DNA of 64,000 nucleotides from Apostichopus japonicus (lineage: Eukaryota > Echinodermata > Holothuroidea > Aspidochirotida > Stichopodidae). Positions within the stretch are counted from its first letter, which is position 1, and each line of letters begins with the position of its first letter. Made by a program: the position numbers and the translations under genes. Shown here in pieces: positions 1 through 64,000 of the stretch. The notes under the pieces are model-generated. The model worked only from the letters and a program-made list of their open reading frames with translations. It did not search any database and was not told the DNA's origin. The DNA lies in assembly GCF_037975245.1 (NCBI RefSeq), contig NC_092580.1:14855001-14919000 (forward strand). The letters are read 5' to 3'.

Positions 1-109
1 GCGGCTAGCGTCAGACTGACAGTCTAGTAACATTACTAACAGTTAGTGAGTAACTGGTTAGGTAAGGCCTTACATTAGGCCTTTAAAGTCAGTGGCATAA
101 AATGATATA

Positions 110-690
110 GGCCTATGGGCCATACTGGAAAGTACGACCTTTCACACAAAGATCTTTGGCGTATGGAAATGTACGCCAATAAATTTGGCGTACGGCGTAC
201 ATCACTGCCCCAGGGAAAAGTACGACAGTTGGCGTGGCTTATCGCGTAAGCGTGGAGGAAAATTCAGCCGCAACAGTGCAAGTGACGCAAGATGGTTCAG
301 ACCATCGAGTTTAATGAATCTGGAGAAACTTTCACACAGTAAATACGCGCGTACCATGCATGGAGGGTCATGTGATGTGTTCCAGGGTGGTACTAATATA
401 TTACTATCCCCATTACGCATGATGATTCCACCCAAGTTTTCATTACACGAAACCTCCAAATATACCGTAATTACAGATGTAAGTTATATGGTCCGGGAAG
501 TGCCATTTCCTGCGATCTGGGAGGCATAATTGACCAAAATTTTTTTTGTACGCTCCGTGCCAACCGATGGTGGCGCTCCGCTTAGATAGTGTGGCGTACA
601 AATACAGAACAAAACCACATTCACCTTGGCATATTTCTTTGGCGTATGGTCAAAGTACATTCCAGTATGGCCTATGGGAGTATGGCCTAG
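110..690. mobile_element. Candidate inverted-repeat element (MITE-like), GGCGTATGG-rich
   Basis: The left end (about 103-145) reads GGCCATACTGGAAAGTAC and the right end (about 650-690) carries the inverted counterpart GTACATTCCAGTATGGCC. Between them the words TTTGGCGTA and TACGCCAA recur in both orientations (about 157, 172, 190, 590, 640). This looks like a non-autonomous DNA element with terminal and subterminal inverted repeats, but target-site duplications are not evident. An open frame at 185-529 inside it resembles nothing I know, so I do not call it a gene. Confidence 0.35.
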
Positions 691-1768
691 GCCCTAGGCT
701 AATTCAACTTTGGCCTTTGTCATCATACCTTTTCATAGCTTGGTGGAGACCTTTTCAACTAATGCACAGGCATAATCCTAAGGCTTCAAACATAGCATTA
801 TTAGGTCAATTTATGTTCGTGAAATTGATATAACTAGTACTACTTACTAGTCTATGCTAAGACTCAGTCGCAGACTTTAAATTCACCGTTAGGTAAACTA
901 ACGTTAGGGCAAACTTACGTTATATGGGCGTTATGCCTAACTTAGGCCTGAAATCACAATTGCACATATTTCATACTTACGCCAGGCCTACACAAATGAA
1001 AGCGACAATCACCTCAAGTTTATTCCAGTAATTCGTGAACGTCTTCCCATCTACTAGGGCTCTGAACCTGATGTCCAACTCCCAACAATTTAGCCTCCTG
1101 CATAAGTTTGGCCCCTTAACTTCGGCTGAAATTACGCAGAGTAATGCTAGTTATATACTATACTGTGTGTATATGATCGTTTTGTTAAAAAAGTTTGTAC
1201 CGTACCTATGGCTAGCAGACAGCAGAGAAGATGTAACCGTTATATGGCAATGATAGGGTACAGTAGGGTCGAGTTTACATAAAAATGTATATTAAAATTG
1301 TTACGTGTACGATGAAATCCTTTGCTGCGAATATAATAGTTCACATCTATTGTCAGAAGTGTAATATTAAATTCACGATTGTTTATTATGTGTACCTGTT
1401 GTGGAGAACGATGCGTAAATTGATTTCTTCCTCCCCATTTCAATAATAGTACAGACCTTATTAGCTATAACTGGTAACCGTTACTCGCACATTTGTGTTC
1501 AACCTTGTTATCGGTATCGGCGGCAAAATGGGTTTGGTTTGCATTACCAATTCAAAGATGTATTAAAGTTAGTTTTAAGATGTTGGATTCATTTTAAGGA
1601 ATGCATGATAGTTATCTTTAATTTAAGGCAGATGTATCCAAAAGGTTATTTAAAGAGAATATGATATAGATAATATCTCCAATGCGCTGTAACTGAGATT
1701 TAATATAAGTTGTTTTTTATCTTAAATTCGAGTTTCTATTTGAAGATATAGTTAAATGCTATGGCACA
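691..1768. other. Intergenic, no gene seen
   Basis: AT-rich sequence with only short frames open by chance. I see no splice-linked coding exons, RNA gene or repeat array here. Confidence 0.5.
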
Positions 1769-1917
1769 GTATTCTACGGTGGCCCATTCGTGCCATTACT
1801 AAAGCATATTTTGAACCAACTGTTTTTTCGAGATATATATTGAATCAACTGTTTTTTCAAGATATATATTTTGTATATACTTTTAGTAATGGCACTAATG
1901 GGCCATCATAGTATTCG
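1769..1917. mobile_element. Short inverted-repeat element (MITE)
   Basis: The left arm contains GTGGCCCATTCGTGCCATTA (about 1779-1798). The right arm (about 1884-1907) contains its near-complement TAATGGCACTAATGGGCCA. Both arms are flanked outside by AGTATTC, which could be a 7-bp target duplication. The ~90-bp interior holds a direct repeat of AACTGTTTTTTC followed by GATATATAT. It has no coding capacity. Confidence 0.6.
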
Positions 1918-2460
1918 AATAAACTTACAATAATTGTTTCACGACATTTTTAAGTATTTAAAGTTAATCTAAGTTCAGAATAACAATTAAGTCTAATACG
2001 GTACTCTGCACTCGGCCTGTTGCGTTGACGAATTTCCACACTCTGCAGATGTAGATAGAAGTTAAGATATATTCTACAATAAATAATGATAGGCTACTTT
2101 CCTGCCTACATATCTGCAAAGAAGTACCGTATGGTATATTCTCAGAATGCAGGTCTGCAGACATTATTTAGCCCACGAAATGATGCTCAGAATGTACGAG
2201 AATGTTGGTTTTAACTATGGCACTTATATTAACAAATAACCGTCTGTTGCAGCTCCAAAAGATTTAAGTAAAAATCAGGCAACCCGCTGAAAAATTTTGA
2301 TCATAGTTTGCGTATGTACCCTCCCTTCATCCCACTCGGCCTATATGGATATAGGATATTAATGTATAGGACTTACTCTTGGAGTTTGAAGCCTTGTTTT
2401 TTCGTTTTACCACTTGTCAGTATAGGCCATTCTATATTAAACATCCCGGCCGTCTAACCC

Positions 2461-2655
2461 CTCCCACCCCCCCCCCCCACCACCAAACCTCGACATATAG
2501 CAAAATTATTTACCTCATGTGATCATTAAATTCTTATATTTCAAGTTCTTACTTGGGAATAGTCACTAACACAAGGGCGCACAATTGAGGATACTATATA
2601 ATATTATGATTATGATTATGATTATGGTTATGATGATGATTATTATTATTATTAG
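2461..2655. repeat. Poly-C tract and (ATT/ATG) microsatellite
   Basis: A C-rich run at about 2461-2483 is followed after about 120 bp by a trinucleotide-type tract, GATTATGATTAT then TTATTATTATTA, at about 2603-2655. Simple-sequence DNA. Confidence 0.8.
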
Positions 2656-2911
2656 ACAAAACCAGAGTAATAAGATATGAGATTATGACTCATAATGGAC
2701 AAATAAGGAATATTGTTGTTTGAAAATATATTAGGGTTTTCGGTCCCCCTGGGACCTTCGTCAGTAATACTTGGCAAGTACAAAATGTAGCACAATGAGA
2801 CTGTAAATGGCATTGATGAAAATAGTACCTAATAAACCATGATTTTGCAGGAAGCGGATTAACAAGCAAAGACTAGGAATATTGCGACAGGGAGTGAACA
2901 TCTGAATCTTC

Positions 2912-2915
<4 letters not shown>

Positions 2916-3007
<92 letters not shown>
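2916..3007. repeat. (TA)n dinucleotide microsatellite
   Basis: An uninterrupted AT run of about 92 bases. The open frame reading Tyr-Ile repeats across it is an artefact of the dinucleotide. Confidence 0.97.
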
Positions 3008-3008
<1 letters not shown>

Positions 3009-3242
3009 CCTCCATTTCATTAACATAAAGAGTGTTGAAAGTATCTCTTTCGAGATCCGGCTTTAGGAATCACAAATGATTTCGAGTTGGTTAGCATCAT
3101 GTTTGATCTCTAGAGTAAGGCAAAATATGTCACAAAAAACAGAACTATATAGTATTGTTCGATACAGGTGATAAACGCCTACAGTGGAATTACGACCTTC
3201 CTTACCGGTTTCGAACCTCTAGACATACAATCAGCGTTTAGA

Positions 3243-3307
3243 GCCTATAGTGGTTAAGGTGTCCGCATATAAACCGGGAGGCCCGGGTTCGAATCCCGGT
3301 GGAGGCT
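3243..3307 (+). repeat. tRNA-like sequence (tRNA-derived SINE head or tRNA relic)
   Basis: A perfect T-arm, CCGGG-TTCGAAT-CCCGG, is preceded by a box-A-like TATAGTGGTTAAGG. The ends GCCTATA and TGGAGGC can pair as an acceptor stem with one mismatch. No good five-pair anticodon stem forms, so a working tRNA is unlikely. The split polymerase III promoter pattern (box A, then a box B containing GGTTCGAATCC) fits a tRNA-derived SINE head or a decayed tRNA. No long SINE body is obvious downstream. Confidence 0.6.
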
Positions 3308-4091
3308 GGAAGTTGTTCACAGTTTTTCATTTTCCATCTCAATACGATTTCAATTATACAAATATATGATAATGATCGCTCATGCTCTTATTTCCTCGCT
3401 GAGCAATGAATAGTCTAGTTTAACATTTCTTGATGTCTGAAAATAATTAGGTGGTTTGTCCTAACATTTAGCAACTTTTAGTATCCTAAACTTTTGGCCT
3501 AATACCAATGACCTTAAAGACAAACAAGTGGTTGGTTATAGGTCCATCCGTTATCAATACAAAAATTGTTTCGTTCACCATAAAGTACTTCGGAAGTTGT
3601 TAAAGTAACGATAATCCCAAATCAGTGGGGACAAAAACTTTCTAATAAGAGGGCAGCATATCACTATCTTATAGTTAAAGGATGAATCGCGTTCGCCTGC
3701 CTTTAGTAAAACAAACGACACGCTTGGCTCTATAGTTTTACTTTATGGCGTTACGTGTAAAGTTTAAAATCGTTTGCTATACATCGCAAAGGGAGGACCT
3801 TTGTAAATGCATATATAATAATACAGCAATGGCCAAAGATTTGTTAATCATCTGGCTGTTTGTCTAACCGATGTATTGCCACACCTCCCCAATATAGAAA
3901 GAGGAATGACCAACAGAGAAACCAGACCACAGACATGAAACACAATTTTAAGGTGATCTAGTCTCGTCTTGAATGATTCCTGTAATAAGAAAAGGAAAAT
4001 GAAGAGTCTGTTTAGTTGTTACTGAGCAGGCGATGTAAAATAAAGTTGGTGTATATAACCGTACAGAGAAAGTACAACGTATATATTTTTG

Positions 4092-4450
4092 CCTACGGTA
4101 GCTGTCATACACCATTTTAATGGACAGAGCCTACAATAGTTTTCCTACGGTAGCTGTCATACACCATTTTAATGGACAGAGCCTACAATAGTTTTCCTAC
4201 GGTAGCTGCCATACACCATTTTAATGGACAGAGCCTACAATATTTTCCTACGGTAGCTGTCGTACACCATTTTCATGGATAGAGCCTACAATAATTTTCC
4301 TACGGTAGCTGTCAAACACCATTATAATGGCCATAGTCTACAATACTTTCCCTACGGTAGCTGACATACACCACTTTAATGGACAGAGCCTACGATATTT
4401 TTCCTACGGTAGCTGTCATACACCATTCAAATGACCAGAGCATACAATAT
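4092..4450. repeat. 52-bp minisatellite, about 7 copies
   Basis: Units start with CCTACGGTAGCTG at 4092, 4144, 4196, 4247 and onward, so the period is 51-53 bp. Each unit holds GTAGCTGTC and, 18 nt later, GACAGAGCCTAC, which can fold back imperfectly. The repeats decay toward the right edge. Confidence 0.9.
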
Positions 4451-6324
4451 TTTCTGATATTCGAAATTTGAGAACTCACATCCGTCTCTCTATTAGGCGA
4501 GGGTCACGGTCTGTTATAAAATGTTGTTATAATAATTACTAAGATAGAGTGATGAATAAAGGTTGATATATAACTTGCAATTAATAAGGGTATATTTTTT
4601 TAGGTTTTTCTACAATTGTTTACATGTGCATAGGGGATGCATTTGGTGTCATCCACTCCCCTGAACGCAAACACCTTAATGCACCCAGCCACCCGGAATT
4701 GTCCAAGAGTAAAACTTAGAATGATGGCAGATACTCTGGGGACTAGCAGTGTATTGTAAGGCTGCTGCCACCCACATTCTCATGTGTATTGATGTGATCA
4801 GCTATAGTCTTGAGAATAGTAGTAAACGATAGGGTAATATGTGTATTGCATGGAGATGAAATATAGAGATGAAATTATTGAGTCAAACTCCAATAGTATG
4901 TTTGAATAAGATGCTGTGGCATGCAACATATCATCTACGAGATACATGAGCATATGACCAGACGAAAGAAGCTGAAAGAGCATTACAGACTGTGAACGCA
5001 ATGAGAACATTGCCGAGTTCTATGGTCCAGGCAACGGAAGTGCATGGGTAGCATTTCATTTGTCCGCGGAGTCGCTTAAAGTTACACCGTTAGATTTCCA
5101 TTAACACCTCCGTGGAAAAAATGCCAAATTCCAATAGACAAAATTGGAAGCCAACAGGCGAAGAGGAGAGGTAGGAGTTAAACAGTGGAGGGACAAAGAG
5201 AGGATTAAGGGAAGGGGGTAGGGAATAAACTGGAAAAGTACTTATCACAAATTTGCAAGCAGCCTTGTTTTAACGGATGGAAAACAAGTTCTGTTTCAGT
5301 CTTAGGGTACAGAAGCTTGTTCGTATATCTCGTAATTTTATTGTGTATTCACAATAAAAGTAATCACAGCAACCACACAGCACATTATTTTATATCATCA
5401 TTTTGAAAAGAGGATACATGCAGTCTTAGTTGCGTAGGAACAATTAGGGGGAGGGGAAAGGGGTGGCTGCACCTTTGAAAATTTAAGGGCAGAATTCTAT
5501 TATACTACTGAATGGACTTTACTTTTTCCATACCATATCCGACATCAATCCAGTGAATTCAAGTGGATCCCGCTTTAACAAGAAGAACCATATGCTTGTT
5601 TGAGCTACTAATCATTTATTAATTCCACGCTGTGCCTTTTGATGAAACATTCTCTATTGTGCATCACCGCAAAGGCCCAGCTCCACTACACTGTCGACTT
5701 CTGACCCAGTCAATAGCAACTACCATGTTAATGAAATCTGTCAAATATAGCATTCAATGTTTTTTTTCTTCTTTTTTCATTTTAATGCATTCTTCTGGAA
5801 ACTATTTACTTATAGGTTATGTGATTTATGCATGCACTTGGAAAGATAAAGTTACCTTTTGAATATTAAATATCAAAATATCTACATGGATGACAATGTC
5901 ATCTTTAAGAATGAAGAATTTATTAAAATAGCTTATCTTATGTTTGCAATACAAAGGTTTTTCACACAAATTCACTCTAGGCAAGGAATACCAATACTGT
6001 TCACAGTTTGTTGCTCTCGTTCCAATACAAATGAAATCATAGAGTAAAATATTAATGAGTAAATAATAGATGGACCATATCTTAGCAGATACGTAACAAT
6101 AATAAATTACAGTAATAGATCATAACTATGTATTAATCTGAATATAATAAAAATTTATGAAAAAATATTCATAAAACTTCCATGGAAGTAGTCTGCTGTC
6201 AGAACAGGTTCTATTGCACTGTAATGACAAATTTCCATACAACATTATTTTGAGCACACATTAATATTTACTTGTACATGATATTTCAGAAACCTTTCTG
6301 ACAACCTTGTAAAACATTATCTTT
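4451..6324. other. 3' flank of FBH1, no gene seen
   Basis: AT-rich DNA without recognisable exons. About 5990-6310 is the source-side match of the right end of the inverted FBH1 duplication (34.55-34.92 kb); for example TTCCATGGAAGTA and AGAGCAACAAACTGTGAACA are shared in inverse orientation. Confidence 0.6.
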
Positions 6325-6415
6325 AAAACATTATTATTCATTTTTTTTTAAGGGGGGCGGGAGGAGGGGGGGGAGGAAGCACACAAATAATGAAAAAAAT
6401 GAATAATAATGTTTT
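6325..6415. repeat. Perfect 23-bp inverted repeat with a G-rich loop
   Basis: The arm at 6325-6347 begins AAAACATTATTATTC. It is repeated exactly in inverse orientation at 6393-6415, which ends GAATAATAATGTTTT. The loop has G runs of 6, 3 and 8 within about 25 nt (6352-6376), enough for a G-quadruplex on the plus strand. It could be a small palindromic insertion. Confidence 0.85.
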
Positions 6416-6928
6416 TAACCTTTGGAAGACAGTCATCAGATGCTTAGTGGTGCTATCATTTTTATAACTTTCAATGCAATAAGAATACATAACTTTCATG
6501 GCACAAGTCCATTCTATGGCAAATGGGAACAAGTAGCTGGATTCGCAGTATGATTGTGCAACAAATATAACCAATAAGAGCCCTCAAAGTAGAGATTGTC
6601 ATTTAAACATTCAGTTCAAAATAAAGCCTAAAATGTCGTTTAAAAAGGTGGGTTAATATATTCACAGAAAACATTCATAAAGAATAACATAAAATTTCTT
6701 AAATCAATCAGTCACTTGTCTCTAAGGCCTATTGAATAATAATGCGGGCACTGAACATTGTTATAAAAGATGTAAAAATAATGTCAATATATTTCATTAA
6801 TTTTGATGAATTCTAGCATAAATCACTTGCAACTACTATTATTGATTCTAATGAGCAGTGAGATAGGAAGAAAAATGACCAAAAAGATGATTCATTTAAG
6901 AAAGAAAAAATAAAGAAATAAAAAAGTG

Positions 6929-6934
6929 TTTATT
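6929..6934 (-). promoter_or_regulatory. FBH1: Duplicate FBH1 poly(A) signal AATAAA (distal)
   Basis: The same AATAAA and flanks as at 7221, carried by the other copy of the 291-bp duplication. It is a possible distal polyadenylation site. Confidence 0.5.
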
Positions 6935-7220
6935 GCTTTGATAACACATACTACAATTTAGTTTAGTCTCTTGAATAACATTAATATTTTTAGATCAATC
7001 AGTCACTTGTCTCTAAGGCCTATTGAATAATAATGCGGGCACTGAACATTTGTTATAAAAGATATCAAAAAAATGTCAATATATTTCATTAATTTTGATG
7101 AATTCTTGCATAAATCACTTGCAACTACTATTATTGATTCTAATGAGCAGTGAGATAGGAAGAAAACTGACCAAAAAGATGATTCATTTAAGAAAGAAAA
7201 AATAAAGAAATAAAAAAGTG

Positions 7221-7226
7221 TTTATT
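7221..7226 (-). promoter_or_regulatory. FBH1: Probable FBH1 poly(A) signal AATAAA (proximal)
   Basis: AATAAA on the minus strand about 92 nt past the TGA at 7318. It lies in the second copy of the 291-bp duplication. Confidence 0.6.
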
Positions 7227-7317
7227 GCTTTGATAACACATACTACAATTTAGTTTAGTCTCTTGAATATATTACCCATTGATTCAATGGTAAAGCTCTT
7301 ATGTTAAATTATTAAAT

Positions 7318-7473
7318 TCAAAAGAGTTCTTCAATTTGGGCTACCCTAGGTGCTTGTTTGTCTCCAAGGAATATTTTCTGGAAGCCTGGAAGGTGGTGGT
7401 GGGCACAGCTACTGCAGATAAATCCTCCATCACTAGTGGGGTGCTGGTGGAAGAGAGAGGAGCCCACCTTGCC
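7318..7473 (-). CDS. FBH1: FBH1 coding exon 20: second Cys pair and stop
   Basis: Acceptor CTATCAG/GGC. Encodes GKVGSSLFHQHPTSDGGFIC then SSCAHHHLPG and ends RVAQIEELF-stop (TGA). GGFICSSC matches the second Cys pair of the FBH1 tail. Confidence 0.9.
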   Translation of the reverse strand, partial: GKVGSSLFHQHPTSDGGFICSSCAHHHLPGFQKIFLGDKQAPRVAQIEELF

Positions 7474-10400
7474 CTGATAGAAGAAAACAAACCAACAGAA
7501 TTGAATAGAATTAATGACAGAGAAAGAGGGAGAGTTAGGCAACGTTATAACAGGAGGGTAGGCAGGGGGTGGGGGTGGGAGAGGAAATATGGGGACAGAA
7601 AAATGGAAAGGGAAGATGTTGGGAGGGAAGATGGGGCAACGATGAGGGGGGGGGGTATGATGAAGTGTCTGAACACTATTGGGAAAAACAAAGCAAGAAA
7701 AATAAAACAAGATAAAAGTCTACAACTAACAGCTGCCATTATGCAGACTGATTAGTACCCTCCTGGAGAGGAAAGGGTGACATGGGGGAGGGGGAGGGGG
7801 AAGATAAATAAACAGTTTATATGAACCTCTCATAGGGGTGCATCCAGTAAGCCAAAGTCCAAGATAATTAGTCAAAGTAGGTTCCTCCAGATTGTTCTTC
7901 CAAAAGTTGCATATGAGTTTATTCACATTTTCTTGCAACACTTAAGAAACCGAATACATCACTTCCTCTTTGCTTGGTCGTCAAACAAGTTTTATGTTTC
8001 AGTATTTTGTCTATAGTTATTAGTTATATTGGAAAGCTTGATTTTCCATGTTGACTAATAATATCAAATTTACATCCAAAATGTTGGATGTACATGCACT
8101 AGAACATTCTCAAGGGGAAAAAAAAGAAACATGAATATTATTGTCCAATTTACTCACAATCTTGACAGACCACACTTTTGCCATAGCAACCCTCTGTTGT
8201 GATGCAATTGCCTGGCCACAGTCTAAGCACTGGCCGTTACTCTCTGAATCGAGGAAAAGCTTTGTTGACAAAGGAAACTTAAAGTGTTCCTGTAAAAAAA
8301 TAATAATACACATGAAATGGTGCTTTCTGGGGCACATTTAGACTATAAATAAGGACTTTATAAGTAGTGGCTCTAAAGGCAAGGTTGTGCTAATAAATAC
8401 TTTGTGAGGGATTGAAAAATAAATGGTGATTGGTGGTGGGGGGGGGGTGTACACTCGTAACAGTGGTCTATTTTCTTCCGCTGCCGAATGCAATACATTT
8501 TCCCCCAGACTGATGTTGGGAGGTGGCCTCAAGTAATGTCCATGTTGATTTATGCAATAACATTTTAAGTATGAGCCCCGTAAGGGTCACCCCTTCTTAA
8601 AATTTTGACAAGGCATTCAGATTTGAACTTGCTCTTACATAAAAAAATATAGGGTTTGAAAACTCGGTATCAGATATCTATCTATATATTACGAGATATA
8701 TAATATGAGATATGTTACGAGATTATGAGATGTCAATGGTACCCTACGTGAGATATCATGCTTTCAGACTGGTATCACACACATGCAAACACACACACAC
8801 AAACCTGAATGCTTTGCCTTTCAGCGAGTAACCAATTAATGGTAGAATTTTATGACCTTTGCTTGTGTAAGGGGGGGGGGGGGGAGGGGGAGGATAAAGG
8901 ACTTTTAATGCAGTATGCAGAGGGTGGCTGTCATGTTTTAAGGATCTTCCTTCTGTAACATATCTTTTAGTACTCACTGAAATTTTGCCAAGACACTTTT
9001 TCAGGTTTTCATTTAGCATCAAACTCTTCTTCGCTCTGGTTACAGCAACGTAAATTAAATTCTTTTCATCCTCTGGTAGATTGATATCTTCAGCTGCAAT
9101 AAAACAAAAATAAAAATTAATTACAATTAGCCTTTGTTTTTCAGTTGTTTATGAACTTTTTTGAAGTGGAACAAACCAAATATTGGAAAATTACTAAAAT
9201 AACAAAGAAAATATTTGTTTTATTCAATGTGAAAATAAACATCAATCCCAATCAACATCTTTGCAGAATGGCCAGAAGAATAATTGAACTAAAATAGTTA
9301 TCATCAGAATAAAATTGATCATAATTTTGAGCCGCAAACATAACAACCATTTATAGTTCACCTGGAAGCAAATACTCAAGAACAAGAAAGGTCAATGTTA
9401 AATCTATGATTTCAGAGAGTGAAACATTGTTTTAAATAATATATAATTCAACATCATAAAACTTTGCTAAAATTATCCACCCCCCACATCCCCAAAGAAA
9501 GCACACACACGGTAAACAGTATCTGTTTAAGGACAACACACATATTTTAAATGACACTTTTAAGGACAAGAAAAATAGTGAGAAAGAAAAGGGAAAAAAA
9601 GCAAAGTTCATACTTATAACATCTCCTCCTTCAACTGGTACAACATTTAGAGAGAAGATGCTAAAGTCAGTTGCTAATTGCACAGTATCAAACTCCAGTC
9701 CCTTGGCTTTGTGTGCTGTGGTTAAGACAATAGCTGTAAAGAAAGTATAATGTAAGGAAATTTAGGACACATCCAACACTAATCTTGTTCCATTTCTCTT
9801 AAGATATACTGCTTGTAACATTTTCACAGTTTGACCTCTGCTGACCTTTGATCACCACCAAAAACAACAGGGATCTCGTTCTGTTGATCCAGATATGAGA
9901 CAGTATTCTTGGTTGGATTCAAAAGGGCATGGCATTTGTTTTGCCCTGTAGTGTCCGAATTCTATGGCAGGCCAGCTATGACAAAAGGGCATGGCTCTAC
10001 ATTGCTCTAGTTCCGTTTTGCAATCAATTGAATAACATTGACACAAGCCATCAATTGGAGGCCTTATGAGAGGTTTGCCTCAATCAAGAACTTTGTTCAG
10101 GATAATCCACTTTGAAAACGTTGAACCAAGCTAACTTGACACTGTCTGTTTCAAGTTTTATGACTCTCCTGATCTTTAACCCTACAACGATATTAAAGAA
10201 ATATGGCTTTGGAAATATTCTTACTCGCAGACTGGAGATTCTCCACTGTTTCTTTCTTGATTTTCTCGATAAGTTCTGGAAGACGATGATTGAAGACTCT
10301 CACGATTTGTATCAATCCTTGAAGTTCCACATCGTCTGCATTACGAGCATAGACTTCCAGATTTGAGAAGGACTGCATCTTTCTGTAGAAGTCATTCCGG

Positions 10401-13400
10401 ATGCTACAGGCTGAAAGGAGCGAGACAAAACCAATCCATTCATGTTCTTTATGTACATATGGTTACTTCATAATTTTAAGGGATATTTAGCAAGAAGATC
10501 AAGGCGAGTCATTTTATATAAATATATTCATCTGAAGATATGGACATTAATTGCTTGGTAGCAAGAAAAGTTTATTAAATTGCCTGTCTCCTGACAAAAC
10601 AGGAAATAGTTACAGTTATAGATATATTTTTTTCTCTAACCTGTAGGATAGAGTTTTACCATAATCTGTAGGATATAGTGTTATTATAACCTGTAGGATA
10701 CATATAGATTTACTATATATATGGGATACATAAAGTTTTACTATAACCTGTAAGATAAAATTTGACTATAACCTGTAGGATTCATATAATTTTACTATAA
10801 CCTGTAGGATACAGGTTTACCAAAACCTGTAAGATATATTATTTATATAACCTGTACGATCAAGTTTTATTATAACTTGTAGGATACATATAGCTAAACT
10901 ATAACGTGTGGCATATATCATTAATATAACCTGCAGGAAACAGTTTCACTATAACCTGTAGGAAACAGTTTTACTATAACCTGTAGGAAACAGTTTTACT
11001 ATAACCTGTAGGAAACAGTTTTACTATAACCTGTAGGAAACAGTTTTACTATAACCTGTAGGAAACAGTTTCACTATAACCTGTAGAAAACAGTTTTACT
11101 ATAACCTGTAGGAAACAGTTTTACTATAACCTGTTGGAAACAGTTTTACTATAACCTGTAGGGAACAGTTTTACCATAACCTGTAGGAAACAGTTTAACT
11201 ATAACCTGTAGGAAACAGTTTTACTATAACCTGTAGAAACAGTTTTACTATAACCTGTAGGGAACAGTTTTACCATAACCTGTAGAAACAGTTTTACTAT
11301 AACCTGTAGGGAACAGTTTTACCATAACCTGTAGGAAACAGTGTTACTATAACCTGTAGGACACAGTTTTACTGTAACCTGTAGGGAACAGTTTTACCAT
11401 AACCTGTAGGAAACAGTGTTTACTATAACCTGTAGGAAACAGTTTTACTATAACCTGTAGGAAACAGTTTTACTATAACCTGTAGAAAACAGTGTTACTA
11501 TAACCTGTAGGACACAGTTTTACTGTAACCTGTATGATATAGTTTTAGTTTACTTTGAAACAGGATAAAGCTTTTCTTTCATATCATGCCTCTCAAAGTG
11601 AGATCATCAAATAGAGAACTGAATTCCATAAGTTGTCTATTACTTACTGGAGCCAGTGCTCAGCTTGTAGAGATCCATTAATTTATCAAAGTTGAAACCC
11701 TGTAGGAGATGAAAAGCAGGAAATCAAAAGGAAGGTTTGTCAAGAGGGTGAAAATATTAGAGGCAAAATGGAGATGAGAAAATTACATGTGTATTAATTA
11801 TCAATATTTGCAGCAGCTTCTGGTGGACATGACTGCCATGGACAGCCCTGAGAAACAGTGGCATATAGGCTGTTGTGTTTTTTTCAAGTTATTGCATAAT
11901 GCCCATAGAAGAAGCCTTAACCCAAATTTGTAAAAAGACTATAAAGTCAAAAGCTTTTTTAAGCTTTCATAAGAATCACTGTATTGTTTTGTTAGTATTA
12001 CTCAAAACTATGAAAAAAAATGGCCTTATTTCACTACCCAGCAGATTCAATCTAGTAACTAACATGGTGTCTCTGTTAAAACAATGCAATTAGCTTATCT
12101 CTAAAATAGTGGGCAGTGCACGGCTGGCTTACAAAAAATACCAAATTCACAAAGTTGGAAAATACTAGGCATAAATACACCTAAATCTTCACAATATCTA
12201 CTGATTGTATATTTTGGAGAACAGGCAGGAAAGTAGCATAAAGAACTAAACAACAGACAAGACTCATGGATATACTTACTCCTGTAAAGGCAAGTCTACG
12301 ATGGGAATGATTTTCCATGGTGGTGAGCCGGACAGCCTCCTTGAAGATTGTTGTGTTTCCTCTACAAACGATGGCCTTCTGGCCGACCTGCTGCCCGCAC
12401 AGAGAACCTAGATAGAAACAAGAAGGAAGGAAAGTATCAGTGATCACTGATAGATGTTAAGAATATACCTTTGCAAAAACAGACATCTTTACTGAACATG
12501 AGGATTAATAAAAGTTTTAAATAAGAAAAGCAATTCTAAAGTGGTATGTAAATTCAGCATTGCAAGGTCACTAGCATGGAAGGTCACAAGGTCACTAGCA
12601 TGGAAGGTCACTAGCATGGAAGGTCACAAGGTCACTAGTATGGGAGGTCACTAGCATGGGAGGTCACTACCATAAAAGGTCACTAGCATAGGTCACAAGG
12701 TCACTTGCATGGAAGGTCACAAGGTCACTAGCATAGAAGGTTACTAGCATGGAAGGTCACAAGGTCACTAGCGTGGGAGGTCACTAGCATGGAAGGTCAC
12801 AAGGTCACTCGCATGGAAGTTCACTAGCATGAAAGGTCACAAGCATTGTTGCAAATATATGTCTTTATAGTGTCCTTCATATGATATGTGCTGCACATTT
12901 ATGAATTCATACTTTCTGTACAACTTACATAAGAGAAATATGCATTGCAATATATCAACCCTCTATAATGGTTATTTATGAGAATTTCATTTTACAAATA
13001 TGCAACTGATGGCAATGTTCCTCCTCACAAACATATACTTAAGGTACGTTAACTGTGCATTGGGACTCTTAACAATGTTCTCTGTAATTGATGGAAGCTA
13101 CTCAAAAACCACCTAAACCTGTATCTGCGAATTAAACAATAGCATCATGTTAGTACTCTGCACTTGTTAGATCTCATGAGCAATGTTTAGAATAAATGTA
13201 ATGTAGAACCTTGATCTCCTTACCATCTTCCTCTGTACCAACTATGGTCTGCTCTGTCATGTGTTTGAATACATCCAATATGCAGTTGGCCATGTAAGCT
13301 ATCTCCGAACCAAATCTGAAGGACTGAAGAAACCAGATTACAGGTACTTTCAAAAGCTGATTCAGGTTTGTTGCAAATACTGCATATTAAACAAATTCAA

Positions 13401-16400
13401 CTTGCAACCAATCAGATTCTCTGAAATGACTAAGGCAAGGCTCAGAAAAAAAGCAATATGAATGACTTATTCTTGCACAAACACGATGCTCTTTAGGAGG
13501 TAATTAGGCTAGCCAATTGGATGACAACAACTTTATTCCACATATCTACAACTTGAAGAACTGAAAGTTTACAGTCTTGTACATCACAATAAAGGTCCTC
13601 TCGCACAATTAACCATTTGGCACCCTCTGGTCACTGGCTACTTGTCAGACACTGGTCACACCCACACGCCAAAGTGTGCACAATTCAAACAGTCATGCAC
13701 AATGTTGTAAAGTGCACTCTTTTCAAAACTTCAAGCATCTGTTTTTATATCTCATGCAATGAATAACAGCAAATGCCATATTGTATCATCAGGGCGTATT
13801 TGATTTAATTTAATTCAAACAGTCATGCACAATGTTGTAAAGTTCACCACATCTACACATGCCTGGGGATATCCTATAGAGTGTAGTCACAATCCTGGAT
13901 ACACACTATATTTGATACAATTTACTACACTGGTTCTCATTTATACATCTGCATGAAGAACGACAATAACCTCAATAGCTTATGGACTGGATCTGACAGG
14001 ACTTGAACCTGCAATCCTTAGATCCAAGACCATTGCCTAACAACCACTTGACCATTACACACTTGATCGCAACACACGTGACCACATCACAAGATTATTG
14101 CCTTATAACTACAACACACTTAATCACATTGAAACTGACCACATCACAAGGTTATTGCCTAATAATAATAACAACAACACAGTTGGCCACAATGCTCTCT
14201 TATGTTGAAAGTAAGCTAAACTAGGTGTTTTTATTCTAACTTTGAAAAGTAGCATTATAACCTAAAATGGTTTTACACACTTGATGTGACAATACTAAAG
14301 CTATCTTTTTAAGAATAGTGTGCATGGCAGGATATTTTACCAGACACATACACAATCCGCAACTTTAACTTATCATGAATTTGGGTATAACTTCAAAGTA
14401 TACAAAAAAGTCTTACAGAAAAAGAAACAAAGTTTATTTAAACTTCCCACAAGTCTGACAAATCATGCTCAGAAAAAGTAAGAACCAAACAATAAAGGAA
14501 AAGTACAGGTTAAATTTCTGAACCTTTGTACTATTCACATATTGAGAGTGGTTCCACTGTAACCAGCATGAATACAAAGGCCATACTGGCTATGATGAGG
14601 TATCTTATCATCAATGGCTCATACCTGTGTAAGATGATAAACTGTGTCAGCTTGGATGTTATCCATGGCATTCCTTGCTCCTCTAAAGCTGTAGATCTGT
14701 TGATGTGGGTCTCCTACCAATATCTTTGGAATTGGCTGGTTTAGAAGAACATCCTGCTGAGCTGAGTGGAGAATGATAAATTGGAAAATTCACACAAAGG
14801 GTACTAAAAGGTTTTGAAATCATTGAGAGGCAGGCCGACACCCAGGGAGCAATTATGTTACTTAAATTGCTGCCTTTCTAAGTCTTCATTTGCATGTGAT
14901 TAAAGCATACTACGAAAATGAGAAAACACACAAATCTTTATCTCATGTTTCCAAGGGCACAATTTGACTCAAAGCCTGGGCGGTTGTATATTCCCTGTGA
15001 TCTTTGCCCTCCCCTTCCCCCCCCCCTCACATCACAGTAACTGCAGGCAACAAGAAACCAGGAGGTAGCTAAGACTAAAGTCTTATGACCTTCAACCTCT
15101 GTAGACTGGGTTTTGACAAATTAAGCGGCCATACTGTCTCTGTCTGTCTGCACTGGTATTATTCATTTAACTCAACAAGATAGGAAATTGTGTTTTGCAA
15201 TTGGAACCTAAACCATAATTTATAATATGTATATAAATATACAAAAATAGTAACTACAAAAGAATATTCCATACAACAACAATCATAATAAATTAACCTA
15301 TGATATGTTACACTGGCCATCTGACAGAGATTCCAGAATACAATTAAGAATGTTTTGATGAAATATAGAAAAAGAATAGACTCCCCATCAAATAGAGGAT
15401 TTTTCAATACAAGATAATGTGAAAGCAAACATGTAAGGCAAAGAAATTCCTGGCTGTGACATCATCGCAGCAAAAACTGTCATTTAACATGAATAATTAA
15501 TGATGCCCATTTAACAGCTCAAAATTCTGGATTGTTTTTCCAGAAATATCTTGTCATGTTTTCATTTACTGGTAAATATTACATCTTTAAAACTCTTTTC
15601 ATTTGAGATCTTTTCTTACCAGGAGTGAGATCCTGGGCTTCATCGATCAGCAGACACTGTACATCAGAGATGATCGGTTTACTTAACTGATAAACTTTTA
15701 AGTAACCTGTCCAGACGAAGACAAAAGATAGAGAGACAGTTACTAATAGATGGCAGCACATTGACCATCAAAGTTAAACTATTCAGCAGCTGGCTACATT
15801 TCATATCTTCATTAAAATGTTGAAAGTCCCAAAAGATTTTATTCAAATGCCTATAAAAGCAACTTGTGCAATTATTTAGTAAGTAGCTTCAACACAAATG
15901 ACTACCAGCCTGTGTCTTGTAGGCAAAACAAAACTAGTCCTTTGTAAACATGCCATGAACATGTTGTTAGCTCGAGCTTAGTTGATATTTATATTTTATA
16001 ATTCTGATTGCAGAGAATGTTACCAACTGTCATACTGCTGCCATGATATTGCTTTAAGCTATTATCAGGGAATCAATTATCTGTTATCGCCTTCCCAAAT
16101 TGCTATCCAAAATGGGCAAATTGCTATCCAAGTACAAAGATTCCTGTAGCAGGTTTTGTAAGCAGGAACCATAGCATTTTATAAGAGACAAAACTACGGA
16201 GCACTCAAAACTCATTTCACTGTATTATGTTGACCATTTGATAGTTCCAAGTCCTGTGTTGTCTCTTATGGTTCCTGTAAACAGGAACCATAGCATTTTA
16301 TAGGAGACAAACCACAATGCCCCCAAAACATTTCTCTGTATTATGATAACCATTTGATAGTTCCAAGTCTTACACACTCTAATAACACTCAAGACTTTCA

Positions 16401-19400
16401 ATCTGAGCAGCGGATGTAGATCACTTACCATCATGAGTAATCTGGGCTTCTCTGTCATCTTCATCAATCATCCTCCCCCAAAGATACTCTGCGTCCTTCA
16501 GAATCGCCTGTAAACAGAATTTTGATTAAAAAAATGGTAAAATGATTGAACTAACAAATGAAACATTTGTTTAATTGTGCATATTAATAATGTTCCTCAT
16601 GTGGATATGGTTGTACTCATTGAATATGTTTATATTACCAATGGAACACAACCTTCTCAAAACTTCAAGCATCTGCAATCTCATGCAATGAATGATAGCA
16701 AATGTTATATTGTATCTTCAAGCATATTTGACGTTATATCAGAGAAATTATACTGCAGATGTATAATTTAGCCGCTGGAAACAATTAAGCCACTGCATAC
16801 AATAGGACCTTTTTACCAATGTTAATATACCAATCTCTAGCATAACTCCCCCCCTCCCCTACACATCCCCCATAAGGTGTCATTTGATCCAATCAGGATC
16901 AAATGAAACATCATATATGTTTATACACAATATACTTACTTCCTTACGTAAAAGGATTCACATTTAATCCAGGGACCCTCTTAGCTACTAATTTCAGAAA
17001 GAGCTTTATATGTTAAACTCTCAACTATCTGGTCAAGTGTCTGTAACAATTAAGACATTTAAATCCATAGATGTGCAATTTCTAAACCCTAGACTTGGCA
17101 TAAATGAATCCTGATATGTTCTATATCTGTAAAAAATGAGTTGACATTTGACCCAGAGACTCTCTAAACTACAAATTATATTTTAAGTTGCCCTCTGCAT
17201 CATAGCATCTGCTCTAAATCTGTGACATAAGGGCAGCTTGTCATGTTTTTACCTGTGTTAAGAATGTGGAGAAAATCAGTTTTTCTTTGGGGGGGGGAGG
17301 GGGGAGGGAGTGCCATTCGGTTCTAGTGTTACCTTTAGTACACAATCTTTTAGGTAACCTATATGTTACCTATATGTAACCTATATATTTTTGGAATAGT
17401 GAAGTATAAAAGTTGTAAAAGTATAAGATACCTATTCATAACAAACTTTGTAATAAGGTTAAACATTATTTTTCATATTTTTATCTTATTTCACTTGGAT
17501 TTCACTCTCCCAATTTTGTCCCTAATCTCCCTATTTTGGGGGAATAGACAAATGAACCGAAGGTCATTCCACTCTACCTAAATATACTTCCTCTAAAATA
17601 TTAAAAATGAAGTCTGTCACTAAACTAAACACTCTGAATTAACCCGCTTTTCTACATAACTGATGAGGAAACCATACCATTCTATCGTGATGTGTCAACA
17701 CTGCTCTAGGGGAGCCTGCAGTAGTATATGTCTCTGGTACGTGTCTTGTTGTAATGATGTTGTCTGCTGATGACACATAACTCTTGATGGTGTTGCCGAC
17801 GAGTCTCGCGTACAACGCCCATTGCAGCTTTGACCTCTCACCCTTAGGTCTCTCTGGAAGAAGATCCTTGATAGTGTATGGTTTCAGGTCAAAGGTCAAC
17901 TTATGACCATACCTGGAAGAATCAATTACAAGATATGAAAAGCAGACAAAAATTGAGAGACTTTTGAGTTGGATGGATGACTGTGACACTTACATGGATA
18001 TTAATTTGATATTTACTATTATTAGTTACAATACCTACTAACTGCATATTTCCTCAGGTTGATAACTTCTATAAATTTAACCAACCCTATACTCTATGGC
18101 CCTGGTATTCAAAGTGGGAGTCGCAACCCTTGTTAGGGTCAGTCAAAAATCGGGAGAAAGACAATTTTGGTGATATTGTGCAAAGAAACGTGGAAATATA
18201 TTGAAAAGTAAATTACTTCAAAAGTCTTAAAAATTGAGCCCCATTTTGCAACTAAGCAGCCAAAATCAAATAAAACTTTCCAAAAGGGGATGGGCATACC
18301 TCCTCCCCATAGACACCTTCACAAAGCCACAACAACCCCCACTGGAGGTCCACCAAGATGATGAAGGTCCAAAGATAGGTCCCCAAGTAAGAACCTTTGA
18401 ATTCCAAGGCCCATAGACACCCAACTAGACCTTTCATCAAGTGAATGTAAACTACCTAATAATTACCAATGCTAGTCAATCATGACAAATGTTGCTGCCA
18501 AGAAACTTTGTCGTCCCAGCACTAGTCTCATACCAAAGCAAATTGGGAGGGCAAAAAAATGTTTAAATTTTGAGGTTTATGTTCATAATTAGACACAAAA
18601 CTTGAGACATGAAGCTAAAAGGTGCATTGATTTATGCACTTTAGTTCTGAACAGCATATGACAATTACCAAACCCATTGCAAAATGTTGCTTTCAATTTG
18701 GACATGACACAGTTACATTTGTACATGTTAAATTTGTGCACAGTTGTACATGACACTAGTTAAATATTACCTATTCTTAACCTTCTCAAAGGCGAGTGAA
18801 TGAGTTGTTCGACATTCTGTGTTTCCCGGAAATGTTCTGGATGCCTCCACCTGTACTGTCCTAAAATTAAAACAAACAGCAAGAAGAGAAAATGCTTTGG
18901 CTTTGTAAATGGGTCAATCACATTTGATGGGCAATTTGAGTCAAGTGGAGGTGCTATGGCAGTACAGGGTGTTCTGGTTGACATTTGCCAGTGGACTGCT
19001 GAGTGGTTTTAAATCTTTTAATGATGGTTTTTAGTACTGAAGAACTGAACATGGTTCAAAATATTCCTGACAAGGGTATCATAATAAGGTACATAGTAGA
19101 CAGATGCATGCATTCATTCATTTCTTACAGTTCACCAATGTTTTCTCATACACCGTTACTTGGATAGTACTTGCGATGTCTAGCAATACTTGATTCCCGG
19201 GTGTGACCACCCACCCCCCCTCATCCCATTATGAAAAAGGTGGCATCAATCAATGGAGGCCACTGTCTTCCCCTAAACATATAGCAAATAGATGGTACAC
19301 TAACTTTGACCACCAGTACTTACTTGTTGAAAGCCACATACAACAAATGAAGATATCGGTTGGCCTCTGCAAATTTGATGAGAGTAGTGGTCTTCCCAGT

Positions 19401-22400
19401 GCCTACAATATATATATATCCATGGAAAAGTAGTTACATGTCTGTTACGGTACCCACACAGGTCATCTTTACCCGCAAATCTTAAAGAGGTTTACTAAGA
19501 TTTTATGGATGGCTTAGTTGGGATATGGAACATTTCTTGGGGGAATTCTTGCTGCAGTCTAACGTTACTAATACATTGTATTAAAGGTGCTTAAATTTTA
19601 GCAGACTTTTGAATTCTTGTTTACACTTCAAGTAATCATGCAAAGAAGAATTTTTTCCCTGTTTACAACTACAAGAACACAATGACATATTTAATGCACA
19701 TATAGTATGACTAGACAAAACAATGAGTAATATGTTAACATTTATCATAATTGACAAAGGATTTTCATTACCTGCAAAGGCGATCACCTTCACCACTTCA
19801 TCACGCCGGTTGATACCTATTCGATGGTTAACAATACGAAGCTGCTCTTGAGTAAGAGGAAACTTTGATTTCCTGAGAAGATACAGAACACTTGAGGTAA
19901 CTAAAAGTGGTTGTGGGGAGTGCAGAGGAGCTGGGAAGAGGGGGGGGGGGGGGTAGAGAGTGGAAGGATTGAGCAGATGTGTAGAGGTATGGAAGTTATA
20001 ATCTCAGAGATAAAGGCTATTGTACTGATCGCACTGAGAACTATACTGATCTGAATGGAAGTGTTAATTTTGGTTTGGTTTGGAAATAAAACAGAGATGA
20101 TGATCATGGATTTATCGATATTAGCAAACATACTGAAGAAAATACTACTGCAGAAAACATCAACAAGAATGAATTAGTAAACCTGTTGTAACAGTATCAC
20201 ACATCGACCACATGCCATGTTCCATTAATGCATCACCAAACATGGAATTGCTTCGGTGACTGAATTTCATTTTATAGACTGGGTAGAAATAGTGTTCTTG
20301 AAGGTTAAAACTGGTTTATTAAGAACTGATAAAATCTGCATGCAGATCTGCAAATTCATTTCAGGTCAGGATATTTCTAGTAGATATTATTAACAATACT
20401 GATATTTTCACTATATAGTCCAGGGAGCAGGTTTACTCAATCAGACCAACTAGAGGTGTAGAATAATAATTTTTATTACCAGTAAATTGAAAAGGTTTCA
20501 TATCCTCCATAATACAATCAAATATTAATTCACAATGTATTAATGAACTGAACAATTTTCATGGTTAACATTGACAAAATGTATTCACCTTTGTTCCTTC
20601 CTTCCTTCTTTTTTCCCTCCCCCACCCCCTCCCCCAGCCTCAAGAATAAAACATACATATTAAAAGAGCAATTGTTTGAGCTGACATACCCTGCTAAGGC
20701 CTTCTTCCACTGAACATCTGGTGTGCTGTCTATGACTTGAACAGAGGAAGGTCTGACATCGTTTTCAAACAGGAATAAAGCGTAAAAAACACGGAAATGT
20801 AACCTAAAGGAATAAGGATAAAATCAAAATAGGTTGTTGACATGTCTCCCTGCAATAGATAATTAGATAATACCAAACACTCCCTTGCAACCACAAGCAG
20901 TATTCATTCTCAGTATTAAGTGGATCACAAATAAAAGTCGTGAAAAAGAAAGAACAAAGACACTGTCCATTAGAAATTAAAAATTTGCTAATGAAGCTGT
21001 AGCTCTAAGAATGTATAAAGAAAATTGATTATCATCCACTTTTAATGAAATCATTTCCTGGTGGTCTTTCATATCCATCTTTCATATATTCTTTTCAACA
21101 AGTTCTTCAGAGGTTGTGTTGTCTCTGCAGTGATAGCAGTAATGTTGCTGTACAGTAGAGTACCTCTGTCATATTTGAGGATGTATTTTTCTTTCAGGCA
21201 GGAAATTATTTAACAGACTTTAGAATGACATACCTTCTACAGAGGTTGTGTTGACTCTACAGTGATAGCAGTAATGTTGCAATACAGTAGAGTACCTCTG
21301 TCATATTTGAGGATGTATTTTTCTTTCAAGCAGGACATTATTTAACAGACTTTATAATGACATACCTTCTACAGAGGTTGTGTTGTCTCTGCAGTGATAG
21401 CAGTAATGTTGCTGTACAGTAGAGTACCTCTGTCATATTTGAGGATGTATTTTTCTTTCAGGCAGGACATTATTTAACATACTTTATAATGACATACCTT
21501 CTACAGAGGTTGTGTTGACTCTGCAGTGATAGCAGTAATGTTGCTATACAAAAGGGTATCTCTGTCATAGTTGTTGATGTAGTTTTCTTTCAAGCAGGAC
21601 ATTATTTAACAGACTTTAGAATGACATACCTTCTACAGAGGTTGTGTTGTCTCTGCAGTGATAGCAGTAATGTTGCCATACAGTGGAGTACCTCTTGTCA
21701 TATTTGAGGATGTATTTTTCTATCAAGCAGGACATTATTTAACAGACTTTAGAATCTTTATAATGACATACCTTCTACAGAGGTTGTGTTGTCTCTGCAG
21801 TGATAGCAGTAATGTTGCTGTACAGTAGAGTACCTCTGTCATATTTGAGGATGTATTTTTCTTTCAGGCAGGACATTATTTAACATACTTTATAATGACA
21901 TACCTTCTACAGAGGTTGTGTTGTCTCTGCAGTGATAGCAGTAATGTTGTTATACAGTAGAGTACCTCTGTCATATTTGAGGATGTATTTTTCTTTCAGG
22001 CAGGACATTATTTAACATACTTTATAATGATATACCTTCTACAGAGGTTGTGTTGTCTCTGCAGTGATAGCAGTAATGTTGTTATACAGTAGAGTACCTC
22101 TGTCATATTTGAGGATGTATTTTTCTTTCAGGCAGGACATTATTTAACATACTTTATAATGATATACCTTCTACAGAGGTTGTGTTGTCTCTGCAGTGAT
22201 AGCAGTAATGTTGTTATACAGTAGAGTACCTCTGTCATATTTGAGGATGTATTTTTCTTTCAGGCAGGACATTATTTAACATACTTTATAATGACATACC
22301 TTCTACAGAGGTTGTGTTGTCTCTGCAGTGATAGCAGTAATGTTGATATACAGTAGAGTACCTCTGTCATATTTGAGGATGTATTTTTCTTTCAGGCAGG

Positions 22401-25400
22401 ACATTATTTAACATACTTTATAATGATATACCTTCTACAGAGGTTGTGTTGTCTCTGCAGTGATAGCAGTAATGTTGTTATACAGTAGAGTACCTCTGTC
22501 ATATTTGAGGATGTATTTTTCTTTCAGGCAGGACATTATTTAACATACTTTATAATGATATACCTTCTACAGAGGTTGTGTTGTCTCTGCAGTGATAGCA
22601 GTAATGTTGTTATACAGTAGAGTACCTCTGTCATATTTGAGGATGTATTTTTCTTTCAGGCAGGACATTATTTAACATACTTTATAATGATATACCTTCT
22701 ACAGAGGTTGTGTTGTCTCTGCAGTGATAGCAGTAATGTTGTTATACAGTAGAGTACCTCTGTCATATTTGAGGATGTATTTTTCTTTCAGGCAGGACAT
22801 TATTTAACATACTTTATAATGACATACCTTCTACAGAGGTTGTGTTGTCTCTGTAGTGATAGCAGTAATGTTGATATACAGTAGAGTACCTCTGTCACAG
22901 TCATTGTTGAGTTTGTTGAGCCAGGATGGAGTAAGCAATCCAGGATTTCTCTGACATCTTTGACCATTTCAGCAAGAATGACAAGAGCTGCCACAACTGA
23001 CCAAGGATGAGGATGCTAATAAATGAAAGATATGAATATATATAGTTAGTTTAGTTTAGTAGAAAAAAGGATCAGGAGGGACACTTAAGTCTCCATCAAA
23101 GATCCTATAGAGAGAGGGAAAAAAACTGAAGACACAAACACTCAGACCCGATTACAATGCTTAAAGTGCTTGTCCAAAGCATTCTTAAACCCATTGACAC
23201 TACTTGCAAGTACAACTTTCTCAGGCAAACCATTCCACTCATTCACAACCCTATTAGAAAAAAAGTTATGCCGAATATTAATCCTACTATGCGACTTTTG
23301 GAGTTTAAGACAATGACCTCTAGTACGACTTCTGTTAGCAAACAAGAAATAGTTGGTAAAGGATAAATTGTCAAAACCATACACAATCTTGAAAACCTGG
23401 ATCAAGTCCCCACCTAATCTCCTAAGCTCCAGTGTGGTGAGATTTAACAGTTGTAACCGCCTATAATAAGGAACCCTCTTTAAGGAACTAATCATCCTAG
23501 TAGCCCTCCTCTGGACCTTTTCAAGTACTTCCTTATCCTTAGCAAAGTAAGGGTTCCAAGCCTGCACAGCATACTCCAGATGAGGCCTAACCAAGCCTAA
23601 CTACGATGTCCTCTTTCAGAAAACTGAAGTTCCTCTTGATCATACCTAAAACCCTATTACCTCTTTTAGCAGCTTCAACACAATGTTTAGAAGGTTGCAG
23701 AGATGAGTCAATGTAGATACCTAGGTCTCTTTCAACAGAGACTTCCTGTAACTCCACACCATTAAGATTGTATGTAAACTTTTGGTTACTACTACAAATG
23801 TGCATTACCTTACATTTAACAATATTAAAAAGCATTTGCCACCCCTGAGACCAGGAAAAAATCTTATCCAAATCCGCTTGAAATTTCTTGGAATCGCTTT
23901 TGGAAGAGACCTCAGAATACAATTTGGTGTCATCAGCAAACTTCTTAGCTTTACAAAAAATATCTCCGTCAATGTCATTTATATAGGCAACAAACAACAA
24001 GGGACCTAATACAGACCCTTGTGGAACCCCACTAGTAACGTTCTGCCAAGAAGAAGCACAGCCTTTAATTACCACCCTCTGTTCCCTATTACCAAGCCAA
24101 TTCCCGATCCAAGACAGTAAATTCCCTATATATATATTATATAACATATTTGTGTTTTTTTTTTAGACTGGTTTAAAGGTCAGTACTGAACTGGTATCAA
24201 ATTGTTAAAGAGTGATATGTTATCTTGCACTTTGTTCATATTAACATATTCATATTCTTCTTAGCGTTATTCTTATTGTCAAAACCTGATAGCAGATTTA
24301 AGCTGAAAAATTCCTTGGAATTGTTACCTCATCTTTCATCAAATCTGGCAAGTTTTCAGCGATTAAATCTTTGGCAAAACTGTAATTGGAATGTTTCTCT
24401 AAGTCTGCAATAGTTGATTCCCCTGGCAGTCTGTTTATTGTCGACAAATATCTGAAATGTAGGTTGAAATATATATTAGGGAAATATTTTATAGCTTTTC
24501 CACAAATGTTTCACAAGTTTGTTGACTTGAGAACACCAATGATGCTGTTAATAGCTGACTACTGGTTTGATTAGCATGTAATGAAGAGCTAAGCTGACTA
24601 ACAATTGAACATGAATAGATGACAAAACAGAATTGAAAACATAAATTTATAAGTCATGACATAAGACAGCAATTATTAAGCAAATAAAGCAGAAAAAAAA
24701 ATAATTAGGCCAACATGTGAGCCGACATGGATTGAAGAGATAATAACATCAATGAACTTGTGGCATCTGCTACCTGTTAGCTCAACATTGCACTGAAGTG
24801 GAGAATAACAAGGTATGATTGGATATATTGACATATCTCCTGTAAAGGGTTCTAATACCCAAAGTAAGGAATACCAGTGTCCACTTTCACATTACCAGTA
24901 CTATCGGCAACAACTGGCCATCACACTTTACATACATACAATATGGCTATGTGGTGTTCAGTAACTGTAATTGCCATTATAATAGCACCACACGGTGACC
25001 ACATTTAAAACCCAGTAATGTGCCTTCCATCATGGAACTGATTTGGTAATGAAATGTTTCCTTCCATTAATTAAACTTAAAAGGACTAAGATATTCATTG
25101 TGTATACTGCAGCTTTTAGCTTGGAGTACAAGTTTGTCATGAATATTTGGTTCATACTGTATTGCATGCAGATTCAGCGTCATTTACCTGATAACATCCA
25201 ACAGACCTGACTCCTCTGATGAGTCTTTTAGCGGTGAGGACCACGCCCTTGCATTCCCCTTACATCTCCTGTAAGCCTTCTTCCAAGTGATAAACTGAAA
25301 ATAAGAAAATTGCACGAATCAGAAGAACATTGTGAGTGCCTTAGTATGTATTAACAGATAACTAGAAATAGTTACTTTACATCTGCATGAATCTCACATA

Positions 25401-28400
25401 TACGTTATGACTTTAGTTTACAAACATTTCTACCGTCAGACTCCATCAGAGAACTTATCCGATCATCTAGGTGTTGTAACGCCTCGAGCCAGTGCCTCAA
25501 CTCGAGTCAGACTTGAGTCCCGATTTAAGGGCCTCTAGACTTGATTCTTTGTTTGCAAAAGATTAGAATTGATTCTAGTCTCTGGTTGCACTGGTACAGG
25601 CGAAAAAACTGTACTCAACTCGAGTCTCAATTCACTGTGACTCAACTCGATTCAAGTCTCTAGCTTTGGTGACTCGACTATCTTGAGTGACTTTTCATAA
25701 CAAGTATATGAACCATTAAGCATACAAACAAACATGAGACTGAAAAGAAACAATATCTGTAGGTCCAGTTACATAATGTATGCAGTTGCATTTGAGAGAC
25801 TTGTTATAATTAGGGACTTAAATTGACTCAACTTAGATATTAACTTAGATATCAACAGGGACTCGTGGTGACTCGACCTAAGTAATCAAGGACTCAATGT
25901 GACTTGAACGGACAAAAGAAGCTTGACGCTGACTCGCAATGTGCTAAGCAGAATACTGGACACGACTTGATATGTGAAATGTAGCTAGTATTCAAAAGAC
26001 TCCGACCAAGACTCAAAAATAAGGGACTCGATTACAACACTGCTAGATGTAGAAGCTGTTACATTCATTACAAATCACCTCAAGCATCCTGTACACTTTT
26101 TGCACACTGAAGTGAAGTTTACTGAGAGACAACGACATAAAAACAACATCTGTATGCTGAGGTTGGATTATCTATCAAAAACTATTAAATTGGTGCAAAC
26201 TAAATGAATCCATTCTGATGTGGGTCTTCCAAATTTTAGAATATTACAAAAAAGGTTTTTGGGGTTTAATAAACAGCCATGTTTGTGCCTGTGTGGAAAC
26301 CAATATTTATTATCGTTCAAATGAGGTGGTTTTATTTGAGCAGTAGGCCTAACATTCCCTGTGAATCTCATAGAAGAATGAGTAGCTTCAATGTTAAAGC
26401 AGCATTTTGCGTCCTTTTCTATGATTTTTCTCAACCTCACTGACTCTACTATGCCATAACGACATACATAACTAGCTTATCTATTTATATTTTACTTCAA
26501 ATGGTGGCATAAAAGTTGAAAAAATTGCAACTTTCAACTTTGTTGTTCTCCAAGATATTTTTCGTTGGGAACCCAATAAACCTCGCCCATAATATGAATA
26601 TTTAAACACTACGAACGTCATTGACAGATACGTAATATAACACCATGCTTGATTTGTGTACAGTCTATATGGCAGTTGTACCAGAGAGTTGCATAACAAC
26701 TCACTGGTTGTACCAACGCAAAGTCTTGAATCTATTTTTAGCAACGGCTCATAACTAAACCTGCATCTCTGATTGGTTGAATTCAAACTAGTGGGTTTGG
26801 GAACTGAATGCGATTAATTTTTTATGTGGAATACTCGCCAATTAACGTTTTTGGCAGGGAAAAACTTGGCTAATATCTTAATTTGCTGTTTGATGTATGT
26901 AAAAAAACTTGATGGACATGTCAAAAAGTAGAAAACGGCAACCAAATGCAAAATGCTCATGAATAAACATACTATTCACTGATTGGTGGAATTCGAACTA
27001 GTGGATTTGGAGATATGAAAACTTTGTCGAGGACACTTTTACTCGTTATCGACATAAATCGTTAATTACTCGCTAATTAACGCTCTTGGAAGGGTGAAAC
27101 TTGGATGGTATCTTAGTTTGCTGTTTTATGATTGAAACATCTAAAAAAATCGATGCACATGTTAAAAAGGTGTAAAAAGGCGACCCAACGCAAAATGCTG
27201 CTTTAAGTTTGTAATATTTTGAAAATTCTTTGGGCAAAAGTTCTTTTCAGAGAGTCTGGTACTTTCCAAAAGAGAAACATAAAAGTATATAGATTTCACT
27301 TTAACAACATGTACACTTGACTGTCTGATGTACAACATTACCCACCGATTAGTTGTACACTTTTCATATTTAGTCTCTAGCTCTTTCTATCTGATCATGT
27401 TCAATATCACTCACCGAATCATTAGCAATGACGTTCCACCAGCGATGACAAACCAAAGAGCAGCTTTGCAGCAGATCGAGGACTGAAATTCTACAGAAGA
27501 TGTTTTCCAATATTTCTAGAGGCAAATTGGCAAAGTAATCACGATTATCATCATCTTCTTCTTCTTCATCATCCTGTCCGTCGCTCACCAACCCAAATGT
27601 TCGGGCCTTCAGTGGGGTTGCAGCATCAGGCCCCAATTCTTCCACTTCATACAAAATCTCATCAGGGATTTCATCTCCATCTAACACATCATCAAAGTAT
27701 TCATCATCATTAGATGACTTCTGATTACCCGCCATGTTTCCATCTCTGTTAGTTTCACACCAACTTGTCACCATTGAAGTATTTCCTGACAATTCACTGC
27801 TTGAAGGACAGATCTTTTTGCACTTTCCATTTCCTTTCTTCACTACGGGTTGATTGATCAGCTTTCGATCAGCACCAAATTGATAAGTGTCGTCGTCACC
27901 TTCACCGAGGCAATCCAAAAGGGACAAACTCTCCTCACTACAAGAAGAGAGCTTTGAGTCATCATCATCTTCGCCGGGTTCCTCCGGCAAATATGCTTTT
28001 CTTCTCCCGGATGACTGAGACGCAGTCAGTTTACCATCTTCATCTATGTCATAATCTTCCATCCATTCATCTAGAGAATCGTTATCGAATGCATCCTCTA
28101 ATTCTTTGGTCTTTTCTTGAGACGGCTGTGAAGAAATCAGAGTTCCATCATCTGAAATATCGTATTCATCGAAGATATCTTCAATGGAGTCATTTTCAAA
28201 AGCCTCAAGACTACTCGTTAAATCATCCTTAGATTTGCAGATCACCTCTTGTTTGTCTCCTGAATCTGTTGAGGAACCAGTAATACTCTCTCCTGCTGGT
28301 GTAAGAGAGGTCCCTGGTCTGTGACTAAAATCTGTCCTCCTTTGATCAGTAACTGACTTGGGGTTCTTCAGGTTCAGATTCCATGTTTCGTTCAAATTTT

Positions 28401-29787
28401 TCTTCACTGACTTCCGTTGAGAATCTTCCTCAGGTTGACAACCTCCAGAGTTTCCAACATCTTTAGGGGGAGATTTTACAAAATACTTTGTCAACGATGT
28501 CTGTTTCAGAGGAGAGGGTGTCTTTGAAGGAGGTGAACTCGGTGGTACATACTTCTGAAACTTTGGAAGTTTACTATTCGAAGGAGAGGGCGTCTTTGAA
28601 GGAGATGAACTTGGAGGTACATACTTCTGAAACTTTGGAAGTTTACTATTCGAAGGAGAGGGCGTTTTTGAAGGAGATGAACTTTGAGGTACATACTTCT
28701 GAAACTTTGGAAGTTTACTTTTCGGAGGAGAGGGCGTCCTTGAAGGAGATGAACTTGGAGGTGCATACTTCTGAAACTGTGGTGTACTCTTTGAAGGGGA
28801 TGAACTTGGCGGTACGTATTTCTGAAACTGTGACAGTTTACTTGTCTCACTTGCTTTCTGTGGGGAACCAAGGGTACAAATGGATCGTGATGCGACTGCT
28901 TTCTTCGGTGTTTCATGGCTAGAGAGATCTTGTGTATTGCTTAGATTTCCTTTATTGGGAGACACACCCTGAGACCTTTGGAAAACAGTAAGCTTCTCTG
29001 GTGACTGATTAGGTATTACAGTGGAGGTTCCTTGAGAGATTTTATTTGGAGTAGAATACCTTTGACCTGTATGAGGCTCATACTCGCTCCTGCTTTTGGA
29101 ATGTGTGTGAACTCCACGCCATGGTGACCTTTTTGAGGTGTTAACCATTGGTTTAACATTCCTTTGTAAGGAATCTCCAGTAGTGGGCGGACAGTTTGAT
29201 GCCATCTGAAGGTTACTGACTTTGGATGAACTGGAAGATTTTCCATCACTTCTTTTAACTGGTGATGGCTTTGTCTCATCAGTTCTCTTTTTAAAATTGT
29301 TGGTTGTTGTTGGTCTGTTCGACAGCATTTGAGAGCTGGACTGAAAATGTTTCATTTTACTTGTTGGAAATTCCATCGACTTCCGTTTGGGACTTCCAAT
29401 TTGAGCAAAACCACTTGCATTGTAAACACTCGCTTGTATAGGTTGAGCTTTTGTACCTTTGCTGGGTGAGATGTACTGTCTCTTAGGATTACTGACTGAT
29501 TTTGTGACAGTTGATGGGCCACCATGTTTAAGTTCTGGCCTTGCCTCTGGAAGGAAGCATGAGCCCTGAGAGCGCCCTCTTTGAGCTGAACTTATATTAA
29601 CATTTTTCTCACGAGTTGTTGACCTTTGAAATAACTGTGGATTGGTGAGAGATGCAGCGCCTTCTGGCGTATTTGAATAATGAAGACATTCCCGAGGACC
29701 CATCCATATCTTACGTCTCTTGGAAGATGGGTCCGAAGAATCAATGTCTCTTTTAAACTGGTCTTTTCGGGAATTATCCTCAGTCAT
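7318..29787 (-). CDS. FBH1: F-box DNA helicase 1, whole gene (20 coding exons)
   Basis: Spliced exons, in order: 29787-27415, 25294-25188, 24451-24328, 23015-22828, 20803-20690, 19872-19772, 19402-19324, 18860-18771, 17912-17678, 16507-16429, 15706-15620, 14761-14625, 13323-13224, 12407-12280, 11699-11648, 10410-10225, 9733-9614, 9093-8978, 8289-8158, 7473-7318. All borders are GT/AG and every phase joins, giving 4704 nt and 1567 aa. Known role: 3'-5' single-strand DNA translocase and SCF ubiquitin-ligase subunit in the nucleus that restrains RAD51 and acts at stalled forks. Visible: PIP box 429-436, F-box about 752-790, Q motif LTQEQ, Walker A AGTGKT about 1002-1007, DEAQ 1185-1188, motif III LVGDPHQQIYSFRGA, motif IV SFRFG, motif V TTAHKAKGLEFDTV about 1398-1411, motif VI YVAVTRAKK about 1448-1456, and C-terminal CxxC pairs. 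It is longer than the vertebrate protein (about 1040 aa) because of the N-terminus. A 5' UTR exon must lie upstream, since an acceptor sits at 29814. Confidence 0.95.
8158..8289 (-). CDS. FBH1: FBH1 coding exon 19: first Cys pair
   Basis: 44 codons in phase 0: EHFKFPLSTKLFLDSESNGQ then CLDCGQAIASQQRVA. The CLDC pair is the first half of a probable C-terminal zinc ribbon. Donor ATT/GTGAGT. Confidence 0.9.
8978..9093 (-). CDS. FBH1: FBH1 coding exon 18: motif VI
   Basis: Encodes EDINLPEDEKNLIYVAVTRA then KKSLMLNENLKKCLGKIS. R1453 is the motif VI arginine finger. Duplicated at 33627-33742. Confidence 0.95.
9614..9733 (-). CDS. FBH1: FBH1 coding exon 17: motif V
   Basis: Encodes IVLTTAHKAKGLEFDTVQLA then TDFSIFSLNVVPVEGGDVI. 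KGLEFD is helicase motif V. The copy at 33045-33161 has ALEFY in place of GLEFD. Confidence 0.95.
10225..10410 (-). CDS. FBH1: FBH1 coding exon 16
   Basis: Encodes CSIRNDFYRKMQSFSNLEVY and onward to ETVENLQSA, the helical stretch before motif V. A copy with a 1-nt insertion sits at 32343-32529. Confidence 0.94.
10640..11540. repeat. 25-bp minisatellite in FBH1 intron 15, about 35 copies
   Basis: Consensus on the plus strand is ATAACCTGTAGGAAACAG plus TTTTACT, most regular from about 10920 to 11530 and degenerate to the left. On the FBH1 sense strand each unit reads CTGTTTCCTACAG/GTTAT, a polypyrimidine tract plus CAG acceptor consensus. The real exon 15 acceptor (TCTCCTACAG/GG) shares its core. 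Confidence 0.95.
11648..11699 (-). CDS. FBH1: FBH1 coding exon 15 (52 nt)
   Basis: Encodes GFNFDKLMDLYKLSTGS. Acceptor CTCCTACAG/GGTTT, donor A/GTAAGT. The acceptor closely resembles the core of the 25-bp array that begins about 110 nt downstream in intron 15. Confidence 0.88.
12280..12407 (-). CDS. FBH1: FBH1 coding exon 14
   Basis: Encodes SLCGQQVGQKAIVCRGNTTI and onward to HRRLAFTG, the start of the 2A domain. Donor GGA/GTAAGT. Confidence 0.92.
12565..12845. repeat. Irregular AGGTCACTAGCATGG minisatellite in FBH1 intron 13
   Basis: About 17 copies of AGGTCACTAGCATGGA, alternating irregularly with the short form AGGTCACA, between exons 13 and 14. The direct AGGTCA words are spaced 8 to 25 nt. 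Confidence 0.92.
13224..13323 (-). CDS. FBH1: FBH1 coding exon 13: motif IV
   Basis: Encodes SFRFGSEIAYMANCILDVFK and onward to GTEEDG. SFRFG holds the motif IV arginine. The exon must begin at the upstream of two CAGs (TTCTTCAG/TCCTTCAG) to keep Ser-Phe. Confidence 0.94.
13989..14057 (-). repeat. tRNA-derived SINE fragment in FBH1 intron 12
   Basis: On the minus strand a box-A-like TGGTCAAGTGGTTGTTAGG is followed by a box-B stem-loop, GCAGG-TTCAAGT-CCTGT. No matching acceptor 5' strand is found, so this is a SINE head or tRNA relic. A 32-nt direct duplication (AATTCAAACAGTCATGCACA...) at about 13682 and 13815 lies nearby. Confidence 0.5.
14625..14761 (-). CDS. FBH1: FBH1 coding exon 12: motif III
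   Basis: Encodes AQQDVLLNQPIPKILVGDPH then QQIYSFRGARNAM. Two AGs lie 8 nt apart; only the upstream one (exon starting CTCAGCAG) keeps the frame and yields TPAQQ. Confidence 0.95.
15620..15706 (-). CDS. FBH1: FBH1 coding exon 11: Walker B (DEAQ)
   Basis: Encodes GYLKVYQLSKPIISDVQ then CLLIDEAQDLTP. D1185-E1186 are the catalytic acidic pair of a superfamily-1 helicase. Confidence 0.96.
16166..16367. repeat. ~116-bp tandem duplication with a perfect palindrome, FBH1 intron 10
   Basis: CAGGAACCATAGCATTTTAT starts both copies (16166 and 16282) and both contain CATTTGATAGTTCCAAGTC. At the junction ATGGTTCCTGT-AA-ACAGGAACCAT (16268-16291) is an 11-bp perfect palindrome. Confidence 0.85.
16429..16507 (-). 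CDS. FBH1: FBH1 coding exon 10
   Basis: Encodes AILKDAEYLWGRMIDEDDRE then AQITHDG, the conserved stretch just before Walker B. Donor G/GTAAGT. Confidence 0.94.
17678..17912 (-). CDS. FBH1: FBH1 coding exon 9
   Basis: Encodes YGHKLTFDLKPYTIKDLLPE... through AVLTHHDRM, the helicase 1B insert region. Phase 2 in, phase 0 out; donor ATG/GTATGG. Confidence 0.93.
18771..18860 (-). CDS. FBH1: FBH1 coding exon 8: motif Ia region
   Basis: Encodes TVQVEASRTFPGNTECRTTH then SLAFEKVKN. The segment CRTTHSLAF is the UvrD motif Ia/Ib type (TxHxLA). Confidence 0.93.
19324..19402 (-). CDS. FBH1: FBH1 coding exon 7: Walker A
   Basis: Encodes GTGKTTTLIKFAEANRYLHLL and then YVAFNK. GTGKT is the ATP-binding P-loop. 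Donor AA/GTAAGT. Confidence 0.95.
19772..19872 (-). CDS. FBH1: FBH1 coding exon 6: Q motif and start of Walker A
   Basis: Encodes KSKFPLTQEQLRIVNH...VVKVIAFA and ends in phase 1 inside the glycine that opens GTGKT. LTQEQ is the UvrD-family adenine-binding Q motif. Confidence 0.95.
20690..20803 (-). CDS. FBH1: FBH1 coding exon 5
   Basis: Acceptor TTCCTTTAG, donor CAGG/GTATGT. Phase 2 to phase 2. Encodes LHFRVFYALFLFEND... leading into the helicase core. Confidence 0.92.
21105..22827 (-). repeat. 132-bp tandem array made of the 3' end of FBH1 exon 4 plus its donor
   Basis: TACCTTCTACAGAGG recurs at 21231, 21363, 21495, 21627, 21769, 21901, 22033, 22165, 22297, 22429, 22561, 22693 and 22825 (the true exon 4 donor). 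The period is 132 bp, once 142, with a partial copy from 21105. On the sense strand each unit carries about 66 nt of exon 4 (EVLYC..TLLLSLQRQHNLCRR in frame), the AGAAG/GTATGT donor or a GTATAT variant, and intron sequence. Reading through is blocked by TAA in the intronic part. Intron 4 therefore holds about 13 near-identical decoy 5' splice sites. Confidence 0.95.
22828..23015 (-). CDS. FBH1: FBH1 coding exon 4 (3' end is the parent of the 132-bp array)
   Basis: Acceptor TTTATTAG, donor AGAAG/GTATGT. Encodes HPHPWSVVAALVILAEMV... to LSLQRQHNLCRR. The last ~66 nt plus the donor are repeated in intron 4. An intronic LINE ends only about 30-80 nt upstream of its acceptor. Confidence 0.93.
23040..24147 (-). 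mobile_element. 5'-truncated non-LTR retrotransposon (LINE) in FBH1 intron 3
   Basis: Minus-strand translation 24147-23587 has reverse transcriptase motifs: GVPQGSVLGPLLFVAYINDI (fingers/palm) and KKFADDTKLY (catalytic FADD). A second frame, 23594-23142, continues as VRPHLEYAVQAWNPYF...RRATRM and FFSNRVVNEWNGLP, the usual C-terminal end of such ORF2 proteins. The two frames meet at 23587-23594 after a short deletion, so the copy is dead. The 5' part of ORF2 (endonuclease and RT N-terminus) is missing. It is inserted in FBH1 orientation; (TA)-rich sequence flanks both ends. The clade (CR1/Jockey-like) is not settled by what can be seen. Confidence 0.92.
24328..24451 (-). CDS. FBH1: FBH1 coding exon 3
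   Basis: Acceptor ACATTTCAG, donor GAG/GTAACA. Encodes YLSTINRLPGESTIADLEK..., the helical region between F-box and helicase. Ends in phase 0. Confidence 0.92.
25188..25294 (-). CDS. FBH1: FBH1 coding exon 2
   Basis: Acceptor TTTTCAG, donor CAG/GTAAAT. Starts in phase 0 and ends in phase 2. Encodes FITWKKAYRRCKGNARAW..., the linker just after the F-box. Confidence 0.92.
25450..26055. mobile_element. Non-autonomous DNA element with ACTCGA subterminal repeats, FBH1 intron 1
   Basis: The left end CATCTAGGTGTTGTAACG (about 25465-25482) and the inverse of the right end, CATCTAGCAGTGTTGTAATC (about 26029-26048), form terminal inverted repeats. The interior is crowded with GACTCAACTCGA, ACTCGAGTC, GACTCGAC and variants in both orientations. 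The CAGTGTTGTAA-type end suggests hAT, but an 8-bp target duplication is not clear. Confidence 0.55.
26760..27200. repeat. Imperfect direct repeat of about 210-235 bp, FBH1 intron 1
   Basis: Both halves share, in order, CTGATTGGT(T/G)GAATTC, AACTAGTGG, CCAATTAACG or GCTAATTAACG, AAACTTGG, ATCTTA(A/G)TTTGCTGTTT, ACATGT and CAAAATGCT. The halves begin near 26769 and 26979. No coding content. Confidence 0.75.
27415..29787 (-). CDS. FBH1: FBH1 coding exon 1: disordered N-terminus, PIP box, F-box
   Basis: 791 codons, ending at donor GTGAGT (27414). The N-terminal 320 residues are basic and rich in SP/TP sites (SPKR, SPVKR, SPWRG), as in a CDK-regulated tail. Residues 321-424 hold five FQKY modules (F at 321, 338, 362, 386, 410; spacing 17 then 24), each followed by a Ser/Pro/Thr linker. 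The canonical PIP box QTSLTKYF (429-436) follows. Two acidic modules (about 529-556 and 566-593), both of the form AFxNDS...DYDI/EYDI...DG, are an internal duplication. A second acidic stretch (about 697-750) leads to the F-box LPLEILENIFCRISVLDLL, which should bind SKP1. The start codon has A at -3. It is the first in-frame ATG of the exon, but it follows a short upstream ORF. Confidence 0.95.
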
Positions 29788-29801
29788 CCTGATTCTGGCA
29801 T
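29784..29801 (-). promoter_or_regulatory. Five-codon upstream ORF overlapping the FBH1 start (ATGA)
   Basis: The 5' leader has ATG CCA GAA TCA GGA TGA. Its stop overlaps the main ATG as ATGA (29784-29787). Both ATGs have A at -3. The uORF lies in the same exon (acceptor AG at 29814-29815), so it is present in the spliced mRNA if that acceptor is used. It could lower translation or act by termination-reinitiation. Confidence 0.7.
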
Positions 29802-30779
29802 CGTGATGATAATCTGTGAAGCATAATTAGCAAAGTTACTCATCTAGTTCATTAAAAGTTCAATAGTATGAAGAATTGCATATTGTTGGGCATGCAAACA
29901 AGAGTCTTTTACTTGTGTGTCTTAGACCTACATCAAGCATGTTTTACCAGCGCTGGTTTCTCTTAGTTAGACCACATTGCATGGCTAACAGAAACTACAG
30001 ATTACTTGCCATGCTAGACTAATATGCATATATGTTTTGTTATTAATGTACACACACATGCTATCCAAGCCTTTTCCTTGCGTACCAAAGCATGTGTTTC
30101 AAAAGCTCCAACAAGTGCTGTGCTATATACTGTACCCCCCCAACCATTTGTAAGTGGACTGTTCCAAATTATCCTGTGAAAATGTAACCCATCCGTGCTT
30201 GTGATTAGCCGATTAGGCTTAAACCATTTTTGAAGGTGAAAGCGCAAGAAACATATCAGTGTGTCCCTTCATTGACCTTTTGTCTGGTACAGTACAAGCA
30301 AGATGTGCAGCATGAGGGATGTTAGTGTAAAGAGAAGTGACGTCAAAAGTACCATTTATGGCTGTACTGGGGATTTGGTTCTTGATATTATTTTTACCAA
30401 GTATTCAAGGTTTGTTTCCGATATACCTGGTATTTTCGGTATGTTCGTTGATGACAAATTTCAATACTGTCACTGTCAGTATGGGTATGAATGAAATACC
30501 AGGTATACCTGGCATAAAGATAAACCGATGCACCCAAGGGCATAATTAAATTAATGTTATAACTAAACCTCATTATGTATTCAATTATAAACACAAACAA
30601 AACTGATCCCTACCTGTACACTATTTGTTGGTACTATAATTGTGTACTGTGATTGTGAAACTAATGATCACACAATGGTTATGTTAAGATTTTTCTATTA
30701 AGGTTATGTTAACAATAACAGTACATCAAACTTTGTACTGAAGGGAAACTGAAAGGAACTGAACTAACACACTTTTTCT

Positions 30780-31560
30780 TAGGCCTAACGTTAGTTATTA
30801 ATTGGCTCACGATATCGTCTTCTCCCAGTATACTAGTGCTAACTTCATCTTTGAAGACTCATGCACTTGATTAACAGGTTGGCTATCCACAAAGCAACAC
30901 GGAAATAAATCCGATCAATATGAAATAACTAATTGCTTACTATATATACAAATGGGTGCTCATACCAGATTTCAGCGAGTTTCATTGAGATTCAGAGATG
31001 GAAATGTGAGACAATATTGGAGCAAAACATAAACAGCGTCACACGGAGATCACAGTGAGTGAGTTACGGAGATAGTTTTGCGAAATTAGGGTGCATACAG
31101 TTAATACATTACACCCTAGTACATAGGTACAGTGAAGTAATATTAAATAAGGATACTTATAGCAAACATGGCGTTTGAAAGGATCGATATGGCACTACAG
31201 AACGTTCATATTATATGCAAAGTTTTAACGTCCGTTTGATCATATGACACATCAATTGTAACATTTGTATTGTACTCATAGAAATTGAAGTAGGGAGAAT
31301 GACGTCATGCGACAGAACTTCACAGAAGTCACTCATATAACTGGTGGCGCTTTGCTTGTACGGCAAGCAGAGCCGTATATTTAGATATACGGCTCTGACG
31401 GCAAGAAAGTACCGGAGCGTAATACAAAAACTACGTCTTGGCATAACTAAAGTAATAAAGTTGACATAAATCACTCGAAATGGTGATATCGTGTGCCCCA
31501 TTTGTGTGCCAAAGTCGTACAAAGTTGGCAGTGGACTGCAGTTTCACAGGTCATTCTTAG
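30780..31560 (-). promoter_or_regulatory. FBH1: Probable FBH1 promoter / 5' UTR region
   Basis: The AG acceptor at 29814 implies an upstream non-coding exon. This stretch is the nearest CpG-bearing, repeat-poor DNA upstream and contains a perfect CRE octamer TGACGTCA at 31300-31307. Another perfect octamer is at 30338-30345. The exact start site and exon cannot be read from the sequence. Confidence 0.3.
31360..31405. mobile_element. 30-bp hAT-like relic with 8-bp target duplication
   Basis: ACGGCAAG (31360-31367) and ACGGCAAG (31398-31405) flank a 30-bp palindrome (31368-31397) made of CAGAGCCGTATAT, loop TTAG, ATATACGGCTCTG. The 13-bp arms are perfect. CAGAG-type ends with 8-bp duplications are the hAT superfamily signature. 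Only the two terminal repeats remain. Confidence 0.8.
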
Positions 31561-32089
31561 GAAGCGATAGTATAGGCAATTACATAGGAATAATAACTTT
31601 ACTAGTGTCGTCTGCTCAGCTGCTGTATTGTTATGCACTGAACTTGTACATAGTTAGGCTAGCCTAGGCCCCTAAACCGGCTGCGGCTGTCCTTTCGAAT
31701 GCGATATGACTAAGGCCTAAAGACATATATTATCTCCACCTCATTTTCCTTAAAACTGTATCCGTAACGATATATCTACTTGACAGAATAGCATGGGATG
31801 ACTGTCATGATGTCCTGGGCTTACTCTAACAATTCAATATTAGAAAAATAGGCTTAGCTAAACTTAGGCCTAGCCTGGTATGATTGAACAGCCTTGCCCT
31901 TGTTCTTACTTAGGTTAGCCTTAAGCCTAGAAAATTTCAGTATTTAATTTATCTAGAATTGTACAAATTTTCAAACACATCATCCATTTGCAACATATTC
32001 TATGGGTATAAGTATAGACAAAACAATATTTGTAGCATGTAGGCCTATGTCATTCTAAAGATTATATTTAGGCTGTTATAATGTCCTGT

Positions 32090-34920
32090 CTGAAAGACAA
32101 ATACATCCTCAAATTTTTAAGAGGTACTCCACTGTACAGCAACATTACCGCGATCACTACAGAGACAATACAACCTCTGTAGAAGGTATTGCTACAAAGC
32201 AATTTATGTCCATATCTTCAGATGAATAGATTTATATAAAATGACTGCACTTGATCTTCTTCCTAAACTCCCCTTAAAATCATGAAGTAACCATATGTAC
32301 ATAGAGAACATTGAATGGAAGGATTTGTCTCGTTCCTATCAGCCCGTAGCATCGGGAATGACTTCTTCAGAAAGATGCAGTCCTTCTCGAATCTGGAAGT
32401 CTATGCTCGTAATGCAGACGATGTGGAACTTCAAGGATTGATACAAATCGTGAGAGTCTACAATCATCGTCTTCCAGAAGTTATCGAGAAATTCAAGAAA
32501 GAAACAGTGGTCAAATCTCCAGTCTGCGAGTAAGAATATTTCCAAAGCCATATTTCTTTAATATCGTTGTAGGGTTAAAGATCAGGAGAGTCACAAAACT
32601 TGAAACAGACAGTGTCAAGTTAGCTTGGTTCAACGTTTTCAAAGTGGATTATTCTGAACAAAGTTCTTGATTGAGGCAAACCTCTCATAAGGCCTCCAAT
32701 TGATAGCTTGTGTCAATGTTATTCAATGGATTGCAAAACGGAACTAGAGCTTGAGGAGCTTGAAATGAAGGTGTATATGTAGAGCCATGCCCTTTTGTCA
32801 TAGCTGGCCTGCCATAGAATTTGGACACTACAGGGCAAAACAAATGCCATGTCCTTTTGAATCCAGCCGAGAATACTGTCTCATATCTGGATCAACAGAA
32901 CAAGATCCCTATTGTTTTTGGTGGTGATCAAAGGTCAGCAGAGGTCAAACTTTGAAAATGATCATGCAGTACATCTTAAGAGAAATGGATCAAGATTAGT
33001 GTTGGATGTGTCCTAAATTTCCTTACAGTGTACTTTCTTTACAGCTATTGTCTTACCCACAGCACACAAAGCCAAGGCACTGGAGTTTTACACTGTGCAA
33101 TTAGCAACTGACTTAAGCTTCTCTCTAAATGTTGTACCAGTTGAAGGAGGAGATATTATAAGTATTAAGTTTTTCCCCCTTCTCTTTATCATTATTTTTC
33201 TTGTCCTTTGAAGTATCATTTATATATGTCTGTTGTCCTTAAACAGATACTGTTAACTTTGTGTGTGTATTCTAGGGGGACTACGTAGCACAGTTTTATG
33301 ATGTTTAATTATATATTATTTAAATGATGTGTTTCTCTTTGAAATCATAGATTTAACATTGACCATTAATGTTCTTGAGTATTAGCTTCCAAGTGAACTA
33401 TAAACAGTTTTTATGTTTGCTGCTATCAATTATGATCAATATTAATATGATGTTGACTATTTTAATAATATTCTTTTCTTTAGACTGCAAAGATGCAGGT
33501 TATGATCAATTTTATTTTCAGATTGAAAAACAAGAGTTCTTTGTTATTTTGTAGTTTTCCAGTATTTCCTAAACAAATAAAAAACAAAAGTTAATTGGAA
33601 TTATTTTCATTTTTGTTTTATGTCAGCTGAAGATATCAATCTACCAGAGGATGAGAAGAATTTAATTTACATTGCTGTAACCAGAGCGAAGAAGAGTTTG
33701 ATGGTAAATGAAAACCTGAAAAAGTATCTTGGCAAAATTTCAGTGAGTACTAAAAGATATGTTACAAAAGGAAGATCCTTAAAGCATGACAGCCACCCTC
33801 TGCATACTGCATTAAAAGTCCTTTAGCCCCCTTACACAAACAAAGGTAAGTACTGAGCACTTTTAAAACTCTTCTGTAGGGTACCATTGACAAATCTCAA
33901 TAATATTGATAGATTTCCAATACCAAGTTTTCAAACCGTAAATGTTTTTATGTAGGTCAAGCAAGTTCAAATATGAATGCCTTGTCAAAATCTCAACAAG
34001 AGATGACTGTAGATGGCTTTTCGATTGTTTCAATGCATGTGATGCTGTGTTTCCCATTTTACATCGGTGCTGTGAGTGTGTTATCATTTTAATAACATGC
34101 TTACAGTGTGTGTGCCTAGTTCACACGATTGCAGTGAAAGTGATAGCAATTTGCATCTGATGACTGTCCTCCAAAGGTCTTCAGCTATTATTTGTGCACC
34201 CCCCCCCACAAAAAAATGAACTCTGGCTCTGGGGGCCGGGAGAGTGTATGACCTATTTACGATTTATTAGTTAAAGGCTACAATGGCAATGTGGCATAGA
34301 GACACATGTAGTACTGCTTGTTGAGGTGAAATTATGTGTTGACTTAAACATCTAGCAGTTTAATCAGATATCATTCACTGTGTCATAAGGGATCTCTGGA
34401 TTAATAATTGGAAGTATTTTACTACTACAGTTTACAACAATATTGTACTGTTTATTGTCATAGAAATGCTTTGGAAAGATAATTTGAATTATTCAGGAGT
34501 AGTTAACTCTACTTTACACTTGAACACACTCTAGATAAAGAATTGGAGAACTGATGTTTGACAAGGTTGTCTGAAAGGTTTCCGAAATATTAAATTCATT
34601 TACAAGTAAATATTAGAGTCAAGCTTATTCTCCTTAAGACTTTGTTGGTGAATATGTCTTCATGTGTACTCAAAATAATAATGTATGGAATTTTTTCATT
34701 ACAGTGCAATAGACCCTGTTCCACGGTGACAGCAGAGTACTTCCATGGAAGTTTTCTAATATTTTCTTCAGTAAGCTTTATGATCTACAGATTAATACAT
34801 AATTAGGATGAATTATTGTATTTTATTATCCCTACGTAGCATCTATTATTTTCTCATTGTCCTTTTACTCTATGATTTAATTTGTAGTGGAATAAGAGCA
34901 ACAAACTGTGAACAATATTG
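32090..34920 (+). pseudogene. Inverted, chimeric partial duplication of FBH1 (exons 16-18)
   Basis: 32187-34920 is the inverse copy of FBH1 sequence from about 10566 to 5990. Introns are kept, so it is not a retrocopy. Copied exons: 32343-32529 (exon 16, 187 nt against 186: +1 frameshift), 33045-33161 (exon 17, 117 against 120; motif V KGLEFD changed to KALEFY) and 33627-33742 (exon 18, full length). All their splice AG/GT are intact. The segment 32090-32186 is one copy of the 132-bp exon-4 donor unit, joined directly to intron 15 sequence. Exons 19-20 are missing, and the copy resumes at 34555-34920 with the FBH1 3' flank. Confidence 0.9.
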
Positions 34921-36700
34921 ATTATGTAACTGGTGTGAATTTTGTGAGAAACATGTTACATTGTGGGATTAACAGGGTTTACATTGGGGCAATTCTGAAC
35001 AAAAGTGGACATAGCTCCAAAACCTTTAAATGCATGCAACTAAAACAAATTTGGTTTCAGATTTGTTTGAAACAAATTTCATTTCATTAAGATATCATTT
35101 CATTAAGAAATATATATATCTTAATTAAATTAATCTTTGTAAGCATTTTGGTACCAAAAATTAGGATTAAGTAGTAATCATAGTTCTTCTATTAAAACAT
35201 AATATTAAAACATTAAAAAAATGTAAAAATGGCATACATTCCTGTTAGGTGAGAGTGTAGGTCATGGAAAACTGATTGCTGATTTTTTTTTTTTACATGT
35301 TTTGTCAACCATTTCTGTGATATATGATAGATCAGCCAATGAAAATGTCCTTCTGCTACTGAATATAAATTTTTATTTTCTTTACTAAATATCTATTTTA
35401 AATGTTATTATTTAAAGCAACTTTAGGTAGACCAACAATGTGGACTTATTAAAGAAACATATTTCCATATTATCATAAACTAGACCTCCAGTATTGAGAG
35501 GTGTGGTAAAGCTGTAACAATAAGCCTATGGATAATCCCAGTTAAAGTCTTCATAATCCCTAGTCCACTTCTCATTTAACTAAGTAATACAGAAGTAAAC
35601 AGCACAGTTTATACAACCAACAATGAAGTGATATCTGAAGACAGTTTAGGAACCTGGTGGCTAGAGGGCTTGTTAGTCAAACTCCGAAAGCAATGTTTAC
35701 TTTTCAGGAATCAGTCCAGCCACTGGGAAGGGATTTTCCCCATTTGATTGGTATTGCCAGTGGTAATGTCAGGGCTGGGACAGCATTCCAGTGAAGTCAG
35801 CCGCCCCTTTCTCTAACTGGCACTAGTTATACATATATGTCTATTTTTTGTTTACACTTGTCTGAAAAATTATTTCCTCAGCTTCTTTTTTCCTACTCGA
35901 TCCTCTATCATATACTAGTCTACTTAATTATTATGTTTCATTGACTGCCCCTCCCCTTTACCCCTCCCCCTTACCCCTCCCCTGTCATTAATCTGAAGAC
36001 AACAACTTTCATGATTTGCCTTCATCAGCTACTTAATTTGTGTGCTGTGCAGTAAAAAGTAATTCAGTACAAAATGGCTCTTTCACATGCTGAAAAGCTG
36101 TTGACTCTATTATGCAATGTATCTATGTAATGCATAACCAAGACCCTTACTTGTTCAAATACTCCACATATTTCAACAGTTAATATTTTATGTGGTGGGT
36201 TTTATGTCAACTTTTTATACAGAATTTTGTGTTATTTTCCCCTTTTGATTTTGTTTTCAATCCTGGTGATGCCTACATGTAAAATGGTGGCACTTAGAAA
36301 GGCTTTTTTCACCCAAAATTTTCTGAGAAATATGCATTTTTTTTGTGTGTTGCATGGCATGAAAATATTCGCTGCTCGCCCCAATGAAAAGAAATATAGG
36401 CTAATTTGAGGTTCAAATGATGCTATAAAGGTGGTTTTATACTCTTTTATGCTAAATGCTAAAGAAATGATGGTAGCTTAGTCAAAACTTGATGCAATTT
36501 TTTTTATGTATACTTGACAACTACAATGCGGGTTTTTCGGACGCTTGTGCGGGTCAGTGGGTTTGGGTGTTAGAATGCGGGTCTAACCCCCGAATTGCGG
36601 GTCAGTTGGGAGCTCTGCTAAAGTCATTACATATATGTAATGATAAGGGTATTTTCAAATGGAAAAAGTAAAGTGTAGCATTTATCAACTTTCAAACAAA
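34921..36700. other. Intergenic, no gene seen
   Basis: AT-rich DNA with poly-T runs and C-rich tracts (35945-35985) and a few GCGGGT repeats near 36530-36605. No exon or RNA gene is supported. Confidence 0.5.
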
Positions 36701-36719
36701 ATGACCCAAATGGCTGCCC

Positions 36720-37300
36720 TTTTCTTAGACGTTCTCTCGAATTTCATCTAAAGGTAGCGCACAGCTATTCTTGTTTGCAAGTCGAAAGTAACAAGAATGT
36801 CGAGTCTCCGGAATGAGGGCGTTTATTATTTGGATAATGCGTACTATAGAAAGTACTCGATGTGCCACATTACGCAGTTAGCGGCAGTCAGTGCAGTTCG
36901 AACACACAAGCTACCTCGAACGAAGAACTCACACCAGACTGAGGGACGAAAACGTTAAATTTGTTCGTCGATTGTATGTGCAGTATGTAGGCATAAACTT
37001 TTGCATAGCGGTGGCCCCATTGTAAATACTAAATGTTGTTGCTAGTCGAGCTAAGGGTTTGCTTTATGTATATTACTGTATGCTAAATCCAAGTTAGGCT
37101 GTGTGCTAACGTTAGGATAGGGCTATGACCCTACCCGTTTGTGCACGGTAGGCCTAATGTTAACTTTTGGTAGCCTACTGTACGCCTAGTCTAACTTTCG
37201 TTAGTTAACTCAAGACCACAATATTCGTTTTAGTCAAATTCTCCTGATCATGAACTTTGTCCGTATCTTAGTCACATTATAATCAAATCTTCAAAATTTT
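36720..37300 (+). promoter_or_regulatory. TATDN2: Possible TATDN2 promoter / first-exon region
   Basis: TATDN2 coding begins after an acceptor at 39988-39989, so a 5' exon lies upstream. This stretch has unusually many CpGs for the window (GTCGAGTCTCCGG, TTCGTCGATTG) and no repeats. The start site is not defined. Confidence 0.25.
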
Positions 37301-38172
37301 CAAAGTGTAACGGAATTGGCCGAAATTGCCACAGTGAAATAGGGAATGATCAGTTTTGTATATATTGAGTCATTTTCGTAAATTATTTACACTATTTAAA
37401 CCCCAATTATACTGTAATTTGTGTAAACTGCACGTTTTTCTGCCTTCAAGCAGTTTTACACAAGACTGACAAGTATTATTCTTTCTATTTATGGCAGAGT
37501 TTGGTCATGCCATTGATGAAATCACATAGCTGTTCAAGTTGGAACTAAACCACTGAGAATAAAATTAACAGCAAGATCGTCATTTCCCTTACTTAGTGCC
37601 TTAATCAGTGCATATACCATAATTTAAACTGCAAACCATTCTGACTGGTGGTCAAAAGCCTTAAACAATGCAAACAAGATTTCAGTAAACCAAGACTAAG
37701 AGACACTTCAACTCTTATTTGTGATTATTGTGTAGACTGTACCACCTCAAATCCAACCCCATATTTCTCCAAAAAGTGAATGGAAATAAATTACAAAACA
37801 TTAAATTTTCATGCATGAAGGTGTCTTTGTGGCATGCTATAAAATAAACTACTAGGTTTAGTTATACTGATGCTCACGTTTGTTGATAGGAGAAATGACA
37901 CTGCATGTGCAATCACTCTCTTTTCTGTAAAGTAAAGATAAATACTCCCATTTTTAAGACATATGGAAGGAAATACATATCCCGATATGACAAGAATCTA
38001 ACCACATAATACTTTTGGCTGATCTTTTAGCAAATGGTTAAATGTTGGCATTATTCAAACTACTTCAAAATTACTGATTATGTAAAATTACAACAATATC
38101 TGCATGTATAGTAAAGATCTAACCCACCATGTGCAGCAAAAAAGGGTGGCATTGATTCGTGGCAAAGTTCGG

Positions 38173-38180
38173 TGACGTCA
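38173..38180. promoter_or_regulatory. CRE-type octamer TGACGTCA
   Basis: A perfect palindromic ATF/CREB site between the divergent genes, the third seen in 30.3-38.2 kb. Function is inferred only. Confidence 0.3.
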
Positions 38181-38729
38181 ATTCTGGTTCGCCAAACCTA
38201 CCCTGCTACCGTAGGCCAGCCTTAATAACAAGAGCGTAGGGGATGAATAGTGCAAAGGAAATAAACATAGTTAGGCTTGACCTTAGTAACCAAAAACATT
38301 GAATTAAGTTTGGTCAAAATTGCATCAGATTCTGATGAATTACACCTCTTGAGCCTAGGCCCATCGGCTATCCCTGCCACAACAGCCAAAAAAAAGATGC
38401 TTATTATCTGCATTGAGTGGAATGCAGTTGACATTTTCATGCCTTATAGAAATTACAAGTATTATTGGCCTACTGTCCAAAAATACTATCCAAATATGGG
38501 GAAAGGAATAGAAATATTAAATGAGGGATATATTGCTTCATCTGTTCTAATGGACACGGAAAGATAACCAATGTTCTCCACAAGGGTGTAAGAGTCCCCC
38601 AGCCAACCAAACATATTGACCTCCACTCTAAAAAAAATTCCAACTGCTACACAAAAATTTGTGGTGAACATGTCACAGTATGATGAAAGGCAGTACCTTG
38701 GCAAACTTCAAGCAAGTTTAAGTTTGTTA

Positions 38730-39190
38730 AATGCTGTTTAATGCATCAGAAAGCATACTTAATGAACTTGATGGAGATAGCAGTGGCAGTTTAATGCCAC
38801 AGAAAGCATACTTATATGATCTGGATGGGGATAGAAGTGGTTGTTTAATCCCTCAGAAAAGCACTTTTAGTGATCTGGATGGGGATAGAAGTGGGTGTTT
38901 AATCCCTCAGAAAGCACTTAAAATGATCTGGATGGGGATAGAAGTGGGTGTTTAATCCCTCAGAAAGCACTTATAATGATCTGGATTGGGATAGAAATGG
39001 GTGTTTAATGCCTCAGAAAGAACTTTTATTGATCTGGATGGGGATAGGAGTGGGTGTTTAATCCCTCAGAAATCACTTTTAATGATCAGGATGGGGATAG
39101 AAGTGGTTGTTAAATCCCTCAGAAAGCACTTTTAATGATCTGGATGGGGATAGAAGTGGGTGTTTAATGCCTCAGAAAGCATACTTTTGT
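38730..39190. repeat. 53-54-bp minisatellite upstream of TATDN2, about 9 copies
   Basis: Units read GATCTGGATGGGGATAGAAG, then TGGGTGTTTAATCCCTCAG and AAAGCACTTTTAAT. They recur from 38740 to 39180 with a 53-54-bp period. One frame yields DLDGDRSGCLIPQ repeats for three units, then shifts out. Confidence 0.92.
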
Positions 39191-39989
39191 CTTTACTGCA
39201 AGTGTTGTACAGATTAGAATGTATCATGCAGCAGGATGGATCAGGTCTACTTCCATTCACTTGGTCTACCTCAGGGATTTTAAATAGTGAAGAAAAAGAA
39301 AACTTAGTGATAGAAGATATGTTCCTGTTAACTTCATCCTTAAAATGTAGTTGTTTTTAATACCCTTGTTCCAGCCTTTGAAATTATTATACCAAAACAG
39401 ATGACTGAAATGCAGGTTTTTATTGGACTACTTTCTGTATCACAAATAGTACCTTTAAAAGTTGACTCCATAAATATAGATTAGGTAAAAATCACTACAG
39501 GGTGATTTATCATCCATCAGTTAAATTAAATAGGACATAGCAGAAATTTAAGCAATATCAAAATTGCTTGCAGGAAACTAAGTACAAATAAACAATATCT
39601 ATATCTTGAGCTGTTTCAAAACATCTTGCTGGGAAAAGTGTAATTGCTACTTATCCATTAAAGCTCAATATATTTGGGCTCAGACTGTCATAACATGCAA
39701 GGAGTTTCCTTTTGGGGTATTTAAATGCTGATTTCAGAAGCATTCATGTAATTCTGAAATGTTGAAAATTTTCATGAAAAGAAAAATTGCAGAGAATTTG
39801 GCTAGGACAAGTCCTGCCTACTGTGAAATATCAACATCTTCGTCACTTGTGTGTTAATTTATCATACAGTAGTGATCTTATTTAGAAAATGTTTAACTAG
39901 CTACGCAAAGGATGTATACAGTACATTTTGGAAATACCTTTTATTCATTGTGTAATAATAATAGTTTTTCCCCTTTTTTCCCCCATCAG
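39191..39989. other. 5' flanking or intronic DNA of TATDN2
   Basis: No repeats or coding exon seen. It ends in a strong polypyrimidine tract, TTTTTCCCCTTTTTTCCCCC, and the CAG acceptor of the first coding exon. Confidence 0.5.
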
Positions 39990-40021
39990 TCCAGGCATTG
40001 AGTGGCAAATAAGCATCTACG

Positions 40022-42235
40022 ATGGCAGATTATCCAAACACCGTTGTTCATGTTGACACTCCAAGACCGGGACCAAAGAGAAGAATTAACATCAGGCTGC
40101 ATCCCGAGAGCCGTAACAGACGATGGGGTCCAAGAGTCCAGAAGTTATCAACAGTTCCTCCGCCGTTGGTTGATTGGTCGTCAGATGACCAGACAGATGG
40201 ATTGTGTAAAGGAGCAAATGTTCAAAAAGAAAATGCAAAGAGTTTCTCAGATATATTTGGAGCTTTACAAGATGAATCCCTGAAAGACAAAACCAGTACT
40301 GACGGCAGGGTCGAACTTAATCGAGATGCCCTGAGATCACGCGATGATGAAGGTGATGGGGAAAGGGCTTCCGAGTCTGACGAGGACAGCAGCTCTTCCA
40401 AGAGAAGCAGAGAGGAGATGGAAGGTGGCTTGGAAGAGGATACCGCTAACCAGTTGAAGAGAACCAGAATGGAAGGTGAAGATGGGGACTTAAACATTCA
40501 GGACAGCATTGAGAGAAATGAGAAATCTACCAACTCTGGTTCCAGTGATCGCAAAGAGAGAACTCTGTCAAAGAAAGCAGGGATGAGTTCAACCAATCAG
40601 GATCCCTCAAAGGGAGGAGAATCTACAGGGAGAGAGAACACCACCGTAGGTTGCCAAGAGAAAGCGAGTGAGGTCGAGAATGATTGTGAGCAAGGGAAAA
40701 TAAACCCAAGAGCACAGGAGATCAGAATCCACATGGCTCTAAAGAAACAAGTGGCTGATAAGATGCAAATTCCAAGGCCATTAGATGGCGTAGGAAAGAT
40801 ACAAGAAGGAGACACAGATTCCACTGAAGAATCGGAAGAAGAAAAGGAGAATTGGAAGAAAGTAGTAGAGAGTCTGACGACTAATGTAGGAGAGTTAGAA
40901 CCTGTGCAATCACTGAACAATCAACTCAAGCAAAGTATTTGCAGCCCACCAACAGGATCTCTCCAGGATCAGCCGGTATTCATGCACCCTTGGGGACTGT
41001 TTCCGTTCAGACCCATAGGGCCTTATAGTCCTTGCCCCCCATGCTGGATTCAGCCACCTGTATTCTATCCGTATGCACAACCAGTTCCAGTACCAGTAGC
41101 AGTTCCAGTACCCCCTGGTATGCAATTACCTCCCTCCTGTAGTGCCTCTCCTGGTGAACTCTCTAATGCTCAGGCACCTCGTACAGACAATAGTGAATGT
41201 AAAACCATTGCCACTACACCTGGGTATTGTCATTCTAATTCCTCCAAAGTGCTAAATTTTTCAATAAGTGAAAGATCACCAATAGATGTCACTGCCTGGC
41301 AACATCAATCTCTTTCAGATGCCGAAGGAGTGGAGGAAGTCACAGGAGAGAGAAGACAGAACAATACCACTCTCCCAGAGACTCCCTCCCAGCCGCCCTC
41401 AAGGAGGAAGGTATACGTACCAGGGAAGATCACGCAGATGAAAGATAGAAAATGTGACTTCTCCAGATCCCTGAAAGAGGAAGATGTGACAGGAAAGAAG
41501 GGAGAGTCAAACTCTTATATTAGTTTGATGAACCAAGAATCGTCAGTAAGCCTTTACTCACCAACAACAGAAAAATGTCCAAAGTCGTCTCTAAACGATG
41601 ACAGAGGCAGTCCTCGGAATTCAAAAGACCAGGTCATTGATGAGAAGGATAGCCTTCCATGGCAGAGGTCTTGGAGAGGAGGTCCGGCTATGTTGAGGGC
41701 AGTTCAGTCTTCTGCACCACCAGCTATATCGACCGCAAAACGGAGCAATCCAGCTTCGTTTTCTGACTGTCTGAGAGGGAGCACTCAGTGGGAGACTTCT
41801 AGGAACAATGCGGTAACCCCTGGTAGTAGCTGGGCAAATACACCCAGGGCTCAGCTCGTTGCCAGGATTCAGCCCCGTCGGCGTCTGACCCTGCAGGAGG
41901 AAGTCATGATGACTTCCACGCCCAAGTCATTCCATCAGCAGTTTGGTGTTCCTGCATCTTCATCTGAGACACTAGAAGCAGACGTGGTGTATCCGTGGAG
42001 CAACGTAGAGTATGTCGACACTCACTGCCACATTGACTTCCTGTACCAGCGTCTGGGTTGTAATGGCACCTTCGAGAAGTTTGGACGGATGAGAGGCTTC
42101 CCCGACAATTACGGTGGCTGTGTGGCTATCTTCTGTACGCCTGAATCCTTCCATCCAACCAATGAACTCTGGCAAAATCTTTTGAAGGAAGACAAGATTT
42201 GGGCAGCATTTGGGTGTCATCCTCATCATGTAAAG
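40022..42235 (+). CDS. TATDN2: TATDN2 coding exon 1: disordered N-terminus and first TatD strand
   Basis: The exon begins at 39990 and coding at 40022. It encodes a charged, Ser/Glu-rich tail, then a proline-valine run ([12 protein letters not shown]), then TatD domain residues 662-738 with [12 protein letters not shown] and [11 protein letters not shown]. Donor AAAG/GTAACT, phase 0. The last ~45 nt with the donor seed the intron 1 array. Confidence 0.96.
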
Positions 42236-45200
42236 GTAACTATCTGGTTAAAACAATTCTGAATTTGGGCAGCATGTGATTATCATTCTCATTACATGTT
42301 ACTTAAGTAACTATCCCATGGAAAATTTGGGCATTATGTGATTATTATTCTCATTACATGTTACTTAAGTAACTATCCCATGGAGAATTTGGGCAGCATG
42401 TGATTATTATTCTCATTACATGTTACTTAAGTAACTATCCCATGGAAAATTTGGGCAGCATGTGATTATTATTCTCATTACGTGTTACTTAAGTACCTAT
42501 CCCATGGAAAATTTGAGCAGCACAAGTGATTATTATTCTCATTATGTGTTACTTAGGAACAGTAACTATCCCATGGAACATTTAGGCAGCATTTGAGTGA
42601 AATCTTCCTCAAGTAACTGTAACTATCCCATAGAAACTTTGAATTTGGGTGTCTTCCTCATCATGTAAAGGGTAACAATTCCTTAAAAATCACAAATTTG
42701 GGCAACATTTGAGTAGAGCCATCTTCATCTCCTGTTTTAAACTTAGGTAATTATCCCAAAGAAAGTTGTAAATCAAGGACTTGTCATGCATGTCACATGC
42801 TACACAGATTGTTGATGAATTTATTGAAGTTTATCAGGATTTCACGTTCATAGACACTCCTGTCTTTGTGTGTATTTCTTTGAATGGTATCTTCCATTGT
42901 GTACAATGTTTTGAGCAATGCAAATGTTGCTGCTGGCACTTGCCACTTAATGAAACTACTTGACAATGCATGGTGTATTATGGGAATCACTAGACTGCCA
43001 GAATGCAACACTCAGTTCCTGTACAAAAGTTTGGGCTTCAATGCGCACACCTATTAATGTAAAGAATTGATATACCTTCGGTTAGAACTGTAGACATATT
43101 TTAGGGGAATATTTTAATTTACTGTTCCTTTTGATTTTTTTTTTGTGATATTCATATTCTCTCCTTTTCATTGTCTCATCATCTAGAACTATGATGGTAA
43201 TGTAGAAACTCACATCTTAAAGGGGATGATGCACAACAAAGCTGTGGCCTTTGGAGAAATTGGCCTCGATTATTCTAACAGGTACTCATTTCAATGTAGT
43301 CAATCCCTGTCCATCAAACACTTTACAGATCACTGCTATAGGTAGCAGCTGGAGGCATCTCTAAGTAGGTGTGCCTTGCTCTGGCTTGTAAGATGTCAAC
43401 TTGATATAACATCATAACAAAATCAGGGCATGACAACCGACTTATAGCCAAATGTAATGGGAAGTGAGCTTGAATTCTGTTAACTGGTAGTGTAAATTGT
43501 AAAACTGTATGACCTATGTGGAAGTACCTGGCAAAATCTCTCAAGGGTAGGGTGAGTTTGTTGGTAACATACTTGGTTTTCAGCTCGACCAACAATCCAT
43601 TATCAGAAATTAGCCAGGTAGAACCGACTTCATTTGTAAAACAATTGTTAATGGTTCTATTTCATGATAAAAAAAGCTTCTTTTCTTGTTGTTGTTGCAA
43701 GGAGACCATATTGTAACAATGTCAAAAGCTCAATCAGATCTTTGTAATTTGCAATGGTCCAGGCAGTATTGGAAAGAGTTACTTTAAGTATTATGAAGAA
43801 CTTTGTTGTGCAAAGAAAAGAGGCTGGTGGCGGGATTACTGTAAAGCTACTGTGTTCATTTGTCTCATGCAACAGAGCTTTGAGACTGGTTCTATTTGAT
43901 CAATAACCACATAAGCTTTTGAAAAGTCAGTTTGTGAGATGAGAGTTAGGGTTTGACTTCTGTCTGTCAAGCTTCTTACAATATATGTGCTGAAGGTAAC
44001 TCAAGGCTGTTGGTATGCTGCAGGTTATGGCTGATACAAACTTCAGTGTAATTGCAGGTCTCTCTTTCTTTGTTCTTCTCTTAACTTTTGTAAGAACTTT
44101 CAAATTAATTTATCAATTAAATCAATTAATTTTGATTCTTAAAAGTGTCCAGCATAAGTTACGACATCTTCATAACCTCATTTAACCTAATTACTCATAA
44201 GTTACCTTTTGATTTGACTCTTCACCAGAAATAGTTCGGATCATGTTCTCCAGCACATGGTCTTTAGACGTCAGTTAGCTCTTGCTCTTCAGCTACAGAA
44301 GCCACTGGTGATTCACAGTCGGGAGGCTGAGTCTGATACTCTGGATATAATGGTCAGCATGGTGCCGAAAGATTACAAAATACATCGTCACTGCTTCACA
44401 GGACCTCCTGAAGATGCCAGGTAAGTCCACACGAAAGTCATCAAAACTATCTTTTCCAGAAAGAGGTGACAAATTTCATATTGTCTACAAATTATCTTAA
44501 TATGAATTTTTTTTCTTTGATCATTTGAATAGAGATGTTCCTTTCAAGAGTTGTTTCTCTCAGCCTGTTTCTTTTCAACATTCAGAAATTGCTAATAATC
44601 AAACTGACAAAACGTCCAGGATGTTTTGGAGTCAAACTTGACTATGCAATTTAACTCAACTTATATATCTGGATTTCTCTAGACATCCTTATGTGAGCAC
44701 AGAGGTATATTCACATACTTAAAACAAAAACATGTCTGGATTGTAATGAAGTTTAACAAATGCGGTGAAAAAAACATTTAAGAGGTTGGTTTTGTCAACT
44801 GATTTTTATGTACACTGATTTATGAACAGAAAGTCAAATTGTCAATTGTATCGACTGTTCAGATCTTACACTGAAAAGAAGCTTTGTAACTACTAATCTG
44901 GTTCCATTTATATGTCGGTACCATTAAAATTCAATTGGGAGAAAAGAAAGTGAAGGGGGAAACACCTGCCATCCCCCTCCAACCCAGGCAACTATAGCTA
45001 ATTTGAATAAGAAGTCAACATTAACTTTTGAAGCTAATATTTGAAACTAGTAACTCAAAATAGCTGCATTCTGACAATATTTGAGTATTGTATGAAATCT
45101 GAAACATAACAAAACCAATACAAAAACTGGATTGCACCTGACTTTGGGTTTTGATGACAACCAAAGAGTAAGGATTAAGTCATTAAAAGCAGAAGAATTA

Positions 45201-46860
45201 AAAAAATTCTGCAAGTCTCCCCAAAAAATTATTCCTGCCCTTTTTGCGAGTTGAATTCTACAGCAGACTTTTTCATTTTTAGACCAGGTATTCTGAGGGG
45301 CTGAGAACAGAGTATTGGCTTACCAAATTTTGTCTCATTTTCAGAACATTTATGAAGGCTTTCCCAAATTCTTTCATTGGCATCACGAACCTGGTAACTT
45401 TCCCAAGTGCATTGGAAACTCATCGTACCGCCCAGGCCATACCACTGGATAAACTGCTATTAGAGACCGATGCTCCATACTTCTTACCTCGACAGGTAAG
45501 ATCCTCTAGGATATGTTCCATCTGTCAAATACAGTGTTCAAATGTTGTGTAGCAGCTTTGAAGGCTAGTAGTCTCTCTCTCTCTTACAAAATACTATGAG
45601 TTCTATCATTCCTGTTACACAATACTATGAGTCCTATCATTCCTGTTACACAATACTATGAGTCCTATCATTCCTGTTACAAAATACTATGAGTCCTATC
45701 ATTCCTGTTACAAAATACTATGAGTCCTATCATTCCTGTTACAAAATACTATGAGTCCTATCATTCCTGTTACAAAATACTATGAGTCCTATCATTCCTG
45801 TTACAAAATACTATGAGTCCTATCATTCCTGTTACAAAATACTATGAGTCCTATCATTCCTGTTACAAAATACTATGAGTCCTATCATTCCTGTTACAAA
45901 ATACTATGAGTCCTATCATTCCTGTTACAAAATACTATGAGTCCTATCATTCCTGTTACACAATACTATGAGTCCTATATGTACAAAAGCTGCTAAACAT
46001 CAGTTTTGTTTGTGTAACATCATGAGCTGTCTTCAGACGATAGTTTAGGGTGGCAGGTGACATCACATCATAATGGAGGACATAAAATGAAATAAAGTTG
46101 TTTATACTATCTAAATGTTATGAAATTGTACTTGTTTGAGCAGTGGTAGATACTTATGTGAATACACATATAAAGTAGATTTGAAAACGTTTAGCTGAAG
46201 GATTCCGTAAATATCTGATGTAGGTTGCTTGGTGAAGCCAGGTGGAGGAGAGTGCACTGTGCAGTTGGTGCTATTGCCATATTCTTGTTACCTACCATAG
46301 TGTCATTTTCTAACTCTGCTAGGTTGTCATAAGATGCTGTACATGAACACATCTCAGCAGTAAAGTCACATTAATGTTTCCTTTATCATGACACAGAACG
46401 AACTTATATTTAGATGAGTGCAGAGATTTTTTTTTTTCTTAGAAATTGTTTGACAAACATTCTGAAATCTGAAAGTGGCAATGCATGTTTATTCCATGAC
46501 GTAGCATCATTACCAATTCCTGCGTGTGATTAGTCAGATTGAACAGCTATATTATGATGTTTGTAATTATTTTTTCTGTGGCACCACCGTCGCTAATTGC
46601 TGTTGTGTTGGCAAGTCAGTGCTTTGATGTAATACACATGTATAAAACACATGTTCTGTAGTGCATGTGATATTGGTGGACTGTGTAATGTGTTTCTGAT
46701 ATGACTGCTTGCTTTATTCTAGTGTCCAAGAGAGATCCGGTGGTCCCATCCAGCCATGGCAGTCTTTGTTGCTGAGAAAATTGCTCGACTGAAAGGCATC
46801 ACAATCAACAAAGTTCTGACGGCAGTGAGAAAGAATACTCGAGAAATGTACGGTATATGA
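40022..46860 (+). CDS. TATDN2: TatD-family nuclease TATDN2, whole gene (6 coding exons)
   Basis: Exons 40022-42235, 43187-43281, 44229-44420, 45345-45495 and 46723-46860 make up the coding exons whose borders are clear; the first spans 738 codons, and total length is 929 aa with all phases matching. The start has a strong context (ACG ATG G) and an in-frame TAA upstream at 40010-40012. Known family: metal-dependent 3'-5' exonuclease/endonuclease of the amidohydrolase fold; TATDN2 has been reported to act on R-loops. Metal ligands seen: H668-x-H670 (THCHID), E762 (FGEIGLDY), H799 (VIHSRE), H824 (HRHCFTG), D876 ([11 protein letters not shown]). The N-terminal ~655 residues are low-complexity, acidic or Ser-rich, with a Pro/Val tract near 350. 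Vertebrate TATDN2 is about 760 aa with the same layout. Confidence 0.95.
42236..42715 (+). repeat. ~62-bp array seeded by the TATDN2 exon 1 / intron 1 junction
   Basis: About 7 copies of TTTGGGCAGCATGTGATT, then ATTCTCATTACATGTTACTT and AAGTAACTATCCCATGG. The units match the exon end TTTGGGCAGCATTTGGGTG, CATCATGTAAAG/GTAACTATC, donor included. A closer copy, GTGTCTTCCTCATCATGTAA, ends the run near 42646. Confidence 0.9.
43187..43281 (+). CDS. TATDN2: TATDN2 coding exon 2
   Basis: Acceptor ATCATCTAG/AACTAT, donor AACAG/GTACTC. Encodes [18 protein letters not shown] then [13 protein letters not shown] with the bridging metal-ligand Glu. Ends in phase 2. Confidence 0.95.
44229..44420 (+). CDS. 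TATDN2: TATDN2 coding exon 3
   Basis: Acceptor CTTCACCAG, donor CCAG/GTAAGT. Encodes [20 protein letters not shown], then [12 protein letters not shown] and [14 protein letters not shown]: two His ligands of the TatD site. Phase 2 to phase 2. Confidence 0.95.
45345..45495 (+). CDS. TATDN2: TATDN2 coding exon 4
   Basis: Acceptor CATTTTCAG, donor CAG/GTAAGA. Encodes [19 protein letters not shown]... and [18 protein letters not shown]876 is the final metal ligand. Ends in phase 0. Confidence 0.95.
45585..45985. repeat. 31-bp minisatellite in TATDN2 intron 4, about 13 copies
   Basis: Unit TGTTACAAAATACTATGAG plus TCCTATCATTCC, nearly perfect, starting about 90 nt after the exon 4 donor. CACAATAC variants cap both ends. 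Confidence 0.95.
46723..46860 (+). CDS. TATDN2: TATDN2 terminal coding exon
   Basis: Acceptor TTTATTCTAG. Encodes [20 protein letters not shown]... then NTREMYGI-stop, the normal TatD C-terminal helix (NTxxxYG). Decayed copies of its second half follow downstream. Confidence 0.95.
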   Translation, partial: CPREIRWSHPAMAVFVAEKIARLKGITINKVLTAVRKNTREMYGI

Positions 46861-48130
46861 CTTAGATGGAAGGACAGGAAGGATGCTTTAATTGTTATAA
46901 CTGAGGAAAAGTTAAGGTTCTATGTAAAGGTAAAGGTTCTAAAGTAAAGGTAAAGTAAATGTTCTATTACTACCTGTTGTTAGGACATAATGTTAACTAG
47001 AAATTCACTGGCTGGTTTCACAGGATATTTGTACCGTAAATGCCAACTACTGAAAACTTGCTCAACTGAAAGGCATCACAACAGACAAAGTTATTACTGT
47101 GCTTTAACTTTGATGTTCATGTGGGTATATATTTAGTTTAGATTCTAGGACTAACTGTTGGTAGGACATAATGCTTACTAGAAATTCAACTATGTGTTTT
47201 TCGGAGGTAAAAAAATGTTCAACTGAAAGGCATTACAACAGACACAGTTATTTACTGTGGTGAGAAAGAATACTAGAGATATGTATGGTATTTGAATTAG
47301 ATGGAAAGGACAGGAAGGATGCTTTAATTGTGGTATAACTTTGAAGTAAGTTTAGGTATATATTAAGTTTAGATGACATGATAAACTGTTGGTAGGACAC
47401 AAATTTTACTAGAAATTCTGTTATATATTAAGTTTAGGATGCTTCAATTGGTATAACTGAGGAAAAGTTAAGGTTCTATAAAGTAAAGGTAAAATAAAGG
47501 TTCTATGATTACCTGTTGTAAGAACATAATATTAACTAGAAATTCTTTGGCTGGTTTCTCGGGATATTTGTTCTGTAAAATGCCAACTAATGAAAACTTG
47601 CTTATCTGAAAGGCATCACAACTGACGAAGCTATGACTGTGGTAAGAAAGAATACTAGAGATAGGTATTTGAATTAGATGGAAGGACAGAAAGGATGCTT
47701 TAATTGTGGTATAACTTTGAAGTAAATTTGGGTAATCATTAAGTTTCTAAGATTCTACGATTAACTGTTAGTAGGACATGATGCTTACTAGAAATTCAAC
47801 TAGGTGTTTTTCATTAAAAAAATATTTTTCAACTGAAAGGCATTACAACAGACATAGTTATTTACTGTGGTGAGAAAGAGTACTAGAGATATGTATGGTA
47901 TTTGAATTAGATTGAAGGACAGGAAGGATGCTTTAATTGTGGTATAACTTTGAAGTAAGTTTCAGTACATATTAAGTTTAGATTATACGATTAACTGTTG
48001 GTAGGACATAAAATTTACTAGAAATTCTGTTATATATTAAGTTTAGATTACAACTGATGAGTGTTTTTTTGGCGGTGAGAGAGAATACTTGAGAAATGTA
48101 CGGATTTGAAGGGAAGGGAAGGATGGAGGA
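46861..48130 (+). pseudogene. Decayed tandem copies of the TATDN2 terminal exon and 3' UTR
   Basis: The exon segment CTGAAAGGCATCACAA...GTGAGAAAGAATACTCGAGA recurs in degraded form at 47065, 47222, 47606, 47832 and about 48065, each followed where complete by the 3' UTR words GACAGGAAGGATGCTTTAAT. A larger unit also repeats: 46897-47080 matches 47450-47620. All copies have shifts (for example ATTTACTGTGGTGAG for CTGACGGCAGTGAG) and the stop TAG in AATACTAGAG, so none extends the protein. A possible AATAAA lies at 47493. Confidence 0.88.
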
Positions 48131-48339
48131 TGCCTTAACTCGGTATACTGTTTTCTAAGGAGGTCTGTGAGTACATTCTACAATTTGACTGTTGTTGAAA
48201 TGTTAACTACAAATTCACTATTGTATATGGCTGTTTTGACCTAAAAATGCTGAATGAAGAGGCAGCATTTTATATCTTGCCAGTGAGTTGTTTGTGATAT
48301 CATCTCCTATATATACTCCTTGTTTAATGTTTATTTACA

Positions 48340-48860
48340 ATAGATATCAGGAATCTATTTCTATGTCATTTTTATCTCATACTATATCCTTCCTATTTCT
48401 ATATCATTTCTATTTCATTATATTTCTAAATCTATTTCATTCTATTTCTATTTCATTCTATATCCTTTCTATTTCAATTACATTCTATTCATTTCTATTC
48501 TAATTAAGAAAATAGTATCTTCAAGTCACTTTTCTTCATGTTTCACCTTTATTCATGTTTTTCACTAAGCTATAAATAGGAAAATAGGGCACAATGTGTT
48601 AACACTGACAGTAAATTACTATATCATTAGTAATCAGTATCATTTCTATTTCATTCTATATCCTTTCTATATCTATTTCATTCTATTTCTATTTCATTCT
48701 ATATCCTCTCTATTTCTATTACATTCGATCTCATTTCTATTCTAATTAAGAAAATAGTATCTTCAAGTCACATTTCTTCTTGTTTCACCTTTATTCATGT
48801 TTTTCACTTATCTATAAATAGGAAAATAGGGCACATTGTGTGAACACTGACAGCAAATGA
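48340..48860. repeat. ~240-bp tandem duplication with (TATTTC)n tracts
   Basis: TATTTCATTCTATATCCTTT-rich tracts are followed by CTAATTAAGAAAATAGTATC...ACTGACAG(T/C)AAAT at 48502-48617 and again at 48742-48857. No coding content. Confidence 0.88.
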
Positions 48861-49049
48861 CTATAAAAGACATGTAAAAGATTTCACCAGGACTTTTGCA
48901 TGTAGCAAATGGCCAATATTTGGCCTCCATCCAAAATTGCATCACTGTTTATCTAAATTCCATCCATTTCAATGAGTTTTGCTTTTGCATTAATACATTA
49001 CAAATCTCGAATTGGTATGATTATTGTGCTTGTTTTTATTTTTTTATTT

Positions 49050-49570
49050 TTAAGTGCCAGCATGATAACCTACCAACCAACAAAACATATGTACAAAATG
49101 ACTCAAGATGTGACTGGGGGTTTGGCCCTTTAACCTTGTTGAAGTTTGATACACCTGCCCTTCCACAAGTTACCCAATCCCCCATTGCTGTAAATCTAAG
49201 GAAACCAGGTGAAGGAATTCTTTTTGTTTGGCAGCTGAGTTTAACTGGAAGTTCAGAATCTAGTACTGATTTATATTTTTTGATCTCTGCCTCCCCCTTC
49301 TTTATCTTTAAATTGCTTTGTGATGTCAATGGGTCTTTCAGAGGCGACAGGGGGGAGGGGAGGCATGGCTTAAGAGCATGTATTTCTACTGGGCCTTTGG
49401 GACCCTGTATCTTCCAAATGGAATCCGGTATGGACCTGGTTTGTTTTTTAATTGGTGTTGCGTGGTGGCGTGAGGGGCAAAAACCTAAGGAGGGGGCAAG
49501 GTCCCCAACGGGGGTGTCTCCAAAAACAATCAAATTACACCTCATGTGGTACTCCTTGGGGCGCTGATTA
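49050..49570. other. Region open on both strands, transposon-like, unrecognised
   Basis: A plus frame (48896-49567) and a minus frame (49545-49036) are both open for about 500 nt in relatively GC-rich sequence that differs from its surroundings. Neither translation shows a domain I recognise. Composition and position suggest a fragment of a dispersed repeat rather than a gene. Confidence 0.3.
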
Positions 49571-49955
49571 CCAATCTGAGATTATTTTATTTTGGAAAGC
49601 AGACATACTAGCCGTGGTGCCATGAGTAGATGGGAGAAATCGTAACCATGGTAAAGGCCAATAGTATAAAAGTCGGTATTTCCCCATATATAGTAATTAA
49701 GTGTAGGTTAATGAATTTTCATTAATTTAACGAATATGCAAATGTACTGAAATTGATATGATGTCATCAATATGATGTAAAGCACCAGGGAAAAAAAGTT
49801 TGAAGAAGCCCCCCAAGATTTTCTTTGGGGAGGGGGTTCCCACTCCCAAAATTCAACCCCCATTTTCACCAACATGGCACCAAGTTGTCGAAGTAGTACC
49901 GGTGTATCAAACAATATCAATTTCGATCCCCCACCCCTGGGGAAAGTCTCTCTTT

Positions 49956-49983
49956 AGCTCATACCAGCATGCTGGTGTGAGCT
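49956..49983. repeat. 28-bp near-perfect palindrome
   Basis: AGCTCATACCAGCA / TGCTGGTGTGAGCT: 14-nt arms, no loop, one mismatched pair. It begins a segment (49956-50330) rich in GGTCAAAG/GGTCATT words that looks like a dispersed repeat. The core GCATGC would suit an element terminus or cruciform. Confidence 0.7.
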
Positions 49984-51019
49984 ATTGTTACAGTGCGGCG
50001 TCTATCATTCTATCACTCTATCCGTCAACAATTAGAAAAACCACTCCCACTCGCACAATGGAATTTCATGAAACTTGGACACAAAGACCATTGGGTATAG
50101 GGCCATCAGAGATGGTCCGAAATTTGGGGTCAAAGGCCGCGGCCCTATATTTTCAAGTTGCTTCCGTTCGTACAGTGTATGGCCAGTTATAATGAATCTT
50201 GGTCACAACGTTCCTCGGGATGAGGGTTACGAGGGGTGTTCAGAAAATTGAGGTCAAATGTCATTTAGGGGGTCATCGGGGGTCATTCTTTGTAATATTT
50301 TCAAATATCTCAATCTCCTCAAGATTTTGATGGATCACATTCAAAGTTGAACTGATGATTGTTGGATTGTGTATGAATAAGTTGATGCCTAATAATTTTT
50401 GGTCAAAAGTTAATTACAATTAATCTCCATTGTTTAAAAAAATCTGAGCCTTCACCTTTTGCCAAAGCTCCTTTAATTTGTCTCCAAGTCTCTGTAGTGT
50501 TTGTTCACATTTGTGGTTAAGCTCTACAGAGGCTGTTAGTTGAATTAAAGCAGGATTGGGAGTTGTTATTAACTATTGAACTGTAAGCATGAGAGCCCTA
50601 TAGCCAATCAGCACTTGCCGATTCTTAGAAGTCTTTGAGCCTGAGGTATGTAAGCAGCCAGCCAAAATTTTGGGAAGGTGTGCTTATGAAGTAATGTCTG
50701 CTCAGGTGGAGGGGAGAAAGTTTAATAGGGTAGGTCAGTGGTATTGTTTGAGAGTGGGTAAAATAGGATTTAAAGGGGGAAAATAGGAATTATAGCCAGT
50801 GGTGTGGCCAGGATTCTACTAACTGAGTGTGGGGGGGGGGGGGGGGGTTATCGCCGTTTTGAGCTAGGGGTATAAATTTGTCTTTGTACCTAAAATGTTT
50901 GACCTCATGGGCCCAAAATTGGTGGAATCTGAAAAATGGCCTGAAATTTGGTGGACCATAAATTTTTGTGGGCCCTACATTTTTGAGCTCGGTATGAGCT
51001 CTGCACCATTGGTGCTCTA

Positions 51020-51175
51020 GTTTTGTTTTGTCAGTTCCCGACTCCATTTCATTAGTTCCCGATTGTCCACTTACAGGTCGCAATTGGACACTTTCAAGTA
51101 CCGATTGGGAACTTCTAGGTCCCGACTGTCCAATTTTAAGCCCCAACCGTCCATATCTAGGTCCCAATTGTCTGA
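51020..51175. repeat. Degenerate ~20-bp tandem repeats
   Basis: About 7 units of (T)CCCGACTGTCCAATTTTAAG type (GGTCCCAATTGTC, TTCCCGATTGTCCAC). Preceded at 50829-50847 by a G run of about 18. Confidence 0.65.
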
Positions 51176-51311
51176 ACCAAATGTAGTGTTAGCAATATTT
51201 TGCGCGAATAGTCCTTGACAATTCAATTATTTTACAAAATACCTTCATCTTCAAATCTATTTCAAAGGGCTATTGATAGCATATTTTTACATTGATTTTT
51301 GTTCCCCGGAG

Positions 51312-51669
51312 GGAGTGGGCCGAATCCCGGGGGTAGTGCAAGACCGGACCAACCCGTGGCTAGGACGGAGCAAGCTTCTATTCCATAGCCCATGTGCAAA
51401 AATAAGTCATACAAGCGACTCCATGAGTCGCGATTCAGATATTATGCTGAAAAGAACAGATACTTTTTAAGAAAAAGTCGCCTAGGAAAGAACCTGGGCA
51501 TGTAAACCAAAGAACTGAACGACTGATGCGCTTCTAACCCCAGACTCCTTGCATCGGGACTGTGTGATCATCGTCAGGTGTGCATCACCATTCCCCTCGA
51601 AAAGGAACAGATACTACACATGATCTTTGACAAAAGGCCGAGTAGCGATCTTAGCCAAAAGGCCGAAAG
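51312..51669 (-). ncRNA. U2 snRNA-derived sequence, rearranged (pseudogene or snRNA-derived element)
   Basis: On the minus strand from 51649: GCTACTCGGCCTTTTG, AAGATCATGTGTAGTATCTG, i.e. U2 nt 4-46 with few changes, including the GTAGTA branch-site-pairing element. After a ~125-nt unrelated insert, U2 resumes with AAGTATCTGTTCTTTTCAG, AATATCTGA, an Sm-like ATTTTTG, ATGGAATAGAAGCTTGCTCC and a degenerate 3' hairpin ending near 51312. The words AGTATCTGTTC(C)TTTTC flank the insert on both sides. A second partial 5' end, TTTCGGCCTTTTGGCTAAG, sits just upstream (51651-51669). With these breaks it is not a working U2. Confidence 0.85.
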
Positions 51670-51989
51670 TCATACCGATTTAACGTTTAGTTTCGAGCGT
51701 TGCATAGAACAACAACTTATTATCGCTGTGCTAAAGTTTAAGCCACGCCCTTACGTGAAATAATTGACTAATAATTCATTGAACAAGGAAATTCATGGAC
51801 AATATATTCAACTTTTATCTTTAGAATGATAACTAGCATAAATAAATATACATCAAATAAAAAAATCCAATCTAGCTACCATTTTGGCAGATAAAACTGG
51901 TTTGAAAATTACCTGAACTAGTCTAACAAAAGCATGAACAACAAATGCATAACTAACGTTAACAGATGTTAACATTAGAAATAGGTGTC

Positions 51990-52085
51990 ACGTAATCAGC
52001 GTGTCGCGAACTACCAGAAAAGATACACATTTATCGCCTTTGCGACAAAAAGTTTTTTCACCTAAAAGAAACCGTAAGCAGTTTT
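51990..52085 (-). repeat. Inverted satellite fragment at the left edge of the array
   Basis: GTAATCAGCGTGTCGCGAAC, TACCAGAAAAGATACACATT and TATCGCC...TTTTTTCACCT match the inverse of the monomer segment at 52930-53010. Separated from the array by about 110 bp of partly unrelated DNA. Confidence 0.85.
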
Positions 52086-52192
52086 TGCCAAAATTTTTGC
52101 CAAAATTTGACCCATTTATTGATAAATGTCAAGATAAAACTCAAGATGTCAAACAAAGGTTTGATTTGACTGCTTTGAAATCACGTATCACT

Positions 52193-55100
52193 GGCAAGAT
52201 GCGCCGAGCGCCCTTTTCTTTCGCTCAGTTTGCAACTTTTCAGAGGAACATAGAAATCAGAAAAACTTTTAGGGACAACAAAAGGTTTTAAACCTTTGTT
52301 CGTCGTAAAAGTTTTTCGGTCGTACTTTTTTTGAGGTGAAAAAACTTGTTGTCGCAAAGGCGATAAATATGTATCTTTTATGGTAGTTCGCGACACGCTG
52401 ATTACGAATCTGAAGTTTATTTTGGAATTGGGTACCAAAAGAGGTACTTTTTTAACTTTTCAGACAAAAAACCTATTTTTGGCGCAAATAAAAATTGCCA
52501 AAAGTTGACCCAAAATCGATTTAGCCCAAAAGACGTAACAGGGAGTAATCGATGCTCAGGAGCCCAAATCTGCAACTCCTAGGTCCATATCTGCTTCCGT
52601 TCGGGAGATACGTGGTCCTAAAGTACAAGATAGAAATACGTGTTCTTTATAAGTGCAAAATTTGGAAAACCCCCTCTTTTCAGCCCCTCTCTTGCCCTCT
52701 CTGAAACACCCATCGACATTAAAATTAGACGTGAAGTAGAAGACACCCTTGTCTTTGTTATACACCAATTTCGTGTAATTATCTGACCGGGAAAGATGCG
52801 TCGAGCGCACTCTGATGATGACACTTCTTTCGCTCAGTTTGCAACTTCAGAGGAACAATAGAAAACTTTTAGGGGCAACAAAAGATTTTAAACCTTTGTT
52901 CGTCGTAAAAGTTTTTCGGTCTTACTTTTTCAAGTTTGAGGTGAAAAAAATTGTTGTCGCAAAATCGATAAATGTGTATCTTTTCTGGTAGTTCGCGACA
53001 CGCTGATTACGAATCTGAAGTTTATTTTGGAATTGGGTACCAAAAAGAGGTACTTTTTTAACTTTTCAGACAAAAAACCTATTTTTGGCGCAAATAAAAA
53101 TTGCCAAAAATTGACCCCAAATCGATTTAGCCCAAAAGACGTAACAGGGAGTAATCGATGCTCAGGAGTCCAAATCTGCAACTCCTAGGTCCATATCTGC
53201 TTCCGTTCGGGAGATACGTGGTCCTTAAGTACAAGATAGAAATACGTGTTCTTTATAAGTGCAAAATTTGGAAAACCCCCTCCTTTCAGCCCCTCTCTTG
53301 CCCTCTCTGAAACACCCATCGACATTAAAATTAGACGTGAAGTAGAAGACACCCTTGTCTTTGTTATACACCAATTTCGTGTAATTATCTGACCGGGAAA
53401 GATGCGTCGAGCCCACTCTGATGATGACACTTCTTTCGCTCAGTTTGCAACTTCAGAGGAACAATAGAAAACTTTTAGGGGCAACAAAAGATTTTAAACC
53501 TTTGTTCGTCGTAAAAGTTTTTCGGTCTTACTTTTTCAAGTTTGAGGTGAAAAAAATTGTTGTCGCAAAATCGATAAATGTGTATCTTTTCTGGTAGTTC
53601 GCGACACGCTGATTACGAATCTGAAGTTTATTTTGGAATTGGGTACCAAAAAGAGGTACTTTTTTAACTTTTCAGACAAAAAACCTATTTTTGGCGCAAA
53701 TAAAAATTGCCAAAAATTGACCCCAAATCGATTTAGCCCAAAAAACGTAACAGGGAGTAATCGATGCTCAGGAGCCCAAATCTGCAACTCCTAGGTCCAT
53801 ATCTGCTTCCGTTCGGGAGATACGTGGTCCTAAAGTACAAGATAGAAATACGTGTTCTTTATAAGTGCAAAATTTGGAAAACCCCCTCTTTTCAGCCCCC
53901 TCTCTTGCCCTCTCTGAAACACCCATCGACATTAAAATTAGACGTGAAGTAGAAGACACCCTTGTCTTTGTTATACACCAATTTCGTGTAATTATCTGAC
54001 CGGGAAAGATGCGTCGAGCGCACTCTGATGATGACACTTCTTTCGCTCAGTTTGCAACTTCAGAGGAACAATAGAAAACTTTTAGGGGCAACAAAAGATT
54101 TTAAACCTTTGTTCGTCGTAAAAGTTTTTCGGTCTTACTTTTTCAAGTTTGAGGTGAAAAAAATTGTTGTCGCAAAATCGATAAATGTGTATCTTTTCTG
54201 GTAGTTCGCGACACGCTGATTACGAATCTGAAGTTTATTTTGGAATTGGGTACCAAAAAGAGGTACTTTTTTAACTTTTCAGACAAAAAACCTATTTTTG
54301 GCGCAAATAAAAATTGCCAAAAGTTGACCCAAAATCGATTTAGCCCAAAAGACGTAACAGGGAGTAATCGATGCTCAGGAGTCCAAATCTGCAACTCCTA
54401 GGTCCATATCTGCTTCCGTTCGGGAGATACGTGGTCCTAAAGTACAAGATAGAAATACGTGTTCTTTATAAGTGCAAAATTTGGAAAACCCCCTCCTTTC
54501 AGCCCCTCTCTTGCCCTCTCTGAAACACCCATCGACATTAAAATTAGACGTGAAGTAGAAGACACCCTTGTCTTTGTTATACACCAATTTCGTGTAATTA
54601 TCTGACCGGGAAAGATGCGTCGAGCCCACTCTGATGATGACACTTCTTTCGCTCAGTTTGCAACTTCAGAGGAACAATAGAAAACTTTTAGGGGCAACAA
54701 AAGATTTTAAACCTTTGTTCGTCGTAAAAGTTTTTCGGTCTTACTTTTTCAAGTTTGAGGTGAAAAAAATTGTTGTCGCAAAATCGATAAATGTGTATCT
54801 TTTCTGGTAGTTCGCGACACGCTGATTACGAATCTGAAGTTTATTTTGGAATTGGGTACCAAAAAGAGGTACTTTTTTAACTTTTCAGACAAAAAACCTA
54901 TTTTTGGCGCAAATAAAAATTGCCAAAAATTGACCCCAAATCGATTTAGCCCAAAAGACGTAACAGGGAGTAATCGATGCTCAGGAGTCCAAATCTGCAA
55001 CTCCTAGGTCCATATCTGCTTCCGTTCGGGAGATACGTGGTCCTAAAGTACAAGATAGAAATACGTGTTCTTTATAAGTGCAAAATTTGGAAAACCCCCT

Positions 55101-58100
55101 CTTTTCAGCCCCTCTCTTGCCCTCTCTGAAACACCCATCGACATTAAAATTAGACGTGAAGTAGAAGACACCCTTGTCTTTGTTATACACCAATTTCGTG
55201 TAATTATCTGACCGGGAAAGATGCGTCGAGCGCACTCTGATGATGACACTTCTTTCGCTCAGTTTGCAACTTCAGAGGAACAATAGAAAACTTTTAGGGG
55301 CAACAAAAGATTTTAAACCTTTGTTCGTCGTAAAAGTTTTTCGGTCTTACTTTTTCAAGTTTGAGGTGAAAAAAATTGTTGTCGCAAAATCGATAAATGT
55401 GTATCTTTTCTGGTAGTTCGCGACACGCTGATTACGAATCTGAAGTTTATTTTGGATTTGGGTACCAAAAAGAGGTACTTTTTTAACTTTTCAGACAAAA
55501 AACCTATTTTTGGCGCAAATAAAAATTGCCAAAAATTGACCCCAAATCGATTTAGCTCAAAAGACGTAACAGGGAGTAATCGATGCTCAGGAGCCCAAAT
55601 CTGCAACTCCTAGGTCCATATCTGCTTTCGTTCGGGAGATACGTGGTCCTAAAGTACAAGATAGAAATACGTGTTCTTTATAAGTGCAAAATTTGGAAAA
55701 CCCCCTCTTTTCAGCCCCCTCTCTTGCCCTCTCTGAAACACCCATCGACATTAAAATTAGACGTGAAGTAGAAGACACCCTTGTCTTTGTTATACACCAA
55801 TTTCGTGTAATTATCTGACCGGGAAAGATGCGTCGAGCGCACTCTGATGATGACACTTCTTTCGCTCAGTTTGCAACTTCAGAGGAACAATAGAAAACTT
55901 TTAGGGGCAACAAAAGATTGTAAACCTTTGTTCGTCGTAAAAGTTTTTCGGTCTTACTTTTTCAAGTTTGAGGTGAAAAAAATTGTTGTCGCAAAATCGA
56001 TAAATGTGTATCTTTTCTGGTAGTTCGCGACACGCTGATTACGAATCTGAAGTTTATTTTGGAATTGGGTACCAAAAAGAGGTACTTTTTTAACTTTTCA
56101 GACAAAAAACCTATTTTTGGCGCAAATAAAAATTGCCAAAAATTGACCCCAAATCGATTTAGCCCAAAAGACGTAACAGGGAGTAATCGATGCTCAGGAG
56201 TCCAAATCTGCAACTCCTAGGTCCATATCTGCTTCCGTTCGGGAGATACGTGGTCCTAAAGTACAAGATAGAAATACGTGTTCTTTATAAGTGCAAAATT
56301 TGGAAAACCCCCTCTTTTCAGCCCCCTCTCTTGCCCTCTCTGAAACACCCATCGACATTAAAATTAGACGTGAAGTAGAAGACACCCTTGTCTTTGTTAT
56401 ACACCAATTTCGTGTAATTATCTGACCGGGAAAGATGCGTCGAGCGCACTCTGATGATGACACTTCTTTCGCTCAGTTTGCAACTTCAGAGGAACAATAG
56501 AAAACTTTTAGGGGCAACAAAAGATTTTAAACCTTTGTTCGTCGTAAAAGTTTTTCGGTCTTACTTTTTCAAGTTTGAGGTGAAAAAAATTGTTGTCGCA
56601 AAATCGATAAATGTGTATCTTTTCTGGTAGTTCGCGACACGCTGATTACGAATCTGAAGTTTATTTTGGAATTGGGTACCAAAAAGAGGTACTTTTTTAA
56701 CTTTTCAGACAAAAAACCTATTTTTGGCGCAAATAAAAATTGCCAAAAATTGACCCCAAATCGATTTAGCCCAAAAGACGTAACAGGGAGTAATCGATGC
56801 TCAGGAGTCCAAATCTGCAACTCCTAGGTCCATATCTGCTTCCGTTCGGGAGATACGTGGTCCTAAAGTACAAGATAGAAATACGTGTTCTTTATAAGTG
56901 CAAAATTTGGAAAACCCCCTCTTTTCAGCCCCCTCTCTTGCCCTCTCTGAAACACCCATCGACATTAAAATTAGACGTGAAGTAGAAGACACCCTTGTCT
57001 TTGTTATACACCAATTTCGTGTAATTATCTGACCGGGAAAGATGCGTCGAGCGCACTCTGATGATGACACTTCTTTCGCTCAGTTTGCAACTTCAGAGGA
57101 ACAATAGAAAACTTTTAGGGGCAACAAAAGATTTTAAACCTTTGTTCGTCGTAAAAGTTTTTCGGTCTTACTTTTTCAAGTTTGAGGTGAAAAAAATTGT
57201 TGTCGCAAAATCGATAAATGTGTATCTTTTCTGGTAGTTCGCGACACGCTGATTACGAATCTGAAGTTTATTTTGGAATTGGGTACCAAAAAGAGGTACT
57301 TTTTTAACTTTTCAGACAAAAAACCTATTTTTGGCGCAAATAAAAATTGCCAAAAATTGACCCCAAATCGATTTAGCTCAAAAGACGTAACAGGGAGTAA
57401 TCGATGCTCAGGAGCCCAAATCTGCAACTCCTAGGTCCATATCTGCTTTCGTTCGGGAGATACGTGGTCCTAAAGTACAAGATAGAAATACGTGTTCTTT
57501 ATAAGTGCAAAATTTGGAAAACCCCCTCTTTTCAGCCCCCTCTCTTGCCCTCTCTGAAACACCCATCGACATTAAAATTAGACGTGAAGTAGAAGACACC
57601 CTTGTCTTTGTTATACACCAATTTCGTGTAATTATCTGACCGGGAAAGATGCGTCGAGCGCACTCTGATGATGACACTTCTTTCGCTCAGTTTGCAACTT
57701 CAGAGGAACAATAGAAAACTTTTAGGGGCAACAAAAGATTGTAAACCTTTGTTCGTCGTAAAAGTTTTTCGGTCTTACTTTTTCAAGTTTGAGGTGAAAA
57801 AAATTGTTGTCGCAAAATCGATAAATGTGTATCTTTTCTGGTAGTTCGCGACACGCTGATTACGAATCTGAAGTTTATTTTGGAATTGGGTACCAAAAAG
57901 AGGTACTTTTTTAACTTTTCAGACAAAAAACCTATTTTTGGCGCAAATAAAAATTGCCAAAAATTGACCCCAAATCGATTTAGCCCAAAAGACGTAACAG
58001 GGAGTAATCGATGCTCAGGAGTCCAAATCTGCAACTCCTAGGTCCATATCTGCTTCCGTTCGGGAGATACGTGGTCCTAAAGTACAAGATAGAAATACGT

Positions 58101-61100
58101 GTTCTTTATAAGTGCAAAATTTGGAAAACCCCCTCTTTTCAGCCCCCTCTCTTGCCCTCTCTGAAACACCCATCGACATTAAAATTAGACGTGAAGTAGA
58201 AGACACCCTTGTCTTTGTTATACACCAATTTCGTGTAATTATCTGACCGGGAAAGATGCGTCGAGCGCACTCTGATGATGACACTTCTTTCGCTCAGTTT
58301 GCAACTTCAGAGGAACAATAGAAAACTTTTAGGGGCAACAAAAGATTTTAAACCTTTGTTCGTCGTAAAAGTTTTTCGGTCTTACTTTTTCAAGTTTGAG
58401 GTGAAAAAAATTGTTGTCGCAAAATCGATAAATGTGTATCTTTTCTGGTAGTTCGCGACACGCTGATTACGAATCTGAAGTTTATTTTGGAATTGGGTAC
58501 CAAAAAGAGGTACTTTTTTAACTTTTCAGACAAAAAACCTATTTTTGGCGCAAATAAAAATTGCCAAAAATTGACCCCAAATCGATTTAGCCCAAAAGAC
58601 GTAACAGGGAGTAATCGATGCTCAGGAGTCCAAATCTGCAACTCCTAGGTCCATATCTGCTTCCGTTCGGGAGATACGTGGTCCTAAAGTACAAGATAGA
58701 AATACGTGTTCTTTATAAGTGCAAAATTTGGAAAACCCCCTCTTTTCAGCCCCCTCTCTTGCCCTCTCTGAAACACCCATCGACATTAAAATTAGACGTG
58801 AAGTAGAAGACACCCTTGTCTTTGTTATACACCAATTTCGTGTAATTATCTGACCGGGAAAGATGCGTCGAGCGCACTCTGATGATGACACTTCTTTCGC
58901 TCAGTTTGCAACTTCAGAGGAACAATAGAAAACTTTTAGGGGCAACAAAAGATTTTAAACCTTTGTTCGTCGTAAAAGTTTTTCGGTCTTACTTTTTCAA
59001 GTTTGAGGTGAAAAAAATTGTTGTCGCAAAATCGATAAATGTGTATCTTTTCTGGTAGTTCGCGACACGCTGATTACGAATCTGAAGTTTATTTTGGAAT
59101 TGGGTACCAAAAAGAGGTACTTTTTTAACTTTTCAGACAAAAAACCTATTTTTGGCGCAAATAAAAATTGCCAAAAATTGACCCCAAATCGATTTAGCCC
59201 AAAAAACGTAACAGGGAGTAATCGATGCTCAGGAGCCCAAATCTGCAACTCCTAGGTCCATATCTGCTTCCGTTCGGGAGATACGTGGTCCTAAAGTACA
59301 AGATAGAAATACGTGTTCTTTATAAGTGCAAAATTTGGAAAACCCCCTCTTTTCAGCCCCCTCTCTTGCCCTCTCTGAAACACCCATCGACATTAAAATT
59401 AGACGTGAATTAGAAGACACCCTTGTCTTTGTTATACACCAATTTCGTGTAATTATCTGACCGGGAAAGATGCGTCGAGCGCACTCTGATGATGACACTT
59501 CTTTCGCTCAGTTTGCAACTTCAGAGGAACAATAGAAAACTTTTAGGGGCAACAAAAGATTTTAAACCTTTGTTCGTCGTAAAAGTTTTTCGGTCTTACT
59601 TTTTCAAGTTTGATGTGAAAAAAATTGTTGTCGCAAAATCGATAAATGTGTATCTTTTCTGGTAGTTCGCGACACGCTGATTACGAATCTGAAGTTTATT
59701 TTGGAATTGGGTACCAAAAAGAGGTACTTTTTTAACTTTTCAGACAAAAAACCTATTTTTGGCGCAAATAAAAATTGCCAAAAGTTGACCCAAAATCGAT
59801 TTAGCCCAAAAGACGTAACAGGGAGTAATCGATGCTCAGGAGTCCAAATCTGCAACTCCTAGGTCCATATCTGCTTCCGTTCGGGAGATACGTGGTCCTA
59901 AAGTACAAGATAGAAATACGTGTTCTTTATAAGTGCAAAATTTGGAAAACCCCCTCCTTTCAGCCCCTCTCTTGCCCTCTCTGAAACACCCATCGACATT
60001 AAAATTAGACGTGAAGTAGAAGACACCCTTGTCTTTGTTATACACCAATTTCGTGTAATTATCTGACCGGGAAAGATGCGTCGAGCCCACTCTGATGATG
60101 ACACTTCTTTCGCTCAGTTTGCAACTTCAGAGGAACAATAGAAAACTTTTAGGGGCAACAAAAGATTTTAAACCTTTGTTCGTCGTAAAAGTTTTTCGGT
60201 CTTACTTTTTCAAGTTTGAGGTGAAAAAAATTGTTGTCGCAAAATCGATAAATGTGTATCTTTTCTGGTAGTTCGCGACACGCTGATTACGAATCTGAAG
60301 TTTATTTTGGAATTGGGTACCAAAAAGAGGTACTTTTTTAACTTTTCAGACAAAAAACCTATTTTTGGCGCAAATAAAAATTGCCAAAAATTGACCCCAA
60401 ATCGATTTAGCCCAAAAGACGTAACAGGGAGTAATCGATGCTCAGGAGTCCAAATCTGCAACTCCTAGGTCCATATCTGCTTCCGTTCGGGAGATACGTG
60501 GTCCTAAAGTACAAGATAGAAATACGTGTTCTTTATAAGTGCAAAATTTGGAAAACCCCCTCTTTTCAGCCCCCTCTCTTGCCCTCTCTGAAACACCCAT
60601 CGACATTAAAATTAGACGTGAAGTAGAAGACACCCTTGTCTTTGTTATACACCAATTTCGTGTAATTATCTGACCGGGAAAGATGCGTCGAGCGCACTCT
60701 GATGATGACACTTCTTTCGCTCAGTTTGCAACTTCAGAGGAACAATAGAAAACTTTTAGGGGCAACAAAAGATTGTAAACCTTTGTTCGTCGTAAAAGTT
60801 TTTCGGTCTTACTTTTTCAAGTTTGAGGTGAAAAAAGTTGTTGTCGCAAAATCGATAAATGTGTATCTTTTCTGGTAGTTCGCGACACGCTGATTACGAA
60901 TCTGAAGTTTATTTTGGAATTGGGTACCAAAAAGAGGTACTTTTTTAACTTTTCAGACAAAAAACCTATTTTTGGCGCAAATAAAAATTGCCAAAAATTG
61001 ACCCCAAATCGATTTAGCCCAAAAGACGTAACAGGGAGTAATCGATGCTCAGGAGTCCAAATCTGCAACTCCTAGGTCCATATCTGCTTCCGTTCGGGAG

Positions 61101-61815
61101 ATACGTGGTCCTAAAGTACAAGATAGAAATACGTGTTCTTTATAAGTGCAAAATTTGGAAAACCCCCTCTTTTCAGCCCCCTCTCTTGCCCTCTCTGAAA
61201 CACCCATCGACATTAAAATTAGACGTGAAGTAGAAGACACCCTTGTCTTTGTTATACACCAATTTCGTGTAATTATCTGACCGGGAAAGATGCGTCGAGC
61301 GCACTCTGATGATGACACTTCTTTCGCTCAGTTTGCAACTTCAGAGGAACAATAGAAAACTTTTAGGGGCAACAAAAGATTTTAAACCTTTGTTCGTCGT
61401 AAAAGTTTTTCGGTCTTACTTTTTCAAGTTTGAGGTGAAAAAAATTGTTGTCGCAAAATCGATAAATGTGTATCTTTTCTGGTAGTTCGCGACACGCTGA
61501 TTACGAATCTGAAGTTTATTTTGGAATTGGGTACCAAAAAGAGGTACTTTTTTAACTTTTCAGACAAAAAACCTATTTTTGGCGCAAATAAAAATTGCCA
61601 AAAATTGACCCCAAATCGATTTAGCCCAAAAGACGTAACAGGGAGTAATCGATGCTCAGGAGCCCAAATCTGCAACTCCTAGGTCCATATCTGCTTCCGT
61701 TCGGGAGATACGTGGTCCCAAAGTACAAGACAAAGTACATTAAAATTAGACGTGAAGTAGAAGACACTATTGTCTATGTTATACACCAATTTCGTGTAAT
61801 TATTTGACCGGGAAA
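52193..61815. repeat. ~607-bp satellite array, about 15.5 monomers
   Basis: Monomers of 606-607 bp repeat head to tail; for example GGGAGTAATCGATGCTCAGG recurs every 606-607 bp from 52543 to 61640. Identity between copies is very high inside and lower in the first and last copies. Each monomer holds a fold-back (AAAACTTTTAGGGGCAAC ... GTCGTAAAAGTTTT) and GGGTACC-AAAAAGA-GGTAC. Minus-strand frames of 83 and 84-89 codons recur in every copy because the copies are homogenised; they show no protein family. Shared variants reveal higher-order blocks. Confidence 0.97.
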
Positions 61816-61861
61816 GGCTTTTTGTCTATATGATTCCTTTTTTTTTTTGGGGGGGGGGGGT

Positions 61862-61920
61862 TCCTTTGAAGTTGCAAACTGAGCAAAAGAAGTGTTAGGA
61901 GAGGGCGCTCGACGCATTTT
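61862..61920 (-). repeat. Inverted satellite fragment at the right edge of the array
   Basis: TTGAAGTTGCAAACTGAGCA, AAAGAAGTGT and GGGCGCTCGACGCAT are the inverse of the monomer segment GCGTCGAGCGC...TTGCAACTTC. It shares the GAGCGCCC variant with the first array copy at about 52200, so the two can be read as terminal inverted repeats bracketing the array. Confidence 0.85.
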
Positions 61921-61984
61921 GATCTTTTGCCATTTCCTCCTTCCATTCTGAAGTAGAAATATTAGAAAACGAGTATTATTTCTC

Positions 61985-62400
61985 AACAGTTGCTGTGGCG
62001 CAATGGGTAGTGCCTGTACCTGGAGTGCAAGACAAACTCAATGTCTAGGGTTCAAACCCCAGTTAAGGCAGTTTTCCTTTTACTATTCTTATACCTCTTT
62101 CCTTCCATTCTGAAGTTCAAATATTAGAAATGAGCTATATTTCTCAACAGTTACAGTGGCACAGTGGGTAGTGCCTGTACCTGGAGAGAAAGACTAACTC
62201 CTTGTCTAGGGTTTGAACCCCAGTTAAGGCAGTTTTCCTTTTACTATTCTTATACCTCTTTCCTTCCATTATGAACCTTAAATATTAGAAACGAGAATTA
62301 TTTCTCAACAGTTGCTGTGGTGCAGTGGTTAGTGCTCTGGACTGAGAGAGACAGAACAAACACACTGTCATGAGTTCAAGACCCCACCAGAGCCTTTTAC
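61985..62400 (+). repeat. Three tandem ~160-bp units each with a tRNA-like sequence
   Basis: Units carry TGCTGTGGCGCAATGGGTAG (box A, about 61991), then CTAGGGTTCAAACCCCAG (box B, about 62045). They repeat at about 62151/62205 and 62313/62370 (the third diverged). Units 1 and 2 have a long variable-arm-like stem, AGAC...GTCT, and a following spacer TTTTCCTTTTACTATTC. Stems are imperfect, so these look like tandem tRNA-derived SINE units or tRNA relics. Confidence 0.75.
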
Positions 62401-62826
62401 TTTTTTGTTCTTTGGGACAAGCAGAAGTGTAAAGGTAAGAAACGAAGTTTATTTCCTTGGGAACCAAACTGCTGTCATTGGTAGTTCTGTGTGTTGCTAC
62501 TTACTGATCAGCACGGTTCAATCCTTGGGTGGGTCAGTGAATTCTGTAAAAGGAGTTCGCTGGCAATCCGAAGTGGCCTATGTGAGCTGCCTGACAAGGT
62601 CACCAAGTGGCCAAAGTGGGATGCACGGTCCCCTCCCCCAACAAGATTCCCAAGCGAGTTGGCCACTACCCCTCTCCCTGACAAGGTTCAGCGGAGAGGT
62701 CTCCCCTCTCCCTGACAAGGTTCAGGGAAGAGAAAGTTTTGAAAAACAACTGGATCTTTAAGTATTTGAAAAGCTTCCAATTTCAGTGTCCCACCTCATG
62801 GTCTAGTGGTACAGAATTTTTTTATC
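62401..62826. other. No gene supported
   Basis: Short overlapping frames with CCCTCTCCCTGACAAGGTTC repeated twice (about 62671 and 62703). A box-A-like CATGGTCTAGTGGTACAG at about 62799 sits just before the minisatellite. Confidence 0.4.
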
Positions 62827-63715
62827 AGCTATGACATGGTGGGACCCATCAACCAGTTATTTATCAGCTATGACATGGTAGGTACCATCCACCAGTTAGT
62901 TATCAGCTATGAAATGGTGGGGATCATCCACCAGTTAGTTATCAGTTTGACTTGGTGGGTACCATCAACCAATTAGTTATCAGCTATGACATGGTGGGTA
63001 CCTTTAGTTATCAGTTATGCCATGGTGGGTACCATCCACCAGTTAGTTATCAGCTATGACATGGTGGGTATCATCCACCAGTTAGTTATCAGTTTGACTT
63101 GGTGGGTACCATCAACCAATTAGTTATCAGCTATGACATGGTGGGTACCTTTAGTTATCAGTTATGCCATGGTGGGTACCATCCACCAGTTAGTTATCAG
63201 CTATGACATGGTGGGGATCATCCACCAGTTAGTTATCAGTTTGACTTGGTGGGTACCATCAACCACTTAGTTATCAGCTATAATATGGTGGGTACCATCA
63301 AACAGTTAGTTATCAGCTATGGCATGGTGGGTACCATCCAACAAATAATATCAGCTATTACATGGTGGGTACCATCCACCGGTTAGTTATCAGTTATGAC
63401 ATGGTGGGTACCTTTAGTTATCAGTTTACCATGGTGGGTACCATCCACCAGTTAGTTATCAGCTATGACATGGTGGGGATCATCCACCAGTTAGTTATCA
63501 GTTTGACTTGGTGGGTACCATCAACCACTTAGTTATCAGCTATATTATGGTGGGTACCATCAAACAGTTAGTTATCAGCTATGGCATGGTGGGTACCATC
63601 CAACAAATAATATCAGCTATTACATGGTGGGTACCATCCACCGGTTAGTTATCAGTTATGACATGGTGGGTACCTTTAGTTATCAGCTATGCCATGGTGG
63701 GTACCATCCACTAAT
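62827..63715. repeat. ~40-bp minisatellite, about 22 copies, in higher-order blocks
   Basis: Unit TTATCAGCTATGACATGGTG, then GGTACCATCCACCAGTTAG. Variants (TTTGACTTGG, CAAATAATATC, short GTACCTTTAG units) recur in the same order in blocks; for example the 63130-63410 series is repeated at 63410-63690. Confidence 0.93.
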
Positions 63716-64000
63716 TGAGACCTACACTGAGTTGGCAGTTCATATATAGCATACCTTTTAATTGCTATCTGGAGCATCTAGTTTAGAGATTCATACCTCA
63801 AATATTTTCATGACTGTCAATGTACAAGCTCGGCTCTACAATGTTTGAATGAACACAACTTGACTCAACTGTTGTATTGTGGGAAATAGAGTACAGTCCT
63901 TTAGTGTGTGTGCCTAAGACTAAGACTCAGGCAGGATTTTAGCTGGCAGTGGAGTGCACACACTGGGTAACAACTACAAATTATCCAGTTTCAACAAATG
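63716..64000. other. No feature seen
   Basis: Unique-looking AT-rich DNA to the window end, with no exon signal or repeat. Confidence 0.4.

Follow-up and report, generated by a model that had tools for sequence, protein, structure and literature searches.

A minisatellite spanning the exon 4/intron 4 boundary of FBH1 repeats a splice donor along the intron in Apostichopus japonicus

FBH1, the gene for the DNA-repair helicase F-box DNA helicase 1, lies on the minus strand of the 64,000-nucleotide stretch of the Apostichopus japonicus genome analyzed here (the window; NC_092580.1, positions 14,855,001 to 14,919,000). Its homology was established from an F-box, from the join of exons 4 and 5, and from the helicase exons. 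The F-box (Pfam F-box, E = 2e-6) is located in the 5′ exon, in a minus-strand open frame at 29826-27370 whose donor is at 27414, while the helicase exons lie downstream of exon 5 and were matched by tblastn with a human sequence as the query. Exon 4 (22828..23015, minus strand, 188 nt) is an open frame preceded by a TAG acceptor with 12 of 16 pyrimidines, and exon 5 (20690..20803, minus strand) follows the acceptor TTCCTTTAG, with 14 of 16; across the seven true acceptors that we measured, this upstream count ranges from 11 to 14. The 5′ splice site of exon 4, AAG/GTATGT (22822..22827, minus strand), keeps the FBH1 frame when joined to exon 5 at 20803, and the product of the join from 22828 to 20803 aligns with human FBH1 (PDB 9xzj, E = 1.6e-15) over a stretch that spans the junction; a Pfam search with the same join did not return any family. 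Exon numbers are those of the original prediction, which was made from the sequence of the window; under this numbering we did not find the one exon that separates exon 3 from the exon with the F-box.

Most of intron 4, which is 2024 nt long, is taken up by a tandem array. Tandem Repeats Finder delimited a 132-bp repeat of 13.5 copies with 95% matches at 21103-22897, and the tandem run itself extends from 22897 to 21112 on the minus strand, each unit combining 70 bases from the 3′ end of exon 4 with the 62 that open intron 4. There are 14 copies in all, numbered here from the exon copy, u00, to the most distal one, u13. The 70 exonic nucleotides of u00 are the real end of the exon (22828..22897, minus strand), with similarity to the next unit starting at about 22897. 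The intronic body of the array (21172..22827, minus strand), delimited by the repeat finder, a motif scan and the comparison of units, holds the intronic part of u00 and then 12 copies with the motif AAG/GTAT(G/A)T, and the last copy (21112..21171, minus strand, from the comparison of units) ends before its donor. When the minus strand was scanned for the motif we found 13 donors: besides the true one, at 22827, there are 12 farther downstream, at 22695, 22563, 22431, 22299, 22167, 22035, 21903, 21771, 21629, 21497, 21365, and 21233. Seven of these 12 read GTATGT, as does the true donor, and the other five, including the three nearest to the exon, read GTATAT. Consecutive donors are 132 bases apart, with one exception among the 12 intervals, which measures 142. 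The repeat does not include the acceptor at 20803, which is found some 300 bases past the end of the array. Scanned against Rfam at gathering scores, the window gave a U2 snRNA and a tRNA, and nothing at the array. The repeat finder, the motif scan and the exon 4-5 join thus bear out the original prediction that the 3′ end of exon 4 is repeated with its donor through intron 4; the ladder of near-identical donors that it placed downstream of the true one, in the two spellings that it gave, was likewise recovered by the motif scan. It had also put the array at about 13 copies, each with a donor, and while the 13 intronic copies are present, only 12 of them carry the site.

We saw no sign of coding constraint on the intronic copies. 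Among the 12 donor-bearing copies, 10 of 70 exon-derived columns and 9 of 61 intronic columns are variable (Fisher p = 1), a count that leaves aside the exon copy, the donor-less u13 and a diverged unit at 32046-32189, and that rests on 19 variable columns, a number at which weak constraint would escape the test. In one donor-bearing copy the exon-derived part contains an in-frame TAG, and the EVLYC motif is altered in two, to EVLHC in one and to EIPFC in one, so that the in-frame exon 4 codons expected in each unit are not retained in all of them. The same holds for a period of exactly 44 codons, which is accurate for every interval except the one of 142 bases. As a coding feature, however, the period was rejected, because exon-derived and intronic columns vary alike, one copy has the TAG, two have an altered EVLYC motif and one spacing departs from 132, in addition to the in-frame stop in the intronic part of the unit.

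The differences between copies follow the pattern of tandem-repeat turnover, as five units (u01, u02, u03, u05, and u06) are identical and the distal ones are more diverged, differing by up to 14 bases from the proximal ones. A single base separates the exon copy from u04, against three (columns 24, 44, and 75) between the exon copy and its neighbors u01-u03; this suggests, without proving it, that the end of the exon belonged to a block that was recently exchanged. Against free exchange, the A at column 44 is shared by the exon copy and the diverged unit at 32046-32189 and occurs in no intronic unit of the array; the exon copy may therefore have kept the older base at this position.

Outside the array, a search of the whole genome for the unit gave at least 15 places, namely the 14 of the array and the one at 32046..32189 on the plus strand. 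The latter is a single diverged unit, 80-91% identical by blastn to individual array copies, and it is joined directly to a rearranged partial duplicate, in inverted orientation, of the 3′ exons of FBH1 (32189..33831, plus strand), which matches 10564-8888 with 87.5% identity. In this unit the intronic sequence comes ahead of the exon-derived part, an order that implies a tandem arrangement at least as old as the partial duplication of FBH1; so the array is old, and its extra donors have been tolerated since then. We did not find significant evidence of further array copies upstream of 32046: in local alignments the stretch 31900-32052 scored 182 against two units (shuffled sequences: mean 146.7, sd 13.8, maximum 202) and 165 against exon 4 plus a unit (mean 146.2, maximum 179). 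Separately, the stretch upstream of exon 4 aligned with 31400-32052 with a score of 384, the shuffle maximum being 376, in a gap-rich alignment with no second test in support.

The donors of the array were compared by their predicted pairing with the 5′ end of U1. GTATGT gave −6.8 kcal/mol and GTATAT −5.7, so the strongest decoys are level with the true donor, and the five GTATAT copies fall below it. Across ten further donors of FBH1 that we scored, the values range from −4.5 to −10.2, and six of the ten are stronger than that of exon 4. Use of the downstream donors would lengthen exon 4 from the 188 nt given by 22827 to between 320 and 1782 nt, and in all 12 cases the extended exon, joined to exon 5, gives 71 codons in the frame of exon 4 and then meets one and the same TAA, ahead of the helicase domain. 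Such an early stop marks a messenger for nonsense-mediated decay. Splicing from a second GTATGT, which lies 15 nt past the true one, would keep the frame and add five residues; the predicted U1 pairing of this site is weak (−4.2). A different outcome would follow if a unit were spliced as a separate exon: with the AG located 21 bases before the donor, all 12 donor-bearing units yield an in-frame, stop-free exon of 21 nt that would add seven residues (QHNLCRR in ten of them, a one-residue variant in two). An AG two bases before that one (a 23-nt exon) shifts the frame and leads to a stop in 12 of 12 units, and a third AG (a 64-nt exon) leads to a stop in as many. The best AGs of the unit have 11 of 16 pyrimidines upstream, which equals the lowest of the seven true acceptors. 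The original expectation that use of a downstream donor would abolish the helicase thus stands, on the sequence, for the extension of exon 4 to any of the 12 repeat donors, and would not hold for the 21-nt exon.

Repeats with this anatomy have been described in other genes. In the globin genes and Adh3 of amphioxus, minisatellite-like tandem duplications of exon-intron boundaries are described as ‘mirages’, a term credited to Canestro et al. 2002; the globin units are put at 150-160 bp and those of Adh3 at 10-72 bp, with AG/GT signals in many, and according to the same account the units evolve in concert with divergent edges, vary in cluster length, and reportedly leave regular splicing undisturbed (PMC3087553). 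Like those of Adh3 and of the globins BflGb6 and BflGb9, the FBH1 repeat spans an exon-intron boundary, with 70 exonic and 62 intronic bases; many but not all copies carry splice signals (a donor in 12 of the 13 intronic ones); and a homogenized cluster, with its five identical units, gives way to a divergent edge, where distal units are up to 14 bases off. It differs from them in the gene concerned and in the number of copies, 13 intronic ones where the BflGb6 haplotypes have 6 and 3, and it is known from one assembly. The human gene 6-16/IFI6 also contains a minisatellite with multiple splice donors, and two downstream repeats are said to be used, giving three mRNA species (PMC4526556, on Turri et al. 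1995). Both repeats contain the donor of their exon; in FBH1, however, extension to the downstream repeat donors would end at a stop in 12 of 12 cases and, to judge from the sequence, would yield no further protein-coding mRNAs. In human segmental duplications, De Grassi and Ciccarelli 2009 report introns modified by tandem repeats, for the most part minisatellites, with 27 such modifications retained after manual inspection (PMC2812944). The expansion of a minisatellite, in some of those cases at exon-intron boundaries, is common to them and FBH1, but there the annotated gene structure is altered among paralogues, whereas exon 4 of FBH1 and its splice position seem unchanged. Tandem duplication is also described as having copied a splice signal in ATP2A1 and in potato RdRp (PMC4974935), as it has in FBH1. 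In Rogers-type intron gain both donor and acceptor come from the duplicated segment, unlike in FBH1, where the duplicated segment did not supply the acceptor at 20803.

In our view, the array is most likely a nearly neutral minisatellite of the mirage type, a side effect of repeat growth that has been tolerated, with splicing mainly from the first donor and at most minor leakage into unproductive mRNA. The founding 132-bp segment would have happened to straddle the exon 4/intron 4 boundary of FBH1, and the array would then have grown inside the intron by tandem duplication and unequal exchange, with selectively little effect. The window abounds in minisatellites. The 12 longest arrays (273 bp or more), picked from 49 Tandem Repeats Finder rows, make up 11.4% of the window, and in a simple model that placed four segments at random, with sizes taken from the founders of the arrays within the gene, the chance that at least one held a complete donor was 16%; the estimate used 15 donor positions taken from exon ends by visual inspection, not all of them exact. 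Neither selection nor a special mechanism is therefore needed to explain why a splice site was captured. As for splicing, exon 4 would be defined from its own acceptor, and the donor at 22827 would be the one used because it is the nearest; occasional use of a later donor would produce an early-stop mRNA that is lost to decay. Nevertheless, substantial leakage to the decoys could occur, considering that in predicted U1 pairing seven of the 12 are as strong as the true donor, which is itself surpassed by six of the ten others scored in the gene. By analogy, the use of downstream repeat donors in 6-16/IFI6, the closest human case, would also speak against a nearly neutral array.

That human gene is the model for another explanation, in which exon 4 is lengthened to downstream donors to give longer proteins. 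The anatomy is the same, in that the repeat unit holds the donor of the preceding exon; the 6-16/IFI6 unit is reportedly 12 bp long. With the same TAA met from all 12 repeat donors, we rejected longer isoforms through these sites on sequence grounds; the sole in-frame extension would be the weakly pairing GTATGT at +15, with its five residues, and an isoform generator is consequently extremely unlikely. A unit could instead be, or become, a small cassette exon between exons 4 and 5, a mirage-type seed of exon or intron gain, since each donor-bearing unit has an AG 21 nt before its donor, the 12 resulting exons are in frame and stop-free, and the pyrimidine content upstream of that AG matches the lowest true acceptor. 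Very short exons, such as one of 21 nt, are difficult for exon definition, however, and the competing AGs of the 23-nt and 64-nt exons lead to stops in every unit, which makes this very unlikely too.

The common early stop fits a further proposal, in which the decoys draw off part of the FBH1 pre-mRNA, to a degree that depends on copy number; the resulting mRNA would contain the stop and be degraded, and the level of FBH1 would be set in this way. The proposal would be helped by the seven decoys identical to the true donor in AAG/GTATGT. We nevertheless consider such a splicing sink unlikely, as the copies are without sign of constraint, the three nearest decoys are of the weaker GTATAT type, and mirages are reported not to disturb splicing. 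Its broader version, in which the array acts on FBH1 both as RNA (a sink tuned by copy number, with the in-frame 21-nt exon repeating seven residues as a side possibility) and as DNA (the end of exon 4 being the first unit, so that a helicase exon would evolve partly in concert with its own intronic repeats), appears improbable. Finally, the number of copies might be an artefact of assembly, as near-identical units are prone to mis-assembly and a mirage in the amphioxus draft genome is reported to have been aberrantly assembled (PMC3087553). Here, however, a 671.6-Mb genome is resolved into 35 contigs, the divergence of the units is graded, and an independent diverged unit exists at 32046-32189, and we give this possibility very little weight.

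With the nearly neutral minisatellite as the preferred reading, the FBH1 array joins the known mirage kind, with a long ladder of donors. It offers a long example of a little-studied kind of minisatellite, in what is otherwise ordinary repeat turnover, and it provides a natural experiment on splice-site choice by the spliceosome, with 13 near-identical donors that share one exon and one acceptor, where extension to any of the 12 later sites truncates the reading frame.

The 3′ exons of FBH1, the F-box DNA helicase gene on the minus strand, recur as an inverted partial duplicate at 32046-33831 (+) with 87.5% identity, and weaker matches continue to 34952. Its upstream end is a single unit of the 132-bp tandem array built from the exon 4 3′ end and the start of intron 4, fused directly to the intron that precedes the exon at 10410. 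Since the exons lying between the array unit and the exon at 10410 are missing, the duplicate is probably a pseudogene. Near its breakpoint at 10564, an FBH1 intron carries a minisatellite of about 36 copies of a 25-bp unit (10629-11547).

At the 5′ end of FBH1, the large coding exon contains 3.8 copies of a 72-bp repeat (28510-28782), which encodes a 24-residue protein repeat. Between exons 3 and 4 we found a reverse transcriptase remnant at 23142-24162 (-), within which the frame at 23590-24162 matched Pfam RVT_1 (E=2.3e-12). Elsewhere in the window, a U2 snRNA was matched over its full length at 51310-51489 (-) with 96.3 bits, and a 161-bp tandem repeat is present in 2.8 copies at 61938-62386. 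The consensus of this repeat includes GGTTCAAACCC and TGGCGCAGTGGG, which resemble tRNA promoter boxes, and the repeat is perhaps a tandem SINE.

Finally, a further GTATGT lies at 22807-22812 (-), 15 bases past the true exon 4 donor. Splicing at this site, if used, would insert five residues and keep the frame.
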